NCBI GenBank assembly: GCA_028706475.1
Contig: JAQWBI010000001.1
Location: 62,001 to 126,000, forward strand
Source of the DNA: Candidatus Cloacimonadota bacterium
GTDB taxonomy: Bacteria; Cloacimonadota; Cloacimonadia; Cloacimonadales; Cloacimonadaceae
Direction: 5' to 3'
Length of the DNA stretch: 64,000 nucleotides
The notes under the pieces are model-generated. The model saw only the letters and a program-made list of their open reading frames with translations. It searched no databases and was not told where the DNA came from. The position numbers were made by a program, and so were the translations under genes. Within the stretch, counting starts at the first letter, position 1; each line of letters starts with the position of its first letter. Shown in pieces: positions 1 through 64,000 of this stretch.

Positions 1-125
1 CGCTCAATAGGCTCCAGAAGGATGTCTTCTGGGATGCAGGCATAGAGATCGTATCCGGCGGCACCGCTGCTCATCCGCCGGGGTTCGACGGCGTCGGGAT
101 GCAGCTTTTGATAGCTGATTTTCAT
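1..125 (-). CDS. dut: dUTP diphosphatase, N-terminal part (cut by window edge)
   Basis: These are the first 41 codons of dUTPase, which hydrolyses dUTP to dUMP and pyrophosphate, keeping uracil out of DNA and supplying dUMP for thymidylate synthesis. The gene runs off the left edge. AGYDLYA at residues 23-29 matches family motif 1 (AGxDL), at the usual distance from the N-terminus. The ATG overlaps the stop of the prenyl synthase gene (ATGA), so dut is the third gene of a tightly packed leftward operon with xseB and ispA. The catalytic Tyr and Ser motifs lie outside the window, so the call rests on motif 1 and the N-terminal pattern. Confidence 0.82.
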   Translation of the reverse strand, partial: MKISYQKLHPDAVEPRRMSSGAAGYDLYACIPEDILLEPIE

Positions 126-1012
126 GACTTGCGGTTCAATAGATAATCCGCCAATACCATCAGGCGCAAACCGCGTTCGCCAAAGTGAGAGATGCTTTCT
201 TTGGCCTTTGCGGTAAGATCCATGGCCATCTGCCGGCTTTGTTCGATACCATAAATAGCAGGGAAAGTAGCTTTGCCCTGAGCTTCGTCTTTACCAATGC
301 TCTTACCCAGTTTTGCCTCGCTACCTTCTATATCCAGCAGGTCATCGACAATCTGGAAGACCAGACCGATTTTGGTGCCATAATCTTCGATAATGGCCAG
401 GTCTTTGGCACTGGCTTTTGCGGCAAGGGCGCCAAAACGCAGGCTCACATTGATCAGCTTCGCAGTTTTATTGTTATGAATAAAGTTCAGGGTCTTTTTA
501 TCCACATTCTTACCCTCGGAATCGATATCCATCATCTGTCCGGCGATCACACCTTTGATGCCCGCTTCCTGAGCCAATTCGCGCACAAATTGCACTTTCA
601 GGGCATCGTCGATCTCGGCATAGGTAATCAGTTCAAAGGCATTTACCAAAAGAGAATCCCCTGCCAATAGCGCTACACCTTCTCCGAATACGGCATGACA
701 GGATTTCTTGCCGCGACGGTATTCATCGTCATCGATGTCCGGCAGATCATCATGGATGAGCGTGTAGGTGTGGATCATCTCGATGGCAGCGGCAACCGGA
801 GCGATGGCATCCAATTCGTCTTTATAGAGTTGATAAGCCAGAAATGTGAGATATGGGCGCAAGCGTTTTCCACCGGCAAAGGTACTGTATCTGAGAGCTT
901 TATGTATATCCTTGGGGTATTCGTCCTTGCGGGGCAGATAACGATCCAGGATGATATTCACCAATTCCTGTTTTTCTTTCATGTCCTTTTTTAAGAGTAC
1001 TTTAGGATCCAT
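122..1012 (-). CDS. ispA: Polyprenyl (geranyl/farnesyl) diphosphate synthase
   Basis: Cytosolic trans-prenyltransferase of 296 residues that condenses isopentenyl diphosphate with allylic diphosphates, giving farnesyl- or geranylgeranyl-length chains for undecaprenyl and quinone synthesis. Seen: GGKRLRP at 47-53, the first aspartate-rich motif around 88-96 (DDLPDIDDD, the bacterial DDxxxxD spacing), GQMMD near 159 and the second motif DDLLD at 223-227. Length is typical of bacterial FPP synthases; the exact chain length cannot be read from this. The ATG lies inside the 3' end of xseB and the stop overlaps the dut start. With ispG at 4.4 kb it places two isoprenoid genes in this window. Confidence 0.92.
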   Translation of the reverse strand: MDPKVLLKKDMKEKQELVNIILDRYLPRKDEYPKDIHKALRYSTFAGGKRLRPYLTFLAYQLYKDELDAIAPVAAAIEMIHTYTLIHDDLPDIDDDEYRRGKKSCHAVFGEGVALLAGDSLLVNAFELITYAEIDDALKVQFVRELAQEAGIKGVIAGQMMDIDSEGKNVDKKTLNFIHNNKTAKLINVSLRFGALAAKASAKDLAIIEDYGTKIGLVFQIVDDLLDIEGSEAKLGKSIGKDEAQGKATFPAIYGIEQSRQMAMDLTAKAKESISHFGERGLRLMVLADYLLNRKS

Positions 1013-1238
1013 TATTCATCTCCTGAACCTTACCCGGGAGTTCTTCGCTGAGGATCTTGATCTTGGCTTCCGCCTCACCCAGCTTCGCTTGACAGCGCTT
1101 GAGATAGTCCACTCCCCGGGCATAGAGCTGTAGCATCTCATCAAGATTTGTCGCATTATTCGAGAGCCGGTCAACGATCTCCTCCAAGGCTTTCAAAGCC
1201 TCTTCAAAACTGAGCTCTTCGGGATTTGTATTTTCCAT
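1002..1238 (-). CDS. xseB: Exodeoxyribonuclease VII small subunit
   Basis: XseB, 78 residues, the small helical subunit that coats the large XseA subunit of exonuclease VII, which degrades single-stranded DNA from both ends. SFEEALKALEEIVDRL near the N-terminus is the family signature, followed by a second helix rich in Lys and Glu. I start at the ATG at 1238 because GGGAGAG lies just upstream; a longer frame to 1292 would run through the promoter. It overlaps ispA by 11 bases. XseA is not in the window, although xseA often lies next to xseB; here it would have to be elsewhere. Confidence 0.9.
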   Translation of the reverse strand: MENTNPEELSFEEALKALEEIVDRLSNNATNLDEMLQLYARGVDYLKRCQAKLGEAEAKIKILSEELPGKVQEMNNGS

Positions 1239-1264
1239 GCTTCTCTCCCTTATCTTTTTGACCG

Positions 1265-1292
1265 AGTATAAGCAATTCATGGATTCTGTCAA
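1265..1292 (-). promoter_or_regulatory. Sigma-70-type promoter for xseB-ispA-dut
   Basis: Reading leftwards, TTGACA (1292-1287) is followed after 16 bases by TATACT (1270-1265), about 27 bases before the xseB ATG. The match to the housekeeping consensus is 6/6 and 5/6. It is the best promoter in the window and leaves a very short 5' leader carrying only the ribosome binding site. Confidence 0.75.
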
Positions 1293-1495
1293 ACAAAAAA
1301 TTCATTCTTTGTTCAAATACAGATAATTGCAGGGCTGATATTTCTGGAAATAGCAGCAAAGATTAGTAGTCATACGATACTATATTCGAAGTTGATGTTG
1401 AAACTTTTATATTGCAGAAGCTTCATATTGAATCATTTCGGCTGTTTAAGCGGTAATCCACAGCGTTCTACCTCTCTATATTATCCTGTTTAAAA

Positions 1496-1560
1496 GCAGA
1501 TATCATCCCGTTATTATCGAGTGAGCACTGGATGATAACGCCTTTATATCAGCTTCGGCA
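1496..1560 (+). repeat. Dispersed hairpin repeat, copy 1 (core only)
   Basis: Core of the seven-copy family. Inner arms CGTTATTATC and GATGATAACG pair with one G-T wobble around the loop GAGTGAGCACTG. The outer flanks GATATCA and TATATCAGC are the family's weak outer stem. The long 5' arm and long tail found in the 10.5, 33.5 and 61 kb copies are absent here. Confidence 0.75.
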
Positions 1561-1661
1561 CTGCTTGAATAGTACGCAGATTGCACGGAATTACCCTCTT
1601 TCTTTACCCGGATCTGTATTCACTCAATTTGATGCTGTTCAATCCGCTCATAATGCTTATT

Positions 1662-1943
1662 TCAGATATAAAATCTACTACCTGCTTTTTTCCTACCAGC
1701 TTCAACCACTACAAAGTAGATACCGCCGCTTACCTGTTTACCAGAATCATCTCTGCCGTCCCATTGGAAAGTGTGATCGCCTGATGAATTGGAGCTTTTG
1801 CCGGGACTTCGAATCAGCTGGCCTTTGATGTTATAAATACTGAACCTATAGAACTCTGGTTCTGGACGTAAAGACCGACAGCTTAAGCCATTCCAAAAAA
1901 AGAAATTGACAAAATAAAAGTCCGTATAAAAATGAAAGTGCAT
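1662..1943 (-). pseudogene. Remnant of a secreted protein: C-terminal sorting domain only
   Basis: The last ~70 codons encode a FlgD/Por-type C-terminal domain: FSIYNIKGQLIR, then HTFQWDGRDDSGKQVSGG and IYFVVVEAG, ending in a basic stretch and RFYI. In FCB bacteria this domain ends large secreted proteins and directs type IX-type export. Nothing upstream on this strand looks like the rest of such a protein: from about 1870 the frame turns into Phe/Tyr-rich non-coding sequence. I read it as the tail of a deleted gene. The start given is only the first in-frame ATG. A complete protein with a similar tail lies at 39.9-41.6 kb. Confidence 0.55.
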
Positions 1944-1994
1944 GGGATTTCATGTGAATACGTGATTTATCCCTCGAATAATATGGAGGTATAT

Positions 1995-4337
1995 ATGCCG
2001 CATCTGCCGCTGATATGGTATTTGGCCCCTCTTGGCGCCATTTCTGCACTGTTTTTTGCCTATTATTTCTATCACAATGTAAAGATTGCAAATCCTGGCA
2101 ATGCTCGTATGCAGGAGATTGCAGGTTATGTTCGCGAAGGAGCTTACGCTTATCTTTTGCAACAATATAAAGGCGTGGGATTATTCTTCCTGATTGCCCT
2201 TGGTATATTCCTGTTCTCCGCCTATGGGCTGAAAGTGCTGGATCCTATGATACCATGGGGCTTTCTAAGCGGCGGCATCATGAGCGGATTGGCGGGGTTT
2301 ATCGGGATGAATACGGCTACTATGGCTTCCAGCCGCACCGCTCAAGCATGTTCTGAGAGTTTGAACAAAGGGCTGAAAGTAGCCTACCGCGCAGGGGGTG
2401 TGATGGGTCTCACAGTGGTGGGACTGGCTTTGTGGGATATCTCATTCTGGTTTTTCCTGCTCAATACTAAGGGTTATAGTCTGGAGAAAATAGCCGTAGT
2501 GATGCTCTCATTTGGCATGGGCGCCAGCTCTCAGGCCCTCTTTGCCCGTCTGGGCGGTGGTATCTATACCAAAGCTGCGGATGTGGGCGCCGATCTAGTA
2601 GGCAAAGTGGAAGCTGACATTCCTGAAGACGATCCCCGCAACCCCGCAACCATTGCCGACAATGTGGGTGACAATGTGGGTGACGTAGCGGGAATGGGCG
2701 CCGATCTGTATGAATCTTATGCAGGCAGCATCCTTGCAACGGCGGCATTGGGAATGAGCGCAGTCTTACGGCTCTCCGTCACCAATCCCGCCATGAAGGA
2801 ATTTATGGTCAATTTTATCTCCGCTCCGCTGATTTTGGCGGGCATAGGAGCTTTACTATCTATTCTTGGCATCTTTGCCGTATCCACAAAGGAAAATGCC
2901 GGGATGAAGGAACTGATGGCAGCTTTGAACAAGAGCATTTATCTTAGTTCCATCCTGATCGCAATCGCCTCTTTCTTTGTCTGCAAGATACTGTTGCCGC
3001 AAGAGTACTATCTGGGCATCTTCATTTCCAGTGTAGTAGGTCTTTTGGCTGGTGTATTGATAGGATACACCACAGAGCTGTGGACATCCCATTCATACAA
3101 GGCTACCCGCAATATAGCGAAACAGGGCGAATACGGCTCGGCTACGGTGATATTGGAAGGTTTTAGCGTGGGAATGCTGTCCACCGCCATGCCGGTGATC
3201 ATCATCTCCGCAGCGATTATGATTTCCTTTGTACTCTCAGGCGGTTTTGAACACATCGAGCTAGGGCTGTATGGCATCGGTTTCGGAGCAGTGGGCATGT
3301 TGGCAACTCTGGGCGTCACGCTGGCTATGGACGCTTTTGGGCCTATCGCCGATAATGCCGGAGGCAATGCACAAATGTCTTACCTGCCCAAAGAAGTGCG
3401 GGAACGCACGGACAGCCTAGATTCCGTGGGAAACACCACCGCTGCCATCGGCAAAGGATTTGCCATCGGTAGTGCCGCACTTACAGCTATGGCGCTGTTG
3501 GCGGCATATCTGGAAAAGGTGAGAGATGCCTTTGTGATGCTAGGTGAAAAAATGGGTGAAGTACAGATGTTGACCATCGGTTCCGGCAAGATCACAGAGA
3601 CCGTGGCAGCTCCTCTGGCCAGCCTGAGTCAGTTCATCGAATATTATCAGGTAAATCCGCTCAATCCCAAGTTCCTCCTGGGTATTTTCATCGGCTCAAT
3701 GGTGGTCTATGTATTCAGTGCACTCACCATCAAAGCGGTTGGTAAAGCCGCAGGGCTGATGGTGAAAGAGGTTCGCCGGCAGTTTACCACCATTCCCGGC
3801 ATCCTGCAAGGCAAGACCAAGCCGGATTATGCCCAGTGCGTAAAAATCTCTACCATCGGTGCACAGCAACAGATGGTATTGCCCGCCATCATCGGTATAG
3901 CAAGTCCTGTAGTAGTGGGACTGATCTTCGGAGTAGCAGGTGTTTTAGGACTCTTAATCGGCGGACTCACCACCGGTTTTGTAACCGCAGTGATGATGAA
4001 CAATTCCGGCGGCGCTTGGGACAACGCCAAAAAGTATGTGGAAACCGGTGCGGAGGGCGGCAGCGGTTCATCGGTACATAAAGCCACGATCGTGGGCGAT
4101 ACGGTGGGTGATCCCTTCAAGGATACTGCCGGCCCCTGCATGAATATCCTGATCAAACTGATGAGTATGGTTTCCATCGTCTTTGGCGGCTTTGTGGTAA
4201 CATACTCTCCCAAAATCGAAGCACTTTATACACCAAAGCCGAAGACGGTTATTCAAACAGATGTTCCCAAAAGCATTACGGAAAACCACCTGGAGATGAT
4301 TACGATTGCAGACAGCCTCGACACCATCAAAAACTGA
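1995..4337 (+). CDS. hppA: Membrane-bound ion-translocating pyrophosphatase
   Basis: Integral membrane PPase of 780 residues that couples hydrolysis of pyrophosphate to H+ or Na+ export, so PPi from biosynthesis helps energise the membrane. Seen: many hydrophobic helices; the substrate motif [11 protein letters not shown] near 195-205 followed by the acidic [20 protein letters not shown] segment; [18 protein letters not shown] in the second half; a C-terminal acidic loop ([11 protein letters not shown]). Alanine in GNTTAA, where the K+-independent class carries lysine, suggests the K+-dependent class. H+ versus Na+ specificity is not decided here. The ATG at 1995 follows GGAGGT; earlier in-frame starts lack such a site. 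ispG follows 20 bases later. Confidence 0.95.
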
Positions 4338-4357
4338 ACAGGAGATAGAAACGCCGG

Positions 4358-5416
4358 ATGACACCGATTTCGAGACGTAATACACGCACCATTAAACTGG
4401 GAAATATACGGATAGGCTCAGATGCCCCCATTTCCATCCAAAGCATGCTGAATGTAAAAACAGCCAATGTTCCTGCGGTTCGCAATCAGATCAAGCGCCT
4501 GGTTTCAGCAGGCTGCGAGATCATCCGCTTTTCCGTGATGGATATGGAAGACGCTGCAGCTATCAGGGAGATCAAGAAGGACTTTCAGGTGCCGATGGTA
4601 GCGGATATTCACTTCGATCACAAACTGGCAATTGCAGCCATAGAAAATGGTATCGACGGACTGCGCATCAATCCCGGCAACATTGGTTCCGAAAGCGGGG
4701 TGAAAAGCTTGGCCGCAGCGGCAAAAAACCATGGTATCCCCATTCGCATCGGAGTAAACAGCGGTTCGCTGCCCAAGGATCTCTTGTCCCGATATGGACA
4801 TGGCAGCACAGCGATGATGGAAGCGGCGCTAAGCCACGTAAACATCCTGGAAAAGCTGGGTTTCTACGATATCAAGATCTCAGCGAAAGCATCCAATATC
4901 CCGCTGATGCTCGCCAGCTACCGGGAACTGAGTAAACGCTGCGACTACCCCCTGCACCTGGGCGTCACCGAAGCCGGAACCGCCTTGTCCGGCAGCATCA
5001 AAAGCGCCATCGGACTGGGCATCCTGTTGGAAGAGGGCATCGGAGACACCATAAGGGTATCCCTCACCGATGATCCGGTGAAAGAGGTATATGTAGCGCG
5101 GCAAATCCTGATCGGATTGGGCATTAGAAAGGGCTTACAGATAGTATCCTGCCCCACCTGCGGGCGCACTCGCATTGACCTCATCGGTTTGGCGCAGAAA
5201 GTTGAGCAGGCTCTGGAGGAATTCAGGGACCTGGAACTGTGCATAGCCGTGATGGGCTGTGCGGTAAACGGTCCCGGAGAGGCTCGGGAAGCAGATTTTG
5301 GCATCGCCGGAGGCAACAAGGAAGGGCTGGTCTTTGCGCGTGGGGAGATCATCAAGAAAGTCCCTGAAGAGCAGTTGCTCTCTGCCTTAGTTGAGCTTAT
5401 CCGGGAAAGTCTGTAG
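4358..5416 (+). CDS. ispG: 4-hydroxy-3-methylbut-2-enyl diphosphate synthase
   Basis: IspG (GcpE), 352 residues, a cytosolic [4Fe-4S] enzyme that reductively converts MEcPP to HMBPP in the MEP isoprenoid pathway. The N-terminal TIM barrel is recognisable from IRINPGNIG-type sequence (LRINPGNIGSESG). The cluster ligands are Cys265 and Cys268 (SCPTCGR) and Cys301 (MGCAVNGPGEA), with the conserved Glu just after. Length fits the short bacterial form lacking the plant-type insert. It follows hppA by 20 bases and is followed within two bases by a CHR transporter gene, so the four genes hppA-ispG-chr-chr may be co-transcribed. Confidence 0.95.
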   Translation: MTPISRRNTRTIKLGNIRIGSDAPISIQSMLNVKTANVPAVRNQIKRLVSAGCEIIRFSVMDMEDAAAIREIKKDFQVPMVADIHFDHKLAIAAIENGIDGLRINPGNIGSESGVKSLAAAAKNHGIPIRIGVNSGSLPKDLLSRYGHGSTAMMEAALSHVNILEKLGFYDIKISAKASNIPLMLASYRELSKRCDYPLHLGVTEAGTALSGSIKSAIGLGILLEEGIGDTIRVSLTDDPVKEVYVARQILIGLGIRKGLQIVSCPTCGRTRIDLIGLAQKVEQALEEFRDLELCIAVMGCAVNGPGEAREADFGIAGGNKEGLVFARGEIIKKVPEEQLLSALVELIRESL

Positions 5417-5417
5417 T

Positions 5418-5939
5418 ATGCTGTGGAGGATCTTTCTAACCTTTTTGAAGATAGGTGCGTTCACCATTGGCGGAGGTTACGCCATGATCCCGCTGATCAA
5501 GCGGGAAGTATGCTCCCGGCATGGTTGGATCACGGAAGACGATTTTTTGGACGGCTTGGCGGCGGCTCAGAGCTGCCCTGGCCCAATCGCCGTGAATATA
5601 AGCATTTATACGGGGTATCATGTGCGGGGAAAATTGGGAATGCTGATGGCGCTATTGGGAACTATATTGCCTTCCACCGTGTCGATCATCATTATTGCCA
5701 TGCTGTTCCGTCAATACACAGATCAGGCATTGGTGAAGCGGGCATTTACCGCACTTAATCCTGCGGTGGTGGCACTCATCGCCGTCCCCCTCATCCAGAT
5801 GGCACAGAAAAGCGGACTTGTGTGGAAGAATGCCTGGTTTCCCCTTTCCGTAGCGATTTTAGTAGGTGTACTGAATGTGTCTCCAGTATATCTGATCCTG
5901 CTCACCATCGTTTATGCTGTATATGAGGCGCACAAATGA
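5418..5939 (+). CDS. CHR (chromate transporter) family protein, first half-size subunit
   Basis: Half-size CHR-family membrane protein of 173 residues. Family members include chromate/sulfate antiporters, but many paired half-size forms have no tested substrate. Seen: FLTFLKIGAFTIGGGYAMIP near the N-terminus, SCPGPIAVN in the second segment, and about five or six hydrophobic helices. The ATG at 5418 begins one base after the ispG stop. The stop overlaps the ATG of the second half (ATGA). The two halves align with each other and probably form a heterodimer equivalent to a fused full-length ChrA. Chromate export is a family label only. Confidence 0.85.
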   Translation: MLWRIFLTFLKIGAFTIGGGYAMIPLIKREVCSRHGWITEDDFLDGLAAAQSCPGPIAVNISIYTGYHVRGKLGMLMALLGTILPSTVSIIIIAMLFRQYTDQALVKRAFTALNPAVVALIAVPLIQMAQKSGLVWKNAWFPLSVAILVGVLNVSPVYLILLTIVYAVYEAHK

Positions 5940-6460
5940 TCCTGCTACAAATGCTTATCACTTTCTTCAAGATCGGACTGTTCAGCTTTGGTGGGGGCTA
6001 TGCCATATTAGCGATGATCCGGCAAGAGGTGGTAATAAGCAACGCCTGGATTACTGAGGCGGAATTTATGCAGGTGGTGGCGATCTCGCAGATGACACCG
6101 GGGCCTATCGCGATCAATGCAGCTACCTTTATCGGCTATCAAAAAGCAGGGATCATAGGTTCTCTGATCTGCACTTTTGGAGTGATATTGCCCTCGTTGA
6201 TCATCATGCTGATCATCACCGTAAGCTATCTGAAACTAAAGAAGTTACCGTGGTTTCAGCAGATCTTCCGCAGGCTGCGTCTGCTGTCCGTAGGGCTGAT
6301 TGCCGCGGCATTGATAATGATCATGGGCAATGCCGTGCAGGATTGGTATTCAATCGGGATCTTTACGGTGTGCTTTGTTGCCACCTGGCGCTTTAAGCTG
6401 AATCCCTTTACCATGCTTATCAGCGCAGCTGTATTTGGGATGCTGTTTGGCAGTGGTTAG
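5936..6460 (+). CDS. CHR (chromate transporter) family protein, second half-size subunit
   Basis: Partner of the preceding gene, 174 residues, with the same landmarks: FFKIGLFSFGGGYAILAM at the N-terminus and MTPGPIAINAATF in the second segment, then hydrophobic helices. Start and upstream stop overlap as ATGA, which favours translational coupling and equal amounts. Its stop overlaps by three bases the stop of the convergent thioesterase gene. No regulator (ChrB) or sulfate gene is nearby, so the transported ion is unknown. Confidence 0.85.
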   Translation: MILLQMLITFFKIGLFSFGGGYAILAMIRQEVVISNAWITEAEFMQVVAISQMTPGPIAINAATFIGYQKAGIIGSLICTFGVILPSLIIMLIITVSYLKLKKLPWFQQIFRRLRLLSVGLIAAALIMIMGNAVQDWYSIGIFTVCFVATWRFKLNPFTMLISAAVFGMLFGSG

Positions 6461-6864
6461 CTTTCCAAATGGACGTATTTGAGGAAGTGATCGGATATCT
6501 CCGGGGGCAAGCGCTTCGCTTTACCGTTTTGGGCATAGACCACCGTGAGATGCGCCACGAAACAGAGATCCCCGCGGGAGTTGTAGATTTCCTGCTGCCA
6601 TAAGCCCTTGATCCGGTTTGTGCTGTAGAACCAGCTCCGAACCAGAACCGTGTCCTCCAATTCCACCGCTTTCAGATAATCCAATTCATAGCGCAGTACA
6701 AAGAACTGAATGCCCATCTGCAAGAGCTTTGCGAGGGGAGTATCCATCACTTCCATGGCTTCACTGCGCGCAGCTTCCAACAACATCAGATAGTTGGCGT
6801 TGTTCAAATGACTATAGATATCGCATTCATAACCATAGATTTTCTTTTTGTACTCGAAGATCAT
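6457..6864 (-). CDS. Acyl-CoA thioesterase, 4HBT hot-dog family
   Basis: Single-domain hot-dog thioesterase of 135 residues (YbgC/FcbB type). Such enzymes hydrolyse acyl-CoA or acyl-ACP thioesters in the cytosol. Seen: YECDIYSHLNNANYL near residues 10-25, where the Asp and the His-x-Asn pair correspond to the family's active-site loop, then YLKAVELEDTVLVRSW and a closing strand FVAHLTVVYAQ. I start at the ATG at 6864, preceded by AAAGGAC; a longer frame upstream would run into the divergent YfhO-type gene. The substrate is not predictable from sequence. Confidence 0.82.
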   Translation of the reverse strand: MIFEYKKKIYGYECDIYSHLNNANYLMLLEAARSEAMEVMDTPLAKLLQMGIQFFVLRYELDYLKAVELEDTVLVRSWFYSTNRIKGLWQQEIYNSRGDLCFVAHLTVVYAQNGKAKRLPPEISDHFLKYVHLES

Positions 6865-6946
6865 CACTTGTCCTTTTGTTTTTGCTTGACCGATAGAGGC
6901 GTTCAAAATAAGCTGGATGCAAATATCGGTTTGAACAGAGGTTTTC

Positions 6947-9478
6947 ATGAGCCAGAAAAAAGTCAACCCAAAAATAAAGCCGCCAAAAGGCATTAAAGCA
7001 CCCCAGAGTACTTCTCCTGGTAAACATAAGGCTGCTATGGCCATTGTCAATCCCAAGTACCTGAGCTGGATCCTGGCGGCGATAATCTTCCTTTTTGTGA
7101 GCTTGCTCTACTTCCCGGTCTCATACCAGCATCTGGAACCTCAGGCCAGCGACATCAATCAGTGGCGCGGGGCGGCTCAGAGCATTGTGGAATACAATGC
7201 CGAACACAAAGATAGAGCGCTGTGGACTCAGAGTATGTTTTCGGGAATGCCATCCTACATGATATCATTCCCAAACCGTTATCCTTTTCTGGAGAGCATC
7301 ACCAAGATTACGGACAAAGTAATAAACTGGCGCATCTTTCTGCTGATAGTAGGCGGCTTGGGCATGTTTGTGCTGCTGCTGCATCTGAAGCTGGATCCTA
7401 CTATCGCATTCTTCGGCGCCGTTGCCTTCATCTTCAGTTGCCATTGGGCAGGTCTTTTGGAGATTGGGCACAACACAAAGTTCCGGGCCATGATGTATGT
7501 ACCCTGGGTGATGTGGGCAATCATGTATCTGCGGGCAAAACCCAGTCTGCTCTCTGTAGGCCTCAGTGCCACATTCTTGATTACACAACTGCGGGAAAAC
7601 CATCCTCAGATCACCTATTACCTGTATCTTCTGATTGCAATGTACTGGATATATCAAGGCATCGTTGCCATCCGCCAGAAAAACCTGAAGCGCTTTGGCA
7701 TCTGGACACTGCTCTTGATCCTAGCTTTTGGTTTGACTGCTCTGGCGGTGATGAACCCCTATCTGAGCACGATGGAATACAGCAAATATACCCAGCGTGG
7801 CAGTTCCGGAGGATTGGATAAAGCCTACGCACAAGGCTGGAGCTTCCATCCCAAAGAGATCATCGGCTTCATCATCCCGGATTTCTGGGGCGGCATCAAT
7901 CAGACATATTGGGGCTATATGCCTTTCACTCAGGTATATAACTACTTTGGCATAGTCGTGCTGGCCTTCGGAGCATTGGCTCTGTGGGGCAAACGCAGAA
8001 CTCTGGCGCTGTTTCTGTGGATATCCAGTGCCATCTTTACCCTGATGAGCTTTGGCAGCGCCACTCCCGGGCTATCCGACCTCTTTTTGAACTATCTGCC
8101 CTATTTCAATAAATTCCGTGTGCCTTCGATGACACTCACCATCGTGCAATTCAATGCCGTAATCCTTGGTGCATTGGGTTTGAAGGATGTGCTGGAACAC
8201 AGCGGCGATACCCAATGGCAAAAGCGGTATCTGCGCCTGTTCTGGGTGTTTGGCTTCATCTTCCTGCTCTGGCTGCTGTTTGCCAAGTCTGTATTTGCAA
8301 ACCTGCCCTACACTACAGCGCTGGAGCAGATGCGTTATGCTGAAGCCAATGCCCAAAACCAGTTGTTAAACCTCATCATGACACGGCAGGAAATACTGGT
8401 AAAGAGCGGGATACTGGCGTTGATGCTGCTGGCAGTAAGCCTCGGTCTGGCTTATCTGAAGAGCATCAACAAACTGAAAGCCTTCACCTTCATCATGCTC
8501 ATCACGATCATCACCTTTATTGATCTCTGGGTATATACCGGCAAGCACCTCAAGGATCTGCATCCCGTCGAAATGCGCAAAAGCACTTTCCGTATGCAGG
8601 ACTACGATGCGTTTTTGAAGCAAGACCAAGATAACTTCCGCATCTATCCCTTCAACACCAATCAAATCCGCAGTGCCGGGGAATGGGCATATTATCACCA
8701 GACCATAGACGGCTATTCTGCGGCAAAGTTGAAGCGCTATGACGACATCCTGCCAATTATAAATGGTAGCCGCGATGCTGATGGCGAATTTTTGCGCTAT
8801 CTGAAGGGAGTTTATCAGGAGCAGCCGGTGGAACTCTCCACTCCCGTATTGGATATGTTGTCCACCAAGTACATCATCGTGCCGGATTCCCTGCCCAATG
8901 CCTATTTACTGCAAAACATTCAGCCCGTATTCAATAACGGCAGAGTATCCATCTACCGGAATTTGAAAGCCCTGCCCAGAGCATGGTTTGTGCAGGACAC
9001 CATCCTGGCCGAATCAGCCGAGGATCGCCTCCGGATACTGCGTGATGAAAGCTTTGACCCCGCCTCCACCGCCATTGTGGAAGAGGTTATAGAAGGGATT
9101 AGTGCTCCGGAGAGTGCAAAAGTAAGCCAGATCAAAGCAGAATTGCACGAATTGGCCTATGAATACTCCTCCGATACCGATGCTCTACTGGTTCTAAGCG
9201 AAGTCTATTACCCAGGGGGCTGGAAAGCATACGTCGACGGCATCGAAATCCCCATATACCCCGCCAATCACATTCTGCGCGCACTGAAAGTGCCGGCAGG
9301 AACACACAAACTGCAGCTCGTAATGGCACCCAGTAGTTACAGCATAGGTACCAAACTGAGTTTGGCCGGCATCCTGATCACCATCCTGGCCGTTATAATC
9401 GGCGCTTATTATCATTATAAAACCAAGCCAGGCTCTACGTCAGGCGCAAACAGCATTTCTGCCGAAATCAGAGATTAA
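6947..9478 (+). CDS. YfhO-family multi-spanning membrane protein
   Basis: Large membrane protein of 843 residues. A basic, Lys/Pro-rich cytoplasmic N-terminus (1-40) precedes a first helix near 41-62, then an extracytoplasmic loop with FSGMPSYM, and about a dozen helices. The last ~300 residues form a soluble extracytoplasmic domain ending in a final helix near 800-825. This is the layout of YfhO proteins, GT-C-like membrane proteins linked in Gram-positives to glycosylation of lipoteichoic acid; function in FCB bacteria is unknown, with a glycan transfer role inferred. AGAGG precedes the ATG at 6947. lepB follows 13 bases later. Confidence 0.78.
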   Translation: MSQKKVNPKIKPPKGIKAPQSTSPGKHKAAMAIVNPKYLSWILAAIIFLFVSLLYFPVSYQHLEPQASDINQWRGAAQSIVEYNAEHKDRALWTQSMFSGMPSYMISFPNRYPFLESITKITDKVINWRIFLLIVGGLGMFVLLLHLKLDPTIAFFGAVAFIFSCHWAGLLEIGHNTKFRAMMYVPWVMWAIMYLRAKPSLLSVGLSATFLITQLRENHPQITYYLYLLIAMYWIYQGIVAIRQKNLKRFGIWTLLLILAFGLTALAVMNPYLSTMEYSKYTQRGSSGGLDKAYAQGWSFHPKEIIGFIIPDFWGGINQTYWGYMPFTQVYNYFGIVVLAFGALALWGKRRTLALFLWISSAIFTLMSFGSATPGLSDLFLNYLPYFNKFRVPSMTLTIVQFNAVILGALGLKDVLEHSGDTQWQKRYLRLFWVFGFIFLLWLLFAKSVFANLPYTTALEQMRYAEANAQNQLLNLIMTRQEILVKSGILALMLLAVSLGLAYLKSINKLKAFTFIMLITIITFIDLWVYTGKHLKDLHPVEMRKSTFRMQDYDAFLKQDQDNFRIYPFNTNQIRSAGEWAYYHQTIDGYSAAKLKRYDDILPIINGSRDADGEFLRYLKGVYQEQPVELSTPVLDMLSTKYIIVPDSLPNAYLLQNIQPVFNNGRVSIYRNLKALPRAWFVQDTILAESAEDRLRILRDESFDPASTAIVEEVIEGISAPESAKVSQIKAELHELAYEYSSDTDALLVLSEVYYPGGWKAYVDGIEIPIYPANHILRALKVPAGTHKLQLVMAPSSYSIGTKLSLAGILITILAVIIGAYYHYKTKPGSTSGANSISAEIRD

Positions 9479-9491
9479 GGATATATTAAGC

Positions 9492-10412
9492 ATGAAAGAA
9501 CGCATGAAAATAGTAAAGAACAACCGCGAAAATCTGGCTAAAATGCCCAGCCGCAGCCCTCTGCCAACCGATCGAAAGTTCCACAAACGCAAACCACAGT
9601 TCCAGGACTGGGCCGAAGCCATCCTCTTTGCCTTTGTAGTAGCTATGATCATACGCAACTACACTTTCCAGAACTTTATGATCCCCTCTTCATCGATGGA
9701 AAAGACTCTATTGACCGGAGACTTTCTGGTAGCAAACAAGCTGAAGTACTACTTTACCGACCCCAAGCGGGAAGACATCGTAACTTTCCGCTATCCCAAG
9801 ATCGAAGAAAACACGCCTGAACACCCCGATTACAAGGATCAATTCATCAAGATCTTCCATCCGATCTACATCAACAAAACCCAATCCTTCTCGCGCTTTC
9901 CCTTAACTGCTTTCCACATCACTTACTACGCCCGCAAGAACATAGTGAAGCGTGTGATCGGCATGCCCGGAGACACCATCGAAATCCGCGACAAGATAGT
10001 ATATATCAATGGAGAAGAATTCAACCGCGGCTACGAGTGCTACGGCGAGGCGTATCCCAGCCCGCCGCAAGCTCCCCGAGTGGTTACAGAACGCACCTTC
10101 AAGCCCGGTTTGATGGATCCCGTCAGCTATTCAAATTGGTATGATCTCTATCGCGTAGATGCAGATTCCAGCGCTGCCAATACCCGCTTCAACCGCGATT
10201 GGTTCGGCCCCATCAAAGTGCCGGAAGGCAAATACTTTGTAATGGGAGACAACCGCGATGTGAGCGAAGACAGCCGCTATTGGGGCTTTTTGGACCGCAC
10301 CGATATCACCGGGTCTCCCTGGCTGATTTTCTGGTCCAAAGGCATAGAATACAACAAACTATACGACACACCCCACATCCGGTGGAACAGGATATTCAGA
10401 CTGGCTCGCTAG
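9492..10412 (+). CDS. lepB: Signal peptidase I
   Basis: Inner-membrane serine protease of 306 residues that removes signal peptides from exported proteins. A basic N-terminal 40 residues precede one membrane helix (43-60). Seen: IPSSSMEKTL with the nucleophile Ser68, KRVIGMPGD with the general base Lys153, and MGDNRDVSEDSRYWGFL (box E). The sequence between Ser and Lys is longer than in small Gram-positive enzymes, as is usual for Gram-negative forms. It probably shares a transcript with the YfhO gene 13 bases upstream. A long copy of the dispersed repeat begins just after it. Confidence 0.95.
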   Translation: MKERMKIVKNNRENLAKMPSRSPLPTDRKFHKRKPQFQDWAEAILFAFVVAMIIRNYTFQNFMIPSSSMEKTLLTGDFLVANKLKYYFTDPKREDIVTFRYPKIEENTPEHPDYKDQFIKIFHPIYINKTQSFSRFPLTAFHITYYARKNIVKRVIGMPGDTIEIRDKIVYINGEEFNRGYECYGEAYPSPPQAPRVVTERTFKPGLMDPVSYSNWYDLYRVDADSSAANTRFNRDWFGPIKVPEGKYFVMGDNRDVSEDSRYWGFLDRTDITGSPWLIFWSKGIEYNKLYDTPHIRWNRIFRLAR

Positions 10413-10420
10413 TGACTCGT

Positions 10421-10685
10421 ACAGGCATGAATGTTGTTTTGATGTTGCGCTGCCAAACTCCAATCTCCCTGATACTTCTGCCGATGATTCAGAAGCTTCA
10501 TTCCTCCTGGGATTATCGATACTTGAACCTGATATCATCGGGTTATCATCGGGTGAGCACAGGATGATAACACCTTGATATCAGCTTCAACACTGGATCG
10601 AACAAAGGGAATGAGGAGCATGATTCTAAAGTTCCCTTCGGTCGCTGTGGCAATACGGAGATTGCCCCTTCAAACCTGACATGAC
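10421..10685 (+). repeat. Dispersed hairpin repeat, copy 2 (long form)
   Basis: One of three long copies. It aligns with the 33.4 kb copy from its first bases (GAATGTTGTTTTG, CTGCCAAACTCCAAT) through the hairpin core to the terminal CCTGACATGAC. Core inner arms GTTATCATC (10542-10550) and GATGATAAC pair perfectly around GGGTGAGCACAG; the outer arms are CTGATATCA and TGATATCAG. The A-type tail (GAACAAAGGGAATGAGGAG, CCCTTCGGTCGCTGTGGCAA) follows. The last bases overlap the hemW start codon. Confidence 0.85.
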
Positions 10686-11775
10686 ACTAGGGCTTTATAT
10701 TCACATCCCTTGGTGCCTGAGCCGCTGCCCATATTGCAGCTTCTTTGCCGATAACTATAATCGTAAGGATTTTGACGACTACTTTGCCACTCTGCTGCGA
10801 GAGAAGGAGCTGTGGCGACAAAATGGCATCCCGCCGCTAAGTTCCATTTACTTTGGCGGTGGCACTCCTTCGCTGCTCTCTGCACAACAGATTAGAACTA
10901 TTGTGAATAGCTTGGAACTGCTTCCAGGAGCAGAGATTACCATGGAGCTGAATCCCATCCAGGTCACCAAGTCTTTTGCTAGTGAACTGGCAGATACTCC
11001 CGTAAACAGACTGTCTTTAGGAGTGCAATCCATGTTGGATGATGATCTGCTCTACCTCGGTCGCAGGCATCGAGCCGCAGACATCCCCCAAAAACTACAA
11101 ATCCTGCGGGATGCCGGATTCACCAATATCTCTGCGGATTTCATCTACGGTCTGCCCAATAGCCATAACAAGAAAGTGTGTGAAAGCTTGAGCCGCCTGC
11201 TGGACATACCCTTTGAGCACATCTCCTGCTACCTGCTGGAATTGGCAGAGGACTGTCCCCTGGCAGCCGATATTCCCCTCCTGCCCGATGACGATGAAAG
11301 CAACCGTCAATATCAGCTAATCCGGGATTTGCTTGAGGAACACGGCTTTATCCAATATGAGATTTCGAACTTTGCCCTGCCCGGCCGGGAATCCCGCCAC
11401 AATCTGCTATACTGGGAATCTCGGGAATGCCTCGCCTGGGGAGCATCTGCTTCCGGATATTACAAGGGCAGACGCTATCAGAATCCCGCCGATCTCAAGC
11501 TCTACAGCCAATATATCGCTTCAGGCAGAACCGGCGGCGATACCGATGAATCTGCCCAGGAAGAGAGCGACTATATAATGATGCGGTTGCGCCTCGTAAA
11601 AGGCTTGGATTATGCCGAATACCAAGCCCGCTTTGGCAAATGCTTTACAAAAGGCCGGGAACATGGAATCAGAAAACTGGAAGAACTGGGATTTATCCAT
11701 CTGGATGCTTCCGGATTACGCTTGCTGCCCGATGCGTTCTTCATCTCAAACGCCGTTATAACGGAGCTTCTATGA
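10681..11775 (+). CDS. hemW: HemW-like radical SAM protein (coproporphyrinogen III oxidase-like)
   Basis: Radical SAM protein of 364 residues in the HemW/HemN-like family. HemW members bind heme and act as heme chaperones; older annotation calls them oxygen-independent coproporphyrinogen oxidase. Seen: WCLSRCPYC at 11-19 with the cluster cysteines 12, 16 and 19; IYFGGGTPSLL; RLSLGVQSM; ADFIYGLPN; and a C-terminal winged region. The extra N-terminal part and the fourth Cys of true HemN are absent, so HemW is the better label. No other heme gene is nearby. The ATG lies in the final motif of the repeat, and no clear ribosome binding site is visible. It overlaps the next gene by four bases. Confidence 0.85.
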   Translation: MTLGLYIHIPWCLSRCPYCSFFADNYNRKDFDDYFATLLREKELWRQNGIPPLSSIYFGGGTPSLLSAQQIRTIVNSLELLPGAEITMELNPIQVTKSFASELADTPVNRLSLGVQSMLDDDLLYLGRRHRAADIPQKLQILRDAGFTNISADFIYGLPNSHNKKVCESLSRLLDIPFEHISCYLLELAEDCPLAADIPLLPDDDESNRQYQLIRDLLEEHGFIQYEISNFALPGRESRHNLLYWESRECLAWGASASGYYKGRRYQNPADLKLYSQYIASGRTGGDTDESAQEESDYIMMRLRLVKGLDYAEYQARFGKCFTKGREHGIRKLEELGFIHLDASGLRLLPDAFFISNAVITELL

Positions 11776-12497
11776 CACTTGCCGAGTTTCTCTCCCTGAT
11801 GCGTAGCACTCTAGAGGGCACTACCTTTGAAGGAAAATGCTATATCGTGGGCGGAGTGGTGAGAGATCATCTTTTGGGCAGGCAGGATTTTGATGACTTC
11901 GACCTGGTGGTGGAGATGCCTTATGGCGGATTGAAGCTGGGAGCTTACCTCAGTCATCGCTGGCATCCCGATTATTATGAAACCTTTCCCAAGTTTGGCA
12001 CTGCCAAGATGGAAACAATGGGGACTAAACTGGATTTTGTCCAGACCCGTAAGGAAGTGTATCGCCCTGGACGCCGATATCCCAGGATCACTTTCAGCTC
12101 TATCCGGGATGATGTCTACCGGCGTGATTTTTGCATCAATGCACTCTATCTAGAGCTTTTTTCTTCGGAGATATCCGATCCCTGCGGCAGAGGCAGGCAA
12201 GACCTGGAACAAGGCATGATCAATAGCATTCGGGAGCCGGATAAAGTGTTTGCGGAAGACCTCCTGCGCATCATCCGAGCCCTGCGTTTCTCCGCTGTTC
12301 TGGGCTTTGAGATCGGAGCTGAGAGCAAGACTGCCATGCGTAAATACGCCCAGCAAACAAGTAGGCTGAGCGCACGTGCCATCCAAAGAGAAGTCGGTAA
12401 AATCGTGGCTGCGGGCAAATTGGAACAAGCAAAGGCATTATTTCATGAATTTGGCCTGGAACTGCCAGATTTTCCCCCTGAGCCCATTGGTGGATGA
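11772..12497 (+). CDS. tRNA nucleotidyltransferase / poly(A) polymerase family, short form
   Basis: Class II nucleotidyltransferase head of 241 residues. Seen: YIVGGVVRDHLLG at 24-36, the metal-binding pair Asp42-x-Asp44 (DDFDLVVE), YRRDFCINALYL near 115, and LLRIIRALRFSAVLGF with the NTP-selecting Arg-rich helix. A complete CCA-adding enzyme or poly(A) polymerase is usually 400 residues or more; here the C-terminal body, tail and any HD domain are missing after a short helical neck. It may be an A- or CC-adding fragment working with a partner, or a specialised enzyme. Its ATG overlaps the hemW stop (ATGA). Confidence 0.75.
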   Translation: MTLAEFLSLMRSTLEGTTFEGKCYIVGGVVRDHLLGRQDFDDFDLVVEMPYGGLKLGAYLSHRWHPDYYETFPKFGTAKMETMGTKLDFVQTRKEVYRPGRRYPRITFSSIRDDVYRRDFCINALYLELFSSEISDPCGRGRQDLEQGMINSIREPDKVFAEDLLRIIRALRFSAVLGFEIGAESKTAMRKYAQQTSRLSARAIQREVGKIVAAGKLEQAKALFHEFGLELPDFPPEPIGG

Positions 12498-12645
12498 ATC
12501 ATCTGTTTACTGATACCGCTAAAAGTCCCTTCAATAGAGCTAAAAACAGATTTTACTTGACACTATCCATGCTTACGCAGGAAAATGGCAAAAACCATTG
12601 GTATATTGGTTGCCAAAATTGATAGATAGGAGATTAGTTCGACTG

Positions 12646-13917
12646 ATGCATTATCCAATAAAAGCACTTAGAATAGCTGTTCTTCTGCTATCACTGTCCT
12701 TATTGGTACAAGCTTTATGCGCTGAAATTCTGATCCCGATGGATAGCAGACAGAGCAACCACCTCAAGGCTTATGGCGTGGCCTTTGAAGCCTTAAAGGA
12801 GCAGATGACCGTGAAATGGCTACTGAACTACCGTGGCGGCAGTTTCCTACTCCAAAGCGCTCCGGAAATCATCGCTATCTGCAACATCCGCGGGGTGCGT
12901 TTTGAAAGCATCTCTTCTGCTGAAGTAGCCGCTATCTATCAAGAGATTCAGGAAGCCAACATGGAAGCCGTAACTCTGGAGAAAGAGCCCAAAATAGCAG
13001 TGTATATTCCCCCCAACACTCTACCTTGGGACGATGCGGTGAGCATGGCCCTGGAATATGCTGAGATCGATTATGACCGGCTTTGGGACGACGAGGTTCT
13101 CAGCGGTAAATTGGCTGATTACGATTGGCTGCATCTGCATCACGAGGATTTCACCGGACAATATGGCAAGTTCTATAGCTCCTATCGCCACACGGAGTGG
13201 TATCAGACCGATGTGCGTGTAAACGAAGCAATGGCAGCCAAACACGGATATCGTAAGGTATGGCAGTTGAAGCACGACATCGCCATGAAAATAAGGGAAT
13301 TTGTGACCTCAGGTGGTTTTCTTTTTGCCATGTGCGGAGCGGTAGATACCATCGACATCGCATTGGCCGCCAGAGGGATAGACGTGGTGGATGTGCTTAT
13401 CGACGGCGACGGCATCGAGGCAGATTACCTGGATCGTTTGGATTATGAGCGCTGCTTTGCCTTTGAAGGCTTCAAGTTGAAAACAAGCCCCTTTGAGTAT
13501 GAGTTTTCCGACATCGATGCCAGCGACTACAGCAAGCTACGTGGCGCTGAAGGCGACTATTTTCAGCTCTTCGATTTCTCTGCCAAATACGATCCCGTGC
13601 CCACCATGCTCACTCAAAATCACAGCAACATCATCGACGGCTTTATGGGTCAGACCACCTCTTTCTTCCGTGATAAAGTGAAGAAAAACGTAATAATTCT
13701 GGCTGAAGTACCGCAGCAAAACGATGTAAAGTACATTCACGGCAATCTGGGAAAAGGCACTTTCACCTTTTATGGCGGTCATGATCCCGAAGACTATCAG
13801 CACATGGTAGGGGATCCAGAGACCATACTGGATCTGCACAAGAACTCTCCGGGATACCGGTTGATCCTGAACAACATACTCTTCCCGGCAGCAGAGAAGA
13901 AAAAACTGAAAACATAA
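12646..13917 (+). CDS. Secreted protein of the mis-named 'asparagine synthetase B' family, amidotransferase-like
   Basis: Exported protein of 423 residues with a clear signal peptide (ALRIAVLLLSLSLLVQALCA). Many FCB genomes carry relatives labelled 'asparagine synthetase B', but the N-terminal nucleophile Cys and the synthetase domain are not visible, so I do not support that function. It contains LHLHHEDFTGQYGKFY and, further on, GGFLFAMCGAVDTIDIALAA, which resembles the nucleophile-elbow region of class I glutamine amidotransferase-like folds (Cys in AMCGA). Function unknown. I start at the ATG at 12646; AGGAG lies about 13 bases upstream, a little far. The MlaD-like gene follows 13 bases after the stop. 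Confidence 0.7.
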   Translation: MHYPIKALRIAVLLLSLSLLVQALCAEILIPMDSRQSNHLKAYGVAFEALKEQMTVKWLLNYRGGSFLLQSAPEIIAICNIRGVRFESISSAEVAAIYQEIQEANMEAVTLEKEPKIAVYIPPNTLPWDDAVSMALEYAEIDYDRLWDDEVLSGKLADYDWLHLHHEDFTGQYGKFYSSYRHTEWYQTDVRVNEAMAAKHGYRKVWQLKHDIAMKIREFVTSGGFLFAMCGAVDTIDIALAARGIDVVDVLIDGDGIEADYLDRLDYERCFAFEGFKLKTSPFEYEFSDIDASDYSKLRGAEGDYFQLFDFSAKYDPVPTMLTQNHSNIIDGFMGQTTSFFRDKVKKNVIILAEVPQQNDVKYIHGNLGKGTFTFYGGHDPEDYQHMVGDPETILDLHKNSPGYRLILNNILFPAAEKKKLKT

Positions 13918-13930
13918 AGAAGGCGGCTCT

Positions 13931-14830
13931 GTGGCAAAGTTTTATCAGCACTTACGCAGCACACGCATTAAAACCGGCGTCTGGACCGTGATAATCTTAT
14001 TGATCCTGCTGTTTGGCTATTTATGGCTTTCAAACCGAATCACCATGAAGAAGCAACAGGTACTGCAGGTAGTATTTACGGATGTGATGGGATTGGAAAC
14101 CGGAGATAAAATAATGTTCCGCGGGATGGAAGCAGGCAGAGTGAAGAGTGTGCAATTGCACAAGGACGGCATCTTGGTAAGCGGCAAGATCGACAGGGAT
14201 ATCCGCATCCCTGCCGGCAGCCGGTTTTACATCGAAGACAGTCTGATGGGCAGCAAAAGCATGAATATTATGCCGGTGAACTCCGATAAATACTTGGATC
14301 TGGCATACCAACAACGTGGTGAAAAATCCATCAGCCTGATGTCCATGATTACCCAAGCAGGGCATATGCTGAGTAAACTGGATAAGATCATGGCAGACAT
14401 AGATTCCGATGGCGGACTGCTGGATCTGGGACAATCCCTTGTCCGCAATGCCGACGGTACCGTGAGAAGTGCCAAACACAGCATTGAAGAGCTGAAAACA
14501 GAGCTTTCCGGAGTAATCGGCAAAGTGGACAGCCTCACCTGGCAGGCAAACAGACTGGTATCCGAAAGCAGTGAACCTCTGCAAAACACTCTGGCCATGG
14601 CCCCGGAAACCATGGGTAAAGTAAACAGCACTCTGGATAGTCTGCGCGTGCTTTCTGCAAATCTGAACCGTCAGGCAAAAGCGTTATCCGAGGGCAGTGG
14701 CAGTGCCGGTAAACTGCTAAGCGAAGATGATCTTTATAACAAACTGATGCAATCCATCCAGAGTTTGGATGAACTGATCGGTGACATCAAGAAGAATCCC
14801 CGTAAATACATCAAATTCTCATTGTTTTAG
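13931..14830 (+). CDS. MCE-domain protein, MlaD-like lipid transport component
   Basis: Membrane-anchored MCE protein of 299 residues. A single helix (about 17-34) is followed by one MCE domain (VLQVVFTDVMGLETGDKIMF and RGMEAGRVKSVQL), then a long helical tail rich in Ser, Leu and Lys. MlaD forms hexameric rings that carry phospholipids between the inner and outer membranes with an MlaFE-type ABC transporter. No ABC ATPase or MlaE permease gene lies beside it; those must be elsewhere. The start is GTG, preceded by GAAGG. The neighbouring Omp85-like gene is seven bases downstream, which suggests joint work at the cell envelope. Confidence 0.82.
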   Translation: MAKFYQHLRSTRIKTGVWTVIILLILLFGYLWLSNRITMKKQQVLQVVFTDVMGLETGDKIMFRGMEAGRVKSVQLHKDGILVSGKIDRDIRIPAGSRFYIEDSLMGSKSMNIMPVNSDKYLDLAYQQRGEKSISLMSMITQAGHMLSKLDKIMADIDSDGGLLDLGQSLVRNADGTVRSAKHSIEELKTELSGVIGKVDSLTWQANRLVSESSEPLQNTLAMAPETMGKVNSTLDSLRVLSANLNRQAKALSEGSGSAGKLLSEDDLYNKLMQSIQSLDELIGDIKKNPRKYIKFSLF

Positions 14831-14837
14831 GAATTAT

Positions 14838-17800
14838 ATGAAAAAGCCACTTTTTGTGTTGATCCTCCTTTCGTGGGTTCTGCTGCAGGCAGTGAACTTC
14901 GGTCAGAACAAGGTTAATGCCGTCCCGCAGGATTGGGCTGTGCTGAAAACCATGCACTTCGACATCTATTTTCCCAAGAATGAGGATGATTTCGGCAAGA
15001 CTGCAGCTTTGATGGCGGAAGATATCTATTATTACCTGAAAGCGGATCTGAAGTATCCGGTATTAACCAGAATCCCCATAGTGTTTTACAGCACAAAGAG
15101 CGATTTTCAAGTTACAAACATCATCTATCCCCTGCTAACCGAAGGTGTGGGCGGATTCACAGAAAGCCTCAGAAACCGCGTGGTGGTGCCTTTTGACGGC
15201 AGCTACAGCAATCTGGAAGAACTACTGGCACACGAGCTGACCCATGCCTATATAAACGCTCTGGACAAACGGATTACAAACACACTGGATTCTCTGAGAC
15301 CCAGCTCTTTCCCATTCTGGTTTTCTGAGGGATTGCCGGAGTTTCTCTCCATCGGCGGCGAGGATGAATACAACAACATGTTCATCCTGGATATGGTGGT
15401 AAACGACAATCTTCCCCGTTTGGATAATATCGATGGCTATCTTGCCTACCGCCTCGGAGAAAGCTTTATCACATATATAGCAGATACTTACGGCAGAGAA
15501 AAGGTAAGTGAATACTTCTACTCGCTAAGGACCATGAACGACACGGAAGAGGCCACCAAACGTGTATTCGGTGTCAAGTTTGCGGACTTGCAATCGCGCT
15601 GGAAGTTTCAATTGAAGCGTGATTACTATCCTTTGATAACCAAGCACAAGATCCCTGTAGAAGAGTATGAAAAGCGCACCAAGAGCAAGGAAGAAGGCTC
15701 TTACTTCAATTTCTCTCCGCGTTTCAGCCCCGATGGCAGCCGCTACGCTTATTTCTCCGATGCCGGTGCCAGATACAGCATTTGGGTGGCAGGAACCCAC
15801 GGATTCGCCAGTCCACGCAAATTGATAACCGGTGAACGCAACGGTAAGATGGAAGAATTTTACTATATGCGCACAAATCTCAGCTGGTTCCCGGACGGCA
15901 AACATCTGGCCTTCAATACCAAAACTGCGAGTGGTGACCGCATTCACATCCTGGATGCAGATAATGGCAAGATCACCAGCACGATAGAGATCCCCGAACT
16001 GCGCGCGATCTTTGAACTGGATGTAGCTCCGGATGGGCAAAGTATTGTACTCAGCGGCCAGCACAATATGCAGACCGATATCTTTGTCTATAACATCAAA
16101 AGCAAGCAATTGCACCGGCTTACGAACGACAGTTTTTTCGATACTCAGCCCCGCTTCAGCCCGGATGGCAGCAAAGTAGTCTTCAGCTCTCAGCGGGATG
16201 AGATACCAGAGTCCCGCCGCTACGGCTTTTTCGCCAACTACAGCTCCGATATCTTTGAATACCACTTGGACAACGATCAACTGCTCCAGATCACCAGCCT
16301 GCCCTTCAACTGCAGTCAACCCTTTTACAGCGACGGAGGAAACAAACTGGTCTTTGTTTCCGCTCGCAACGACATCACAAATCTGGAAATAATCGATCTA
16401 AATACCATGCAAATTGCAACACTTAGCAATGTGCTTTCCGGAGTCTATGGTGCGGATATCTCCGCCGACGGAAATTACATGCTGATGTCAAACTACTTTA
16501 ATGGTGCCTGGGATATCTATTTTGAGAGCGGATTGCCGGAGGACCTCGAATACTCGGACTTTCCAGCGCCAAAGCTCTATGATAAAGATCATGACTTGCT
16601 GGACCGCATAGATTTTAATGAACTGGACAAATACGGCCTGCGGGACAAAGTAAAGATCCCCCGCAATTCCAAACCACACCAGAATACAGACTCCCGGCGT
16701 CCCTTTATAAGCGGATACGAGCCCGTGATTCCGGATAGTAGCCTGATCTCCACAAATTTCTCTTGGGATGAGCGTCCTGAAGAAACTCATAGCAATCCCC
16801 CAGAAATCAAGAACTACAGACCCAAATTCGCTTTGGATACCTTTTGGGGCGGAGTGGCATACAGTTCCAGCTATGGCGCTTTCGGCAATGTGGAATTGGG
16901 TCTTAGCGATCTGATGGGCGATCATGGTATCGGCATCAGTATCGGGATTGCCGATAAACTGGAGAATACCAATCTCGTACTTTCATACCTGTATCTGAAA
17001 CAGAGATTGGATTATGGCATAGGAGTTTACAACCTCTACGACGAGGCCTACTACCGTTACATCATGCCCCAGGGAGATCAATACTATCGCTTGCGTCAAA
17101 GACAAACCGGTATATACACTCTGCTGCGCTATCCCTTCAGCCGCTTTTCCCGCATCGAACTGGAAAACATGCTGTTCGAATATGATACACACTGGGACAA
17201 ACTCATCAGCCTGGACATCTCCGGTGAAGACTGGGAAAACGATGTGGACAAAGCCAATACCCTCGCTTATGCACCTGGAATAAACCTGGTTTACGACAAC
17301 GCACTGTATGGTGCCACCGGGCCGCTATTGGGCTTCAAAGGTATCTACAGCATCAGCAAGAGCTTTGCCCAGAAAGATATCAATTACTTCACAAACTATG
17401 TGGATCTGCGTAGCTACACTCTCTTTAGCCGCAGATACTCACTTGCTTTGCGCTTAAATGCTGGTATCAGCACCGGCGACGATCCTGATTATTTTACTCT
17501 GGGCGGATACTATGGCGTACGTGCGCTGGATTACAATCTGGCAGACCGCAAAAAGGCATTGGCCACCGTGGAATTACGCTTCCCGCTTGTTGATTATCTG
17601 GCCATGGCATTTCCCTTGCCCATCACTTTGGGCAATATCCGCGGTTCCGCCTATGTAGATACTGGTGCGGTGTGGGATAAAGACAAGCATTTCCGGGGAG
17701 TCATCGACGGCAAACTGGAAGACATCAAGCTTGGTTACGGTTTTGGCCCCAGATTCAATCTCGGATATTTTGTACTGAAGATGGATGTTGCTTGGCTTAC

Positions 17801-17858
17801 GGATTTCTCCCACATCAGCAAGCCTCAGATCTACCTCAGCCTTTCGGAAGACTTTTAA
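14838..17858 (+). CDS. Secreted zinc-peptidase-like domain + beta-propeller + outer-membrane barrel fusion
   Basis: Protein of 1006 residues with three parts. After a signal peptide (about 1-22) comes a peptidase-MA-like domain with HELTH at 132-136 (zinc HExxH) and FWFSEGLPEFLS with a candidate third ligand Glu. Around 280-600 are repeated blades of the TolB/DPP type (FSPDGSRYAYFSD, FSPDGSKVVFSSQ, SADGNYMLMSN). From about 690 to the end is an Omp85/surface-antigen barrel (GGYYGVRALDY, GSAYVDTGAVW, GPRFNLGYFVLKMDVAW) ending in Phe, as expected for a BAM substrate. So the protease and propeller probably face the periplasm or surface from an outer-membrane anchor. Substrate unknown. Confidence 0.8.
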   Translation: MKKPLFVLILLSWVLLQAVNFGQNKVNAVPQDWAVLKTMHFDIYFPKNEDDFGKTAALMAEDIYYYLKADLKYPVLTRIPIVFYSTKSDFQVTNIIYPLLTEGVGGFTESLRNRVVVPFDGSYSNLEELLAHELTHAYINALDKRITNTLDSLRPSSFPFWFSEGLPEFLSIGGEDEYNNMFILDMVVNDNLPRLDNIDGYLAYRLGESFITYIADTYGREKVSEYFYSLRTMNDTEEATKRVFGVKFADLQSRWKFQLKRDYYPLITKHKIPVEEYEKRTKSKEEGSYFNFSPRFSPDGSRYAYFSDAGARYSIWVAGTHGFASPRKLITGERNGKMEEFYYMRTNLSWFPDGKHLAFNTKTASGDRIHILDADNGKITSTIEIPELRAIFELDVAPDGQSIVLSGQHNMQTDIFVYNIKSKQLHRLTNDSFFDTQPRFSPDGSKVVFSSQRDEIPESRRYGFFANYSSDIFEYHLDNDQLLQITSLPFNCSQPFYSDGGNKLVFVSARNDITNLEIIDLNTMQIATLSNVLSGVYGADISADGNYMLMSNYFNGAWDIYFESGLPEDLEYSDFPAPKLYDKDHDLLDRIDFNELDKYGLRDKVKIPRNSKPHQNTDSRRPFISGYEPVIPDSSLISTNFSWDERPEETHSNPPEIKNYRPKFALDTFWGGVAYSSSYGAFGNVELGLSDLMGDHGIGISIGIADKLENTNLVLSYLYLKQRLDYGIGVYNLYDEAYYRYIMPQGDQYYRLRQRQTGIYTLLRYPFSRFSRIELENMLFEYDTHWDKLISLDISGEDWENDVDKANTLAYAPGINLVYDNALYGATGPLLGFKGIYSISKSFAQKDINYFTNYVDLRSYTLFSRRYSLALRLNAGISTGDDPDYFTLGGYYGVRALDYNLADRKKALATVELRFPLVDYLAMAFPLPITLGNIRGSAYVDTGAVWDKDKHFRGVIDGKLEDIKLGYGFGPRFNLGYFVLKMDVAWLTDFSHISKPQIYLSLSEDF

Positions 17859-17884
17859 GAATTCATATAGATTAAGGAGACATA

Positions 17885-19363
17885 ATGAAAATCGATGTTT
17901 GCCGTAAGATCCCGGAATATATCGAAACCCTGATAATAATTCATGAAGAAAACGCGAAGATATCGGAGCTGGAACTGTTGGATGTAGATACAATTGAAGC
18001 CATAGAAAACTTCGTTGATACCGAGGACTATCATTTCGAAAGCTCGTCCATCCGCAGTTTTAACCGGATGATCGGCAAAAAGCCGCAAAACGTGATTGTG
18101 GCCGGAGCAGGAGACAAGACGAAGCTGGATGCATCCATTCTAAGGAAGATCTTCTCGCTTTGCTGGTGCGAAGCAAACCGCATGAAAGCCGATCAAGTGT
18201 ACCTGATGTTTGGCTTTGAACCCACACTGCCGGAGATGACTCTGGGGCATGTCCTGGCTGAAACCGCCATCCTGAACGCATACAGGTTCCACAAATATCT
18301 CAGCGAACATAAAAACTACGAGATCGAAAGCATCCACCTCATCTTTTTTGCCAAAACCAACCGACACTTAAATAGCGGAATTCTGGAAGGCAGAATCTAC
18401 GCCGAAACTACAAATCTCGCCCGTGATCTGGTGAACGAACCCCCCAATGTAATGAACCCGGAAAGCCTTGCCGACTATGCTAAAAAAGCTGCTCTGCAAT
18501 ATGGCTTCCCCATCGATATCTACTCCATGGACAAGCTGAGACGCCTGAAAATGGACGCCCTGCTCTCTGTGGGCAAAGGCTCTAAAACCGAACCCAAACT
18601 GATCCTGATGCGATACAACGGCAATCCGGACAAAAAGCATCACACCGTAGCCCTGGTAGGTAAAGGCCTCACCTTCGATTCCGGCGGATACAGCCTGAAA
18701 CCGGGACCCAGCATGGTCAGCATGAAAAGCGATATGAGCGGTGCAGCGGCAGTGATAGGTACCTTGGCGGCCATCGCTACCCTGAAACTGAAAGTGAACG
18801 TTTTGGGCGTGATCGGCGCTGCGGAAAACATGATCGGCTCAAACGCCTATCGTCCAGGTGACATCATTACCTCTATGGCAGGCAAAACCATTGAAGTACA
18901 CAATACCGATGCCGAAGGCAGATTGACCCTTATCGACGCCATCCATTATGCTCTGGAGAAAGAAAAGGTGGATTGTGTTCTAGATATCGCTACCCTCACC
19001 GGAGCAGCGGTAGCTGCATTGGGAAAGGACTTTTCCGCTGTATTGAGCAACGATGATGCCTGGTATGAAATGCTATCCAAAGCCTCCGAAGCTTGCGGGG
19101 AGAAAATCTGGCGCATGCCTCTGCATGAAGATTATAAAGAGCTGCTCAAATCCGACGTTGCAGACCTCAAAAACATCGGCGGACCTCTGGCAGGATGCAT
19201 CACAGCAGCCCTCTTTATCCAGGAATTTGTTCAGAATAAACCATGGATCCACATAGACATCGCCGGCACCGCCACAAGAGACAAAGCAGCCGGTGGAGAG
19301 ATTGCCGGAGCTACCGGTGTGGGCGTGCGTTTACTCACAAACCTTATCAGGAATATGGAGTAA
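17885..19363 (+). CDS. pepA: Cytosol aminopeptidase (leucyl aminopeptidase, M17)
   Basis: M17 metallo-aminopeptidase of 492 residues; the family forms hexamers with two metals per site and removes N-terminal residues from peptides. Seen: GKGLTFDSGGYSLKPG with the first metal Asp and the active-site Lys just before it, MKSDMSGAAAV, NTDAEGRL (the family signature with catalytic Arg), and the C-terminal ITAALFIQEFV and HIDIAGTA. AAGGAG precedes the ATG at 17885. In some bacteria PepA also binds DNA, which cannot be judged here. The gene sits between the Omp85-like gene and the metal transporter. Confidence 0.94.
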   Translation: MKIDVCRKIPEYIETLIIIHEENAKISELELLDVDTIEAIENFVDTEDYHFESSSIRSFNRMIGKKPQNVIVAGAGDKTKLDASILRKIFSLCWCEANRMKADQVYLMFGFEPTLPEMTLGHVLAETAILNAYRFHKYLSEHKNYEIESIHLIFFAKTNRHLNSGILEGRIYAETTNLARDLVNEPPNVMNPESLADYAKKAALQYGFPIDIYSMDKLRRLKMDALLSVGKGSKTEPKLILMRYNGNPDKKHHTVALVGKGLTFDSGGYSLKPGPSMVSMKSDMSGAAAVIGTLAAIATLKLKVNVLGVIGAAENMIGSNAYRPGDIITSMAGKTIEVHNTDAEGRLTLIDAIHYALEKEKVDCVLDIATLTGAAVAALGKDFSAVLSNDDAWYEMLSKASEACGEKIWRMPLHEDYKELLKSDVADLKNIGGPLAGCITAALFIQEFVQNKPWIHIDIAGTATRDKAAGGEIAGATGVGVRLLTNLIRNME

Positions 19364-19377
19364 TCCTATTCTCATTT

Positions 19378-19418
19378 AGCTTTTCCGGATTCTGCGATAG
19401 ATCCCGGATGAGCTTTTT
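19378..19418 (+). terminator. Possible terminator between pepA and znuA
   Basis: GCTTTTCCGG and CCGGATGAGC form an interrupted hairpin with a 15-base loop, followed by TTTTT. The stem has an internal two-base mismatch, so termination is probably partial. It would separate the pepA transcript from the metal-transport genes. Confidence 0.4.
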
Positions 19419-19430
19419 CAAGGAGAAATT

Positions 19431-20363
19431 ATGAAAAAAGCAGCCTATTTCCTAATCCTCTTGCTATTTATCCTGGGTGCCTGCAAAGCTCCCATCGATC
19501 AAAAAAAGACAGAGACCAAGCCTTTGATCCTTACATCCATCTATCCCTACGAATTGCTGCTAAAGCAAATGGTGGGTGATGCTGTCGAAGTGAGAAGCAT
19601 GATCCCGCCCAATGCCTCGGTGCATTCCTTCAGCCCTCAGCCTTCTCATCTGAAAGACCTTCACAAAGCTGAACTGATCGTGATCAACGGCATGGGACTG
19701 GAAGAGATGATGAAACAAAGCCTGGACAAAGCTTCCGATAAACTGCTCGACTGTTCTTTATTACTCAGCGATTTGATCGCCTTGGATTCTCTGCAGCAAG
19801 TGCGTGAACAACTGATGCATCAACACAACCACGACGGGGAGCATCACCATGATCATCTGGCTACAGACCCTCATCTCTGGACATCACCGCAGATGATGAT
19901 GAAGCTCAGTACAAAGCTAAAAACAGAGCTTTGTTCCCGCTTCACCGATTTTGTGCCGCTAATCAATCACAATTACGATGAAATCTTCCGCGAACTGAGC
20001 GCAGCTGATGAACTGATCAGAACCGAGCGCAAAACATACAACGAGCCTGCCTTGATTACATATCACAATAGCTTCCATTACTTCTGCCGCGATTACGATA
20101 TCCGGTATCTGGGCTGGGTGCAAAGCTCACCGGGCAAAGAACCCTCTCCTCGCGAACTGCTTGAACTGGGCACAAAGATCCGCAACCACGGTGTGCGCCG
20201 CATATTTGTGGAGCCCCAACAGGATCCCAAATCCGCAGAAGTTTTAGCCAAAGAATACAAGCTGCAGATCGGCACGCTGGATCCCATCGGTAGCACTTTC
20301 GAGGCTACCACCATCACAGAACTGATCCTGAAAAATTGGGATGCCATGAAACAGGCATTCTGA
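19431..20363 (+). CDS. znuA: Zinc/manganese ABC transporter, substrate-binding lipoprotein
   Basis: Cluster A-I binding protein of 310 residues that captures Zn(II) or Mn(II) in the periplasm. Lipoprotein signal with Cys18 (FILGAC). The metal His set includes SVHSFSPQPSHL, DPHLWTSP and YHNSFHYF. A His/Asp-rich loop at 130-142 (HQHNHDGEHHHDH) is the usual mark of Zn-specific ZnuA proteins, so I favour zinc. AAGGAG precedes the ATG. ATPase and permease genes follow directly. No Fur/Zur-like gene is in view. Confidence 0.92.
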   Translation: MKKAAYFLILLLFILGACKAPIDQKKTETKPLILTSIYPYELLLKQMVGDAVEVRSMIPPNASVHSFSPQPSHLKDLHKAELIVINGMGLEEMMKQSLDKASDKLLDCSLLLSDLIALDSLQQVREQLMHQHNHDGEHHHDHLATDPHLWTSPQMMMKLSTKLKTELCSRFTDFVPLINHNYDEIFRELSAADELIRTERKTYNEPALITYHNSFHYFCRDYDIRYLGWVQSSPGKEPSPRELLELGTKIRNHGVRRIFVEPQQDPKSAEVLAKEYKLQIGTLDPIGSTFEATTITELILKNWDAMKQAF

Positions 20364-20394
20364 TGAGCCATCCTATAGTATCCAAGAGCTATAC

Positions 20395-21123
20395 ATGATC
20401 CAAGTAAGCGACCTGCAGTTCAGCCTCGGCGGCAAAAGCATTCTGGAAGACATCAATCTCCAAATCCCGGATGGAGTATTCGCCGCCATCATCGGCCCCA
20501 ACGGAGCCGGAAAATCCACCCTCATCAAACTGATTCTAGGCTTGTTGGATATCCAGGAAGGCAGCATCAGCATAGACGGTATCCCCAGAGATAACTGGCT
20601 GAAAAACAATGGCTTCGGCTATCTACCTCAACGCGAAGAATACGACCGCAGCTTTCCCGCTACCGCTCTGGACATCTCTCTGATGGGCATTGCTGGAACC
20701 TTGGGATGGGGCAGGAGATGCGGCAAAGAACACAAGCAAAAAGCAATGGATGCCATGCGGCAATGCGGCATCGATACAAAAGCCTCTTCCCGGATCGGAA
20801 GCCTCAGCGGAGGCGAATTCCAACGTGTATTACTATCCCGCGCAATACTTTCCGATAGTAAGTACCTCATCCTGGACGAACCTGAAGCCGGTATAGACCG
20901 CAGTGGCGTAAGCAGTTTTTTTGAACTGCTGAAAAAGCTAAATGATAGCGGCAAGACCGTGATAACCATCTCTCACGACCTGCATACGCTCAGCGAATAT
21001 TGCAACTACCTGATCTGCCTGAATCACCGTCTGCACTACCACAATCACTCTGAACTGGTGAATGCGGAAATCATCCACAAAACCTTTGGCGACACTGTGC
21101 GCCTGATAGAAAAGGACTATTGA
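20395..21123 (+). CDS. znuC: Zinc/manganese ABC transporter, ATPase
   Basis: ABC ATPase of 242 residues that powers the ZnuB permease from the cytoplasmic face. Seen: Walker A GPNGAGKSTL near residues 36-45, Q-loop YLPQREEYD, signature LSGGEFQRV, Walker B YLILDEPEAGID, and the switch His in TISHDLH. Its stop overlaps the start of the permease gene (TGATG), so the two are translationally coupled. Confidence 0.94.
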   Translation: MIQVSDLQFSLGGKSILEDINLQIPDGVFAAIIGPNGAGKSTLIKLILGLLDIQEGSISIDGIPRDNWLKNNGFGYLPQREEYDRSFPATALDISLMGIAGTLGWGRRCGKEHKQKAMDAMRQCGIDTKASSRIGSLSGGEFQRVLLSRAILSDSKYLILDEPEAGIDRSGVSSFFELLKKLNDSGKTVITISHDLHTLSEYCNYLICLNHRLHYHNHSELVNAEIIHKTFGDTVRLIEKDY

Positions 21124-21911
21124 TGCCGGGATTTCTCTTGAATGCGCTCTTCGGAGCTTTACTGAGCGGTATATCCCTTGCGGTCTTTGCTCCCTATGTT
21201 ACACTGCGCCGTATCTCATATCTGGGAGAAGCATTATCCCACATAGCTTTTGCCGGCATTGCCATCGCCATCATCACCGGCATAAACCTCAGTCTGGGAG
21301 CCTTGATCTTTGTGTGTGCCGTTGCTCTGGGAATCTCTTGGTTGTCAAAACAGCATAAGATCCAGGAAGCCAATACCATCACCATCTTTCTTTCCCTCTC
21401 CATGGCCTTGGGTATCATTCTGATCTCTCTTTCCCGAAATTATACCTTCGACCTCTCCAGCTACCTCTTTGGGAATGTTCTGCTCATATCCGGCAATGAA
21501 CTGTGGGCGCTGGGCATCCTGAATATTCTGAATATCGCTTTTGTGATGTTCTTTTACAAAGAATTGTTTTACCTTAGCTACAATGCGGAAATGTCTGGTG
21601 TGTTTCGCATCCGCACGGATGCTGTGGACAAAGTGTTTTATCTGCTATTGGCGGCAAATATCGTCTTCAACTTAAAAAGTGCCGGCATCATCCTAGTAAC
21701 CGCACAATTGATCCTGCCCGCCGTGATCGCCTTCAATTTGGTACAAAGACTGCACACAGCCATCATCACTGCTGTGATTGTAGCCATTATCTCCGCTCTC
21801 GGAGGTTTTGCCTTGTCCTTTGCTTTAAATCTTCCCACCGGCGCCACGATAGTTGTATGTCAAGCACTATTATATGCCGCCAGCTTTATTATCAGAAGGA
21901 GAAGAACCTAA
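21123..21911 (+). CDS. znuB: Zinc/manganese ABC transporter, permease
   Basis: ABC-3 family permease of 262 residues with seven or more membrane helices. LGEALSHIAFAGIA near 35 is the conserved region after the second helix. Other landmarks are ISLSRNYTFDLSSYLFGN and the late LILPAVIAFNLV segment. It forms the membrane channel for the metal delivered by ZnuA. The ATG shares its A with the TGA of znuC. A gene of unrelated type follows three bases after the stop. Confidence 0.92.
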   Translation: MPGFLLNALFGALLSGISLAVFAPYVTLRRISYLGEALSHIAFAGIAIAIITGINLSLGALIFVCAVALGISWLSKQHKIQEANTITIFLSLSMALGIILISLSRNYTFDLSSYLFGNVLLISGNELWALGILNILNIAFVMFFYKELFYLSYNAEMSGVFRIRTDAVDKVFYLLLAANIVFNLKSAGIILVTAQLILPAVIAFNLVQRLHTAIITAVIVAIISALGGFALSFALNLPTGATIVVCQALLYAASFIIRRRRT

Positions 21912-21914
21912 GTC

Positions 21915-22916
21915 ATGCCCAAAAAATACATCATTATTATAGCCTGCGTGGTATCCCTGCTCTTTGTAAGCGTAGTCTGGCAAGTGGCGGAAACCAAGAT
22001 ATACAGTATGGCGGAACAGCTGGCAGCCACAATCTTCGGTAGACCCTTCAATCAATTGACGGTACGGGATGAACAGAACATCCCAATGCAGCTCTACAAT
22101 GACGGCGAAAAGCACTACAATGCCCTCTTCATCGCCAGTGAAGCCCTGGACGAAAATGACCGTCGCCTGCTGGGAGAAGGTTCCGAACACTTTGTCACCC
22201 TTACGGATAAACTCCTGGATATGGTATCTATTCGCGATTCCATCCCTTATCTATACTACGATTTCGATTATCCAAAGTACAATCAGAAGGCTCCCTGGGC
22301 ATCCGCACTCACCCAGTCCGTAGGTATGAACGCCCTGGCAAACCGCGCTGGCATGGACCGGAATCTGGAAGTACTTGGCATCGCTGAAAACATGTTGCGC
22401 AGCCTGGATCCGGATGTTGCGGATCTTTCCATAGCGCTTTCCGATAGCAGCATTTGGTTTATGGAATACCCAGCGGAAACACCCTACTTTTCACTCAGCG
22501 GGATGATGAGTACTCTATTGCATTTGCACAAATATCAAGAACTTACCAAGAATCCTCTGGCTCAGGAGCTCTTTGATAAAGGCTTTTGTGCCCTTACTGC
22601 CAAACTACCGGAATTTGATTATCATGGCTATTCTTACTACAATCTGGACGGAACCAAAGCCGGAAGAATGTATCACCAGCGTCATATAATGCTCCTGGGC
22701 AAGTTATTAGAGATCAGACAGGACAAAGTTCTACGCTACTATCGCGACCGCTGGCAACATGCGGATAGCCTGCCCATAATCTGGCAAATGCTGCTAAACC
22801 CCCGTCCCCGGCGCATTGCAGCTTTCGTCCTCAGTTTTCTGGCATTGACCGCCCTACTGTATCTCCTTTTAGCCTGGACCCAAAAAAGCGGGAAAAGCGA
22901 TCCGGAACATAGCTGA
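21915..22916 (+). CDS. Membrane-anchored D-glucuronyl C5-epimerase-like protein
   Basis: Protein of 333 residues with a helix at each end (about 5-25 and 300-322) and an alpha/alpha-toroid-like middle. IPYLYYDFDYPKYNQKAPWA followed by an SALTQSVGMNALANRAG helix matches the C-terminal domain of D-glucuronyl C5-epimerases, which invert uronic acid in glycosaminoglycan-type chains. A bacterial role, perhaps surface-glycan modification, is inferred. It lies three bases after znuB and may be on the same transcript. Its last 86 bases overlap the convergent DUF2156 gene. Confidence 0.65.
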   Translation: MPKKYIIIIACVVSLLFVSVVWQVAETKIYSMAEQLAATIFGRPFNQLTVRDEQNIPMQLYNDGEKHYNALFIASEALDENDRRLLGEGSEHFVTLTDKLLDMVSIRDSIPYLYYDFDYPKYNQKAPWASALTQSVGMNALANRAGMDRNLEVLGIAENMLRSLDPDVADLSIALSDSSIWFMEYPAETPYFSLSGMMSTLLHLHKYQELTKNPLAQELFDKGFCALTAKLPEFDYHGYSYYNLDGTKAGRMYHQRHIMLLGKLLEIRQDKVLRYYRDRWQHADSLPIIWQMLLNPRPRRIAAFVLSFLALTALLYLLLAWTQKSGKSDPEHS

Positions 22917-23760
22917 GCTTGGCTTGCCTTAACCCTTCCAGTCCGATGTCCTGCTCGCGGTTTATCCATTTATAGCGGTTTTCCAGATAGCGCGCCGTCT
23001 CCCATGTTATCACCTGAGCCGATCCCTTTTTCTCGGGATCAAATTTCTCAAAATGCACAGTAACCATATCCTGGGTCTGAGGACTGAAGATGGAATAGGC
23101 GACGATCTTGTTGTGCAGGCAAATGATGATCCCCTCCACTGGCAGATTGTGCCAAGCTTCCAGTGTGTTTTCGATCGCCTTGATCTCCGTCATCAGATAT
23201 ATGCCTTCGGCACTGCGTTCCCGGCGCCATTTATGTGTGAAACTCAGGATGTATTTCAAGCGGTCTTCCGTCATTTTCAACACTTTATATTCTGGATATG
23301 CACGCCTGAATTGAGAGATGAGGTTCTTCTTTTTCGCCAGTTTTTTACCGCTAAGGTGAACCATATTTTCCACACTGTAAACATAGTCCGCCCAATCCCT
23401 ATCTTCATATATCTCAAACACATCATGCACTTCCGGATACTGCTCGAAATATTCGTGGGGAAACAAAATGATCTGCGATTCCGGAAAGTAGGGACGAAAC
23501 ATCAAAACAAGCTCTTTGAGCTCTGCCGGATTCAGATAAGGCCCCACCGGAAAGAGGATATACTGGTATTTTGGATTCACAATCACCAGGCGATCTTTGT
23601 AAATCAGGTAGTGGTTGTTGTAGATCTTGCCCCATACCATTAGATTTGTAATGGTATAATCACAATGTTCCCGCGGATATTTGGTAAGGTAGTCCCTCAG
23701 AATCAACGTATTGGTGATGTCCAGAGCTTTTAGCCCCGGCATAGTAAGGTCTGGAGTCAT
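22831..23760 (-). CDS. DUF2156 (phosphatidylglycerol lysyltransferase-like, GNAT fold) protein
   Basis: Protein of 309 residues matching DUF2156, a double GNAT fold related to the catalytic domain of MprF-like aminoacyl-phosphatidylglycerol synthases but without the membrane part. Seen: LRDYLTKYPREHCDYTITNL near the N-terminus, KKLAKKKNLISQFRRAYP, FTHKWRRER, and a late WINREQDIGLEGLRQAKLSY typical of the family's end. The true biological end is probably near this motif; the last residues run into the opposite-strand gene (86-bp tail overlap). The small GNAT gene lies three bases upstream. Substrate unknown. Confidence 0.78.
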   Translation of the reverse strand: MTPDLTMPGLKALDITNTLILRDYLTKYPREHCDYTITNLMVWGKIYNNHYLIYKDRLVIVNPKYQYILFPVGPYLNPAELKELVLMFRPYFPESQIILFPHEYFEQYPEVHDVFEIYEDRDWADYVYSVENMVHLSGKKLAKKKNLISQFRRAYPEYKVLKMTEDRLKYILSFTHKWRRERSAEGIYLMTEIKAIENTLEAWHNLPVEGIIICLHNKIVAYSIFSPQTQDMVTVHFEKFDPEKKGSAQVITWETARYLENRYKWINREQDIGLEGLRQAKLSYVPDRFSRFFGSRLKGDTVGRSMPEN

Positions 23761-23763
23761 ATA

Positions 23764-24183
23764 TTAATCTTCCGAATACAGAAAGGGAGTGTAGGATTTC
23801 ATCACATTGAAACCCAGTTTGCCGTAAAAGGCTTCATAGCCAGGCTCGCTGATCAATCCTATCCATTGCAGTTTATGCTCTTTCAGATAGCGCAACAATT
23901 CGCGGATGATGCCCTTGCCAATGCCCTTGCCCCGCTCTGCTTCCCACACCGTCACATCCTGGATATAAGCATCGCTCAATCCGTCGGATATAGCTCGCCC
24001 CATGCCGATGATTTCCTCTCCGCGCTTGGCTATTACGAAGCAGAAACTATTGGCGATGATGCCCTTCACGGTCTCGATGTATTGAGGATTTTCGTCCGTT
24101 TGCCACCATCCTGCTGCACGGTACAATTCCAAGATTCGGGCTGCATCTGTCTCTTTTACAATACGATAGGAGATGTCTTCCAT
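23764..24183 (-). CDS. GNAT-family N-acetyltransferase
   Basis: Single GNAT domain of 139 residues. Seen: RILELYRAAGW near the N-terminus, DGLSDAYIQDVTVWEAERGK followed by GIGKGIIRELL, where the R/Q-x-x-G-x-G/A type pyrophosphate loop binds acetyl-CoA, and GYEAFYGKLGF at the end. It transfers an acetyl group to an unknown amine. AAGGAAT precedes the ATG. First gene of a two-gene operon with the DUF2156 gene, from a good promoter upstream. Confidence 0.85.
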   Translation of the reverse strand: MEDISYRIVKETDAARILELYRAAGWWQTDENPQYIETVKGIIANSFCFVIAKRGEEIIGMGRAISDGLSDAYIQDVTVWEAERGKGIGKGIIRELLRYLKEHKLQWIGLISEPGYEAFYGKLGFNVMKSYTPFLYSED

Positions 24184-24213
24184 ATTCCTTTTCCAGTTTT
24201 GTCTTTTACATAC

Positions 24214-24242
24214 ATAATACGCCTTTTGTGTGATTTTGGCAA
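24214..24242 (-). promoter_or_regulatory. Promoter for the GNAT-DUF2156 pair
   Basis: Reading leftwards, TTGCCA (24242-24237), 17-base spacer, TATTAT (24219-24214). Five of six bases match in each hexamer and the spacing is ideal. The start codon is about 30 bases downstream. Confidence 0.65.
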
Positions 24243-24823
24243 TTACTATTTTGGGAATTCAGCTTGTTTTTCGCCGCCGTTAACAGCTTAATGACACTGG
24301 TCTGAACCCTGTTTTCTCCTGCGGATATTGGCTGTGACTGCTGTGCTGAGGGAAGGACATTCATCTGGATTTGGACGACTGGTATTCCGCTTTGCTTACA
24401 CTCGTGCTGAAGCAGATATCATCGGGTTATCATCGGGTGAGCACTGTTTGATAACGGCTTGATATCAGCTTCGGTAAGGCTTGATCTATACAGGAGGAAT
24501 GGGAAGAGTTCTTAGTTTAATAGTTCTGCAGTGCTGCGGTTGGTGGTGCTGCGCACCTGTTGAATGCTCCACTTCGTTTCGCTGTCCCCGTAGAGGCGGA
24601 CGCCGTTCCGCCTACATCAAAGCTTCACTGTTCCCTGAGAATTCGACATATCGCCACCCCCCCCTCAAGAAAATCTGCGCAATCTGCCCCATTTATCTGC
24701 GTAGATCCACATGATCGTCTCTCCGCTGTAAATTCAGACGAGGAAATCGGCAATGTTTTCTCTTGACACTATTTAGGCTGCTAAAATCATGACATTCTGT
24801 AATAAAATCGTAAAGGAGAATCG
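24243..24823. other. Gene-free stretch before the ribosomal protein operon
   Basis: About 580 bases. It holds a repeat copy with a B-type tail (24411-24552) and an imperfect hairpin at 24590-24615 (GTAGAGGCGGA pairing with TCCGCCTAC). There is a Cys/Pro-rich stretch with the short near-repeats ATCTGCGCAATCTG and ATCTGCGTAGATC. A TTGACA at 24763-24768 is followed by TAAAAT at 24782-24787, a spacing of only 13 bases, as the candidate rplM promoter. No credible reading frame was seen. Confidence 0.6.
24411..24552 (+). repeat. Dispersed hairpin repeat, copy 3 (B-type tail)
   Basis: Core GATATCATCGGGTTATCATC, loop GGGTGAGCACTG, then TTTGATAACGGCTTGATATC. The tail differs from the long copies: GAGTTCTTAG near 24507, then CTGCAGTGCTGCGGTTGG and TGGTGCTGC. 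The same tail, reversed, accompanies copy 6 at 51.3 kb. Confidence 0.78.
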
Positions 24824-25252
24824 ATGAAGACCCTCACTCCAAGCCCAAGCGACATCACGCAAGCGTGGTATGTTGTAGATGCTACGGGGCTGCCTCTTGG
24901 TCGGTTATCCACAAAGATTGCCACCTATTTACGTGGTAAAAACAAACCGTATTTTGCACCGAACCTTGATTGCGGAGATTACGTAGTAGTAATCAATGCT
25001 GAAAAAGTTCGCGTAACCGGCCTCAAGGCCATGCAGAAGGTTTACAAATCTTTTAGTGGATATCCCAGTGGACTGAAAGAGATCCCGTATGCCAGAATAT
25101 TGGAAGAGCATCCTGAGCGTATTATCGAACATGCCGTAAGAGGCATGATGCCGAAGAATACTCTGGGACGCGCTATGATGAAAAAACTGAAAGTTTACAC
25201 AGGCAGCGAGCATCCTCATGCCGCTCAGAAGCCGGTGGAACTTAGCCTGTAA
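24824..25252 (+). CDS. rplM: 50S ribosomal protein L13
   Basis: L13, 142 residues, a primary binder of 23S rRNA domain II. Seen: WYVVDATGLPLGRLSTKIA at the N-terminus, YFAPNLDCGDYVVVINAEKV, and VRGMMPKNTLGRAMMKKLKV, all classic L13 segments. AAAGGAG precedes the ATG. rpsI follows 15 bases later, the standard bacterial rplM-rpsI pair. First gene of a translation cluster running to frr. Confidence 0.97.
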   Translation: MKTLTPSPSDITQAWYVVDATGLPLGRLSTKIATYLRGKNKPYFAPNLDCGDYVVVINAEKVRVTGLKAMQKVYKSFSGYPSGLKEIPYARILEEHPERIIEHAVRGMMPKNTLGRAMMKKLKVYTGSEHPHAAQKPVELSL

Positions 25253-25267
25253 GGAGATTAATAAGGT

Positions 25268-25654
25268 ATGCAAAACTTTGATTCCGTAGGAAGAAGAAAA
25301 GTCGCCACCGCCAGGGTTCGTTTGACACCCGGTACCGGCAAGCGCATCATCAACAAAGTGCACATGAAGAAATATCTGCAACGCGAAACCTTGGAAATGG
25401 TTGTGGAGCAGCCTCTGCTGACCGTTGGAATGTCCGAGAATTTCGACGTGTACGTAAATGTAACCGGTGGTGGTCTCAGCGGCCAGGCCGGAGCCATACG
25501 TCATGGCATTTCCCGCGCTCTTTGTGAATACGATGAAAACTTGAGACCTGCACTCAAAGCCCACGGATTCCTGACTCGCGACCCCCGTATGGTGGAGCGG
25601 AAGAAATCCGGACGTCCGAAAGCCAGAAAGAAATTCCAGTTCTCAAAACGTTAA
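25268..25654 (+). CDS. rpsI: 30S ribosomal protein S9
   Basis: S9, 128 residues, whose C-terminal tail reaches the decoding centre and contacts P-site tRNA. Seen: [19 protein letters not shown] at the start, the central [17 protein letters not shown] motif, [20 protein letters not shown], and the invariant C-terminal FSKR. Complete and of normal length. Start ATG at 25268 follows AAGGAG at moderate distance. Confidence 0.97.
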
Positions 25655-25756
25655 TACATCCGGGGTTTGGGGAACAAATTCCCTTATTGGAACAATGACG
25701 ATATTTGGAATAGCGAATCTTTCACAGACACTTGGCACTAAAGCCAAAATTAACCA

Positions 25757-25814
25757 CCAAAGCGAGTTGCAAGGCGGTGAGGGGATAGCCCCTCTGAATT
25801 GCGTATATCCTTTG
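25757..25814 (+). promoter_or_regulatory. Structured leader before rpsB, possible S2 autoregulatory element
   Basis: In the 195-base gap between rpsI and rpsB, nested arms are visible: CCAAAG with CTTTGG outside, GCAA with TTGC in the middle, and a GAGGGG-ATAG-CCCCTC hairpin inside. Many ribosomal protein operons are controlled by such leaders. S2 binding is inference; I have not matched this to a named RNA motif. A weaker hairpin with GGGAA and TTCCC near 25668-25684 may end the rplM-rpsI transcript. Confidence 0.4.
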
Positions 25815-25849
25815 GCGGAGCACTTAACCGTAGATTAGGAGAAAATTAA

Positions 25850-26647
25850 ATGTCCGTTGTATCTATGAAACAACTGTTGGAAGCCGGTGTTCACTTTGGC
25901 CACCAGACTTTCAAGTGGAATCCCAAGATGAAAAAGTACATTTTCATCAAACGCAATGGGATCCACATCATCGACCTCAAACAGACAGTCGATGCCATCA
26001 ACGAAGCCTATCAGTTCATGAAAGAAGTGGCGAGCCGGCAGGAATATATCCTCTTTGTGGGAACCAAAAAGCAGGCTCAAAGCTCCATTCGCGAAGCTGC
26101 AGAAAAGGCAGGAGTTTTTTACGTAAATCAACGCTGGTATGGCGGTATGCTCACCAATATGTCCACCATCCGCCAGAGCATTGAAAAGATGAAATACTTC
26201 GAGGAAATAGAAGCTGACGGTACCCTCAACAGCTACACCAAGCTCGAAGCTCAGAAAATGAAACGTATGCACGACAAGATCGAGTTTTCCCTGGGCGGAA
26301 TCCGCGATATGGACGCCAAACCGGGAGCGATCTTTGTAGTGGACACCGAGCATGAAGACATTGCAATCCACGAAGCACGCATATTGGGTATACCCATCAT
26401 CGCCATGGTGGATACAAATTGCGATCCCGATCTGGTGGATTATGTAATCCCTTCAAACGACGACGCCACCCGTGCCATAGCTTTGATCGCCGACATCATG
26501 GCCAATGCCGTATTGGAAGGCCGCGGAGCCGCTACTGAAGGCCAAGATATCTCTGAAGTGATAGCCGAAGAAGAAGTAGAAGCCCCCGAAACTCAAAGCG
26601 AAGGACAAGAAGAACTGGTAGCCGAAATGGCTGCCTCAGAACAATAA
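25850..26647 (+). CDS. rpsB: 30S ribosomal protein S2
   Basis: S2, 265 residues, on the back of the 30S head-body junction and among the last proteins to join. Seen: LLEAGVHFGHQTFKWNPKMK at the N-terminus, FVGTKKQAQ, NQRWYGGMLTN, and PIIAMVDTNCDPDLVDYVIP. The final 35 residues are a very acidic tail (Glu-rich), longer than in E. coli but common in other phyla. AGGAG precedes the ATG. tsf follows after a 69-base gap holding a hairpin. Confidence 0.97.
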   Translation: MSVVSMKQLLEAGVHFGHQTFKWNPKMKKYIFIKRNGIHIIDLKQTVDAINEAYQFMKEVASRQEYILFVGTKKQAQSSIREAAEKAGVFYVNQRWYGGMLTNMSTIRQSIEKMKYFEEIEADGTLNSYTKLEAQKMKRMHDKIEFSLGGIRDMDAKPGAIFVVDTEHEDIAIHEARILGIPIIAMVDTNCDPDLVDYVIPSNDDATRAIALIADIMANAVLEGRGAATEGQDISEVIAEEEVEAPETQSEGQEELVAEMAASEQ

Positions 26648-26657
26648 GGAAATCCTT

Positions 26658-26681
26658 GCGTGCCGGTGATTTCCGGCACGC
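26658..26681 (+). terminator. Hairpin between rpsB and tsf, attenuator candidate
   Basis: Perfect 9-bp stem GCGTGCCGG/CCGGCACGC with a six-base loop, then TTCATCTCATTT. The U-run is poor, so full termination is unlikely. Partial termination or RNA processing between rpsB and tsf would fit the higher need for S2 or EF-Ts seen in other bacteria. Confidence 0.5.
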
Positions 26682-26716
26682 TTCATCTCATCTCATTTAT
26701 CTTAAGGAGTAATAAA

Positions 26717-27313
26717 ATGGCAGAGATTACCGCAACCATGGTAAAAGAATTGCGCGAGAGAACCGGAGTAGGCATGATGGAGTGCCGTAAAGCTCTGGTG
26801 GAAACAGGTGGCAATATGGATGACGCCATCAAATATCTGCGCGAGCGCGGAATATCCAAAGCCGAGGCCAAAAGCCTGCGCGAGACCAAAGAAGGAATCA
26901 TCTACTCGTACATCCATTTCAACAACAAGATTGGTGTATTGATCGAGCTGAATTGCGAATCCGACTTTGTGGCCAGAACCGACGAATTCAAAGCTTTGGC
27001 AGAAGAGATCGCCATGCAGATCGCTGCCACCAATCCATTGGCTATCACCGCTGATGCTATCCCTGCAGACATTATCGAACGCGAGAAAGAAATCGCCAAA
27101 AATAAAGCCATCAACGAAGGTAAGAAACCTGAATTCATGGACAAAATCATCGAAGGCAATATTCGTAAGTATTGTAGCGAACACGCTTTGATGGAACAAG
27201 GACTGATCAGCGACGAGAAGAGAACAGTGAAAGACCTGTTGACCGACGCTGTGGCCAAAACCGGCGAAAACATCCAATTAGCCCGCTTTGTTCGTTTCTC
27301 CCTGGGCGAGTAA
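26717..27313 (+). CDS. tsf: Elongation factor Ts
   Basis: EF-Ts, 198 residues, the nucleotide exchange factor that regenerates EF-Tu-GTP. Seen: the N-terminal UBA-like part with VKELRERTGVGMMECRKAL and the core DFVARTDEF (the DFV signature that inserts into EF-Tu). Length fits the short form with a reduced C-terminal core, as in Thermus-type proteins. I start at the ATG at 26717, preceded by AAGGAG, rather than upstream codons that would lie in the hairpin. pyrH follows 17 bases after. Confidence 0.95.
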   Translation: MAEITATMVKELRERTGVGMMECRKALVETGGNMDDAIKYLRERGISKAEAKSLRETKEGIIYSYIHFNNKIGVLIELNCESDFVARTDEFKALAEEIAMQIAATNPLAITADAIPADIIEREKEIAKNKAINEGKKPEFMDKIIEGNIRKYCSEHALMEQGLISDEKRTVKDLLTDAVAKTGENIQLARFVRFSLGE

Positions 27314-27330
27314 AAAGCCTTAAACCAAGG

Positions 27331-28059
27331 ATGAACAGCGCTTTCAAACCCGAAAAAATCAACCGGCTGATGCTGAAGCTCAGCGGAGAAATCCTGGCCG
27401 GACCCGCCGGTTTCGGCTTCGATAACAAAGTGTGCGACAAGCTGACAGACGAATTGATCGAGATCAAAAACGAAGGATACGGGATTGCAGTTGTATTGGG
27501 CGGTGGAAACATCTTCCGAGGCGGTAGCTGGAAAGGCGAAAGCCTGAACCGGGTTACTCTGGACAACATCGGTATGCTCGCCACCATCCAAAACGCCCTC
27601 TTTCTCTGCGAAATATTGCAGGCAAAAGGCTGTGCCGCTGAAGTCTTCTCCAGCTTTGTATTGGACAAGATTGCCAGGCATTACAGCGCCGCAAAAGTGC
27701 AGGAAGCTCTCGCCAAAGGCAAAATCTGCTTTGTGGCCGGAGGTACCGGAAATCCGTATTTTACTACCGATACTGCCGCCGTTCTGCGCTCTATCGAACT
27801 GAAACTGGATATCGTAATGAAAGCTACCAAAGTGGATGGTCTTTACAGCGCAGATCCCATGAAAGATCCCGGAGCGAAGTTTATCCGCGAGGCTACTTTC
27901 CAAACCTGTCTGGAGAAGCGTCTCGGAGTAATGGATCTCACTGCCTTCTCCCTGGCCGCAGACAACAATATGCCCATCAAGATATTCAACATAACCAAAA
28001 CGGGAAACCTGAAAGCTGCTCTCCAGGATGCCGACACCGGCACTTATATCCATCCCTAA
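27331..28059 (+). CDS. pyrH: Uridylate kinase
   Basis: UMP kinase of 242 residues, amino-acid-kinase fold, that makes UDP from UMP and ATP in the cytosol; usually a hexamer controlled by GTP and UTP. Seen: LMLKLSGEILAG, VLGGGNIFRGG, GTGNPYFTTDTAAVLRS and KATKVDGLYSADP. The N-terminus is slightly longer than in E. coli. Position between tsf and frr is the conserved bacterial order. Confidence 0.96.
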   Translation: MNSAFKPEKINRLMLKLSGEILAGPAGFGFDNKVCDKLTDELIEIKNEGYGIAVVLGGGNIFRGGSWKGESLNRVTLDNIGMLATIQNALFLCEILQAKGCAAEVFSSFVLDKIARHYSAAKVQEALAKGKICFVAGGTGNPYFTTDTAAVLRSIELKLDIVMKATKVDGLYSADPMKDPGAKFIREATFQTCLEKRLGVMDLTAFSLAADNNMPIKIFNITKTGNLKAALQDADTGTYIHP

Positions 28060-28073
28060 GAGCGAGGTACACA

Positions 28074-28628
28074 ATGCAAGAACTCAAAAACAACTCTACG
28101 GAAAAAATGCAGAAATCCTTTGATTCGCTGTTACACCAGTATACTAAAGTGCGTACCGGAAGGGCAAGTGCGTCCATCCTGGATGACATCCGGATAAACT
28201 ATTATGGACAGCCCACTCCCGTGAAACAGCTCTGCAACATCTCCATTCCCGAGCCCCGCACCATCGTAGTGCAGCCCTGGGATAAAACCACTCTGGCAGA
28301 CATCGAAAAAGCCATCCTGGGCGCCAATATCGGCATTACCCCAGAGAATGACGGCAATGTGATCCGCTTGCCCTTCCAGCCACTCACCGAGGAAAAACGC
28401 AAAGATATCGTGAAAAACCTGAAGAAAATCAGCGAGGAAACCCGCGTGGCAATCCGTAATATCCGTCGTGACGCCAATGATCAGGCCAAAAAAATGAAGA
28501 AAGACAGCGAGATCAGCGAAGACGACGAAAAGAAACTCCTCAAAGAAGTACAGGATATCACCGACGAGTGGATCAAAAAGATCGACGAAGTGGAAAAAGC
28601 CAAAGAAAAAGAAATAATGGAAGTGTAA
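28074..28628 (+). CDS. frr: Ribosome recycling factor
   Basis: RRF, 184 residues, which with EF-G splits post-termination ribosomes. Seen: a start with LHQYTKVRTGRASASILDDI, then YYGQPTPVKQL, IVVQPWDKT, and LPFQPLTEEKRKDIVKNLKK, and a C-terminal Lys/Glu-rich helix. Complete length. Last gene of the rplM-frr cluster, followed 22 bases later by a strong terminator. Confidence 0.97.
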   Translation: MQELKNNSTEKMQKSFDSLLHQYTKVRTGRASASILDDIRINYYGQPTPVKQLCNISIPEPRTIVVQPWDKTTLADIEKAILGANIGITPENDGNVIRLPFQPLTEEKRKDIVKNLKKISEETRVAIRNIRRDANDQAKKMKKDSEISEDDEKKLLKEVQDITDEWIKKIDEVEKAKEKEIMEV

Positions 28629-28650
28629 GGCACTCCATTGCGATATATAG

Positions 28651-28680
28651 AACCGGTTTCCCCTGGGAAGCCGGTTTTTA
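28651..28680 (+). terminator. Rho-independent terminator after frr
   Basis: AACCGGTTTCCC pairs with GGGAAGCCGGTT (12 bp with one G-T pair), followed by a run of T. It ends the translation-factor operon. Confidence 0.85.
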
Positions 28681-28703
28681 TGTGAAATTAATGGAATTCT
28701 TTA

Positions 28704-30122
28704 GTGCAACTGAGTAGTACGCCGACCACAGTCCCTTCTCGTCGGGTAAAACAGGAAATTATCCGCAAGACCTTCCGCTACTCTGTGCGGGAAGGTATCT
28801 TTGCACAGGTGTATGGCAATCTGGCGCAGATCGGCAGCTCATTTATCACCAAACTGATGGTGATGCTGGGTGCCACACCGCTACAATACAGCCTGCTTTC
28901 AGCCTTGGGACAACTCTCGGCGATCTGGCAGCCTTTGGGAGTGGCATTTTCCCACCATACCTCCCAAAGGAAGTGGCCCTGCGTGTGGATAACCGCTGTG
29001 GGACGTTTTCTTACGCTCTTTTTGGGACTGGCCTTGCTCTTCAAAGACCAACAGCAGGGAATATGGTTTATGCTGGCACTACTCTTTTTCAGTGCCGGGT
29101 TTCAGGCAGTGGGCGCCAATATCTGGATTGCCTGGATCAGCGACCTCATCCCCCTCAGGATCCGGGGACGCTTCTTTTCCACCCGCAATCAGATCCTCCT
29201 GATTATTGGCTTGATCTTCAGCTATCTGATATCCTACCATGTGGATCTCTTTGAACACAGTTCCAAAGCCATGCGCTACAAGATCATGCTGGGGCTGGAT
29301 GCCTTCTTTGTGCCCCAGAATCAAGCCATCTTCTTGGCCTTTGTATATATCTTTGCCTCCATCATCGGCATCATCGGACTCTTCTTTTTGAGCCGGCAAC
29401 CGGAGCGTAAACGGCTGCATCACAATGCAAAAAGCCTGCGCGAGATATTCCGTGAACCTTTTATGGACAAAGACTTCCGTTTGCTGCTTGTTTTTGGCTC
29501 GCTATGGATGTTTGCTACTGGAGTTGGCAGTCCCTTCTGGGGGCCTTTCATGCTGAAGAACCTGCAGATGGGCCTGTTTCAAGTGCAGATGTATAACACT
29601 CTACACATGGGCTCTTCGCTATTGGCATTCAGCTTTTGGGGCAGATTCATCGATCGCTTCGGCAATAAAACCGCAATGAAGATTTGCGTGTGTCTGGGCG
29701 GTTTGAACCCCGTATTCTGGCTCTTTATGAGTGCACAGAACTACTCCCTGCTCTGGCTTGAAGGTGTGTTAAGCGGATTTATGTGGGCTGGAACCGGGAT
29801 TGTGACCACAAACTTTGTGCTCTCCATTGCCCCAAAACGGCGGGAGCAAGCTTATAGCGGCATCTATGCGGCAGTTACAGGTATCTTTATGATGAGTTCA
29901 ACCCTGGCCAGCGGTGTCTTCTACCCCAATAGCCTGGATCTCGGTTTTCGCACTCTGGATCCGGAACAAGTGGTATTCGGAGTGGGTGCGCTCCTGCGCT
30001 GGGCAGCCATCATCCCTCTGATGCTGGTGCGCGAACATCGGAGCGTGCCTCTACGAGAAGCGCTTGCTTTCACTTTCAGCCGATTGATTGGCTGGCGTTT
30101 GAGGGTAGGTAAACGGGATTGA
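28704..30122 (+). CDS. Major facilitator superfamily transporter
   Basis: Membrane transporter of 472 residues with about 12 hydrophobic helices. Seen: an amphipathic N-terminus (KTFRYSVREGIFAQVYGNL), WIAWISDLIPLRIRGRFFST (the loop 2-3 like MFS motif), LLFFSAGFQAVGANIW, and a central LSRQPERKRLHH loop between the halves. Substrate cannot be told. The start is GTG at 28704; an ATG 13 bases upstream is out of frame and soon stopped. The ribosome binding site is weak (GGAA). The gene stands alone after the frr terminator. Confidence 0.82.
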   Translation: MQLSSTPTTVPSRRVKQEIIRKTFRYSVREGIFAQVYGNLAQIGSSFITKLMVMLGATPLQYSLLSALGQLSAIWQPLGVAFSHHTSQRKWPCVWITAVGRFLTLFLGLALLFKDQQQGIWFMLALLFFSAGFQAVGANIWIAWISDLIPLRIRGRFFSTRNQILLIIGLIFSYLISYHVDLFEHSSKAMRYKIMLGLDAFFVPQNQAIFLAFVYIFASIIGIIGLFFLSRQPERKRLHHNAKSLREIFREPFMDKDFRLLLVFGSLWMFATGVGSPFWGPFMLKNLQMGLFQVQMYNTLHMGSSLLAFSFWGRFIDRFGNKTAMKICVCLGGLNPVFWLFMSAQNYSLLWLEGVLSGFMWAGTGIVTTNFVLSIAPKRREQAYSGIYAAVTGIFMMSSTLASGVFYPNSLDLGFRTLDPEQVVFGVGALLRWAAIIPLMLVREHRSVPLREALAFTFSRLIGWRLRVGKRD

Positions 30123-30378
30123 GAAAACGCTGCAGTTTATCTGAGCATTTATTGACTTTCGCATTCAGGATCGATATTCAATGCATCTTAAGGGCTTTTA
30201 GTATAGCATTTATGCAGGGCTTCAGGATATGCATCCTTGCAATGCAGGCTTTCCACCACGATGCTATGGTAGTTATCGTTAGTCTTCTACCTTGCACGTT
30301 CCATCTGCGAAGCCAAAACACTTGACACACACAGCCTTATTGCATAAATGGCAAAAACATATGATGGAGGTCTCGTTG

Positions 30379-31227
30379 ATGCGCAGACTCTTTGCCCTGC
30401 TGCTCTTCTTTCCGCTCTTTCTGAGCGCCAATGAAGCGGAACAACGCTATTTGACAGACTATCTGCGGGTAATTGGTGATCTCAACGGAGCAGAGACCGT
30501 CTTCCATTATTCCGGTACTGTATATAGTATTGTGCCAGATCAGAAGAGCATGGAGCTCTTTGATTTTGAGGGTTTTAGCATCGCCAGAATTGACAGCAGC
30601 GAGGCCGGCTACCGTCTGATGGGAAAAGAGGTGGGGCTATTTTTGGATCATCGCACTTCAGAGGTACTAAAGAACTGGAGAAATCCCTTCACGCAAGCAA
30701 CGGTCCCCGTAATCCACATCTGGAACGATCCCGTAAACCAACGCTTTGAATACGATGCCAAGACTATCCCCTATATCCGGCAGTTTCTGCCTTCCACAGT
30801 GATCGAAGAAAGCATCGTATATCACTCGGAGCTCTTTCCCTTCTATCCGCACGTACTCTCCCGCAAACTCTTTGGAGATCATGTTCAGAGCGACTACTTT
30901 CAATCTGCCGAGTTGCGCGAGTATCGGGCAAAACTGGCTGATCTGGAAAATGTTCAAGCCAGTTCTGTGCCTGCTGAGATATCCTTTACCTGGATATGCC
31001 CCTGGTTACCCTTCATGAGGATGGGAGACCGCGAAGGACAGATGCTCTTTGTGCTGAGAGGCAGAAAGCTGGAGCATGGCTATAGTGATCTGCCACAACA
31101 CATCCGTGACACCGTAAAGAGTATTAACCCGGACTTTGCACATAGCCCACGGGAATATCTGGAACCAGACATGAATCCTTGGATCTATTTTAGAGATCTT
31201 CAGCAAAACACCGTGGAAACTCCCTGA
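30379..31227 (+). CDS. DUF1838 family exported protein
   Basis: Protein of 282 residues with a signal peptide (RRLFALLLFFPLFLSA) and the DUF1838 pattern: NWRNPFTQATVPVIHIWNDP, SFTWICPWLPFMRMGDREGQ and a closing PDMNPWIYFRD. DUF1838 has no assigned function; proteobacterial relatives are also exported. I choose the ATG at 30379 because GGAGGT lies eight bases upstream; earlier in-frame starts would run through the promoter region. A TTGACA at 30322-30327 is a possible -35 element, and TTGACT (30152)-17-TATTCA is another upstream. obg follows 49 bases downstream. Confidence 0.75.
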   Translation: MRRLFALLLFFPLFLSANEAEQRYLTDYLRVIGDLNGAETVFHYSGTVYSIVPDQKSMELFDFEGFSIARIDSSEAGYRLMGKEVGLFLDHRTSEVLKNWRNPFTQATVPVIHIWNDPVNQRFEYDAKTIPYIRQFLPSTVIEESIVYHSELFPFYPHVLSRKLFGDHVQSDYFQSAELREYRAKLADLENVQASSVPAEISFTWICPWLPFMRMGDREGQMLFVLRGRKLEHGYSDLPQHIRDTVKSINPDFAHSPREYLEPDMNPWIYFRDLQQNTVETP

Positions 31228-31258
31228 TGTATCAACCAATAACACTTATAGCATATAG

Positions 31259-33375
<2,117 letters not shown>

Positions 33376-33384
33376 TAATTTGTC

Positions 33385-33649
33385 AAGGCACGAATGTCGT
33401 TTTGCTACTGGACTGCCAAACTCCAATTTGCCTGATAATCTACCAAACGGTTCAAAAGCTTTATTCATCCTCTGGTTTATCGATACTTGAACCTGATATT
33501 ATCGGGTTATCATCGAGTGAACACAGGATGATAACGGCTTGATATCAGCTTCAGCACTGCATAGAACAAAGGGAAAGAGGAGAATGATCCAAAGGCTTCC
33601 TTCGGTCGCTATGACAATTCGTAGATTACCACACCTTGCCTGACATGAC
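33385..33649 (+). repeat. Dispersed hairpin repeat, copy 4 (long form)
   Basis: Fills almost the whole gap between the convergent dprA and M14 genes. Landmarks: CTGCCAAACTCCAATTTGC, AATCTACCAAACGGTTC, TTTATCGATACTTGAACC, core arms GTTATCATC/GATGATAAC with loop GAGTGAACACAG, then AACAAAGGGAAAGAGGAG, CCTTCGGTCGCTATGACAAT and the terminal CCTGACATGAC. It is nearly identical to copy 7 over the shared part. Confidence 0.87.
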
Positions 33650-33654
33650 TCTCG

Positions 33655-34662
33655 TTACCCCGCACTCATGTACTTCAACAATGCCATAAATGCCTTGAAA
33701 TGGCGTTTATTGATGCGCTCCACCATATTCTGAGAAGGATGTGTGATGCTCTGTCCCCAGCGGTTTACGCCTCCCACCTCTATCAGCATTGCTGCAGCAT
33801 TCTGACTGTGGTAAAAGAAGTTACGCGCATTCCCCACTCTGGAACTACTGCCCCTGTGCACTGTGTATGTGCCCCGATAGTAATCCCGTGGTACCTTTGC
33901 GGCATAGAATTCTGCCAACTCCTGCAGTTTCAGATAAGAGGAGCTCTCCTCGGCAACCGCAGGCAAAAAGATACGTTCGTTCAATGCTCCGGTGATGGAT
34001 GAATGATAGAAGATGGCAAGCTCAAAGGGAATCTTGCGGCTCAGGCTGATGATAGCCTTGACTTCGTCTTCGGAGGAGGGATCACTGCCTTTGTAATATG
34101 AACTCATGTGATTGACCTCTGTGTCCTGATCCCAAAATACAGGGTAATTGCGGTTCAAATCCACTCCGTCGGTACGCAGATCCAGTTTCCCATTTTCATC
34201 TGTATCACGGTTGTTTTTGCGCTTCACACGCGTAGATCCGTCACTCACCACTCGCCAGCCTTCCGGATTGATGCTCGGCACTATCCAAATGCGATATTCC
34301 TCCAACACTGCCCGAATCCCAGCATCACTCTGCCCGCCGCTACTGAGTTCGCGGATCATATGTTGACTGATAGCCAGCCCCAAAAGCTCGTCTGCATGAT
34401 GCTGCCCGATGATCAGGATGTTGCGGTTTCCCTTCCCAATTTCGACAGCATAGATGGGTAAATGTTCTGTGCCGGAAAAACCCAGGATGCGATGCTCAAT
34501 GGATCCAGGATATTGGCCAATAATGGAATTCAGAAACGGCAGCAGATCATGGTATCTTGGCAGGGCAGAGCTGAATGGGTATTGATTTATGCCCTGATAT
34601 ACGCAGCCAGTGATTAGAAACATGCTTCCCAGCCAGATGGCAAGACCCTGTATTGGTTTCAT
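33655..34662 (-). CDS. M14-family zinc carboxypeptidase lipoprotein
   Basis: Lipoprotein of 335 residues (lipobox FLITGC, Cys20) with an M14 carboxypeptidase domain. Seen: IIGQHHADELLG with zinc ligands His89 and Glu92, GVDLNRNYPVFW (Asn-Arg substrate binding), a later FYHSS with the third His, and MLIEVGG with the catalytic Glu. Members cleave C-terminal residues from proteins or from peptidoglycan stem peptides (MpaA-like); with a lipid anchor, an envelope substrate is inferred. The ATG overlaps the recX stop (ATGA), so it is the last gene of the recA operon. Confidence 0.85.
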   Translation of the reverse strand: MKPIQGLAIWLGSMFLITGCVYQGINQYPFSSALPRYHDLLPFLNSIIGQYPGSIEHRILGFSGTEHLPIYAVEIGKGNRNILIIGQHHADELLGLAISQHMIRELSSGGQSDAGIRAVLEEYRIWIVPSINPEGWRVVSDGSTRVKRKNNRDTDENGKLDLRTDGVDLNRNYPVFWDQDTEVNHMSSYYKGSDPSSEDEVKAIISLSRKIPFELAIFYHSSITGALNERIFLPAVAEESSSYLKLQELAEFYAAKVPRDYYRGTYTVHRGSSSRVGNARNFFYHSQNAAAMLIEVGGVNRWGQSITHPSQNMVERINKRHFKAFMALLKYMSAG

Positions 34663-35270
34663 TGGTGGATTTCCCGCCAGGCTTCGTTTATCATATCCAG
34701 ATCAAAGCCTTTCCGATACAGCGAGGCAAATATCTTCTCTTTGGCTTTGCGAGGTTCTTCATCGCGGTATTTGTGCAGCAGCGCGGAGATCTGTTCTATC
34801 AGCTTTCCCAGGTTTTGCTCCGGTTCATCCAGCTCTTGAATCAGTTCATCACAAATCTCACGGGGGATGCGATGTTCGCTCAGCTTTTGCAAGATGGCGC
34901 GGCGGCTCTTTCCGCGTTCCAGCAAAGCTGAGATATATAGTGTAGCAAAACGCCGGTCATCGATGTAGTGCTTATCTTTACAGATGCCGATGCATTGTTC
35001 AATGATGGATACGTGATACTGCTGTTTATACAGGTAGTTACGGCATTGATATTCGCTATGTTCGCTTTTGGCCAGGTATTCGGTGATCTGCGCCCAGGCT
35101 CTTTTACGTAGTTCGTTCTTTAGCTCTTCAGTGCGGCTTTCATCGATCTGAAGCTCTGCCGCAAAGGGAAAAAGGTAATGGAGGGTTCCGGTTGGCAGAA
35201 CCCCCCACAATTCATTGTCCAGACTTAGATAACTGAGGCGTTTATTCTTCGTCCAATACTTCAGAATCAT
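34659..35270 (-). CDS. recX: Regulatory protein RecX
   Basis: RecX, 203 residues, made of tandem three-helix units, which caps RecA filaments and limits RecA activity. Seen: [39 protein letters not shown] followed by [19 protein letters not shown], the family core, and a final helix [20 protein letters not shown]. The ATG lies 29 bases inside the 3' end of recA in another frame, so recX probably depends on recA translation. N-terminal ~40 residues are less conserved. Confidence 0.88.
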
Positions 35271-36297
35271 TGTCGGTGTTTTCGCCGATGAACTCTTCCG
35301 GGGTCACTTTGGCTCTCAGTTTATCTTCGATTTCCTGCAAAAGATTGGGATTTTCGGAAAGATACTGCTTGGTTTTCTCCAGACCCTGCCCCAGTTTTTC
35401 ATCGTTATAGGCATACCAGGATCCGCTCTTCTTCACGATATCATAGTTGGAAGCCATATCGATTAGGATGTCCAGATGAGAGATACCTTCGCCAAAGATG
35501 ATGGGGAATTCTACTGTTTTGAACGGTGGGGCAAATTTGTTCTTCACCACTTTCACCTTGGTGCGCGCACCCACTACCTGAGTATCGCCGCCAGTTTCTT
35601 TGATGGCGCCGGCAAAACGCACTTCCAAGCGCAGGGAACTGTAAAACTTCAGCGCCACTCCGCCGGTGGTAGTTTCAGGATTCACAAACGCAGGAGCGCC
35701 AATCTTGATGCGGGTTTGGTTGATGAAGATCACTGCTGTGTTACTCTTTGATACTATGGCAGTAAGCTTGCGCAGAGCCTGGCTCATCAGACGTGCTTGC
35801 AGGCCTACATGGCTGTCTCCCATATTGCCTTCTATCTCCTGTTTTGGCACCAAAGCTGCCACAGAGTCCACAATGATCAGATCCACTGCAGAGCTTCTTA
35901 CCAAAGTCTCAGTTACTTCCAGTGCCTGCTCTCCGCCGTCCGGTTGAGATAGCAGCATGTTATCGGTCTGAACGCCAAGTCTTTTGGCATAAGATACATC
36001 CAGAGCATGCTCCGCATCCACGAATGCCACGATCCCGCCCAGCTTCTGACACTCTGCTGCCACATGCAAACTGAGGGTTGTTTTTCCGCTTGCTTCGGCG
36101 CCATAGATCTCTGTAATCCTGCCTTTTGGCACGCCGCCAATACCGAGGGCGATATCTAGATTGAAAGCTCCGGTGGGAATAACATCGACTGTCTTCATGG
36201 GTTTGTCTCCCAGGCGCATTAAAGTGCCCACTCCGAATTTCTTCTCAAGTTGGGAAATAGCGGTTTTCAAGGCTGCATCTTTGTTTTTATCCAGCAT
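35242..36297 (-). CDS. recA: Recombinase RecA
   Basis: RecA, 351 residues, the ATP-dependent strand-exchange protein and SOS co-protease. Seen: N-terminal [20 protein letters not shown], Walker [11 protein letters not shown] near 66-73, [13 protein letters not shown], Walker [34 protein letters not shown] and the acidic C-terminus ([10 protein letters not shown]). It starts 12 bases after thpR, inside a five-gene operon rather than alone. I saw no obvious LexA-type palindrome at the operon promoter. Confidence 0.98.
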
Positions 36298-36309
36298 TTT
36301 TCCTCCGTT

Positions 36310-36861
36310 TTATTTTAGATTATACTGTTCTATTATCTCGTATCTGGGACCATCCGGTCTCAGAAGGCTTTTGTACAGGATCATGGTATCCCATATCATC
36401 TCTTCCCGGGGTATAGAGTAGGACAATGCGGCACGCTCAAAATCCGGGCTTTGGTGCGTCTTGATGCGCCCCAGAGTGACGTGCAACTCCAGTTTTTGGG
36501 GATCTGCTTCAATACCCAGCAGCCGGAGGCTATTAAGTGTCTGCCGTTTCAGAGTCCTCAAAACCTGATCTTCACCGCTCAGTTTCAACCAGATCAGGCG
36601 CGGAAAGCGATAAGGGAAAAGCTCGATCCCTTCGGCTTGCAACACCGCCGCAGTATGCCGCTTGGCTTCACGCCCCAATAGGTCTTTTAGTTCCGGTAAT
36701 CTATGCTCTGCCACCTCTCCAATGAAATTCACGGTTAGGTGCAGGTTTTCGGGCTTCACCCAGTTGATTCCGGTATGTTTGATGCCTTGCAGATAGACCA
36801 ACGCATCCTCAAGCTGCTGTTTCAGCTTTTGCGGAAGCGGAAGAGCTACAAAGAGGCGCAT
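36310..36861 (-). CDS. thpR: RNA 2',3'-cyclic phosphodiesterase (2H family)
   Basis: ThpR/LigT, 183 residues, a 2H phosphoesterase that opens 2',3'-cyclic phosphates at RNA ends. The two catalytic His-x-Thr/Ser motifs are seen as HLTV at 41-44 and HVTL at 127-130. The N-terminus MRLFVALPLPQKLK is typical. The cellular substrate in bacteria is not settled. It overlaps the upstream kinase-like gene by one base and is followed by recA. Similar thpR-recA linkage occurs with cinA in other phyla, but cinA is absent here. Confidence 0.9.
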   Translation of the reverse strand: MRLFVALPLPQKLKQQLEDALVYLQGIKHTGINWVKPENLHLTVNFIGEVAEHRLPELKDLLGREAKRHTAAVLQAEGIELFPYRFPRLIWLKLSGEDQVLRTLKRQTLNSLRLLGIEADPQKLELHVTLGRIKTHQSPDFERAALSYSIPREEMIWDTMILYKSLLRPDGPRYEIIEQYNLK

Positions 36862-37343
36862 CAGCGCTTGTATCCGATATCCAACAGGAATTTCTTGCGA
36901 TGACTGATGTCGGTATCCAACTCCACTCCTTTGGGAGAGTAACCGTCCACCACACCCAATATACCGCAGCCCTGAGGGGTTTCAACCACTATCGCCGAGG
37001 TGGGATTTGCCGTAGCGCAAAAGATATGCACTACTTCGCGGCAAGCTTTTACCGCCGGTAAGACATTGATGGGGAAGGCATCACGCATCACGATCATGAA
37101 ACAGTGTCCCGCCTTCAGCATGCGCAAGTTCTGCACTGCACACTCGATGAGTTCATTGTCTGTGCCTTCTTTGCGGATCAGACAGGGTCCGGATGCCTCG
37201 CTGAAGGCCAAACCAAACCGGATACCGGGAACGCTGTTTACCATTGCTTCATACAAATCTTCCACTGTCTTGATGAAGTGACTTTGTCCCAGAATGATAT
37301 TGCAATCTTCAGGAAAGCTAAGCTGGATACTTTTAAGTTCCAT
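36861..37343 (-). CDS. Adenosine-specific kinase (DUF355) family protein
   Basis: Protein of 160 residues of the family described as adenosine-specific kinase from a Pyrobaculum structure. Seen: the characteristic GQSHFIKTVEDLYEAMVNSV, PGIRFGLAFSEASGPCL, FPINVLPAVKACREV, CATANPTSAIVVE and the C-terminal RKKFLLDIGYK. Few members have been tested, so the activity is family-based. I start at the ATG at 37343, with GAGGT upstream. First gene of the operon leading to recA. Confidence 0.85.
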   Translation of the reverse strand: MELKSIQLSFPEDCNIILGQSHFIKTVEDLYEAMVNSVPGIRFGLAFSEASGPCLIRKEGTDNELIECAVQNLRMLKAGHCFMIVMRDAFPINVLPAVKACREVVHIFCATANPTSAIVVETPQGCGILGVVDGYSPKGVELDTDISHRKKFLLDIGYKR

Positions 37344-37375
37344 GTGGTACCTCATGTGCCTTATAGTGATTACTC

Positions 37376-37404
37376 AAGATAAAATAAGTGCTTCGTGATG
37401 TCAA
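37376..37404 (-). promoter_or_regulatory. Promoter for the DUF355-thpR-recA-recX-M14 operon
   Basis: Reading leftwards, TTGACA (37404-37399), 17-base spacer, TATCTT (37381-37376). It sits in the 70-base gap after the helicase gene, about 33 bases before the start codon. Six of six and four of six matches. Confidence 0.65.
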
Positions 37405-37413
37405 GCAAAATGC

Positions 37414-39921
37414 TTAATTATCCTGCATTGCAGAAAGCATTTCCTCCAAAATGGCGCGCGCGTGTTCCTTGGCTCCCTCTCCCATTTCCGCTACCGGACC
37501 CACACATGCCGGGCAGCCGTCTTCACAAGGGCAGTCTCTCACCTGATCCAGAGCGGCTTTCAGCACCTTATCCTGGATCTCATAGAGCTTTTTGCTGAGA
37601 CCTATTCCCCCCGGCACCATATCATAAAGCGCAATTACCGGAGCCCCATTTGCCAGATCAGATTCCGGCTCGAAATGCAGGCCCAAATCTGAAGGATCGG
37701 ACATTACAAAGAATGGCGCCAGATTGTGGATGAGATACGCCAAACCAGCTATGCCGCTCTGCACTCTTACCCGCTGTTCCGCCAGATGATGACAGCGCGG
37801 ACACAAGGTAATCAGATTGGCGGGATCGTTTGCCTGAAGTGCACTATTGAACTTTCTGAAAGGCACTTTGTGATGCACATCCCATGCCCTGTCATTCTCT
37901 TTTGCGCCACAGCTTGCGCAACGATATCCGTCCCGCTCCCGGATCGCAGCACAGAGCTTGTTCCAAGCCTTGCCATAGTCATTGGGATCGCTGTTCCACA
38001 ACCCTTTTTGGCGGATTTTGTCCACCACCTTGTGTGAAATAGATATCCACCACGCCACCGTATCCAATTCCTGCGGCGGCAGATCCAGCTCTTCCACACC
38101 CAGGTTTTCCATATTACCAAACCGGATCTTTTTGAAACCTGTGACTCTGGTGACCACCTTCACCCGCCCCTGATGCTTTTGCCCCCAATTGTATTGATGC
38201 TGCAATTGCAGTTGTTGAACACTCAAATCGCTCTCCTGCAGAGCTTGGGTGTAATAATCTGCCATAAAAGGCTTTATCCTCACCACTCCTTTATCCATAT
38301 CCAATTGCTCCACGATCCATGTCTCCCCCGCATGCAGATAGACGGCATGAGGATGCGTCATCCACAGAGCGCTGGCTGAATCCGCATATCCGATGCATTC
38401 GTCCTCCGCCAGAATCGGATACACATCCGAGGCATTGCGCAAAGAGACCTCTCCAGCCGGATAGCGCTCTCTGATACCCAGATATTTATCACCCAGCTTA
38501 CGGATTCTACCCTCTGCCTCCAATATCTCCAGATAAGCGCTTAGCTCCGTATAGTCCATATTTCCAAAGCTTTCCCCTTCTTTGAATGAAAGCTCCGATA
38601 CCGCGCAATCCAATTGCTTCAGCAGAATCTCGGTATTTTGGGGATCGATCAAGGCCTGCTCCGGATTGGTCTGCCAGAGATATTCCGGATGATGGCAGAT
38701 GTATTGATCCAGGGGATTGGAGCCCGCCACCAAGATTGCCAGCGCCGGCCGGCCCTTTCTGCCCGCCCGTCCTGCTTCCTGACGCATTCCGGCAATGGAT
38801 CCCGGATAGCCGTTGATGATGGCCAGATCCAAGCCGCCGATATCTATCCCCAGTTCCAGTGCGTTTGTAGATATAATCAGCTTTAAACGCCCTTCACGCA
38901 GGTCTTTCTCGATCTTGCGCCGCTCTGAGGGCAGATAACCGCTGCGATATGGAGCAATCTGATCCTGCCAGGTATTGGGCATGTGCAGCAAGAGCATTTC
39001 CACACTGCGCCGGGTTACGCTGAAGAGGATGCTCTGCAAAGCGTAAGACAGCGCCAGTTTCGCCAAAGTAACCGATTCCATCATCGAACTGCGCCGTATC
39101 CCCAAATCCTGCTGCACCAAGGGCGGATTCACGATGAGATAATGCCGTTCTCCTTGTTCGGAAGCATCTTCACAGATATCACACACCGATGTTCCCAGCA
39201 GATTCTCTGCCAGTTCCCGGGCATTTCCCAATGTGGCGGATGTGCATATAAATATTGGATTTACATTATACATCTTGCAGATTCGCCGTAAGCGCACCAA
39301 AACATTGGCAAAGTGCGAACCCAGCACTCCGCGATAATAGTGCAGTTCATCGATCACCACATACTTCAGGCGTGACAGGAACGAAGACCACAAGGCGTGA
39401 TTCGGCAATATCCCGATGTGCAGCATATCCGGATTACTGGCCACCACATCGGCTTGCCTGCGGATTTTACTGCGTTGATTGGTAGGTGTATCGCCGTCGT
39501 AGATGGCGCTGAAGATGCGCTTCCCGCTTACAGCCGCCAAGGAAGTGCAATATCCTGCCAGCTTTTGTGATTGATCCTGAGCCAAAGCCTTGGTTGGATA
39601 CAGCAACAACGCTTTTCCTTTGGTTCCGCTGGCAGCTTCCTGCAATATGGGCAGCCAGTATGCCAGGCTTTTACCGCTGGAAACCGATGTGCTGATCACG
39701 ATGTTTTGCCCCTCAAAGACTTTATGCAAAGCTGCAACCTGGTGTTGATACAGCTCCGTAATTCCCTGCTTGGCAAGGATTTGTTGGATATCTTTGTGAA
39801 TGTAGTCCGGGAACGCTTGCCTAATCGCCTTGCGCGGCTCATACACTTGCGAGGATACTATGGTAGTTGCGTGCCGGGGAGTTGCCAGCAACTCCTGTAG
39901 GTAGTCTTCCAGTGCGCTCAT
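37414..39921 (-). CDS. MrfA/YprA-type DEAD/DEAH helicase with DUF1998 region and embedded HNH motif
   Basis: Superfamily 2 helicase of 835 residues. Seen: Q-region LYQHQVAAL, Walker A-like STSVSSGKSLAY near 77, DELHYYRG near 190, TSATLGN, and motifs V-VI ISTNALELGIDIGGLD and EAGRAGRKG. The C-terminal region carries CPCEDGCPACVG near 800, the Cys cluster of MrfA (DUF1998), a 3'-5' helicase that aids mitomycin adduct repair in Bacillus. Unusually, residues ~655-715 hold an HNH-like stretch: RERDGYRCASCG, WDVHHKVPFRKF, NLITLCPRCHHLAE. The ATG at 39921 shares a base with the upstream stop; the frame extends further, into the neighbour, without need. Confidence 0.88.
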   Translation of the reverse strand: MSALEDYLQELLATPRHATTIVSSQVYEPRKAIRQAFPDYIHKDIQQILAKQGITELYQHQVAALHKVFEGQNIVISTSVSSGKSLAYWLPILQEAASGTKGKALLLYPTKALAQDQSQKLAGYCTSLAAVSGKRIFSAIYDGDTPTNQRSKIRRQADVVASNPDMLHIGILPNHALWSSFLSRLKYVVIDELHYYRGVLGSHFANVLVRLRRICKMYNVNPIFICTSATLGNARELAENLLGTSVCDICEDASEQGERHYLIVNPPLVQQDLGIRRSSMMESVTLAKLALSYALQSILFSVTRRSVEMLLLHMPNTWQDQIAPYRSGYLPSERRKIEKDLREGRLKLIISTNALELGIDIGGLDLAIINGYPGSIAGMRQEAGRAGRKGRPALAILVAGSNPLDQYICHHPEYLWQTNPEQALIDPQNTEILLKQLDCAVSELSFKEGESFGNMDYTELSAYLEILEAEGRIRKLGDKYLGIRERYPAGEVSLRNASDVYPILAEDECIGYADSASALWMTHPHAVYLHAGETWIVEQLDMDKGVVRIKPFMADYYTQALQESDLSVQQLQLQHQYNWGQKHQGRVKVVTRVTGFKKIRFGNMENLGVEELDLPPQELDTVAWWISISHKVVDKIRQKGLWNSDPNDYGKAWNKLCAAIRERDGYRCASCGAKENDRAWDVHHKVPFRKFNSALQANDPANLITLCPRCHHLAEQRVRVQSGIAGLAYLIHNLAPFFVMSDPSDLGLHFEPESDLANGAPVIALYDMVPGGIGLSKKLYEIQDKVLKAALDQVRDCPCEDGCPACVGPVAEMGEGAKEHARAILEEMLSAMQDN

Positions 39922-41639
39922 CAGGGCAATATCACCTGTTTCAGTATCCTGCTTTGCCCCGGTGTATCTACTTTCAGGAGATATATACCCGCGCATAGTT
40001 TTGCACCGCGATACCGGTATTCCCGCAGCCCTCGCTCCCGCAGAATCCTTTGTCCCCGGATGTTATACACTTCCAGATCAAAAGGTTGCTCATGCTTCAG
40101 ATAAAAGCTTTCCCGGGCAGGATTTGGTCCATGTATAAATGCCGGAGCGGTCTCATCTTCATTTCCCACCCAACCATTTTCGCCCACGACCGCCAGATCA
40201 TCGATGCAAAGCATTGCCGCATTCGCCGATACGCAGTTTATCGCCAGATTTATGTCAATTGCACTATATGCGCTGATGTCATACTCGTAATAGGTCCAAT
40301 CTGCCGGTACCGAGATGAAGGCCTCAGAGTGGATTGTGCTGAACTGATGCGGCTCTCTACCCGTTGTGGAGATCATCACCCGCAAACGCTCCAAACCGTA
40401 GGCAGAAGAGAGGCTACGCGCCCAAAAGCTGAGCTTGGAATTGGTTCCCGGCCTTAGATTTGGCAGGATCAGCCAGTCGTCATTGGGCGGATTGATAGCG
40501 CTAAGTGAAGCTATCATACTGGAACCTGAATGAGCACTAATCTGCAGGGGCGGAATGCATTGAGTTGGAGCAAAAGAGATCCAGGGCATGCTTTCTGAAG
40601 CGCCGGGAAAGCTAAAGGAATCCGGTGTCCAGGTGGGCGATCCATCCTCATCCAGATTGTCAAAGCTGCCAAAATCTGTCTGAAACGGCTCCAGACTCTC
40701 AAACGATTGATAGAGTATATACTGCGCTCCTCCATCGGGGATTTCGATGAAGAATGTATTCGATGGCTCGGATAGCTCGCCGCCTCCGTATTCTGCCCGA
40801 ACATAATAGCTATAAGATTCTCCCGCTTGCACTTGTGTGTCACTATAATAATTGGATGAGCAAACACAGTAGAAGTAATCATTCCGATACAGACGGTAAC
40901 CTGCCACATCCCCAACCGGCGGATCCCATGTAAGCTGAACAGCATCATCCACATAGCATCCCGTAAGATTGGAGGGCACATCCAAACCACCGGAATCCTC
41001 AAAATGCAACCTCAGATAACTCAGCGCATTGGTGCTATAGAACGTCTCCGGCGGATTTTGCGGATCGGGATTATCGACCAGACTTTGATAGAATAGCGCA
41101 TGGGGACTATCAAGCGTCCAACACACGAAATCGTCGCTGCTGCTACCGGTGCCATAGCTGTTTTCATCCACCGCCAATACCAGATTTTGCTCTCCGGAAT
41201 AGTTATACGACTGCTGCAGCGGGATCACCAGCCAGCCCGATCCCGGTAAGCCTGAACTGAACATATCGGCAGCAAGCCAGGCATCGAAAACCAGGCTAAG
41301 CTGATCCACATCAATCCAGTCCTGCATAGTATCGGCAGAGCTTTCGCCCATGTAGATCTTCCAGGCTTTGTTACCCTCAAAAAAGATGCTGCTACTGACG
41401 TTGTACTTGAAGCCGATATGCGTGATGGTTCCGGAAAGGGGGATTTCTTCGGCGGGAAAAAGCTGTTGCGTGTAACTGTATTTCGCCAGGGGCTCAATGG
41501 GCAGGTGTTGATCCAAATAAGTCTCGTAGCCGATGGTGACAATCTGAGCGTTTAACTGCCACTGGATCAAAGAGAAAAGGAGAATAATCCCAATGCAGAA
41601 GCGAAGGATGCCCGCTCCCGGGGAGGGCGTTGCAGTCAT
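39921..41639 (-). CDS. Secreted multidomain protein with C-terminal sorting domain
   Basis: Exported protein of 572 residues. A signal peptide (about 1-31, ending LNAQ) is followed by a ~180-residue beta region of unknown type, an Fn3-like domain near 218-310 (VQLTWDPPVGDVAGYRLYRN, YSYYVRAEYGGGELSEPS), a cleaved-adhesin/MAM-like domain near 315-490 (DDWLILPNL, LSFWARS, DWTYYEYDISAY), and a Por-type tail (GPNPARESFYL, LEVYNIRGQRILRERG, AGIYLLKVD). In Bacteroidetes this tail routes proteins through the type IX system; whether this organism has one cannot be judged from the window. Cargo role (adhesin or enzyme) unknown. Confidence 0.8.
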   Translation of the reverse strand: MTATPSPGAGILRFCIGIILLFSLIQWQLNAQIVTIGYETYLDQHLPIEPLAKYSYTQQLFPAEEIPLSGTITHIGFKYNVSSSIFFEGNKAWKIYMGESSADTMQDWIDVDQLSLVFDAWLAADMFSSGLPGSGWLVIPLQQSYNYSGEQNLVLAVDENSYGTGSSSDDFVCWTLDSPHALFYQSLVDNPDPQNPPETFYSTNALSYLRLHFEDSGGLDVPSNLTGCYVDDAVQLTWDPPVGDVAGYRLYRNDYFYCVCSSNYYSDTQVQAGESYSYYVRAEYGGGELSEPSNTFFIEIPDGGAQYILYQSFESLEPFQTDFGSFDNLDEDGSPTWTPDSFSFPGASESMPWISFAPTQCIPPLQISAHSGSSMIASLSAINPPNDDWLILPNLRPGTNSKLSFWARSLSSAYGLERLRVMISTTGREPHQFSTIHSEAFISVPADWTYYEYDISAYSAIDINLAINCVSANAAMLCIDDLAVVGENGWVGNEDETAPAFIHGPNPARESFYLKHEQPFDLEVYNIRGQRILRERGLREYRYRGAKLCAGIYLLKVDTPGQSRILKQVILP

Positions 41640-41765
41640 AATATTTCCACCATTGTTTTGATGATTTCAAGCTTGGGATTATTGACCGAGGTGTCAAGGA
41701 TGTTTTTTGGCGTGGTCTTCCTGCTCTTGGATTCAACAAGATTTAAAGGTGATATTGTCCCGTTA
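41640..41765. promoter_or_regulatory. Upstream region of the secreted-protein gene
   Basis: Contains a leftward TTGACA (about 41696-41691) some 50 bases before the start codon, but no good -10 hexamer at 16-18 bases. The right end overlaps the repeat copy at 41749. I regard the promoter as possible, not shown. Confidence 0.25.
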
Positions 41766-41857
41766 TCATCGAGTGACCACAGCTTTATAACGGGATGATA
41801 TCTGCTTCATATCCGCTTGATTCTCCGGGGATGAATAGGCAATGAAGCCTGATATGA
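41749..41857 (+). repeat. Dispersed hairpin repeat, copy 5 (short, shortened tail)
   Basis: Core with an unusually continuous stem: GATATTGTCCCGTTAT pairs with ATAACGGGATGATATC (16 positions, two of them G-T). The family's terminal motif CCTGATATGAC is kept at 41847-41857, though most of the tail is missing. Confidence 0.72.
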
Positions 41858-41873
41858 CATTATTTCTCGTTAT

Positions 41874-41912
41874 AAATAAAAAACGTGGGGAGCACCGGGC
41901 GGTGTCCCCACG
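41874..41912 (-). terminator. Strong rho-independent terminator, leftward
   Basis: Reading leftwards, CGTGGGGACACC pairs with GGTGCTCCCCACG (one bulged base, four-base GCCC loop), then TTTTTTATTT. It lies inside the open frame of the broken lipoprotein gene, which argues against that part being coding. Confidence 0.82.
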
Positions 41913-41946
41913 ATTCGGAGGGCATTCTATGTAGGGTCTGTAGGCT
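41874..41946 (-). ncRNA. Possible small RNA ending at the 41.9 kb terminator
   Basis: A leftward TTGACA (41981-41976), 17-base spacer and TTTTAT (41958-41953) would start a ~70-base RNA near 41946 that ends at the strong terminator hairpin. No frame fits inside. It may equally be the leftover 3' end of the lipoprotein transcript. I do not recognise it as 6S, SRP, tmRNA or a riboswitch. Confidence 0.3.
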
Positions 41947-42381
41947 AAAAACATAAAATGCATAGCTTGGATTTTTGTCAAGAAAGAAATTTGATTCTCG
42001 AAGATTTGTTGTAAGAGACTGTCCAGATCGCTTACTATCACGCCATCGCTATCCATTGCCCACAAATCATATTCCGGGCCAAGCTCGTTTTTGCTGAGCA
42101 CCATCTGCGGCAAGACGGACATATCTAACGCATGAGATATGGAGCCCATATAATACTGTTCTGCATCAAACAGAGGATGTGCCAGTACACTGATATCCGG
42201 GAGTGAGATTTCAGGTTCTGCTTTGGATTTGTTGCATGCATTCATCAGCAAAAAAGCTGAGCGTAATTGCCACATAAAGGACGAAGTTCAATCTTTTCAC
42301 CTTCTCTCTCACTGCCAATATAGCTTTATGGTTGTTTGTTACAAAATAATCCTGTTATCTCATCCGGCAATTCTGCAGATA

Positions 42382-43332
42382 TCAAGCGTGGTTTCTTAGT
42401 TTCAGTTCGATGGGATGAGGCTGCAAGTACACCTGATCCGCGAGGTACTCCTTGCTGTATTTGCGCACATAGTGATTTATCAGGGTGATGGGGACAATCA
42501 GGGGTATCAGTCCATCTTTGTACTGCGAGATCAACAGGATAAGTTCCTGTTTTTCAAAGCTATCCAGATCGTTTTTGAAATAACCCAGGAGGTGCAGCAG
42601 TACATTTTGGTGCTTACTGGGGCAGGCGTGTGCACTACAGGCAGTCATCAGCTTTTCAAAGTACAGCTTGGCAAATTCATTGATCGGATAGTCCTTGATG
42701 TCTGCTACCATCTTGCCCATTTCACGGTAGTGTTTGGGGCTATGTGCCATCAACAGGTATTTGTGTACTGTGTGAAAGCGAATCAGGCTGCCTGGCGTAA
42801 GTCCTTCATTTACTAAGTTATTCCAACTGTGCATCACAAACATGCGTTCTATGAAGTTTTCGCGCAGGACAGGATCGTGCAGACGGCCTTCTTCTTCTAC
42901 CGGTAAATGGGGAAAGGCTTTCATTAGTTCTTTTGCAAAGATGCCCACTCCGGATTTAACTGCGGCTCCGCCATGCAAGGGATACACTTTCACGCGCTCC
43001 ATGCCGCAAGAAGGGGATTTGCTTTTCAGGATGTAGCCGCAGAGCTGTTCTTTAGCCAATTTTTCTATCACCGGCGCACACCAGTCAAGCATCTGTTGAG
43101 TGTAGTCTTTGGCTGTCTTGTGTGTCAGCATCCGATAGTCGTCTTTTGTACCCTGCAGATTCAGCGCTTCCCGTGGGATGGGCATGCCGCAATCGTGTTC
43201 GGGACAAAGATGGATGAATTCGCAGTATTTTCCCAGGGTATCCACAACCCAGGAGTCATATTTGTGGCCGCCGTCATAGCGCACTTCGTGCCCCAGAAGG
43301 CAGCTTGATACGCCCAGCTGTATCTTGTTCAC
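42382..43332 (-). CDS. DUF523 + DUF1722 (YbgA-type) protein
   Basis: Protein of 316 residues with two domains. DUF523 comes first (QLGVSSCLLGHEVRYDGGHK, CPEHDCGMPIPREALNL, KSKSPSCGMERVKVY) and DUF1722 second (FHTVHKYLLMAHSPKHYREM, ending in LINHYVRKY near the C-terminus). The fused form is known as YbgA-like in gamma-proteobacteria, where it often sits beside photolyase genes; here it does not. The conserved Cys residues suggest metal or thiol chemistry; function unknown. GTG start, overlapping the DUF2147 stop (GTGA); a longer same-frame extension inside DUF2147 is rejected. Confidence 0.85.
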   Translation of the reverse strand: MNKIQLGVSSCLLGHEVRYDGGHKYDSWVVDTLGKYCEFIHLCPEHDCGMPIPREALNLQGTKDDYRMLTHKTAKDYTQQMLDWCAPVIEKLAKEQLCGYILKSKSPSCGMERVKVYPLHGGAAVKSGVGIFAKELMKAFPHLPVEEEGRLHDPVLRENFIERMFVMHSWNNLVNEGLTPGSLIRFHTVHKYLLMAHSPKHYREMGKMVADIKDYPINEFAKLYFEKLMTACSAHACPSKHQNVLLHLLGYFKNDLDSFEKQELILLISQYKDGLIPLIVPITLINHYVRKYSKEYLADQVYLQPHPIELKLRNHA

Positions 43333-43769
43333 TTTGTGGTACGGATCCAGGTTTCGGTTCTGCCGGCCAGGGCAATGCCGATGAAACCTCTCAGTGCCAG
43401 AGTGTTGTTGTTCACCATTTCTCCTTTGGCAGAGTAGGTTTTGCCGCTTTTGGGATCGTAGACCTTGCCGCCGCTGTATTTGCTTTTGCCGTCGAACTTC
43501 AATCCGGTAAGCACTTGCAAGCCCATCAGGGGACGTTTGGCAAGCTTTGCGTCCGGATTGCGAAAGTCGGTTTTGGGATTTCCCTTGGCATCGTTGGGCT
43601 CGCGCAACCAAACGATATTGCCGATAAAGGTACCGGCTTCAGTTTGGCTGATCTCGATTTTGCTGCTTTTTTCGCCATTGAACCACACACCGTTGATGCG
43701 GTCTGCATTTTGAGCAAAGGCAGGCAGGCAGATGAGCAGAGCGAAGATGATCATGAGGATGTATTTCAT
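43329..43769 (-). CDS. DUF2147 exported protein
   Basis: Small exported protein of 146 residues. A signal peptide (YILMIIFALLICLPAFAQ) is followed by a DUF2147 lipocalin-like barrel: NGVWFNGEKSSKIEISQTE, FIGNIVWLREPND, GLQVLTGLKFDGKSKYSGG, YDPKSGKTYSAKG, and ALRGFIGIALAGRTETWIRT at the end. The family is periplasmic, of unknown function. The ATG at 43769 follows GGGAG. It lies 16 bases after purB and is coupled to the DUF523 gene. Confidence 0.86.
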   Translation of the reverse strand: MKYILMIIFALLICLPAFAQNADRINGVWFNGEKSSKIEISQTEAGTFIGNIVWLREPNDAKGNPKTDFRNPDAKLAKRPLMGLQVLTGLKFDGKSKYSGGKVYDPKSGKTYSAKGEMVNNNTLALRGFIGIALAGRTETWIRTTK

Positions 43770-43785
43770 AAATACTCCCGGATTT

Positions 43786-45081
43786 CTAGAGGATGCCACA
43801 GCGCTTCAAGATATAATCCGCATGCTTCAGATAGCGATCGTAACTGAAGATGGCGGAGATGGTATCTAGGCCCAGAGCATCACGGATTTCGCGGTTTGCG
43901 AGGATCAGACTCTTGAAGTCGTCACCATCGTTTATGGATTTCATGGCTTCTTTTTGGACCATTGCGTAGGCATTTTCACGGGTCATGCCGCTGTTTGCCA
44001 GATGCAAAAGCAAGGCTTGGGAAAACACCAGACCACGGGTGAGTTCTATGTTTTTCATCATGTTTTCGGGGTATATCGCCAAAGTCTCAATCATGGCGCT
44101 GCTTTTTACCAGCATGTAGTGGATGAGGATGCAGCTATCCGGCAATATCACGCGCTCTACGCTGGAATGAGAGATGTCACGCTCGTGCCACAAAGCGTTG
44201 TTTTCCATGGCGGCGTCGGCATTGGCGCGCAGTATCCGGGCCAGGCCGCAAAGCTGTTCACTAAGGATGGGATTGCGTTTGTGGGGCATGGCGGAACTGC
44301 CTTTTTGCCCTTTACTGAAGTTCTCTTCCGCTTCGCGCACTTCAGTGCGTTGCAGATGGCGAATCTCCAGAGCCATCTTCTCCAGAGTGGAGCCGATCTG
44401 TGCTATAGTGAAGAGGAATTGGGCATGACGGTCGCGCTGAATCACCTGTGTGGAGATGTTTACCGCCTGCAATTCCAGGTGTTTGCAAGCGCGCTCTTCC
44501 ACTTCCGGATCCAGATGCGCATAATTGCCCACCGCTCCGGAGATTTGACCAACACTTACCACGCTGATGGCATCTTCCAGGCGCTTGATGTTGCGCTGGG
44601 TTTCGTCATACCATAGTGCAAATTTCAGCCCGAACGAGGTAGGTTCGGCATGGATACCGTGACTGCGCCCCATACAAAGGGTGTGACGGTGCTCTCTGGC
44701 CTTTAACTTCAGGTTTTCCGCCAAGCGGTGCAACTGGGACAGGATCAATTCACCGGCTTGCTTCAATTGCAAAGCGGTAGCAGTGTCCAACACATCCGAA
44801 GAGGTCATTCCATAATGAATCCAGCGGGATGCGGGGCCCACATATTCGGCTACATTGGTGAGGAAAGCGATCACATCGTGACGTGTGCTTTCTTCGATCT
44901 CGGCAATGCGTTCCACATCAAAATCCGCTTTATCACAGATATCGTTGTAGTCCGCTGTGGGAATCTTGCCCATCTCATGCATCGCGGCTGCGGCGGCTAA
45001 TTCCACCTCCAACCAGCAACGATAGCGGTTCTCAAGCGTCCAGATGCGTTCCATTTCCGGTAGAGTGTAGCGGGCTATCAC
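43786..45081 (-). CDS. purB: Adenylosuccinate lyase
   Basis: PurB, 431 residues, which removes fumarate from SAICAR and from adenylosuccinate in purine synthesis. Seen: MERIWTLENRYRCWLEVELA at the N-terminus, RHDVIAFLTNVAE, HYGMTSSDVLDTA, GRSHGIHAEPTSFGLK with the catalytic His, and the signature GSSAMPHKRNPI with the catalytic Ser. Length and motifs fit the B. subtilis-type enzyme. Its ATG overlaps the stop of the upstream lipoprotein gene (ATGA). Confidence 0.96.
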   Translation of the reverse strand: MIARYTLPEMERIWTLENRYRCWLEVELAAAAAMHEMGKIPTADYNDICDKADFDVERIAEIEESTRHDVIAFLTNVAEYVGPASRWIHYGMTSSDVLDTATALQLKQAGELILSQLHRLAENLKLKAREHRHTLCMGRSHGIHAEPTSFGLKFALWYDETQRNIKRLEDAISVVSVGQISGAVGNYAHLDPEVEERACKHLELQAVNISTQVIQRDRHAQFLFTIAQIGSTLEKMALEIRHLQRTEVREAEENFSKGQKGSSAMPHKRNPILSEQLCGLARILRANADAAMENNALWHERDISHSSVERVILPDSCILIHYMLVKSSAMIETLAIYPENMMKNIELTRGLVFSQALLLHLANSGMTRENAYAMVQKEAMKSINDGDDFKSLILANREIRDALGLDTISAIFSYDRYLKHADYILKRCGIL

Positions 45082-45800
45082 TGTTCCCCCATAAAGCCTT
45101 TCAAAAGGTCAAACAGACCTCCTTGGTTGAGGATGTCCATGAGGCCGTCTGATGTGGCTTCCTTGCGCTCCAATGCTATTATCTGCGGGGGCTCATAATC
45201 CACGCTGTCGAAGATGAGTGTGGCAGCCATGCCTTTACCAATACGGAGATCCAGTTCATCCAGATCTCCCTTGGAGTTATAAGCTGCTTCCAGGCGTGTG
45301 CCGGATGCTTTGTCCACCGCGGATTCCAGTTGATAGTTCTTGCGGAATCTGATCTCCAGACTGTCCCGGATAATGGCTTTGTTGGCGATGATCTCAGCGC
45401 CAAAGCGATCAAAGATCTGTTCAGAAGAGGACAGCGCAGACAAGGGAGACATAGGGATTTTGTCGGCTATATTGAGCGCTTCCAAGGCAGGCATCAGGGT
45501 GGATTTCAGGCTGAAGTATTCGCCCATATAGATGCTGACCAGCGGGGATCCCGTAGCGCCCATAAGGCCGCCTTCGATGATGTCCATGCGCATCTGATCC
45601 ATGCTTTTGGCTATATGGAAGGGCTTGCGCAGGCTAATTCCGAAAGCGGAAATCTCGGCAATCCCGTCTCCGGAAAAGCTCTCCCACTTCTTTAGTTCCC
45701 GCTTCAGCTTTTCTTCTTCACTCAGCCGCATATTGCTGCTGCATGCGGCCGATAAAAACATGGTCAGTACTATTATCAAAAATATGCTAAAGCGCTTCAT
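45078..45800 (-). CDS. Lipoprotein of unknown function, DUF4292-like
   Basis: Lipoprotein of 240 residues (lipobox FLSAAC, about residue 19). The mature part is mixed alpha/beta, with WESFSGDGIAEISAFGISLR, then MDQMRMDIIEGGLMGATGSP and MGEYFSLKSTLMPALEAL. The arrangement resembles LolB/DUF4292-type envelope lipoproteins, which bind lipid or lipoprotein, but I cannot prove it. It starts 14 bases inside lgt after AGGAGG and overlaps purB, so it is coupled on both sides. Being next to lgt, the enzyme that lipidates it, is suggestive but perhaps accidental. Confidence 0.65.
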   Translation of the reverse strand: MKRFSIFLIIVLTMFLSAACSSNMRLSEEEKLKRELKKWESFSGDGIAEISAFGISLRKPFHIAKSMDQMRMDIIEGGLMGATGSPLVSIYMGEYFSLKSTLMPALEALNIADKIPMSPLSALSSSEQIFDRFGAEIIANKAIIRDSLEIRFRKNYQLESAVDKASGTRLEAAYNSKGDLDELDLRIGKGMAATLIFDSVDYEPPQIIALERKEATSDGLMDILNQGGLFDLLKGFMGEQ

Positions 45801-46602
45801 CGCGCCTCCTGTAAATGTGCCAGAATCCAATTCCCGCAGATATCACCATCAGCAGAGAAAGGAATTGGCCTATAGTCATTATACCGAAGATGAAGCCAAA
45901 ATCCTCATAAAAACTAATATCGTCCGGTACGCGCACAAATTCGATAAGGAACCGGACTACACCGTAGAAAGCAATGAAGGCCCAAAATACAGCACCATCT
46001 TTCAGCTTTTTTCCCAATAGATACCATGTAAATAGACCCAACAGCAGTCCCTCCGCTATCATCTCATATAGTTGGGTGGGATGTCGGGGAAGCTCTCCCG
46101 CACCGGGAAAGATCATGCCCCAAGGCAATGTGGTTACTTTGCCCCAGAGCTCGGCATTGATAAAGTTTCCCAAACGTCCCAATCCCAGTCCTATCGCCGC
46201 CAAAGGCATGGCAGGATCGGCAATTTTGTAAAAAGTAAGCTTATACTTTCTACAGAAAAGGATGCCGGCTATGATCACTCCCAAAGCACCGCCATGAAAG
46301 CTCATACCGCCTTCCCAGACCGCAAAGATCATGAGCGGATTCTGAAGGTAGTATGGCAGGTTGTAAAAGAGGATATAGCCCAAGCGTCCGCCCAAAATCA
46401 CGCCCAGCATGATGTAGAAGATGATGGACTCGTATTTCTCGCGCTCGAGCTCGATACCGCGCCGGCGCAGAAGCGGTCTATACAGAAAGTATGCCACCAC
46501 AAAGCTCAATACATAAAAGAGCCCGTACCAACGGATATGCAAATCCAAGCCCAAGAAGGAGAAACTGGCTATTTCGGGACTGATATTGGGAAATCTAAGC
46601 AT
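45787..46602 (-). CDS. lgt: Prolipoprotein diacylglyceryl transferase
   Basis: Lgt, 271 residues, inner-membrane enzyme that moves diacylglycerol from phosphatidylglycerol to the lipobox Cys, the first step of lipoprotein maturation. Seen: LDLHIRWYGLFYVLSF near the N-terminus, GGRLGYILFYN, EGGMSFHGGALG, the signature GRLGNFINAELWG, PRHPTQLYEMI, and DGAVFWAFIAFYGVVRFLIE with seven helices. It lies two bases after etfB and overlaps the next lipoprotein gene. Several clear lipoproteins in the window need this enzyme. Confidence 0.96.
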   Translation of the reverse strand: MLRFPNISPEIASFSFLGLDLHIRWYGLFYVLSFVVAYFLYRPLLRRRGIELEREKYESIIFYIMLGVILGGRLGYILFYNLPYYLQNPLMIFAVWEGGMSFHGGALGVIIAGILFCRKYKLTFYKIADPAMPLAAIGLGLGRLGNFINAELWGKVTTLPWGMIFPGAGELPRHPTQLYEMIAEGLLLGLFTWYLLGKKLKDGAVFWAFIAFYGVVRFLIEFVRVPDDISFYEDFGFIFGIMTIGQFLSLLMVISAGIGFWHIYRRRDEAL

Positions 46603-46604
46603 AA

Positions 46605-47390
46605 TTATCTCTTGGTAATTTCGTCCAAACGGCGGATGATGAGATCCACGGCTTCGTCGCTGTCGCCCTCGAACTTTTCCACCTGTTTTTCGTGTTTGGG
46701 GCTAAAGATGTTCAACACCTGTGTAGGTGATCCATTCAGCCCTGTTTTGCTTTCGTCCAAGCCCAGATCACTGGCATTCCACACCGTCATCTCCACACTT
46801 TTGGCATTGCGTTTTCCGCGCAGAGAAGGCAGACGCGGCGTATTGATCTCTTTCACCACAGAGATCAGCGCAGGTGTGCAGATCTCCAGAGTGTCATAAC
46901 CGTCTTCCATCAGACGTTGTACACGCACTTTATGGCTGTCTAGGCTTTCGATCTTGCGCACAAAGCAGGTTTGCGGGATGTCCAGATGCGCTGCGATGCC
47001 GGGACCCACCTGAGCGGTATCGCCGTCTATCGCCTGCTGTCCGGTAAGGATAAGATCAAAATCTCCTATGCGTTTGATCGCAGCAGCCAGAGTGTAGCTG
47101 GTAGCCCAGGTATCGGCACCGGCAAATTTACGGTCGGAAAGCAGGATGATCTCATCCACACCCAGGGATACTGCTTCCCGGAGAGTGCTTTCCACCTGAG
47201 AGGGGCCCATGCTGATGGCTACTACAGTGCCACCGTGAGCCTCTTTCAGCCGCACCGCTTCTTCCACTGCGTATTGGTCGAAGGGATTCAGGATGCTTTC
47301 CACACCCTCACGCACCAAGGTATTGGTAACGGGATCAATCTTGATTTCAGTAGTATTGGGGACTTGTTTGATGCATACTATAAAACGCAC
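46605..47390 (-). CDS. etfB: Electron transfer flavoprotein, beta subunit
   Basis: EtfB, 261 residues. Seen: the N-terminal RFIVCIKQVPNTTEIKIDP, ESILNPFDQYAVEEAVRLKE, VVAISMGPSQVESTLREAVS, and LTGQQAIDGDTAQVGPG, the AMP/FAD-binding loop. Electron transfer flavoproteins pass electrons between acyl-CoA (or other) dehydrogenases and quinone or ferredoxin and are alpha-beta heterodimers. The alpha gene normally follows beta; here the next genes are lgt and an aminotransferase, so etfA must be elsewhere. Whether it is bifurcating is not clear. Tightly packed (9 and 2 bases) in the polysaccharide-lipoprotein operon. Confidence 0.93.
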   Translation of the reverse strand: MRFIVCIKQVPNTTEIKIDPVTNTLVREGVESILNPFDQYAVEEAVRLKEAHGGTVVAISMGPSQVESTLREAVSLGVDEIILLSDRKFAGADTWATSYTLAAAIKRIGDFDLILTGQQAIDGDTAQVGPGIAAHLDIPQTCFVRKIESLDSHKVRVQRLMEDGYDTLEICTPALISVVKEINTPRLPSLRGKRNAKSVEMTVWNASDLGLDESKTGLNGSPTQVLNIFSPKHEKQVEKFEGDSDEAVDLIIRRLDEITKR

Positions 47391-47399
47391 ATCACACTC

Positions 47400-48506
47400 C
47401 TATTTGGTGAAGAATTCGCGGATACTATCTACCACATACTGCTTCATATCTGCAGTCAATTCCGGATAGATGGGAATAGAGAGAACTTGCTTGGCTTTTC
47501 GCTCGGAGACGGGCAAATCACCTTCTTTGTAGCCCAATTCTGCAAAGCATTCCTGCAAGTGCAGAGGCAGGGGATAATAGACTGCACAGCCGATGCCTTT
47601 CTTTTGTAGATGCGCCATCAGTTCGTCGCGCTGCTGGCATACCAAAGTATATTGATTGTATATGCTTACTGCTTTCTCCGCAATTTTGGGGGTCTTCAAT
47701 CCGGGAATTCCTTTGAGCTGTTCATCGTAGAAAGCGGCATTTGCCCGGCGTGCACGGCTCCAATCCGCCAAAGCCTCCAGCTTCACCAGGAGCACAGCGG
47801 CTTGCAGGGTGTCCAAGCGACTGTTTAGCCCCACCCATTTGTGGAAATACTTGGGATTTTCACCGTGTACGCGCAGTTGTCTGAGGCCGGCGGCCAGTTC
47901 ATCATCATTGGTGAGACACATGCCGGCATCGCCCATTGCGCCCAGATTCTTGCTGGGGAAGAAGGATAGGGTTCCGATATCACCAAAGGAACAGCTCATC
48001 TTGCCATTCCATGTAGCTCCGATGCCCTGAGCGTTGTCTTCGATCACCTTCAGATTGTGCTTTTTGGCAATCTCCATAATGGCGTCCATATCGGAACATT
48101 GCCCAAAGAGATGCACAGGCATGATGGCTTTGGTATTCTTTGTAATGGCAGCTTCGATCTTGGAGGGATCCAGGTTGAATGTATCTGGATCGATATCCAC
48201 AAATACCGGTTTGGCGTTGTTGCGCCAGATCGAGGAAGCGGTGGCAAAGAAGGTGAAAGGAGTGGTGATCACTTCGTCACCATCCCCGATGTTCAAAGCT
48301 TTCACTGCCAATACCAGTGCATCGGTTCCGGAAGCGCAGCCGATGGCGTGTTTAATGCCCAGATATTCCTGCATTCTGTTTTCCAGTTCTTTCACCTGAG
48401 CGCCCATTATATAGTGATGTTCGCTAAAGACATTATCCAGTTGAGTGCGGATTGCGGGCATCAACGCATCGTATTGGGCATGTAAATCCAGCATAGGTAC
48501 TTTCAT
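47400..48506 (-). CDS. DegT/DnrJ/EryC1/StrS family sugar aminotransferase
   Basis: PLP-dependent aminotransferase of 368 residues acting on NDP-linked keto-sugars. Seen: VPMLDLHAQYDALMPAIRTQ at the N-terminus, GCASGTDALVLAVKAL, VIEDNAQGIGATWNG, FGDIGTLSFFPSKNLGAMG with the cofactor Lys186, and the C-terminal half with LHLQECFAELGYKEGDLPVS. It makes an amino sugar for surface polysaccharide. It stands between the export gene upstream and etfB, in an operon started by an NDP-sugar epimerase. Confidence 0.93.
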   Translation of the reverse strand: MKVPMLDLHAQYDALMPAIRTQLDNVFSEHHYIMGAQVKELENRMQEYLGIKHAIGCASGTDALVLAVKALNIGDGDEVITTPFTFFATASSIWRNNAKPVFVDIDPDTFNLDPSKIEAAITKNTKAIMPVHLFGQCSDMDAIMEIAKKHNLKVIEDNAQGIGATWNGKMSCSFGDIGTLSFFPSKNLGAMGDAGMCLTNDDELAAGLRQLRVHGENPKYFHKWVGLNSRLDTLQAAVLLVKLEALADWSRARRANAAFYDEQLKGIPGLKTPKIAEKAVSIYNQYTLVCQQRDELMAHLQKKGIGCAVYYPLPLHLQECFAELGYKEGDLPVSERKAKQVLSIPIYPELTADMKQYVVDSIREFFTK

Positions 48507-48520
48507 ATATTGTAAACTCC

Positions 48521-49921
48521 TTAATTTGTGAGGGATCTTATCCCGATTAAAATCGTAATAGCAGAAGCGGTAACACCCAAAATGTCTCTGAAATCAGTCC
48601 AGAAATTCCGATCCTGTTTATCCGGTACAAAGATAGTGTCTCCGGGGCGCAGCACCACCTTGGAAGATGGTTTCAGCCAGTTTCCGCTATCTCCTCTCAG
48701 GATTCGGGTGCCCCAGGTATTGCGGTTGTTTGTGTAGCCACCGGTTTGTTCGATATAGTACTTCCAGTCTTTCCCTTCCACATAGGGCACCAAACCCGGT
48801 TGTTTCACCTGTCCGCTCACCCAGATCACGTCCATTTTTGGGGGAATATAGATTTGGTCGCCATCCTGAAGGAGGATGTCTCCTGCTTTGCCTTCCGTAG
48901 CCACCAGCTTGGCGATATCAACGGAGTATTTACCCTTTGCCTGACGCAGCTTGATCCTGAGGTAAGAGTATTCAAGAGGAGTCAATTCGGCCATACTGCG
49001 GCTTCTGATGCGCTCAAATTCCCGATCCGGCTCCTGATTGTAGGGTTTGTTCAGCACCACGGCGTTATCCAGATCTGCGTTTTCACTCAGACCTCCGGCA
49101 AGCTGAATTACTTCCCACAGCGAGGTACTGTCCGAAATCACATACTCTCCGCCGAGAACGAATTCTCCGGATACTGTAACTGCGATCTTTTTGCGGAATT
49201 TGTTGTCATAAGGCACCATCACTCTATCGTTGGCCTGCAGTTCCAGATCCCAATATTCTGGTTGTGTTTCCAGGTTTATAGTCTGGTGCTGATAACTCTT
49301 ACTTTCGGGATCATATTTGCTGAAGCGTAGAGCAGAGAGCCTGCCTCCGGGAACAGGACCCATTGCCATTTGCAGTGCAGTGCGGATTGTATCGCCGGGA
49401 CGGTATTCCAGCTCCCCGGGAAATCCCACGCTGCCGTTTACATGGATGAGGTTTTCCTTCAGCGGCACATGCACCAGATCGGAATCCCTTAGCAAAGGAT
49501 TTTGTTCGATGTCGCCGGTACGCATATATGACAGCAGATCATAGGTTTTTTCCACACCATCGCGGATCAGGGTGATGTTTCTAAGGCTTTGATACGCAAC
49601 ATAATTCGGAAAGACCATCTTTGAATCGCTACGCAAGAGCGGGATGGGATTGGTTACTTTTACCACATAGGTCATGTCTTCTTCTTCCTCGTCTTCGGAC
49701 AGTGCATCCATATCAAGCATGGCTTGCGCAATGACGTCGGAGAGCCGGTCTATGGGCAAAACCTTGTAAGTGCCGGGATAGGACACATATCCAGTAACGG
49801 ATACGCTGATATAATTGCCCTGAGAGGATATCATCCCAGTGTCTCTGTTTGCAGGCCCAATAGCGCAAAAGCACAATGCCGGCAGGATGAATAACAGGAT
49901 AAGGAAAGCTTTATTTTTCAT
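48521..49921 (-). CDS. SLBB-domain polysaccharide export protein
   Basis: Exported protein of 466 residues with a signal peptide (LILLFILPALCFCA). It has several SLBB/Poly_export blocks: ISVSVTGYVSYPGTYKVLPI, LIHVNGSVGFPGELEYRPGD, VTVSGEFVLGGEYVISD, and VIWVSGQVKQPGLVPYVEG. A final helix (DILGVTASAITILIGI) closes it. Wza-like proteins of this type build the outer-membrane exit for capsule or exopolysaccharide. The rare C-terminal helix fits the outer-membrane spanning helix of Wza. The start overlaps the epimerase stop by 11 bases. No Wzc-type kinase is in view. Confidence 0.85.
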   Translation of the reverse strand: MKNKAFLILLFILPALCFCAIGPANRDTGMISSQGNYISVSVTGYVSYPGTYKVLPIDRLSDVIAQAMLDMDALSEDEEEEDMTYVVKVTNPIPLLRSDSKMVFPNYVAYQSLRNITLIRDGVEKTYDLLSYMRTGDIEQNPLLRDSDLVHVPLKENLIHVNGSVGFPGELEYRPGDTIRTALQMAMGPVPGGRLSALRFSKYDPESKSYQHQTINLETQPEYWDLELQANDRVMVPYDNKFRKKIAVTVSGEFVLGGEYVISDSTSLWEVIQLAGGLSENADLDNAVVLNKPYNQEPDREFERIRSRSMAELTPLEYSYLRIKLRQAKGKYSVDIAKLVATEGKAGDILLQDGDQIYIPPKMDVIWVSGQVKQPGLVPYVEGKDWKYYIEQTGGYTNNRNTWGTRILRGDSGNWLKPSSKVVLRPGDTIFVPDKQDRNFWTDFRDILGVTASAITILIGIRSLTN

Positions 49922-50870
49922 AATACTTAATCATGCGGACGATGATGTCTTCCAGATTGTATTTGGGTTCGTAGCCAATGTATTCTTTGATTTTGGTCAG
50001 ATCGGGCATTCGGTTCATCATATCCTCAAAGCCCTCTTCGAAAGCTGCTTCATAGCTCATGTATTCGATGCGGGACTTGCTGTTGCACATCTGCTTAACC
50101 TTTTGCGCCAGATCCTCTATACTGATGGATTCGGTGGTACCCACATTAAAGATCTCGCCTTCGCATTCGGTGCTGTTCATCAGCTTCACAAACGCCCCCA
50201 CCACGTCCGAAACATCAGCAAAACAGCGCGTCTGCTTGCCCGTGCCATATACCACAATGGGTTGATCCAGGAGTGCCGCTTTCACGAACTTCGGCAAGAC
50301 CATGCCGTATTGCCCGGTCTGACGCGGTCCAACCGTATTGAAACAGCGTACTATCACCACCGGCAGCTTCTTTTCCCGATAAAACGCCAGCGCCAGGAAT
50401 TCGTCGATGGCTTTGGAACAGCTATAACCCCAGCGGCTGATGTGAGTAGAGCCCAACAGACGGTCGTCCTGCTCATGGAAAGGAACTTTTTCGCTTTTAC
50501 CGTAGATTTCGCTAGTGGAAGTGATCAGTGCTTTGGCTTTGTATTTGTTGCACAACTCCAACACGTTATCGGTTCCCACGATGTTTGTCTTCAGCGAGAG
50601 CAAAGGGTTTTCTATGATGTATTTCACACCAACAGCGGCTGCCAGATGATACACCTGAGCACATTGGGAGATCAGTTTATCCATCAGTTCGCCATTGAGT
50701 ATGCTGTCTGTATAAAAGTGAAAACGGGGATTATCCTTGAAGGATTCGATGTTGGCCAGACTGCCGGTTGATAGGTTGTCGATGGCAAACACCTCGTTCC
50801 CTTCCGCCAGCAAAAGTTCCGCCAGATGCGATCCAATAAAGCCCGCACCACCAGTGATGAGTATCTTCAT
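49911..50870 (-). CDS. NAD-dependent epimerase/dehydratase for nucleotide sugars
   Basis: SDR-extended protein of 319 residues. Seen: MKILITGGAGFIGSHLAE (NAD-binding GGxGFIG), VFAIDNLSTGS, the catalytic YSCSKAIDE (Tyr-x-x-x-Lys), VRCFNTVGPRQTG and TRCFADVSDVV. This is closest to UDP-glucuronate decarboxylase or UDP-glucose epimerase-type enzymes; the exact sugar is not certain. I start at the ATG at 50870, with GGAGA eight bases upstream, rather than upstream ATG codons. First gene of the surface-polysaccharide operon, below a promoter and a palindrome. Confidence 0.9.
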   Translation of the reverse strand: MKILITGGAGFIGSHLAELLLAEGNEVFAIDNLSTGSLANIESFKDNPRFHFYTDSILNGELMDKLISQCAQVYHLAAAVGVKYIIENPLLSLKTNIVGTDNVLELCNKYKAKALITSTSEIYGKSEKVPFHEQDDRLLGSTHISRWGYSCSKAIDEFLALAFYREKKLPVVIVRCFNTVGPRQTGQYGMVLPKFVKAALLDQPIVVYGTGKQTRCFADVSDVVGAFVKLMNSTECEGEIFNVGTTESISIEDLAQKVKQMCNSKSRIEYMSYEAAFEEGFEDMMNRMPDLTKIKEYIGYEPKYNLEDIIVRMIKYYEK

Positions 50871-50894
50871 TAGCTTCTCCATATGAGATAATTG

Positions 50895-50914
50895 GATCTG
50901 CAAATTTGCAGATC
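50895..50914 (-). promoter_or_regulatory. Perfect 20-bp palindrome, operator candidate
   Basis: GATCTGCAAATTTGCAGATC reads the same on both strands. It lies between the promoter below and the epimerase start codon, where a bound dimer would block transcription. I found no second copy nearby and do not know its regulator. As RNA it would also fold into a hairpin. Confidence 0.5.
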
Positions 50915-50929
50915 ATTAGTGATGGTAAC

Positions 50930-50956
50930 AAGATATATTTCCAGCTATTTTGTCAA
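50930..50956 (-). promoter_or_regulatory. Promoter candidate for the polysaccharide operon
   Basis: Reading leftwards, TTGACA (50956-50951), 15-base spacer, TATCTT (50935-50930). The spacing is a little short. Transcription would start about 50924, just before the palindrome at 50914. Confidence 0.45.
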
Positions 50957-51299
50957 TGAAAAATACTATGTATTGGACTTATTGTCATTCTGGTTGAGTG
51001 CCAGCTTATATCCGATCACGCTATGATCATTCGGAGCATAAGACAACACTCCATACAATTGCTTGCTTTATAAAACGTCAAGATGTTTTATTTACCATAG
51101 ACCAATTATCCAACCTTTTAGAATGGCAAAGCAAAGTAATACCGGTGTTCAACTCTGGTCTGCCAAACTCCGATATTGCAGAAGCAGCGGAACTGCTTAC
51201 AGGAAAAAGCCTCTGCCTTTTGTGGAAATGCAATTTGCCACACCAAAGCTGAGCAAAATGAGCATTAACCTGGTATAAACGTGCTGGAGGCACGAGCTA

Positions 51300-51440
51300 C
51301 GAATCGGCAGCACCTCCAACTGCAGCGCTGTAGAACCAAGAACTAAGAACTCCCTCTCATCCAAGTAATGCCGATCCAGATATCAAGCCGTTATGAAGCA
51401 GTGCTCACCCGATGATAACCCGATGATATCTGCTTCAGCT
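51300..51440 (-). repeat. Dispersed hairpin repeat, copy 6 (B-type tail, reversed)
   Basis: Only copy in the minus orientation. Core at 51378-51431 (reverse complement gives GATATCATCGGGTTATCATC, loop GGGTGAGCACTG, CTTCATAACGGCTTGATATC). Its B-type tail at 51303-51350, read leftwards, has GAGTTCTTAGTTCTTGG and CAGCGCTGCAGTTGGAGGTG, matching the tail of copy 3. Confidence 0.78.
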
Positions 51441-51738
51441 AGGGATGAAGCACAGGGCAAAAAGAAGCTAGGATCATTGGCAAAGAAATTTGGTGAATCG
51501 GTAAAGCTTTGGATTTTAGGATGATGCATATGTCCTATGCAAAAATCGATTTATCGGATGAAGCAATATATCTGCCAGCTTATCATGATATTACTGAAAT
51601 GCCGTCTTCAGGCACTGTCTATCTGCTTGTTTTTTCGCTGCTTGACAAAAAAACGCCGGAAAGATTTCCTTCCTGAGGAAGCTAAAAGCATGTCTCTAGA
51701 TTGGTCAAATCTTTGGCGGATAGTAAGAAAGAAAATAA

Positions 51739-51758
51739 TGTGGATAAGATGTGGATAA
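51739..51758 (-). promoter_or_regulatory. Two DnaA boxes upstream of dnaA
   Basis: TGTGGATAA at 51739-51747 and again at 51750-51758, both exact complements of the DnaA box TTATCCACA, 11 bases apart centre to centre (one helical turn). They may autoregulate dnaA and may act together with the larger cluster on the other side of the gene. Confidence 0.75.
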
Positions 51759-51899
51759 GTTTTGGTTCAAAACGATTTTTTAAACGGAGCATACCATGTA
51801 AGGAATCTTACCACAAGCACTTACGATCACGCTTCCCCGTCAATAGGAGTCTTGCGGCCAATGTGGACAAATAAGAACTTAAAGAGAAAGGATTGACTT

Positions 51900-53243
51900 A
51901 TGGATCAGGATATTTGGCAAAACATATTGGATAAGTTGGAACAGAACATCAACGAACAAAGTTTCAAAACTTGGTTTTATGATACAAAGCTTGTAGATAT
52001 CAGCGATTCGCAGCTTGACATACGTGTTGCCACCCAGTTTAGTGCAAATTATCTCAATCAAAACTACAAGGAAGTACTGTCGGAGATTTCATACAGCCTC
52101 TATGGCCGGCGCTATGAGGTCAATTTTATTACGCATCCTTTCCGCAGCCCCTCCGAAAAGAGCGGTTTGCCGGAATACAGTGACAAAAAGGTGAGCCTGA
52201 ACGCCAAACTGAACGAGCGGTACAATTTTGAAGAGTTTGTGGTGGGGCGCAACAACAACTTTGCCTATTCTGCGGCCAAAGCGGTGGCGGAATCTCCCGG
52301 GTTTACCTACAATCCGCTGTTTATATATGGTGAAAGCGGAATGGGTAAGACTCATCTGATGCAGGCGGTGGGCAATTTTGTGATGAAAGAGGGGCGCAAT
52401 TGCAGTATATATTACACCACTAGTGAGGCTTTCACGAACGAAATGATCGAAGGCATACGGTCAAATAAGATGCCGGATTTTCGGGCTAAATTTCGTAAAG
52501 TGGATCTGCTGCTGGTGGACGATATTCACTTCCTGTCCCGCAAAGAGGGCACTCAAGAAGAGTTTTTCCATACTTTTAATGCACTGTTTGACAACCGTAA
52601 GCAGATTGTGCTAACCTCGGATCGGCCGCCCAAAGATATTCCGGATTTGGAGAATCGCCTGGTTACCCGCTTTGAAAGCGGACTTTTGGCGGATCTGAAG
52701 AATCCTGATTTTGAGACCAGAGTGGCCATCTTGCGCAAAAAAGCCGAGCCGGAAAACATCAATCTTTCCGATGAGGTAATCAACTTCATCGCCGACAAAA
52801 TAAGCTCTTCCGTTCGCGCTCTGGAAGGCTCTCTGATACGCATTCTGGCGTATGCTTCGTACAATAAACTCAATACTGAGGATATCGATACGGATTTGGT
52901 TCAGAACATCCTTGCCGATATGATCAGTGAAGTAAGCCGGGAAATTAGCCTGGATGCCATTACCGATCAGGTGTGCAAAACCTATCAGATAACCCAGGAA
53001 ATGATCAGGGATAAAAGCCGCAAGAACAGTGTGGTCTTTCCCCGTCAGGTAGCTATGTACTTGGCAAATATGCTGATTCCGTCGCTCTCTTTAAAAGACA
53101 TTGCCGAGTATTACAATCGTAAAGACCACACCACCGTGATTCATGCTAAGCGAATGATAGACAATCTTTTCAGAGAAGATGGGGAATTCCGCTCGTTAAT
53201 GGAACTGATGATCAAAAACCTGAGCAGCGGCAGCCGTAAATGA
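51900..53243 (+). CDS. dnaA: Chromosomal replication initiator protein DnaA
   Basis: DnaA, 447 residues, the AAA+ protein that binds DnaA boxes and opens oriC. Seen: domain I near 1-80 (NILDKLEQNINEQSFKTWFY), a short linker (domain II), then domain III with NFVVGxxN-like FEEFVVGRNNNFAYSAA, Walker A GESGMGKTHL, Walker B DLLLVDDIHFL, sensor regions TSDRPPKDI and LVTRFESGL, and domain IV with the DNA-binding signature YYNRKDHTTVIHAKRMI. Complete. AAGGA precedes the ATG. dnaN does not follow; instead a DnaA-box cluster does. Confidence 0.98.
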   Translation: MDQDIWQNILDKLEQNINEQSFKTWFYDTKLVDISDSQLDIRVATQFSANYLNQNYKEVLSEISYSLYGRRYEVNFITHPFRSPSEKSGLPEYSDKKVSLNAKLNERYNFEEFVVGRNNNFAYSAAKAVAESPGFTYNPLFIYGESGMGKTHLMQAVGNFVMKEGRNCSIYYTTSEAFTNEMIEGIRSNKMPDFRAKFRKVDLLLVDDIHFLSRKEGTQEEFFHTFNALFDNRKQIVLTSDRPPKDIPDLENRLVTRFESGLLADLKNPDFETRVAILRKKAEPENINLSDEVINFIADKISSSVRALEGSLIRILAYASYNKLNTEDIDTDLVQNILADMISEVSREISLDAITDQVCKTYQITQEMIRDKSRKNSVVFPRQVAMYLANMLIPSLSLKDIAEYYNRKDHTTVIHAKRMIDNLFREDGEFRSLMELMIKNLSSGSRK

Positions 53244-53309
53244 CCACTGAATTAGTCCTCAACCCACAAGTACAAGTATCATTCACAGAGTCAATAGGAC
53301 AGCTCTACG

Positions 53310-53567
53310 AAGAGTTATCCACAAGTGTGGAAGCTTTGTTGTGGATAAGTGTGGATAACTTGATAAATAAGGCTTTAGCTCAATTTTCTGTGGATAAGCA
53401 GTGGATATTCCACGAGACTTATCCACAAGTTATCCACATCTACCCAAGCTTCATAAGTGCCTGCAAACATCCGAGTCTAAAAAAAAGCTTGACCGATTAT
53501 CTACATATCCACAGAGCCTACTATAACTACTTAATTACAAAATCTATCTTAATTAGGATTATTTAAT
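53310..53567. other. Probable replication origin (oriC)
   Basis: Directly after dnaA. Six perfect DnaA boxes: 53315-53323, 53419-53427 and 53430-53438 as TTATCCACA; 53340-53348, 53350-53358 and 53389-53397 as TGTGGATAA. Two with one mismatch lie at 53497-53505 and 53505-53513. An AT-rich stretch follows (about 53515-53567) and could be the unwinding element. Gene orientation switches here: minus to the left, plus to the right. The overlapping 108-codon frame at 53240 is explained by these boxes and is not called. Confidence 0.85.
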
Positions 53568-54839
53568 ATGAATAACTCAAGATACCTGATAATAATGCTG
53601 GCTGCTGTTTTAGTTTTGCTTTTGGCAGCTTGTACCAGAAAAGACAATCTGACGGGAACCAATTGGTCTGGTATGAATGCCATCAGCTTTATAGACAGCG
53701 GAGCGTTGATCTCCGGATACAGCTATCCGGCAGATTCTCTGGCATCGGTATTGGCCAGACGCAAAGCCCTGCTGGTGGGTCGCTGGAATGGTAGTGAGGC
53801 TCGCAGTATATTACGCTTTACGGATATTCCCGCAGATAGTGTAATCACGAACTATAGTTCTTTTATCAACCTGAAACTGGATTTGATGCTGGCAAACAGC
53901 AGCAAGATCGAGACAAATCCCATAAAACTGAGATTCTACAAGGTAAATGGTAGCTACAACAGCGATCCGTTCCTGATTCCCGACGAGGAATTGGAACTAA
54001 TCACGCAAAGTGAATACATTGTGCCTGCTACTATCACTTCTTCCGATACTGTGAGCGTAAGCCTGCCCTATAGCCTGCTGCAAGAATGGCAGGCAGATGC
54101 GGATTCCACGGGCTTGAACATCGTGGTGGGGGCATCGGATGAAGCCGGATATGGCGACGGCTTTGTGGAAATCCTGCTAAGTACTGCCACCAGCGGTTCC
54201 AAACTGAGCTGGGAATATAAGAATAGCGACGAAGAAGAGGAATACAAGAGCTACAGCCTTTTTGCCACCAAAAACGATTATAACCTGATATATGAGGATG
54301 CAGATATCGCTGAAGGAATCTGGCGCATCAGCAATTACTGCCCCCAAAGAATCTATGTGGATTTACAGCCGGATATGGGGTTGTTCCAGGATGAAGCCGG
54401 ATTGCCAATGAGTGTGGAAGAACTGAAGAAAGTGAGCGTCAATAAAGCGGAAATAGTGCTATTTGTAAAGGATACACCCTCTCTGGACAATACCTTCAGC
54501 TACAGCTTCAGTACCCTGATGGCGAAAGACCGTCCTGAAGTTCCGCAAGTGATACCAATCACAGAATTGTATGTGCCGGAATATAGCGCGAATATCGTAA
54601 ACCTCACCGTATCATCGGCGGATTCTGCTGTGGTGGACATCACCCCCATCATCCAGGCCTATGTGTCGCAAAAGAAGTTTCCTGATGGCAGTTTGATCCA
54701 GCCCAACGGCATCATTCTGATGAGCAAATATGAACGCAACGACTTTGGCGAGATCGAGTTTTGGCACCCTGCAGACAATGCCACTCCTGCCGAGAAAATG
54801 CCCTATATCAGGATCAAATATACACCTCCGTTCCTATGA
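53568..54839 (+). CDS. Lipoprotein of unknown function
   Basis: Lipoprotein of 423 residues (lipobox VLLLAAC, about residue 22). The mature protein is beta-rich, Ser- and Asp-rich. FIDSGALISGYSYPADSLAS and a later VVDITPIIQAYVSQKKFPDG followed by NGIILMSKYERNDFGEIEFW resemble the DNRLRE/TGF-propeptide-like carbohydrate-binding beta folds of secreted proteins, though this is a weak analogy. It is the first gene to the right of oriC; the next gene (PrsA/SurA-like lipoprotein) overlaps its stop (ATGA), so a link to outer-membrane or surface protein folding is possible. Confidence 0.7.
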   Translation: MNNSRYLIIMLAAVLVLLLAACTRKDNLTGTNWSGMNAISFIDSGALISGYSYPADSLASVLARRKALLVGRWNGSEARSILRFTDIPADSVITNYSSFINLKLDLMLANSSKIETNPIKLRFYKVNGSYNSDPFLIPDEELELITQSEYIVPATITSSDTVSVSLPYSLLQEWQADADSTGLNIVVGASDEAGYGDGFVEILLSTATSGSKLSWEYKNSDEEEEYKSYSLFATKNDYNLIYEDADIAEGIWRISNYCPQRIYVDLQPDMGLFQDEAGLPMSVEELKKVSVNKAEIVLFVKDTPSLDNTFSYSFSTLMAKDRPEVPQVIPITELYVPEYSANIVNLTVSSADSAVVDITPIIQAYVSQKKFPDGSLIQPNGIILMSKYERNDFGEIEFWHPADNATPAEKMPYIRIKYTPPFL

Positions 54840-55639
54840 AGAAAGTCTGGTTTATCTTGCTCCTTTTATCCTTATTGATGGTTTCTTGCCGCAATAAGGA
54901 GCAAACGCAGGATGTTTTAGCGGAGGTAAACGGCGAAACGCTAAGCCTCACTGCTTTTAAAGCTACCTTTCCGGAAGGTGAGTGGGAAACCATGGATGCC
55001 GTTCAAAAACGGCATTATGTGGAAGACTGGGTGAATCTCACTCTTCTGGCTCAGGAAGCGGAAGCACAAAAACTAACCGAGGATCCCGCCTTGCAAGAGC
55101 GCATCGATTATGCTCAGAAAAAAGTGAAGGCAAATGCTTTGATTGCGGATCGGCTGAGCCAGATTCGCATTTCGGAAGATCAGCTCTTTTCTTACTTTCG
55201 GGTGCATCAGGCAGAATTTCAAAAGCCGGCGTTAAAATATAGAATTCAACGCATCGGCTTGCCGGATAAACAATCGGCAGAGAAAGTATTGCAGCAGATC
55301 AATCAAGGCATGGACTTCGGTGCTGCTCTGCGGAGCTATTCCATCGATCCTCTAAGGGATAATGACGGTATGATGGACTTCGTGGAGTTTTCTTCACCTG
55401 ATTCACTGTTTTGGTTGAGTGCCAGGGATTTGGCTCCGAATCAAGCGGGATTGCTTACAAAAGACGATAAATGGTACGTAATTCGCTACACAGAGACACA
55501 AGAGAGCGATAAAGAAGCCAGCTTTGAAGAACACCGCGCTGAAATCCGCCGTAAAATCCTGCTGGAAAAACAGGAAGAAGTGTATCAGGCACTGCTGCGG
55601 GAGATTAAAGCCAAAAACTCTGAAGTATATTACTATTAA
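54836..55639 (+). CDS. PpiC-type peptidyl-prolyl isomerase lipoprotein (PrsA/SurA-like)
   Basis: Lipoprotein of 267 residues (lipobox SLLMVSC, about residue 18). N-terminal SurA_N-like helices (VLAEVNGETLSLTAFKATFP, KRHYVEDWVNLTLLAQEAE) precede a single parvulin-like region (PALKYRIQRIGLPDKQSAEK, INQGMDFGAALRSYSIDP, DNDGMMDFVEF). The usual Ser-x-D/His active-site pattern is poorly kept, so it may be mainly a chaperone. It lies 13 bases before a two-domain SurA-like protein; together they would assist export and folding of outer-membrane proteins. Confidence 0.82.
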   Translation: MKKVWFILLLLSLLMVSCRNKEQTQDVLAEVNGETLSLTAFKATFPEGEWETMDAVQKRHYVEDWVNLTLLAQEAEAQKLTEDPALQERIDYAQKKVKANALIADRLSQIRISEDQLFSYFRVHQAEFQKPALKYRIQRIGLPDKQSAEKVLQQINQGMDFGAALRSYSIDPLRDNDGMMDFVEFSSPDSLFWLSARDLAPNQAGLLTKDDKWYVIRYTETQESDKEASFEEHRAEIRRKILLEKQEEVYQALLREIKAKNSEVYYY

Positions 55640-55652
55640 AAAAGGAAGATAA

Positions 55653-56909
55653 ATGAAGAAAGCCTTATGGATTGCCGTGCTGCTATGCCTATCACTAAAT
55701 GTAGGTGCGGAATTGGTGGACAAGATCGTGGCCCGGGTGGGTTCCGAGATCATATTGCTCTCCGAATTGGAGCGCCAAATTGCCCAGATGCGCACAGCAG
55801 ACATAGCTGAAGACCTGCTTGCTCCCGCTGAAGTGCTGCAGCACATGGTGGATCAACGGATTATGGTGCAAAAGGCGCGTCAGATGGATATCAAAGTAGA
55901 TACCGACGCCATCAAAAAGCATGCGGAACGCTATGTTCAGCAAATCCGCAGCCAATATCCCAGTGAAGCGGCCTTTCAGGCGGATCTTGCCAAGATGAAG
56001 TTTACTCAGCGGGATCTGGAACAATTCTTTGCCGATCAGATCACCGAAAATGTAATGTCCGAACAGCTCATGGAACAGCACATTGCCAAGAAAGTGATGG
56101 TGTCCGATGCGGAAATGCTGGAATATTATGAAGCTACGAAAGATAGCATGGCGGTAAAACCTGTATCCTGGAATCTGAGGATGATCCTGCGCGAAGTAAA
56201 GGCTTCCGATGAAACCACCACCGCTGCCCTAGCCGAGATCAACTCCCTCAAAGCACAGCTTGAAGGAGGTGCGGATTTTGCAGAATTGGCGTCTACCCAA
56301 AGCGATTGCCCCAGTTCTGTGCAAGGGGGGGATCTGGGCTACTTCAAGCGCGGCATGATGGTAAAACCTTTCGAAGACGCAGCCTTTTCCATGAGCATCG
56401 GAGAAATCAGCCCGGTGGTGCAAAGCCAGTTTGGTTATCACATCATCAAGGTAACGGACATTCGTGGTGAGGAGATTCGCGCCAGTCACATTCTGAAGAC
56501 TCTGGAGGCAGGGGAAGCCGATGAAGAGCGTGAAATGACACTGATGCAAAACATCAGGGAACGCATTCTGGCTGGTGACAGCTTTGCCGATCTGGCAGCT
56601 CAGTACTCTACTGATCCCGCTTCGGCGAATGATGGCGGAATCATCGGGGAATTTGCCGAAGAGGAATTTCCGGAGCTCTTTGCCGCCCCTATCATGAGCA
56701 CACCCGTGGGCATACCCACTGAAGTGCTAAAGAATGAAGGACTGATCTACATATTTATGCGGGACAGTGAAATACCCTCTCGTGTATACTCTTTTGAAGA
56801 GGTAAAAGACCAGCTCAAAGGCTTCCTGATTAAAACCAAGACCATGGAAGCCTATGAGGAATGGATCGAAGAAGCCAAAAAGGAATCTTTCATAGAAATC
56901 AGCTTATGA
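55653..56909 (+). CDS. surA: SurA-like periplasmic peptidyl-prolyl isomerase
   Basis: Periplasmic chaperone/isomerase of 418 residues with a signal peptide (ALWIAVLLCLSLNVGA). Order: SurA N-domain (VDKIVARVGSEIILLSELER, VLQHMVDQRIMVQKAR), first PPIC domain near 170-275 (ADFAELASTQSDCPSSVQGG, DLGYFKRGMMV, FGYHIIKVTDI), second PPIC domain near 280-380 (IRASHILKT, GDSFADLAAQYSTDPASAND, GGIIGEF). This matches SurA, which escorts beta-barrel proteins to the BAM complex. pgpA starts inside its last codons (ATGA). Confidence 0.9.
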   Translation: MKKALWIAVLLCLSLNVGAELVDKIVARVGSEIILLSELERQIAQMRTADIAEDLLAPAEVLQHMVDQRIMVQKARQMDIKVDTDAIKKHAERYVQQIRSQYPSEAAFQADLAKMKFTQRDLEQFFADQITENVMSEQLMEQHIAKKVMVSDAEMLEYYEATKDSMAVKPVSWNLRMILREVKASDETTTAALAEINSLKAQLEGGADFAELASTQSDCPSSVQGGDLGYFKRGMMVKPFEDAAFSMSIGEISPVVQSQFGYHIIKVTDIRGEEIRASHILKTLEAGEADEEREMTLMQNIRERILAGDSFADLAAQYSTDPASANDGGIIGEFAEEEFPELFAAPIMSTPVGIPTEVLKNEGLIYIFMRDSEIPSRVYSFEEVKDQLKGFLIKTKTMEAYEEWIEEAKKESFIEISL

Positions 56910-57391
56910 AGCTTAAACTAGACATCAACACAGTGCTGGCCAGCTTCTTTGGGATCGGCTTTATCCGGTTTGCTCCTGGAAGTTTTTGCAGTGCGGCGGT
57001 TTATGGATTATATATGATCCTACCGGACAGCCTGTACAGGGGAAACTGGCTTTTCCTATTTCCCATAGTGATCCTGGTGTTGGCGCTACTCTCGGTGAGA
57101 ATCTGCCACAATGCGGAACTGATCCTGGGAGAAGATGCCGGCAGCATAGTGTTGGACGAAGTTTGGGGCTATTTTGTGGCCACTATGTTTCTGCCGCATA
57201 CTTGGCTTATCGGCCTGTATGCCTTTATTTTGTTCAGAGTGTTCGATATCGCCAAGCCGTTTCCCATCTACCGTTCTCAAAAGCTGAAGCGGGGGTGGGG
57301 TGTGGTGATCGATGATCTTCTGGCCGGTATCTATGCTAATATCGTAATCCAAATACTAATAAGAATCTATCCAAAGTTCTTTGGAATATAG
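56906..57391 (+). CDS. pgpA: Phosphatidylglycerophosphatase A
   Basis: PgpA, 161 residues, an inner-membrane phosphatase that makes phosphatidylglycerol from its 3-phosphate. Seen: FFGIGFIRFAPGSFCSAAVY near the N-terminus, DAGSIVLDEVWGYFV with the acidic pair, FRVFDIAKPFPIYRSQKL, and GWGVVIDDLLAGIYAN with a second acidic site. Four hydrophobic segments. Phosphatidylglycerol is the substrate for Lgt at 46 kb. Translationally coupled to surA. Confidence 0.93.
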   Translation: MKLKLDINTVLASFFGIGFIRFAPGSFCSAAVYGLYMILPDSLYRGNWLFLFPIVILVLALLSVRICHNAELILGEDAGSIVLDEVWGYFVATMFLPHTWLIGLYAFILFRVFDIAKPFPIYRSQKLKRGWGVVIDDLLAGIYANIVIQILIRIYPKFFGI

Positions 57392-57400
57392 GAGAAAAAA

Positions 57401-57742
57401 ATGCAATATATCTTGCTACAAGCAAAAGCCGGAGCAGCACAGGGAGGATCGATGGCATCTTCATTGATCTTTTTCGTAGCCCTGTTTGCAATCATGTACT
57501 TCTTGATGATCCGCCCCCAACAAAAGCGTCAAAAAGAGATGCAAAAGATGTTGGACAGCCTTCAGGTAAACGACAAAGTGCTAACTTCCAGCGGCATCTA
57601 CGGTCGCGTGGTGAGCATCAAACCGGATAAGAACATCGTGGTAGTTGAAATTGACGACACAAACAATGTTCGCGTGGATTTCCAGCGTGCCGCAATCGTT
57701 CAGATCCTGAATGTAAACACTAATGTGAGCGAAAGTAAGTAA
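57401..57742 (+). CDS. yajC: Preprotein translocase subunit YajC
   Basis: YajC, 113 residues, a small inner-membrane protein associated with SecDF and the Sec channel. One membrane helix (SLIFFVALFAIMYFLMI) followed at once by the signature RPQQKRQKEMQKML, then the conserved beta region (VNDKVLTSSGIYGRVVSIK). GGAG precedes the ATG. secD and secF are not adjacent; def follows after three bases. Confidence 0.95.
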   Translation: MQYILLQAKAGAAQGGSMASSLIFFVALFAIMYFLMIRPQQKRQKEMQKMLDSLQVNDKVLTSSGIYGRVVSIKPDKNIVVVEIDDTNNVRVDFQRAAIVQILNVNTNVSESK

Positions 57743-57745
57743 ACA

Positions 57746-58297
57746 ATGCCCAAGATACTACCGATCAGGATATTAGGTGATGATATCCTGCGCAGGAAAT
57801 TGAAGGAAGCAGATCCCAAAGATCCATTCTTGAAAAGCTATCTGCCGGATCTAATCCATACTATGTATGAACGTGACGGCGTTGGACTGGCTTCAAATCA
57901 GGTGGGTGTGGATCTGCGTATCTTTGCCATCGACCCATGGTGGGGCAGAGAAGGCAATAAACGCAAGCCCATCGTACTGATAAATCCGGTGATTCACCAC
58001 ATGGAAGGCGATCAGCTCTATGAAGAAGGCTGCATCAGCCTGCCGGATATCTATGCCAATGTGCCCCGTGCCCAAAAGATCAAATACAGCTACACCACTC
58101 CCAACGGAGATCATGTGGAAGCGGAAGCGGAAGGATATGAGGCCGTAGTCATCCAACATGAATACGACCATCTAGACGGCATTGTGTTCACGGATAAAAT
58201 CTCTACTCTGGCAAAACTGAAATTGAAGCGTAAACTACGTGATATAGAAGCCACAGCCAAAGACGGAGTTAATATCCGCATATATGAAGACGAATGA
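57746..58297 (+). CDS. def: Peptide deformylase
   Basis: Def, 183 residues, a metal hydrolase that removes the formyl group from nascent N-terminal Met. The three motifs are present: GVGLASNQVGV (motif 1), EEGCISLPDIY with the metal Cys (motif 2), and QHEYDHLDGIVF with the two metal His and the catalytic Glu (motif 3). The C-terminal helix is present. fmt starts within its stop (ATGA), the usual def-fmt pair that cycles the formyl group. Confidence 0.96.
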   Translation: MPKILPIRILGDDILRRKLKEADPKDPFLKSYLPDLIHTMYERDGVGLASNQVGVDLRIFAIDPWWGREGNKRKPIVLINPVIHHMEGDQLYEEGCISLPDIYANVPRAQKIKYSYTTPNGDHVEAEAEGYEAVVIQHEYDHLDGIVFTDKISTLAKLKLKRKLRDIEATAKDGVNIRIYEDE

Positions 58298-59223
58298 AGA
58301 TCATCTTTGCCGGCAGTTCAGACTTTGCTATTCCAGCGTTGGAAGAAATAGCCTCCAGCAAGGAGCATAAGATCGTTCTGGCCGTCAGTCAACCTGCAAA
58401 ACCAAAGGGACGTAAACAAGTAATTGAGGATACTCCGCTGGCGAGAACCGCTCAAAAGCTGGGTATCCCCCTGTTTTGTCCTGAAAACATCAATGAACCG
58501 GACAGCATCAGGCGTCTGCAGGAGAGCGGAGCAGAGATGTTGGTTACCGCATCATATGGCGCTTTTTTGGGCAGAACTGTGCGCAATCTATGCCCTTTTG
58601 GCGCCATCAATCTACATCCTTCGCTGTTGCCGAAACACCGCGGGCCTTCACCTGTCCGAGCCGCAATCCTGGTGGGAGATACACTGACGGGAAACACTAT
58701 CTTCAGGCTGGCTGCAAAGATGGATGCCGGGGCGATATTGATGCAGCAGGAGCTGAAGATAATGCCCAACGAAGATCATGGCAATCTGGAGCAAAGATTG
58801 GCTTTACTGGCCGCAAAGATGCTTTCGGATTACCTGAACAATCCTGACCGCTATACTCCAAAGGAGCAGGATCATGCTCGCTCTACATACAGCAATCTCC
58901 TGGCAAAAGAGGATCTACGCCTGGACTTTTCCCAGCCAGCAGAGCAGATTATGCGCCGCGTCAGGGCCTACGCTCCGGATCCGGGAGCATATATAGTATT
59001 CAAAGGCAGGATGCTGAAGATACTGCAAGCGGAGATTAGCGCTAATACTCATGATGCCTCTCCCGGACAGATCACCGGCATCGTACACAACAAAGGATTT
59101 TGCCTCTCCACCGCCGATGATGAACTCCTCATATTGCGGGTTCAGGCGGCGGGCAAAAAGCAGATGGACGCCTGGGCATATCATCTGGGCGCGCGTCTGA
59201 AAATAGGAGAAAGGATAGAATAA
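58294..59223 (+). CDS. fmt: Methionyl-tRNA formyltransferase
   Basis: Fmt, 309 residues, which adds a formyl group from 10-formyl-THF to initiator Met-tRNA. Seen: MKIIFAGSSDFAIPALEEI at the start, VSQPAKPKGRK, and INLHPSLLPKHRGPSPVRAA, the folate-site signature with catalytic His, followed by GNTIFRLAAKMDAGAIL. The C-terminal OB-fold (YAPDPGAYIVFKGRMLKIL) is present. Overlaps def and the next gene on both ends (ATGA and a one-base overlap). Confidence 0.96.
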   Translation: MKIIFAGSSDFAIPALEEIASSKEHKIVLAVSQPAKPKGRKQVIEDTPLARTAQKLGIPLFCPENINEPDSIRRLQESGAEMLVTASYGAFLGRTVRNLCPFGAINLHPSLLPKHRGPSPVRAAILVGDTLTGNTIFRLAAKMDAGAILMQQELKIMPNEDHGNLEQRLALLAAKMLSDYLNNPDRYTPKEQDHARSTYSNLLAKEDLRLDFSQPAEQIMRRVRAYAPDPGAYIVFKGRMLKILQAEISANTHDASPGQITGIVHNKGFCLSTADDELLILRVQAAGKKQMDAWAYHLGARLKIGERIE

Positions 59224-59972
59224 TGAAACAATACTATCTGTCTGTAATTAAATTTCCGCTGATGGTCAGCTCAACTCTGTTCATCATCGCGCTGATATTC
59301 TTTTCCATAGCTTTGTCCAGCTATTTCAAACTGGGACTCAGCTCATACGAGACGTTGCTTTTTACGATAATCTTTGTCTTATTGGTGATTCTGGTGGCTT
59401 CCTGGATTTTGAACCTGATCAGTACGCACAGTCCCATCAAACCGCGCTGGATGTCGATATATGCCAAATGGATGCTGATGCATGTGTTTTACTATATTGC
59501 TCTGTTTATGGCCACCATCACCATGCAAAAGAAATCCAGGCTGCAAGAGAGCTTTGTGAATTTTAACAATGAAGTGGTGCTATCCGCAGCAAGGAATGTG
59601 AGTCACAAGAACATCCTGCTCTTGGTACCCCATTGTCTGCAGAATTCCGAATGTAATATCCGCATCACCTCAGATATCAATGAATGCGCTTCCTGCGGTA
59701 AATGCGATATCACCGAGATTAAGAAGATAGCAGAAAAGTTCAATGTGAAAGCAGCGGTTGCCAGCGGAGGATCATTGGCGCGAAAGATCATCAAAGACGT
59801 TAAACCAGATGTGATCGTAGCAGTGGCGTGTCACCATGATCTCAATGAAGGGATTCGTGATGCCTGGCGTTTCTCCACCTACGGAGTGTTGAATGAGCGT
59901 CCCAACGGTCCCTGCTTTGAGACTACTGTGAGCCTGAAAACCATAGAGTTTGCAATTCGGAAGTTTCAATGA
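59223..59972 (+). CDS. DUF116 membrane protein
   Basis: DUF116 protein of 249 residues. Two or three hydrophobic segments in the first 100 residues are followed by a cytosolic-type domain with Cys residues: VPHCLQNSECNIRIT, then ECASCGKCDITEI, and later IVAVACHHDLNEGI. The cysteines could hold an Fe-S cluster; function unknown. Genes of this family are often found beside fmt in anaerobes, which is the case here. Starts on the last base of fmt's stop and overlaps the HtrA-like gene by four bases. Confidence 0.85.
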   Translation: MKQYYLSVIKFPLMVSSTLFIIALIFFSIALSSYFKLGLSSYETLLFTIIFVLLVILVASWILNLISTHSPIKPRWMSIYAKWMLMHVFYYIALFMATITMQKKSRLQESFVNFNNEVVLSAARNVSHKNILLLVPHCLQNSECNIRITSDINECASCGKCDITEIKKIAEKFNVKAAVASGGSLARKIIKDVKPDVIVAVACHHDLNEGIRDAWRFSTYGVLNERPNGPCFETTVSLKTIEFAIRKFQ

Positions 59973-60811
59973 AAGCATCGCAAATAGTACTATTTGGAAT
60001 CATCATCCTGATCCTGAATGCCGGGATTACTCTGATCCTGATCAATCAGTTTCAAACCAATCAAGCCGGCGGACACGGTATCTTCAGCGCCCCGGATGTT
60101 CCCTGCGACAGCACCGGTATCAGCCGTCAAAACGCCATTACCCGTGCCGTGGCAGATGTGGAACCGGCGGTGGTAAGCGTAAACGTGATCAAAACCCAGA
60201 TTGTTCGTGGCAGAATGGGAGCTCCCGGTCTTGGCTTTGGCTTCTTCGATTTCTTCGACTTCTTTGGCCCCATGCAGCGCCAGGTTCAATCGCTGGGGAG
60301 CGGCGTGATCTATGATCCCGAAGGGCTGATCATTACCAACGCCCATGTGGTGGAAGGCGCTACAGAGATCAAAGTAGTTCTGGCGGACAACCGGGAGTTT
60401 GACGCTACTCTGATCGGCCTGGATAAAGAGAACGATGTGGCAAAACTGCGCATCAGAGGTAACAATCTGCCTTATGCCAGACTGGGTAATTCCGATGACA
60501 TCCTGGTGGGGGAATGGTGCATTGCGCTGGGTAATCCCTATGGTTACGTTATGAACGATGCCAAACCCACCGTGAGCGTGGGTGTGATCTCCGCTTTGGG
60601 CAGGAATCTGGATTTTGGCAGTTCGCGGCACTATAACCTAATCCAGACCGATACAGCCATCAATCAGGGCAATAGCGGCGGTCCGCTGGTGAATATCTAT
60701 GGCGAAGTGATCGGCATCAATACCTTAATTATTTCAGAATCCGGCGGCAATATCGGCTTGGGCTTTGCGCTTCCCGTAAATGCCGTGAAACAGCTTGTGA
60801 ACGCAATGTAA
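59969..60811 (+). CDS. HtrA/DegP-like trypsin-type serine protease without visible PDZ domain
   Basis: Membrane-anchored S1C protease of 280 residues. A signal anchor (FGIIILILNAGITLILI) is followed by a Gly/Phe-rich loop (GAPGLGFGFFDFF) and a trypsin-like domain with the triad in TNAHVVEG (His), ENDVAKLRI (Asp) and GNSGGPLVN (Ser). Typical DegP/DegQ proteins carry one or two PDZ domains after this; here the protein ends about 20 residues past the protease domain. It may degrade or process envelope proteins. A clear terminator follows. Confidence 0.9.
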   Translation: MKASQIVLFGIIILILNAGITLILINQFQTNQAGGHGIFSAPDVPCDSTGISRQNAITRAVADVEPAVVSVNVIKTQIVRGRMGAPGLGFGFFDFFDFFGPMQRQVQSLGSGVIYDPEGLIITNAHVVEGATEIKVVLADNREFDATLIGLDKENDVAKLRIRGNNLPYARLGNSDDILVGEWCIALGNPYGYVMNDAKPTVSVGVISALGRNLDFGSSRHYNLIQTDTAINQGNSGGPLVNIYGEVIGINTLIISESGGNIGLGFALPVNAVKQLVNAM

Positions 60812-60829
60812 ATCACATTATATCAGTTG

Positions 60830-60855
60830 AAGGCGGATGCAATTCTGCCTTTTTT
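60830..60855 (+). terminator. Rho-independent terminator after the HtrA-like gene
   Basis: AAGGCGGA pairs with TCTGCCTT (8 bp, one G-T) around TGCAAT, then a run of T. It closes the operon that may begin to the right of oriC. Confidence 0.78.
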
Positions 60856-60866
60856 GCGTCAGCATT

Positions 60867-61087
60867 TGGCAGATAATCTACCAAACGGTTCAAAAGCTTT
60901 ATTCCTCCTCTGGTTTATCGATACTTGAACCTGATATTATCGGGTTATCATCGATTGAACACAGGATGATAACGGCTTGATATCAGCTTCAACACTGCAT
61001 AGAACAAAGGGAAAGAGGAGAATGATCCAAAAGCTCCCTTCGGTCGCTGTGGCAATTCGTAGATAACCACAGCAAGCCTGATATGAC
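60867..61087 (+). repeat. Dispersed hairpin repeat, copy 7 (long form)
   Basis: Nearly the same as copy 4. Landmarks: AATCTACCAAACGGTTC, GGTTTATCGATACTTGAACC, core arms GTTATCATC and GATGATAAC with loop GATTGAACACAG, GAACAAAGGGAAAGAGGAG, CCCTTCGGTCGCTGTGGCAA, and the terminal CCTGATATGAC. In the tail, GCTGTGG and CCACAGC can form a second small hairpin. Confidence 0.87.
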
Positions 61088-61400
61088 AGCAGCATTGTAT
61101 TCTGTCCCTATAACTGTAGAATAGCTCTGAGCACGATTTTTAACTAAGTTCATGCGATGGAGTCACATGTGACCATGTAAGATACTGGCAAGCAGGAAGT
61201 TATCTAAGACCAAATGAACTCCAAAGCATTATCAAAGGTTAACTCGGATTATCCATATTTATTGAGCACTAGCATCAGCAATTGCGAGGGCAAAAAAACA
61301 TCCGCATCTTTGCCTCCTACCCCTTGAACACACTTTGCGCTTGACAGATTTTACAGGCTATAGAGATAATGAAAATAAAGTATATTTTCGAAGGAGGTAT
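61088..61400. other. Upstream region of the OlsB-like gene
   Basis: About 310 bases. There is a 12-bp perfect palindrome GTCACATGTGAC at 61162-61173. A candidate promoter lies at 61341-61370: TTGACA, 18-base spacer, GATAAT. The AAGGAGG ribosome binding site is at 61391-61397. No frame of note in between. Confidence 0.55.
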
Positions 61401-62255
61401 ATGCTTCAGATGAAGGCGATTCGCCCGATAATCAACGCCAAGGTTCTATTGAGCATCCTGCAGCGCAACCGGATGAACAATTTCCGCGCACATATTCCGA
61501 TCCTGATTGAGAAGAAAAACTTCATTGTGAAAACTGCCGATTGCCGTGAAGAACTGTACGATGCCCTCAAATTGCGTCACGATGTCTTTCTGATGGAACT
61601 ACTCAAAAGAAAGAAAAGAAGCGGCCTGGATAAAGACCGCTTCGATAAACTCTGTGATCACCTGATAATCATAGATAAACGCAGCAATAACATTATTGGC
61701 ACCTACCGTATGCAATCTTCGTTACACTCCAAAAAATGGTATACAGCCACCGAATTTCACATGAAACAGATCAAGCGTTTACCAGGTATCAAGCTGGAGC
61801 TCGGACGCGCCTGTGTGCATCCGGAACACCGCAACGCAGTAACCATCTCCCTGCTTTGGGAAGGGATCAATGCCTATGTGGAAGCCAGCGGAACAAGTTA
61901 CCTTTTCGGTTGTTCAAGCATCAAAACCATGGATCGCGACGAGATTGGCAGGATTTACCAATATCTGCTTCAAAGCGGACACCTGAGCAACGAGCATCTG
62001 GTACGCCCCAAAGGGAAATTCAAGATCAATGGAATGAAACAAAACTACCGACAATATGACGAAAATTTACTGGGAAACATCGATACCAACATGAAAGAAA
62101 AAATACCCTCACTGCTGAATTCCTACTTGAAGGTCGGCGCAAAGGTCTGCGGCTCTCCGGCTTTGGATAAAAGCTTTAAATGCATAGACTTTCTTACTTT
62201 GCTGGACATCAAAGATATGCAGCATCAATTCATCCGGAAACCTCGTGATAACTGA
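61401..62255 (+). CDS. OlsB-like N-acyltransferase (GNAT, hemolysin-like)
   Basis: GNAT-type acyltransferase of 284 residues resembling OlsB, which adds a 3-hydroxyacyl chain from ACP to the amino group of ornithine, the first step of ornithine-lipid synthesis. Seen: YDALKLRHDVFLMELL near 50, GTYRMQSSL, and KLELGRACVHPEHRNAVTIS, the family's G-R-x-C-V-x-P-x-x-R motif. The ATG at 61401 is three bases from the Shine-Dalgarno; the ATG at 61410 is 12 bases away, so either start is possible. The plsC-like gene six bases downstream supports the lipid role. Confidence 0.72.
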   Translation: MLQMKAIRPIINAKVLLSILQRNRMNNFRAHIPILIEKKNFIVKTADCREELYDALKLRHDVFLMELLKRKKRSGLDKDRFDKLCDHLIIIDKRSNNIIGTYRMQSSLHSKKWYTATEFHMKQIKRLPGIKLELGRACVHPEHRNAVTISLLWEGINAYVEASGTSYLFGCSSIKTMDRDEIGRIYQYLLQSGHLSNEHLVRPKGKFKINGMKQNYRQYDENLLGNIDTNMKEKIPSLLNSYLKVGAKVCGSPALDKSFKCIDFLTLLDIKDMQHQFIRKPRDN

Positions 62256-62261
62256 AGAATC

Positions 62262-63047
62262 GTGAAAATCCTGCACTTGCTCCGCCATCTCTATCTGGTG
62301 GCCGAATACTTCATCCGGGCCTGGAGCATCAGCATATTATACAAAGACCCCCAGCGACGGCGGCATTGCTGGTGCCGAAACGTGAGCCACAGTGCCAAAA
62401 GATTTCAAAAAGCCTTGAATATCAAGGTGAAGCTCTTCAACGAAGAAAGGCTAAAAGAAATGAAGCACAGCTCCTATCTGCTGGTGGCAAATCACTCTTC
62501 CTACACGGATATCATCGTGCTGGCCGCTTTGGAAGAACTAGTTTTCATCACTTCGGTGGAGATGGGGAACAATCCGTTTCTAGGTTCCATTACCCGCATG
62601 GGGGGCTGCCTCTTCACCAATCGCAAGAATCCCATGAGCCTGAAAGAAGAGATCAAGATATTCAGCGACACCATCGCACAAGGATTCAAAGTTGTCCTCT
62701 TCCCTGAGGGAACATCCACCAATGGCAAGGACATCCGCGAATTCCGCAGGTCGTTATTTCAGATAGCGCTGAACGAGAATTGTCCCATATTACCTGTATG
62801 TATAAAATATACACATCTGGATGGTGAACCACTCAATGAAAGAAGCCGTGACACAATTGCCTGGTACGGGGACATGAGCTTTGCCCCTCATTTTATGAAG
62901 CTCATAGGACACCGTATCGATGCGGAAATTCATTTTTTGGATATAACACACAATCCGGGGGAGAAAACACGTCAGGAGCTGTCAAATAGCGTTTATGAGC
63001 AAATGCGAACTTGCTTCCATTCTGGAACGGCAGCTAGTTATACATAA
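62262..63047 (+). CDS. PlsC-family acyltransferase (OlsA-like)
   Basis: 1-acyl-glycerol-3-phosphate acyltransferase family protein of 261 residues. Seen: ANHSSYTDIIVLAAL with the HX4D catalytic pair, GSITRMGGCLFTNRKNPMSL, and VVLFPEGTSTNGKDIREFRR, the acceptor-binding motif. Next to an OlsB-like gene it is most likely OlsA, which adds the second chain to lyso-ornithine lipid, but a phosphatidic acid role is also possible. GTG start. Six bases after the previous gene. Confidence 0.8.
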   Translation: MKILHLLRHLYLVAEYFIRAWSISILYKDPQRRRHCWCRNVSHSAKRFQKALNIKVKLFNEERLKEMKHSSYLLVANHSSYTDIIVLAALEELVFITSVEMGNNPFLGSITRMGGCLFTNRKNPMSLKEEIKIFSDTIAQGFKVVLFPEGTSTNGKDIREFRRSLFQIALNENCPILPVCIKYTHLDGEPLNERSRDTIAWYGDMSFAPHFMKLIGHRIDAEIHFLDITHNPGEKTRQELSNSVYEQMRTCFHSGTAASYT

Positions 63048-63081
63048 ATAATTGTTTGCAAGATAACTTTTAAAAGGAGTT

Positions 63082-63279
63082 ATGATGAAGGATAAAGAGA
63101 AAGAAAAATTGCACCTGGGAAAGAAGAATGTGATTCTTCTCGCACTTGCCGGCATCATTCTGGTGCTGGCCTATGTAATTATGTCCTTCAACGAGATCAC
63201 CATATCACCGGTGCTGTTGTTGATTGCATATGGGATACTTATCCCCTTTGCCCTGTTGTGGAACCCCAAAAAGAAATAG
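63082..63279 (+). CDS. Small two-helix membrane protein, DUF3098-like
   Basis: Protein of 65 residues. A charged start (KDKEKEKLHLGKKN) leads into two membrane helices (VILLALAGIILVLAYVIM and SPVLLLIAYGILIPFALLW) and a short basic end. This resembles DUF3098 of Bacteroidetes; no function is known. AAAGGAG precedes paired ATG codons at 63082 and 63085. The DUF58 gene starts right after its stop. Confidence 0.72.
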   Translation: MMKDKEKEKLHLGKKNVILLALAGIILVLAYVIMSFNEITISPVLLLIAYGILIPFALLWNPKKK

Positions 63280-64000
63280 ATGCCGCTGCTTAATGAGAGC
63301 CAACTGGCTCAGCTAAGTAAATTGCAATTGAGTGCCCGCCAGATCGTAGAGGGCTTTTTGATCGGACTGCACAAATCTCCTTACCACGGCTTCAGTGTGG
63401 AATTTGCCGATCATCGTCAATACAATCCTGGTGAATCCCTGAAGAATGTGGATTGGAAGATTGTGGCGCGTACGGGTCGTTACTACGTAAAACGCTATGA
63501 AGAAGAGACTAATCTGAGGTGTTACATCTTGCTAGATCACAGCAAATCCATGTTTTACGGCTCCGGAAATGAGACCAAGATGGAATTTGCCAAGCAACTT
63601 GCCGCAGCCCTGGCGTGGCTCATGATTGCTCAGAAAGATGCCGCAGGATTATATACTTTCAACGAGCGTATCACCTCCGCTATGGCGCCCAAAGCCTTCA
63701 AAAGCTATACGGGGCAGATATTTGCCCAGTTAGTCAAGCTGGAAGCGGGGGAAGGCACGGATATTTACAACGCGCTCATCCAAATAGCAGACAGCATCAA
63801 GAAGCGCAGTTTGATTGTGCTGATATCCGACCTGCTGGATGAACCGGAGCGCATCTTACAGACATTCAAACGCTTTCGTAACCACAAGCATGAACTGATA
63901 GTATTCCACATCTATGATCCTCAGGAACAGGAGCTTAATTTCAAGCGAGAAACCGAGTTTGTCGATAGCGAAACGGGAGAGAAGATAAGCGTGAATCCCT
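63280..64000 (+). CDS. DUF58 / MoxR-associated protein, N-terminal part (cut by window edge)
   Basis: At least 240 residues. Seen: LQLSARQIVEGFLIGLHKSP at the start, GFSVEFADHRQYNPGESLKN and VDWKIVARTGRYYVKRYEEE (the DUF58 signature), then a von Willebrand A-like region with CYILLDHSKSM (metal site), and IVLISDLLDEP. DUF58 proteins usually lie beside a MoxR AAA+ ATPase and assemble or mature secreted complexes; no moxR gene is on this side, so it may follow outside the window. Starts at the ATG at 63280, immediately after the previous stop. Confidence 0.88.
   Translation, partial: MPLLNESQLAQLSKLQLSARQIVEGFLIGLHKSPYHGFSVEFADHRQYNPGESLKNVDWKIVARTGRYYVKRYEEETNLRCYILLDHSKSMFYGSGNETKMEFAKQLAAALAWLMIAQKDAAGLYTFNERITSAMAPKAFKSYTGQIFAQLVKLEAGEGTDIYNALIQIADSIKKRSLIVLISDLLDEPERILQTFKRFRNHKHELIVFHIYDPQEQELNFKRETEFVDSETGEKISVNP

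Follow-up and report, generated by a model that had tools for sequence, protein, structure and literature searches.

A peptidase-propeller-Omp85 barrel protein of Cloacimonadota as a candidate outer-membrane partner of an Mla-type lipid transporter

Which outer-membrane protein might pass lipids to or from the outer membrane in bacteria that have neither MlaA nor a barrel-bearing MlaD? MlaA, a lipoprotein that itself has no barrel, was found in none of 124 genomes of Cloacimonadota, a phylum placed near the FCB group, by a search that was positive in E. coli and Caulobacter. In the six-part Mla system of E. coli, MlaA forms the outer-membrane end of the MlaEFD transporter, the same role that is proposed here for a different protein. 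A system without MlaA and MlaC is described for Veillonella parvula, where the MCE protein, long MlaD, is coupled to an outer-membrane barrel; passages of that study place MlaABC mostly in Proteobacteria and describe the MlaD of the FCB group as having no barrel, and Cloacimonadota are not named in it (PMC10665443). The question is raised by a locus in a 64,000-nucleotide stretch of Cloacimonadota DNA, the window, in which an mlaD-like gene is followed by a gene that fuses a peptidase domain, a propeller and an Omp85-type barrel (Table 1). As a near-universal Omp85 protein, its product is a testable candidate for such a lipid route, and if the proposal is true, the functions of Omp85 proteins would be extended by lipid traffic and by a built-in protease.

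Table 1. Features of the fused gene and its upstream neighbours (positions in the window)
Feature	Position	Strand	Description
HLKAYG protein gene	12646..13917	+	directly before mlaD; start codon chosen by eye, longest ORF from 12598
mlaD-like gene	13931..14830	+	299 aa, one MCE domain at residues 44-115
Fused peptidase-propeller-barrel gene	14838..17858	+	1006 aa; ORF, Pfam, conservation
Likely signal peptide	14838..14897	+	hydrophobic; sequence and alignment; cleavage site putative
Peptidase_MA-type domain	14925..15647	+	Pfam match at residues 79-259; outer limits approximate
HELTH (H132, E133, H136)	15231..15245	+	kept in all 100 rows (98 distinct)
E164, likely third zinc ligand	15327..15329	+	invariant in 100 rows; 28 residues past H136
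E168	15339-15341	+	likewise invariant in 100 rows
TolB-like beta-propeller	15663..16544	+	residues 276-569; Pfam, AlphaFold2, Foldseek, structural aligner
Omp85-type beta-barrel	16881..17855	+	residues 682-1006, C-terminal Phe; Pfam, model, profile

Architecture, conservation and distribution of the fused protein

The gene is a single ORF that begins at the ATG at 14838, with AGGA at 14829-14832 on its 5' side, and ends with the stop codon at 17856-17858. The original prediction, one exported chain with a zinc-peptidase-like domain, a propeller and an Omp85 barrel, is borne out by Pfam and by a structure model of modest quality. Pfam matches the protein to Peptidase_MA_2 (32.7 bits, barely above the cut-off of 32.4), to PD40 (57.3 bits, cut-off 20.9) and to Omp85 (PF01103, residues 747-1006, 39.9 bits, cut-off 24), and by its C-terminal barrel profile the protein is a member of the Omp85 superfamily. 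In an alignment of 44 Cloacimonadota members, one of them from the window, PD40 and Peptidase_MA_2 were found in all 44 and Omp85 in 31 (E<=0.01). In a separate set of peptidase-domain rows, PF13485 was matched by 15 of 15. No POTRA domain appeared among the Pfam and NCBIfam matches of the fused protein or the Pfam matches of the 44 members, and PF04333, the MlaA domain, had no Pfam match in the fused protein. The NCBIfam score for the TolB family stayed under the cut-off (101.2 bits vs 343.15), and the kinship with TolB is one of propeller fold only; the NCBIfam match to TamL was weak (1.3e-6, far below cut-off).

AlphaFold2, run on 12 sequences, gave a model with a mean pLDDT of 64 and a pTM of 0.54, in which the propeller is the confident region. 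The barrel, for which modelling had been suggested as a check, came out with 15 strands in residues 682-1004, at a lower confidence than the propeller (pLDDT about 60); Omp85 barrels are characterised by 16 strands and a lateral seam. Foldseek searches with the model returned TolB (1.3e-12) and the BamA barrel (6qgw, 1.5e-8), and a structural aligner matched TolB chains with a Z of about 25 across roughly residues 276-569, the propeller being the domain to which the likeness to TolB is limited; a second comparison with VIA-align listed propeller matches, which do not count against the barrel. When 14 barrel sequences, drawn from Cloacimonadota and other phyla, were combined into a profile, it matched the solved POTRA/barrel protein 9ccg over the whole barrel (6.5e-10) and BamA at 4e-5.

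Conservation was read from an alignment of 100 rows, 98 of them distinct and 56 from outside Cloacimonadota. Behind the signal peptide lies the motif F-G-x-N-K-V, with G22 in 100/100 rows and N24 in 99/100. By analogy with known zinc peptidases, H132 and H136 would be two zinc ligands and E133 the general base. The third ligand had been left to be found, and its absence from all relatives would have counted against the original prediction; at the level of sequence the candidate is E164, which is kept in every row. In collagenase gluzincins, 28 residues likewise separate the second His from the third ligand, and the gluzincin-type site, with HExxH and a downstream Glu both present, appears intact. 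W161 is also found in 100/100 aligned rows. A profile of the peptidase domain gave one weak match to a solved structure, a bacterial collagenase (E 0.015), in which the W-S-E-G segment aligns with the E164 region; over the HExxH stretch the alignment is not clean. In the barrel, R895, E912, R914, G936, G968, G970 and R972 are invariant in the 100 rows and the C-terminal residue is aromatic in 96/100. Loop 6 of Omp85 proteins carries a V-R-G motif with a conserved Arg; this Arg is present in 100/100 rows, and in the 99 non-window rows the residue after it is Gly (86 rows) or Ala (13 rows).

In Cloacimonadota the fused gene is near-universal. It was found at E<=1e-30 in 116/124 genomes, and a match at E<=0.001 in 120/124, including all 70 counted as good quality; the 120 include weak matches in G009, G040, G095 and G117, which are probably other propellers, and of which G040 is of about good genome quality. 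With other phyla included, the profile matched in 273/289 genomes, many of these matches being to a propeller only. Matches below 1e-200 outside Cloacimonadota came from 19 genomes, each of a different family, and in a second phylum (that of G278) all 39 of 39 genomes match. Chance can be excluded as the source of the architecture, since it is kept across the phylum and other phyla, too, yield full-length matches. G096 encodes a second copy (L074:2015-5176), full-length and distant, with 29% identity to the window protein; it keeps the peptidase residues, and no mlaD was found beside it.

The pairing of a propeller with an Omp85 barrel is already known: the WD40-Omp85 subfamily of the Omp85/TpsB superfamily, described in 2014, joins a TolB-like propeller to an Omp85 barrel as the fused protein does, the word 'peptidase' is absent from the main text of that study, its 'Metallo' subfamily uses PF00149, and its passages on WD40-Omp85 name no Mla link (PMC4104836). 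A Mla/MCE link of the fused protein was not found in the literature searched, most subscription papers and bioRxiv lying outside its scope, and the term 'peptidase MA' was not found among the matches listed.

Gene neighbourhoods, transporter trees and co-occurrence

In the window, the stop codon of the mlaD-like gene ends 7 bp before the ATG of the fused gene, and its product matches MlaD (PF02470) with 47 bits against a Pfam cut-off of 25.1. Linkage was surveyed in 98 of the 124 Cloacimonadota genomes, 94 of them with a readable upstream side (unreadable in G042, G071, G075 and G120). An mlaD gene immediately precedes the fused gene, in the same orientation, in 87/94, at a median gap of 11 bp, and no adjacent mlaD was seen in the other seven (G091, G102, G103, G105, G106, G116, G118). 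A MlaF-like ATPase gene stands before mlaD in at least 32 genomes. In at least 41 the gene before mlaD is that of HLKAYG, the arrangement seen in the window. Short loci are frequent and make both counts minimum values. A short MlaE is encoded next to a dnaB-like gene (named by eye) with no ATPase beside it in the ten loci read (L203:5932-6720, L204-L212), and a second MCE system in the phylum has its own long MlaE and its own MlaD.

In the second phylum a different gene of this kind adjoins the fused gene. Coordinate comparison placed mlaE directly downstream in 20/39 genomes, distributed by family as 6/6 (f170), 2/2 (f172), 1/1 (f173), 1/1 (f174) and 10/11 (f165), and it is absent from this position in f169 (0/9), f171 (0/7) and f20 (0/2); f169 has the fused gene, but its MlaE frames belong to the second, long type. 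Of the 19 loci read, 18 have a MlaF-like ATPase after mlaE; G321 is the unread twentieth. In G324 the stretch from mlaE to the contig end shows no mlaF, and the sole MlaD sits with the long MlaE. The 20 linked genomes have a single MlaE match in 17 cases and a single MlaD match, on another contig, in 17. Pfam confirmed the MlaE and MlaD identities on examples; for the ATPase, MlaF was the top NCBIfam match of one example and narrowly second to proV for another, both under cut-off. In G301 (L144:10319-11109) the mlaE after the fused gene is split into two adjoining frames, which is a broken gene or a sequencing error. Two second-phylum genomes encode stand-alone Omp85 barrels (L217:6296-7384, 363 aa; L215:7236-8348, 371 aa) that adjoin the sole MlaD or lie one gene after it, in 2/4 MlaD loci read.

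Mla linkage is observed in two phyla, with 87/94 and 20/39 genomes, but a rule of adjacency that covers every phylum was rejected: such adjacency was seen in 1/30 other-phylum loci (29 genomes, some contigs short), which had been taken regardless of Mla, and the one linked locus, L094, belongs to the second phylum. Among the same 30 loci, L111 has the HLKAYG gene two genes away on the opposite strand, and in L103 a TamB gene (L103:2633-6505; PF04357, 1.3e-33) lies directly upstream of the fused gene with an overlap of a few bases; with this TamB as the query, phmmer detected no other TamB-like ORF in the 30 loci, though a one-sequence scan can miss distant relatives.

Two trees relate the transporters of the two phyla. 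The MlaE tree holds 24 sequences (7 gene-adjacent from the second phylum, 10 short ones from Cloacimonadota and 7 others), of which the gene-adjacent and the short MlaE form one group (98/94) apart from the 7 others, with L221 as a long branch among the latter. The MlaD tree holds 25 (14 gene-adjacent from Cloacimonadota, the sole MlaD of four second-phylum genomes, 6 of the second system and L221); the 14 and the four form one group (96/97) apart from the 6, and the long-branched L221 stands next to it. Linked members supplied the profiles that collected these sequences, a choice that could favour the retrieval of their kin but does not create the clades. Since both the MlaE clade and the MlaD clade are common to the two phyla, different members of one orthologous transporter adjoin the fused gene in each.

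The gene that precedes mlaD encodes an exported-looking protein without a Pfam match, here named after its motif H-L-K-A-Y-G. It is highly conserved (mean column identity 71%, 9 rows, three phyla), and in three second-phylum loci its gene lies downstream of mlaF. Its model reached a pLDDT of 35 with 10 close sequences and no claim on the fold is based on it; our impression, and nothing firmer, is of a glutamine-amidotransferase-like protein, and relatives in Bacteroidota carry the label asparagine synthetase B.

For co-occurrence across phyla, 165 genomes (G124-G288) were divided at E<=1e-40 into 52 carriers and 113 non-carriers; E<=1e-100 leaves 40 carriers and the same picture, and several carriers match over peptidase and propeller only. 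HLKAYG was found in 35/52 carriers vs 7/113 non-carriers (Fisher 3e-16) and MlaA in 0/52 vs 19/113 (9e-4), p values that overstate the significance as species are non-independent, and the exclusion of MlaA among carriers is confounded by phylogeny. Co-occurrence with mlaD, proposed earlier as a check, is uninformative inside Cloacimonadota, where both genes are near-universal, and across phyla, where MlaE was used, there was no enrichment (45/52 carriers vs 90/113 non-carriers, p 0.39), so that MlaE co-occurrence was dropped as support for an Mla role. As seven of the 52 carriers are without MlaE, one of them, G124, being 59% complete, the fused protein cannot be solely an Mla part.

Proposed role and competing explanations

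Architecture, conservation and linkage can be read directly from the sequences, and the tie of the fused protein to Mla is one of gene order. The most economical account has it serve trans-envelope lipid carriers as their partner in the outer membrane and couples it, in two phyla, to one Mla-type transporter. That it is the outer-membrane partner of a single MCE/Mla-type lipid ABC transporter, made up of the short MlaE, MlaF and the MlaD with one MCE domain, we regard as having an even chance. Somewhat short of that stands the wider proposal that Cloacimonadota and related phyla have in it their missing outer-membrane Mla/MCE module: an Omp85 barrel, bearing a protease, would form a bridge with MlaD and an HLKAYG partner and replace MlaA or the barrel of long MlaD. 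Unlike in long MlaD, barrel and MCE domain are encoded by separate genes in Cloacimonadota, and the barrel is of the Omp85 type and comes with a peptidase and a propeller. Of the three roles that had been suggested for the protein, lipid traffic is the one favoured by genome context, that is by the linkage to mlaD/mlaF in one phylum and mlaE/mlaF in the other and by the trees.

For topology, docking, lipid passage and the protease substrate we infer a sequence of steps. The barrel would be inserted into the outer membrane by BAM, with the propeller and the peptidase hanging in the periplasm, where the tail of the MlaD ring could dock on them. Lipid would then move between the MlaD channel and an outer-membrane leaflet at the lateral seam of the barrel. 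The proposed substrate of the peptidase lies in the periplasm; cleavage might, for instance, remove partners that have jammed or assembled wrongly, or gate the bridge. Where this transporter is absent from a lineage, the fused protein may serve another trans-envelope bridge for lipids or assembly, such as TamB.

The gene order could also be due to shared regulation alone, which would hold neighbouring envelope genes together, and the main rival builds on this. Here the protein would be an assembly or quality-control factor on the BAM side, a BamA-BamB-like fusion whose protease degrades or trims stalled outer-membrane proteins. BepA, a zinc protease of family M48 that works in the periplasm, degrades such stalled proteins; it resembles the fused protein in its link to the outer membrane and in its use of zinc, but comes from another peptidase family and carries no barrel. 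In favour of this rival, the nearest solved barrels include that of BamA, all 100 rows keep the peptidase residues, some carriers have no MlaE, and a 2014 proposal, in passages on the WD40-Omp85 proteins, interprets these as BamA-BamB-like (PMC4104836). However, no POTRA was seen among the Pfam and NCBIfam matches and Mla genes recur beside the fused gene in two phyla and in different orders, and we consider this reading unlikely, if the strongest of the competitors. A considerably smaller probability is given to a TamA-like partner of TamB-type bridges for lipids or proteins, to which the Mla linkage would be secondary. Like TamA and TamL (for the latter, PMC12045153, in part), the fused protein has an Omp85 barrel that might serve a trans-envelope bridge; TamB adjoins one relative, the fused gene of L103 following it directly, and the weak TamL match points the same way. 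In contrast to TamA and TamL, the fused protein has an N-terminal peptidase and propeller and no POTRA was found in it, and the one-sequence phmmer scan returned no further TamB-like ORF from the 30 other-phylum loci.

An outer-membrane lipid partner also has to be weighed against functions at the cell surface and in peptide turnover. N-terminal domains of Omp85 proteins normally face the periplasm, and for this reason surface-protein maturation, another of the suggested roles, is disfavoured. A related reading likens the protein to PlpD, as a secretor that brings its own protease to the cell surface; an Omp85 barrel and a hydrolase domain do share one chain, but the propeller sits between peptidase and barrel, and near-universal conservation in the phylum fits housekeeping more than a surface weapon, which makes it the least probable reading of all. 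Peptide trimming together with the adjacent aminopeptidase, the remaining suggestion, found no support: the leucyl aminopeptidase gene was rejected as a partner as it is a lineage-specific neighbour, adjoining only in loci of family f1 and in 0/31 loci outside f1 (some contigs end early). After the aminopeptidase gene, the window (19431-21911) and likewise many f1 loci hold znuABC-like genes for a Zn/Mn-type ABC importer (named by eye), which possibly contribute to zinc supply.
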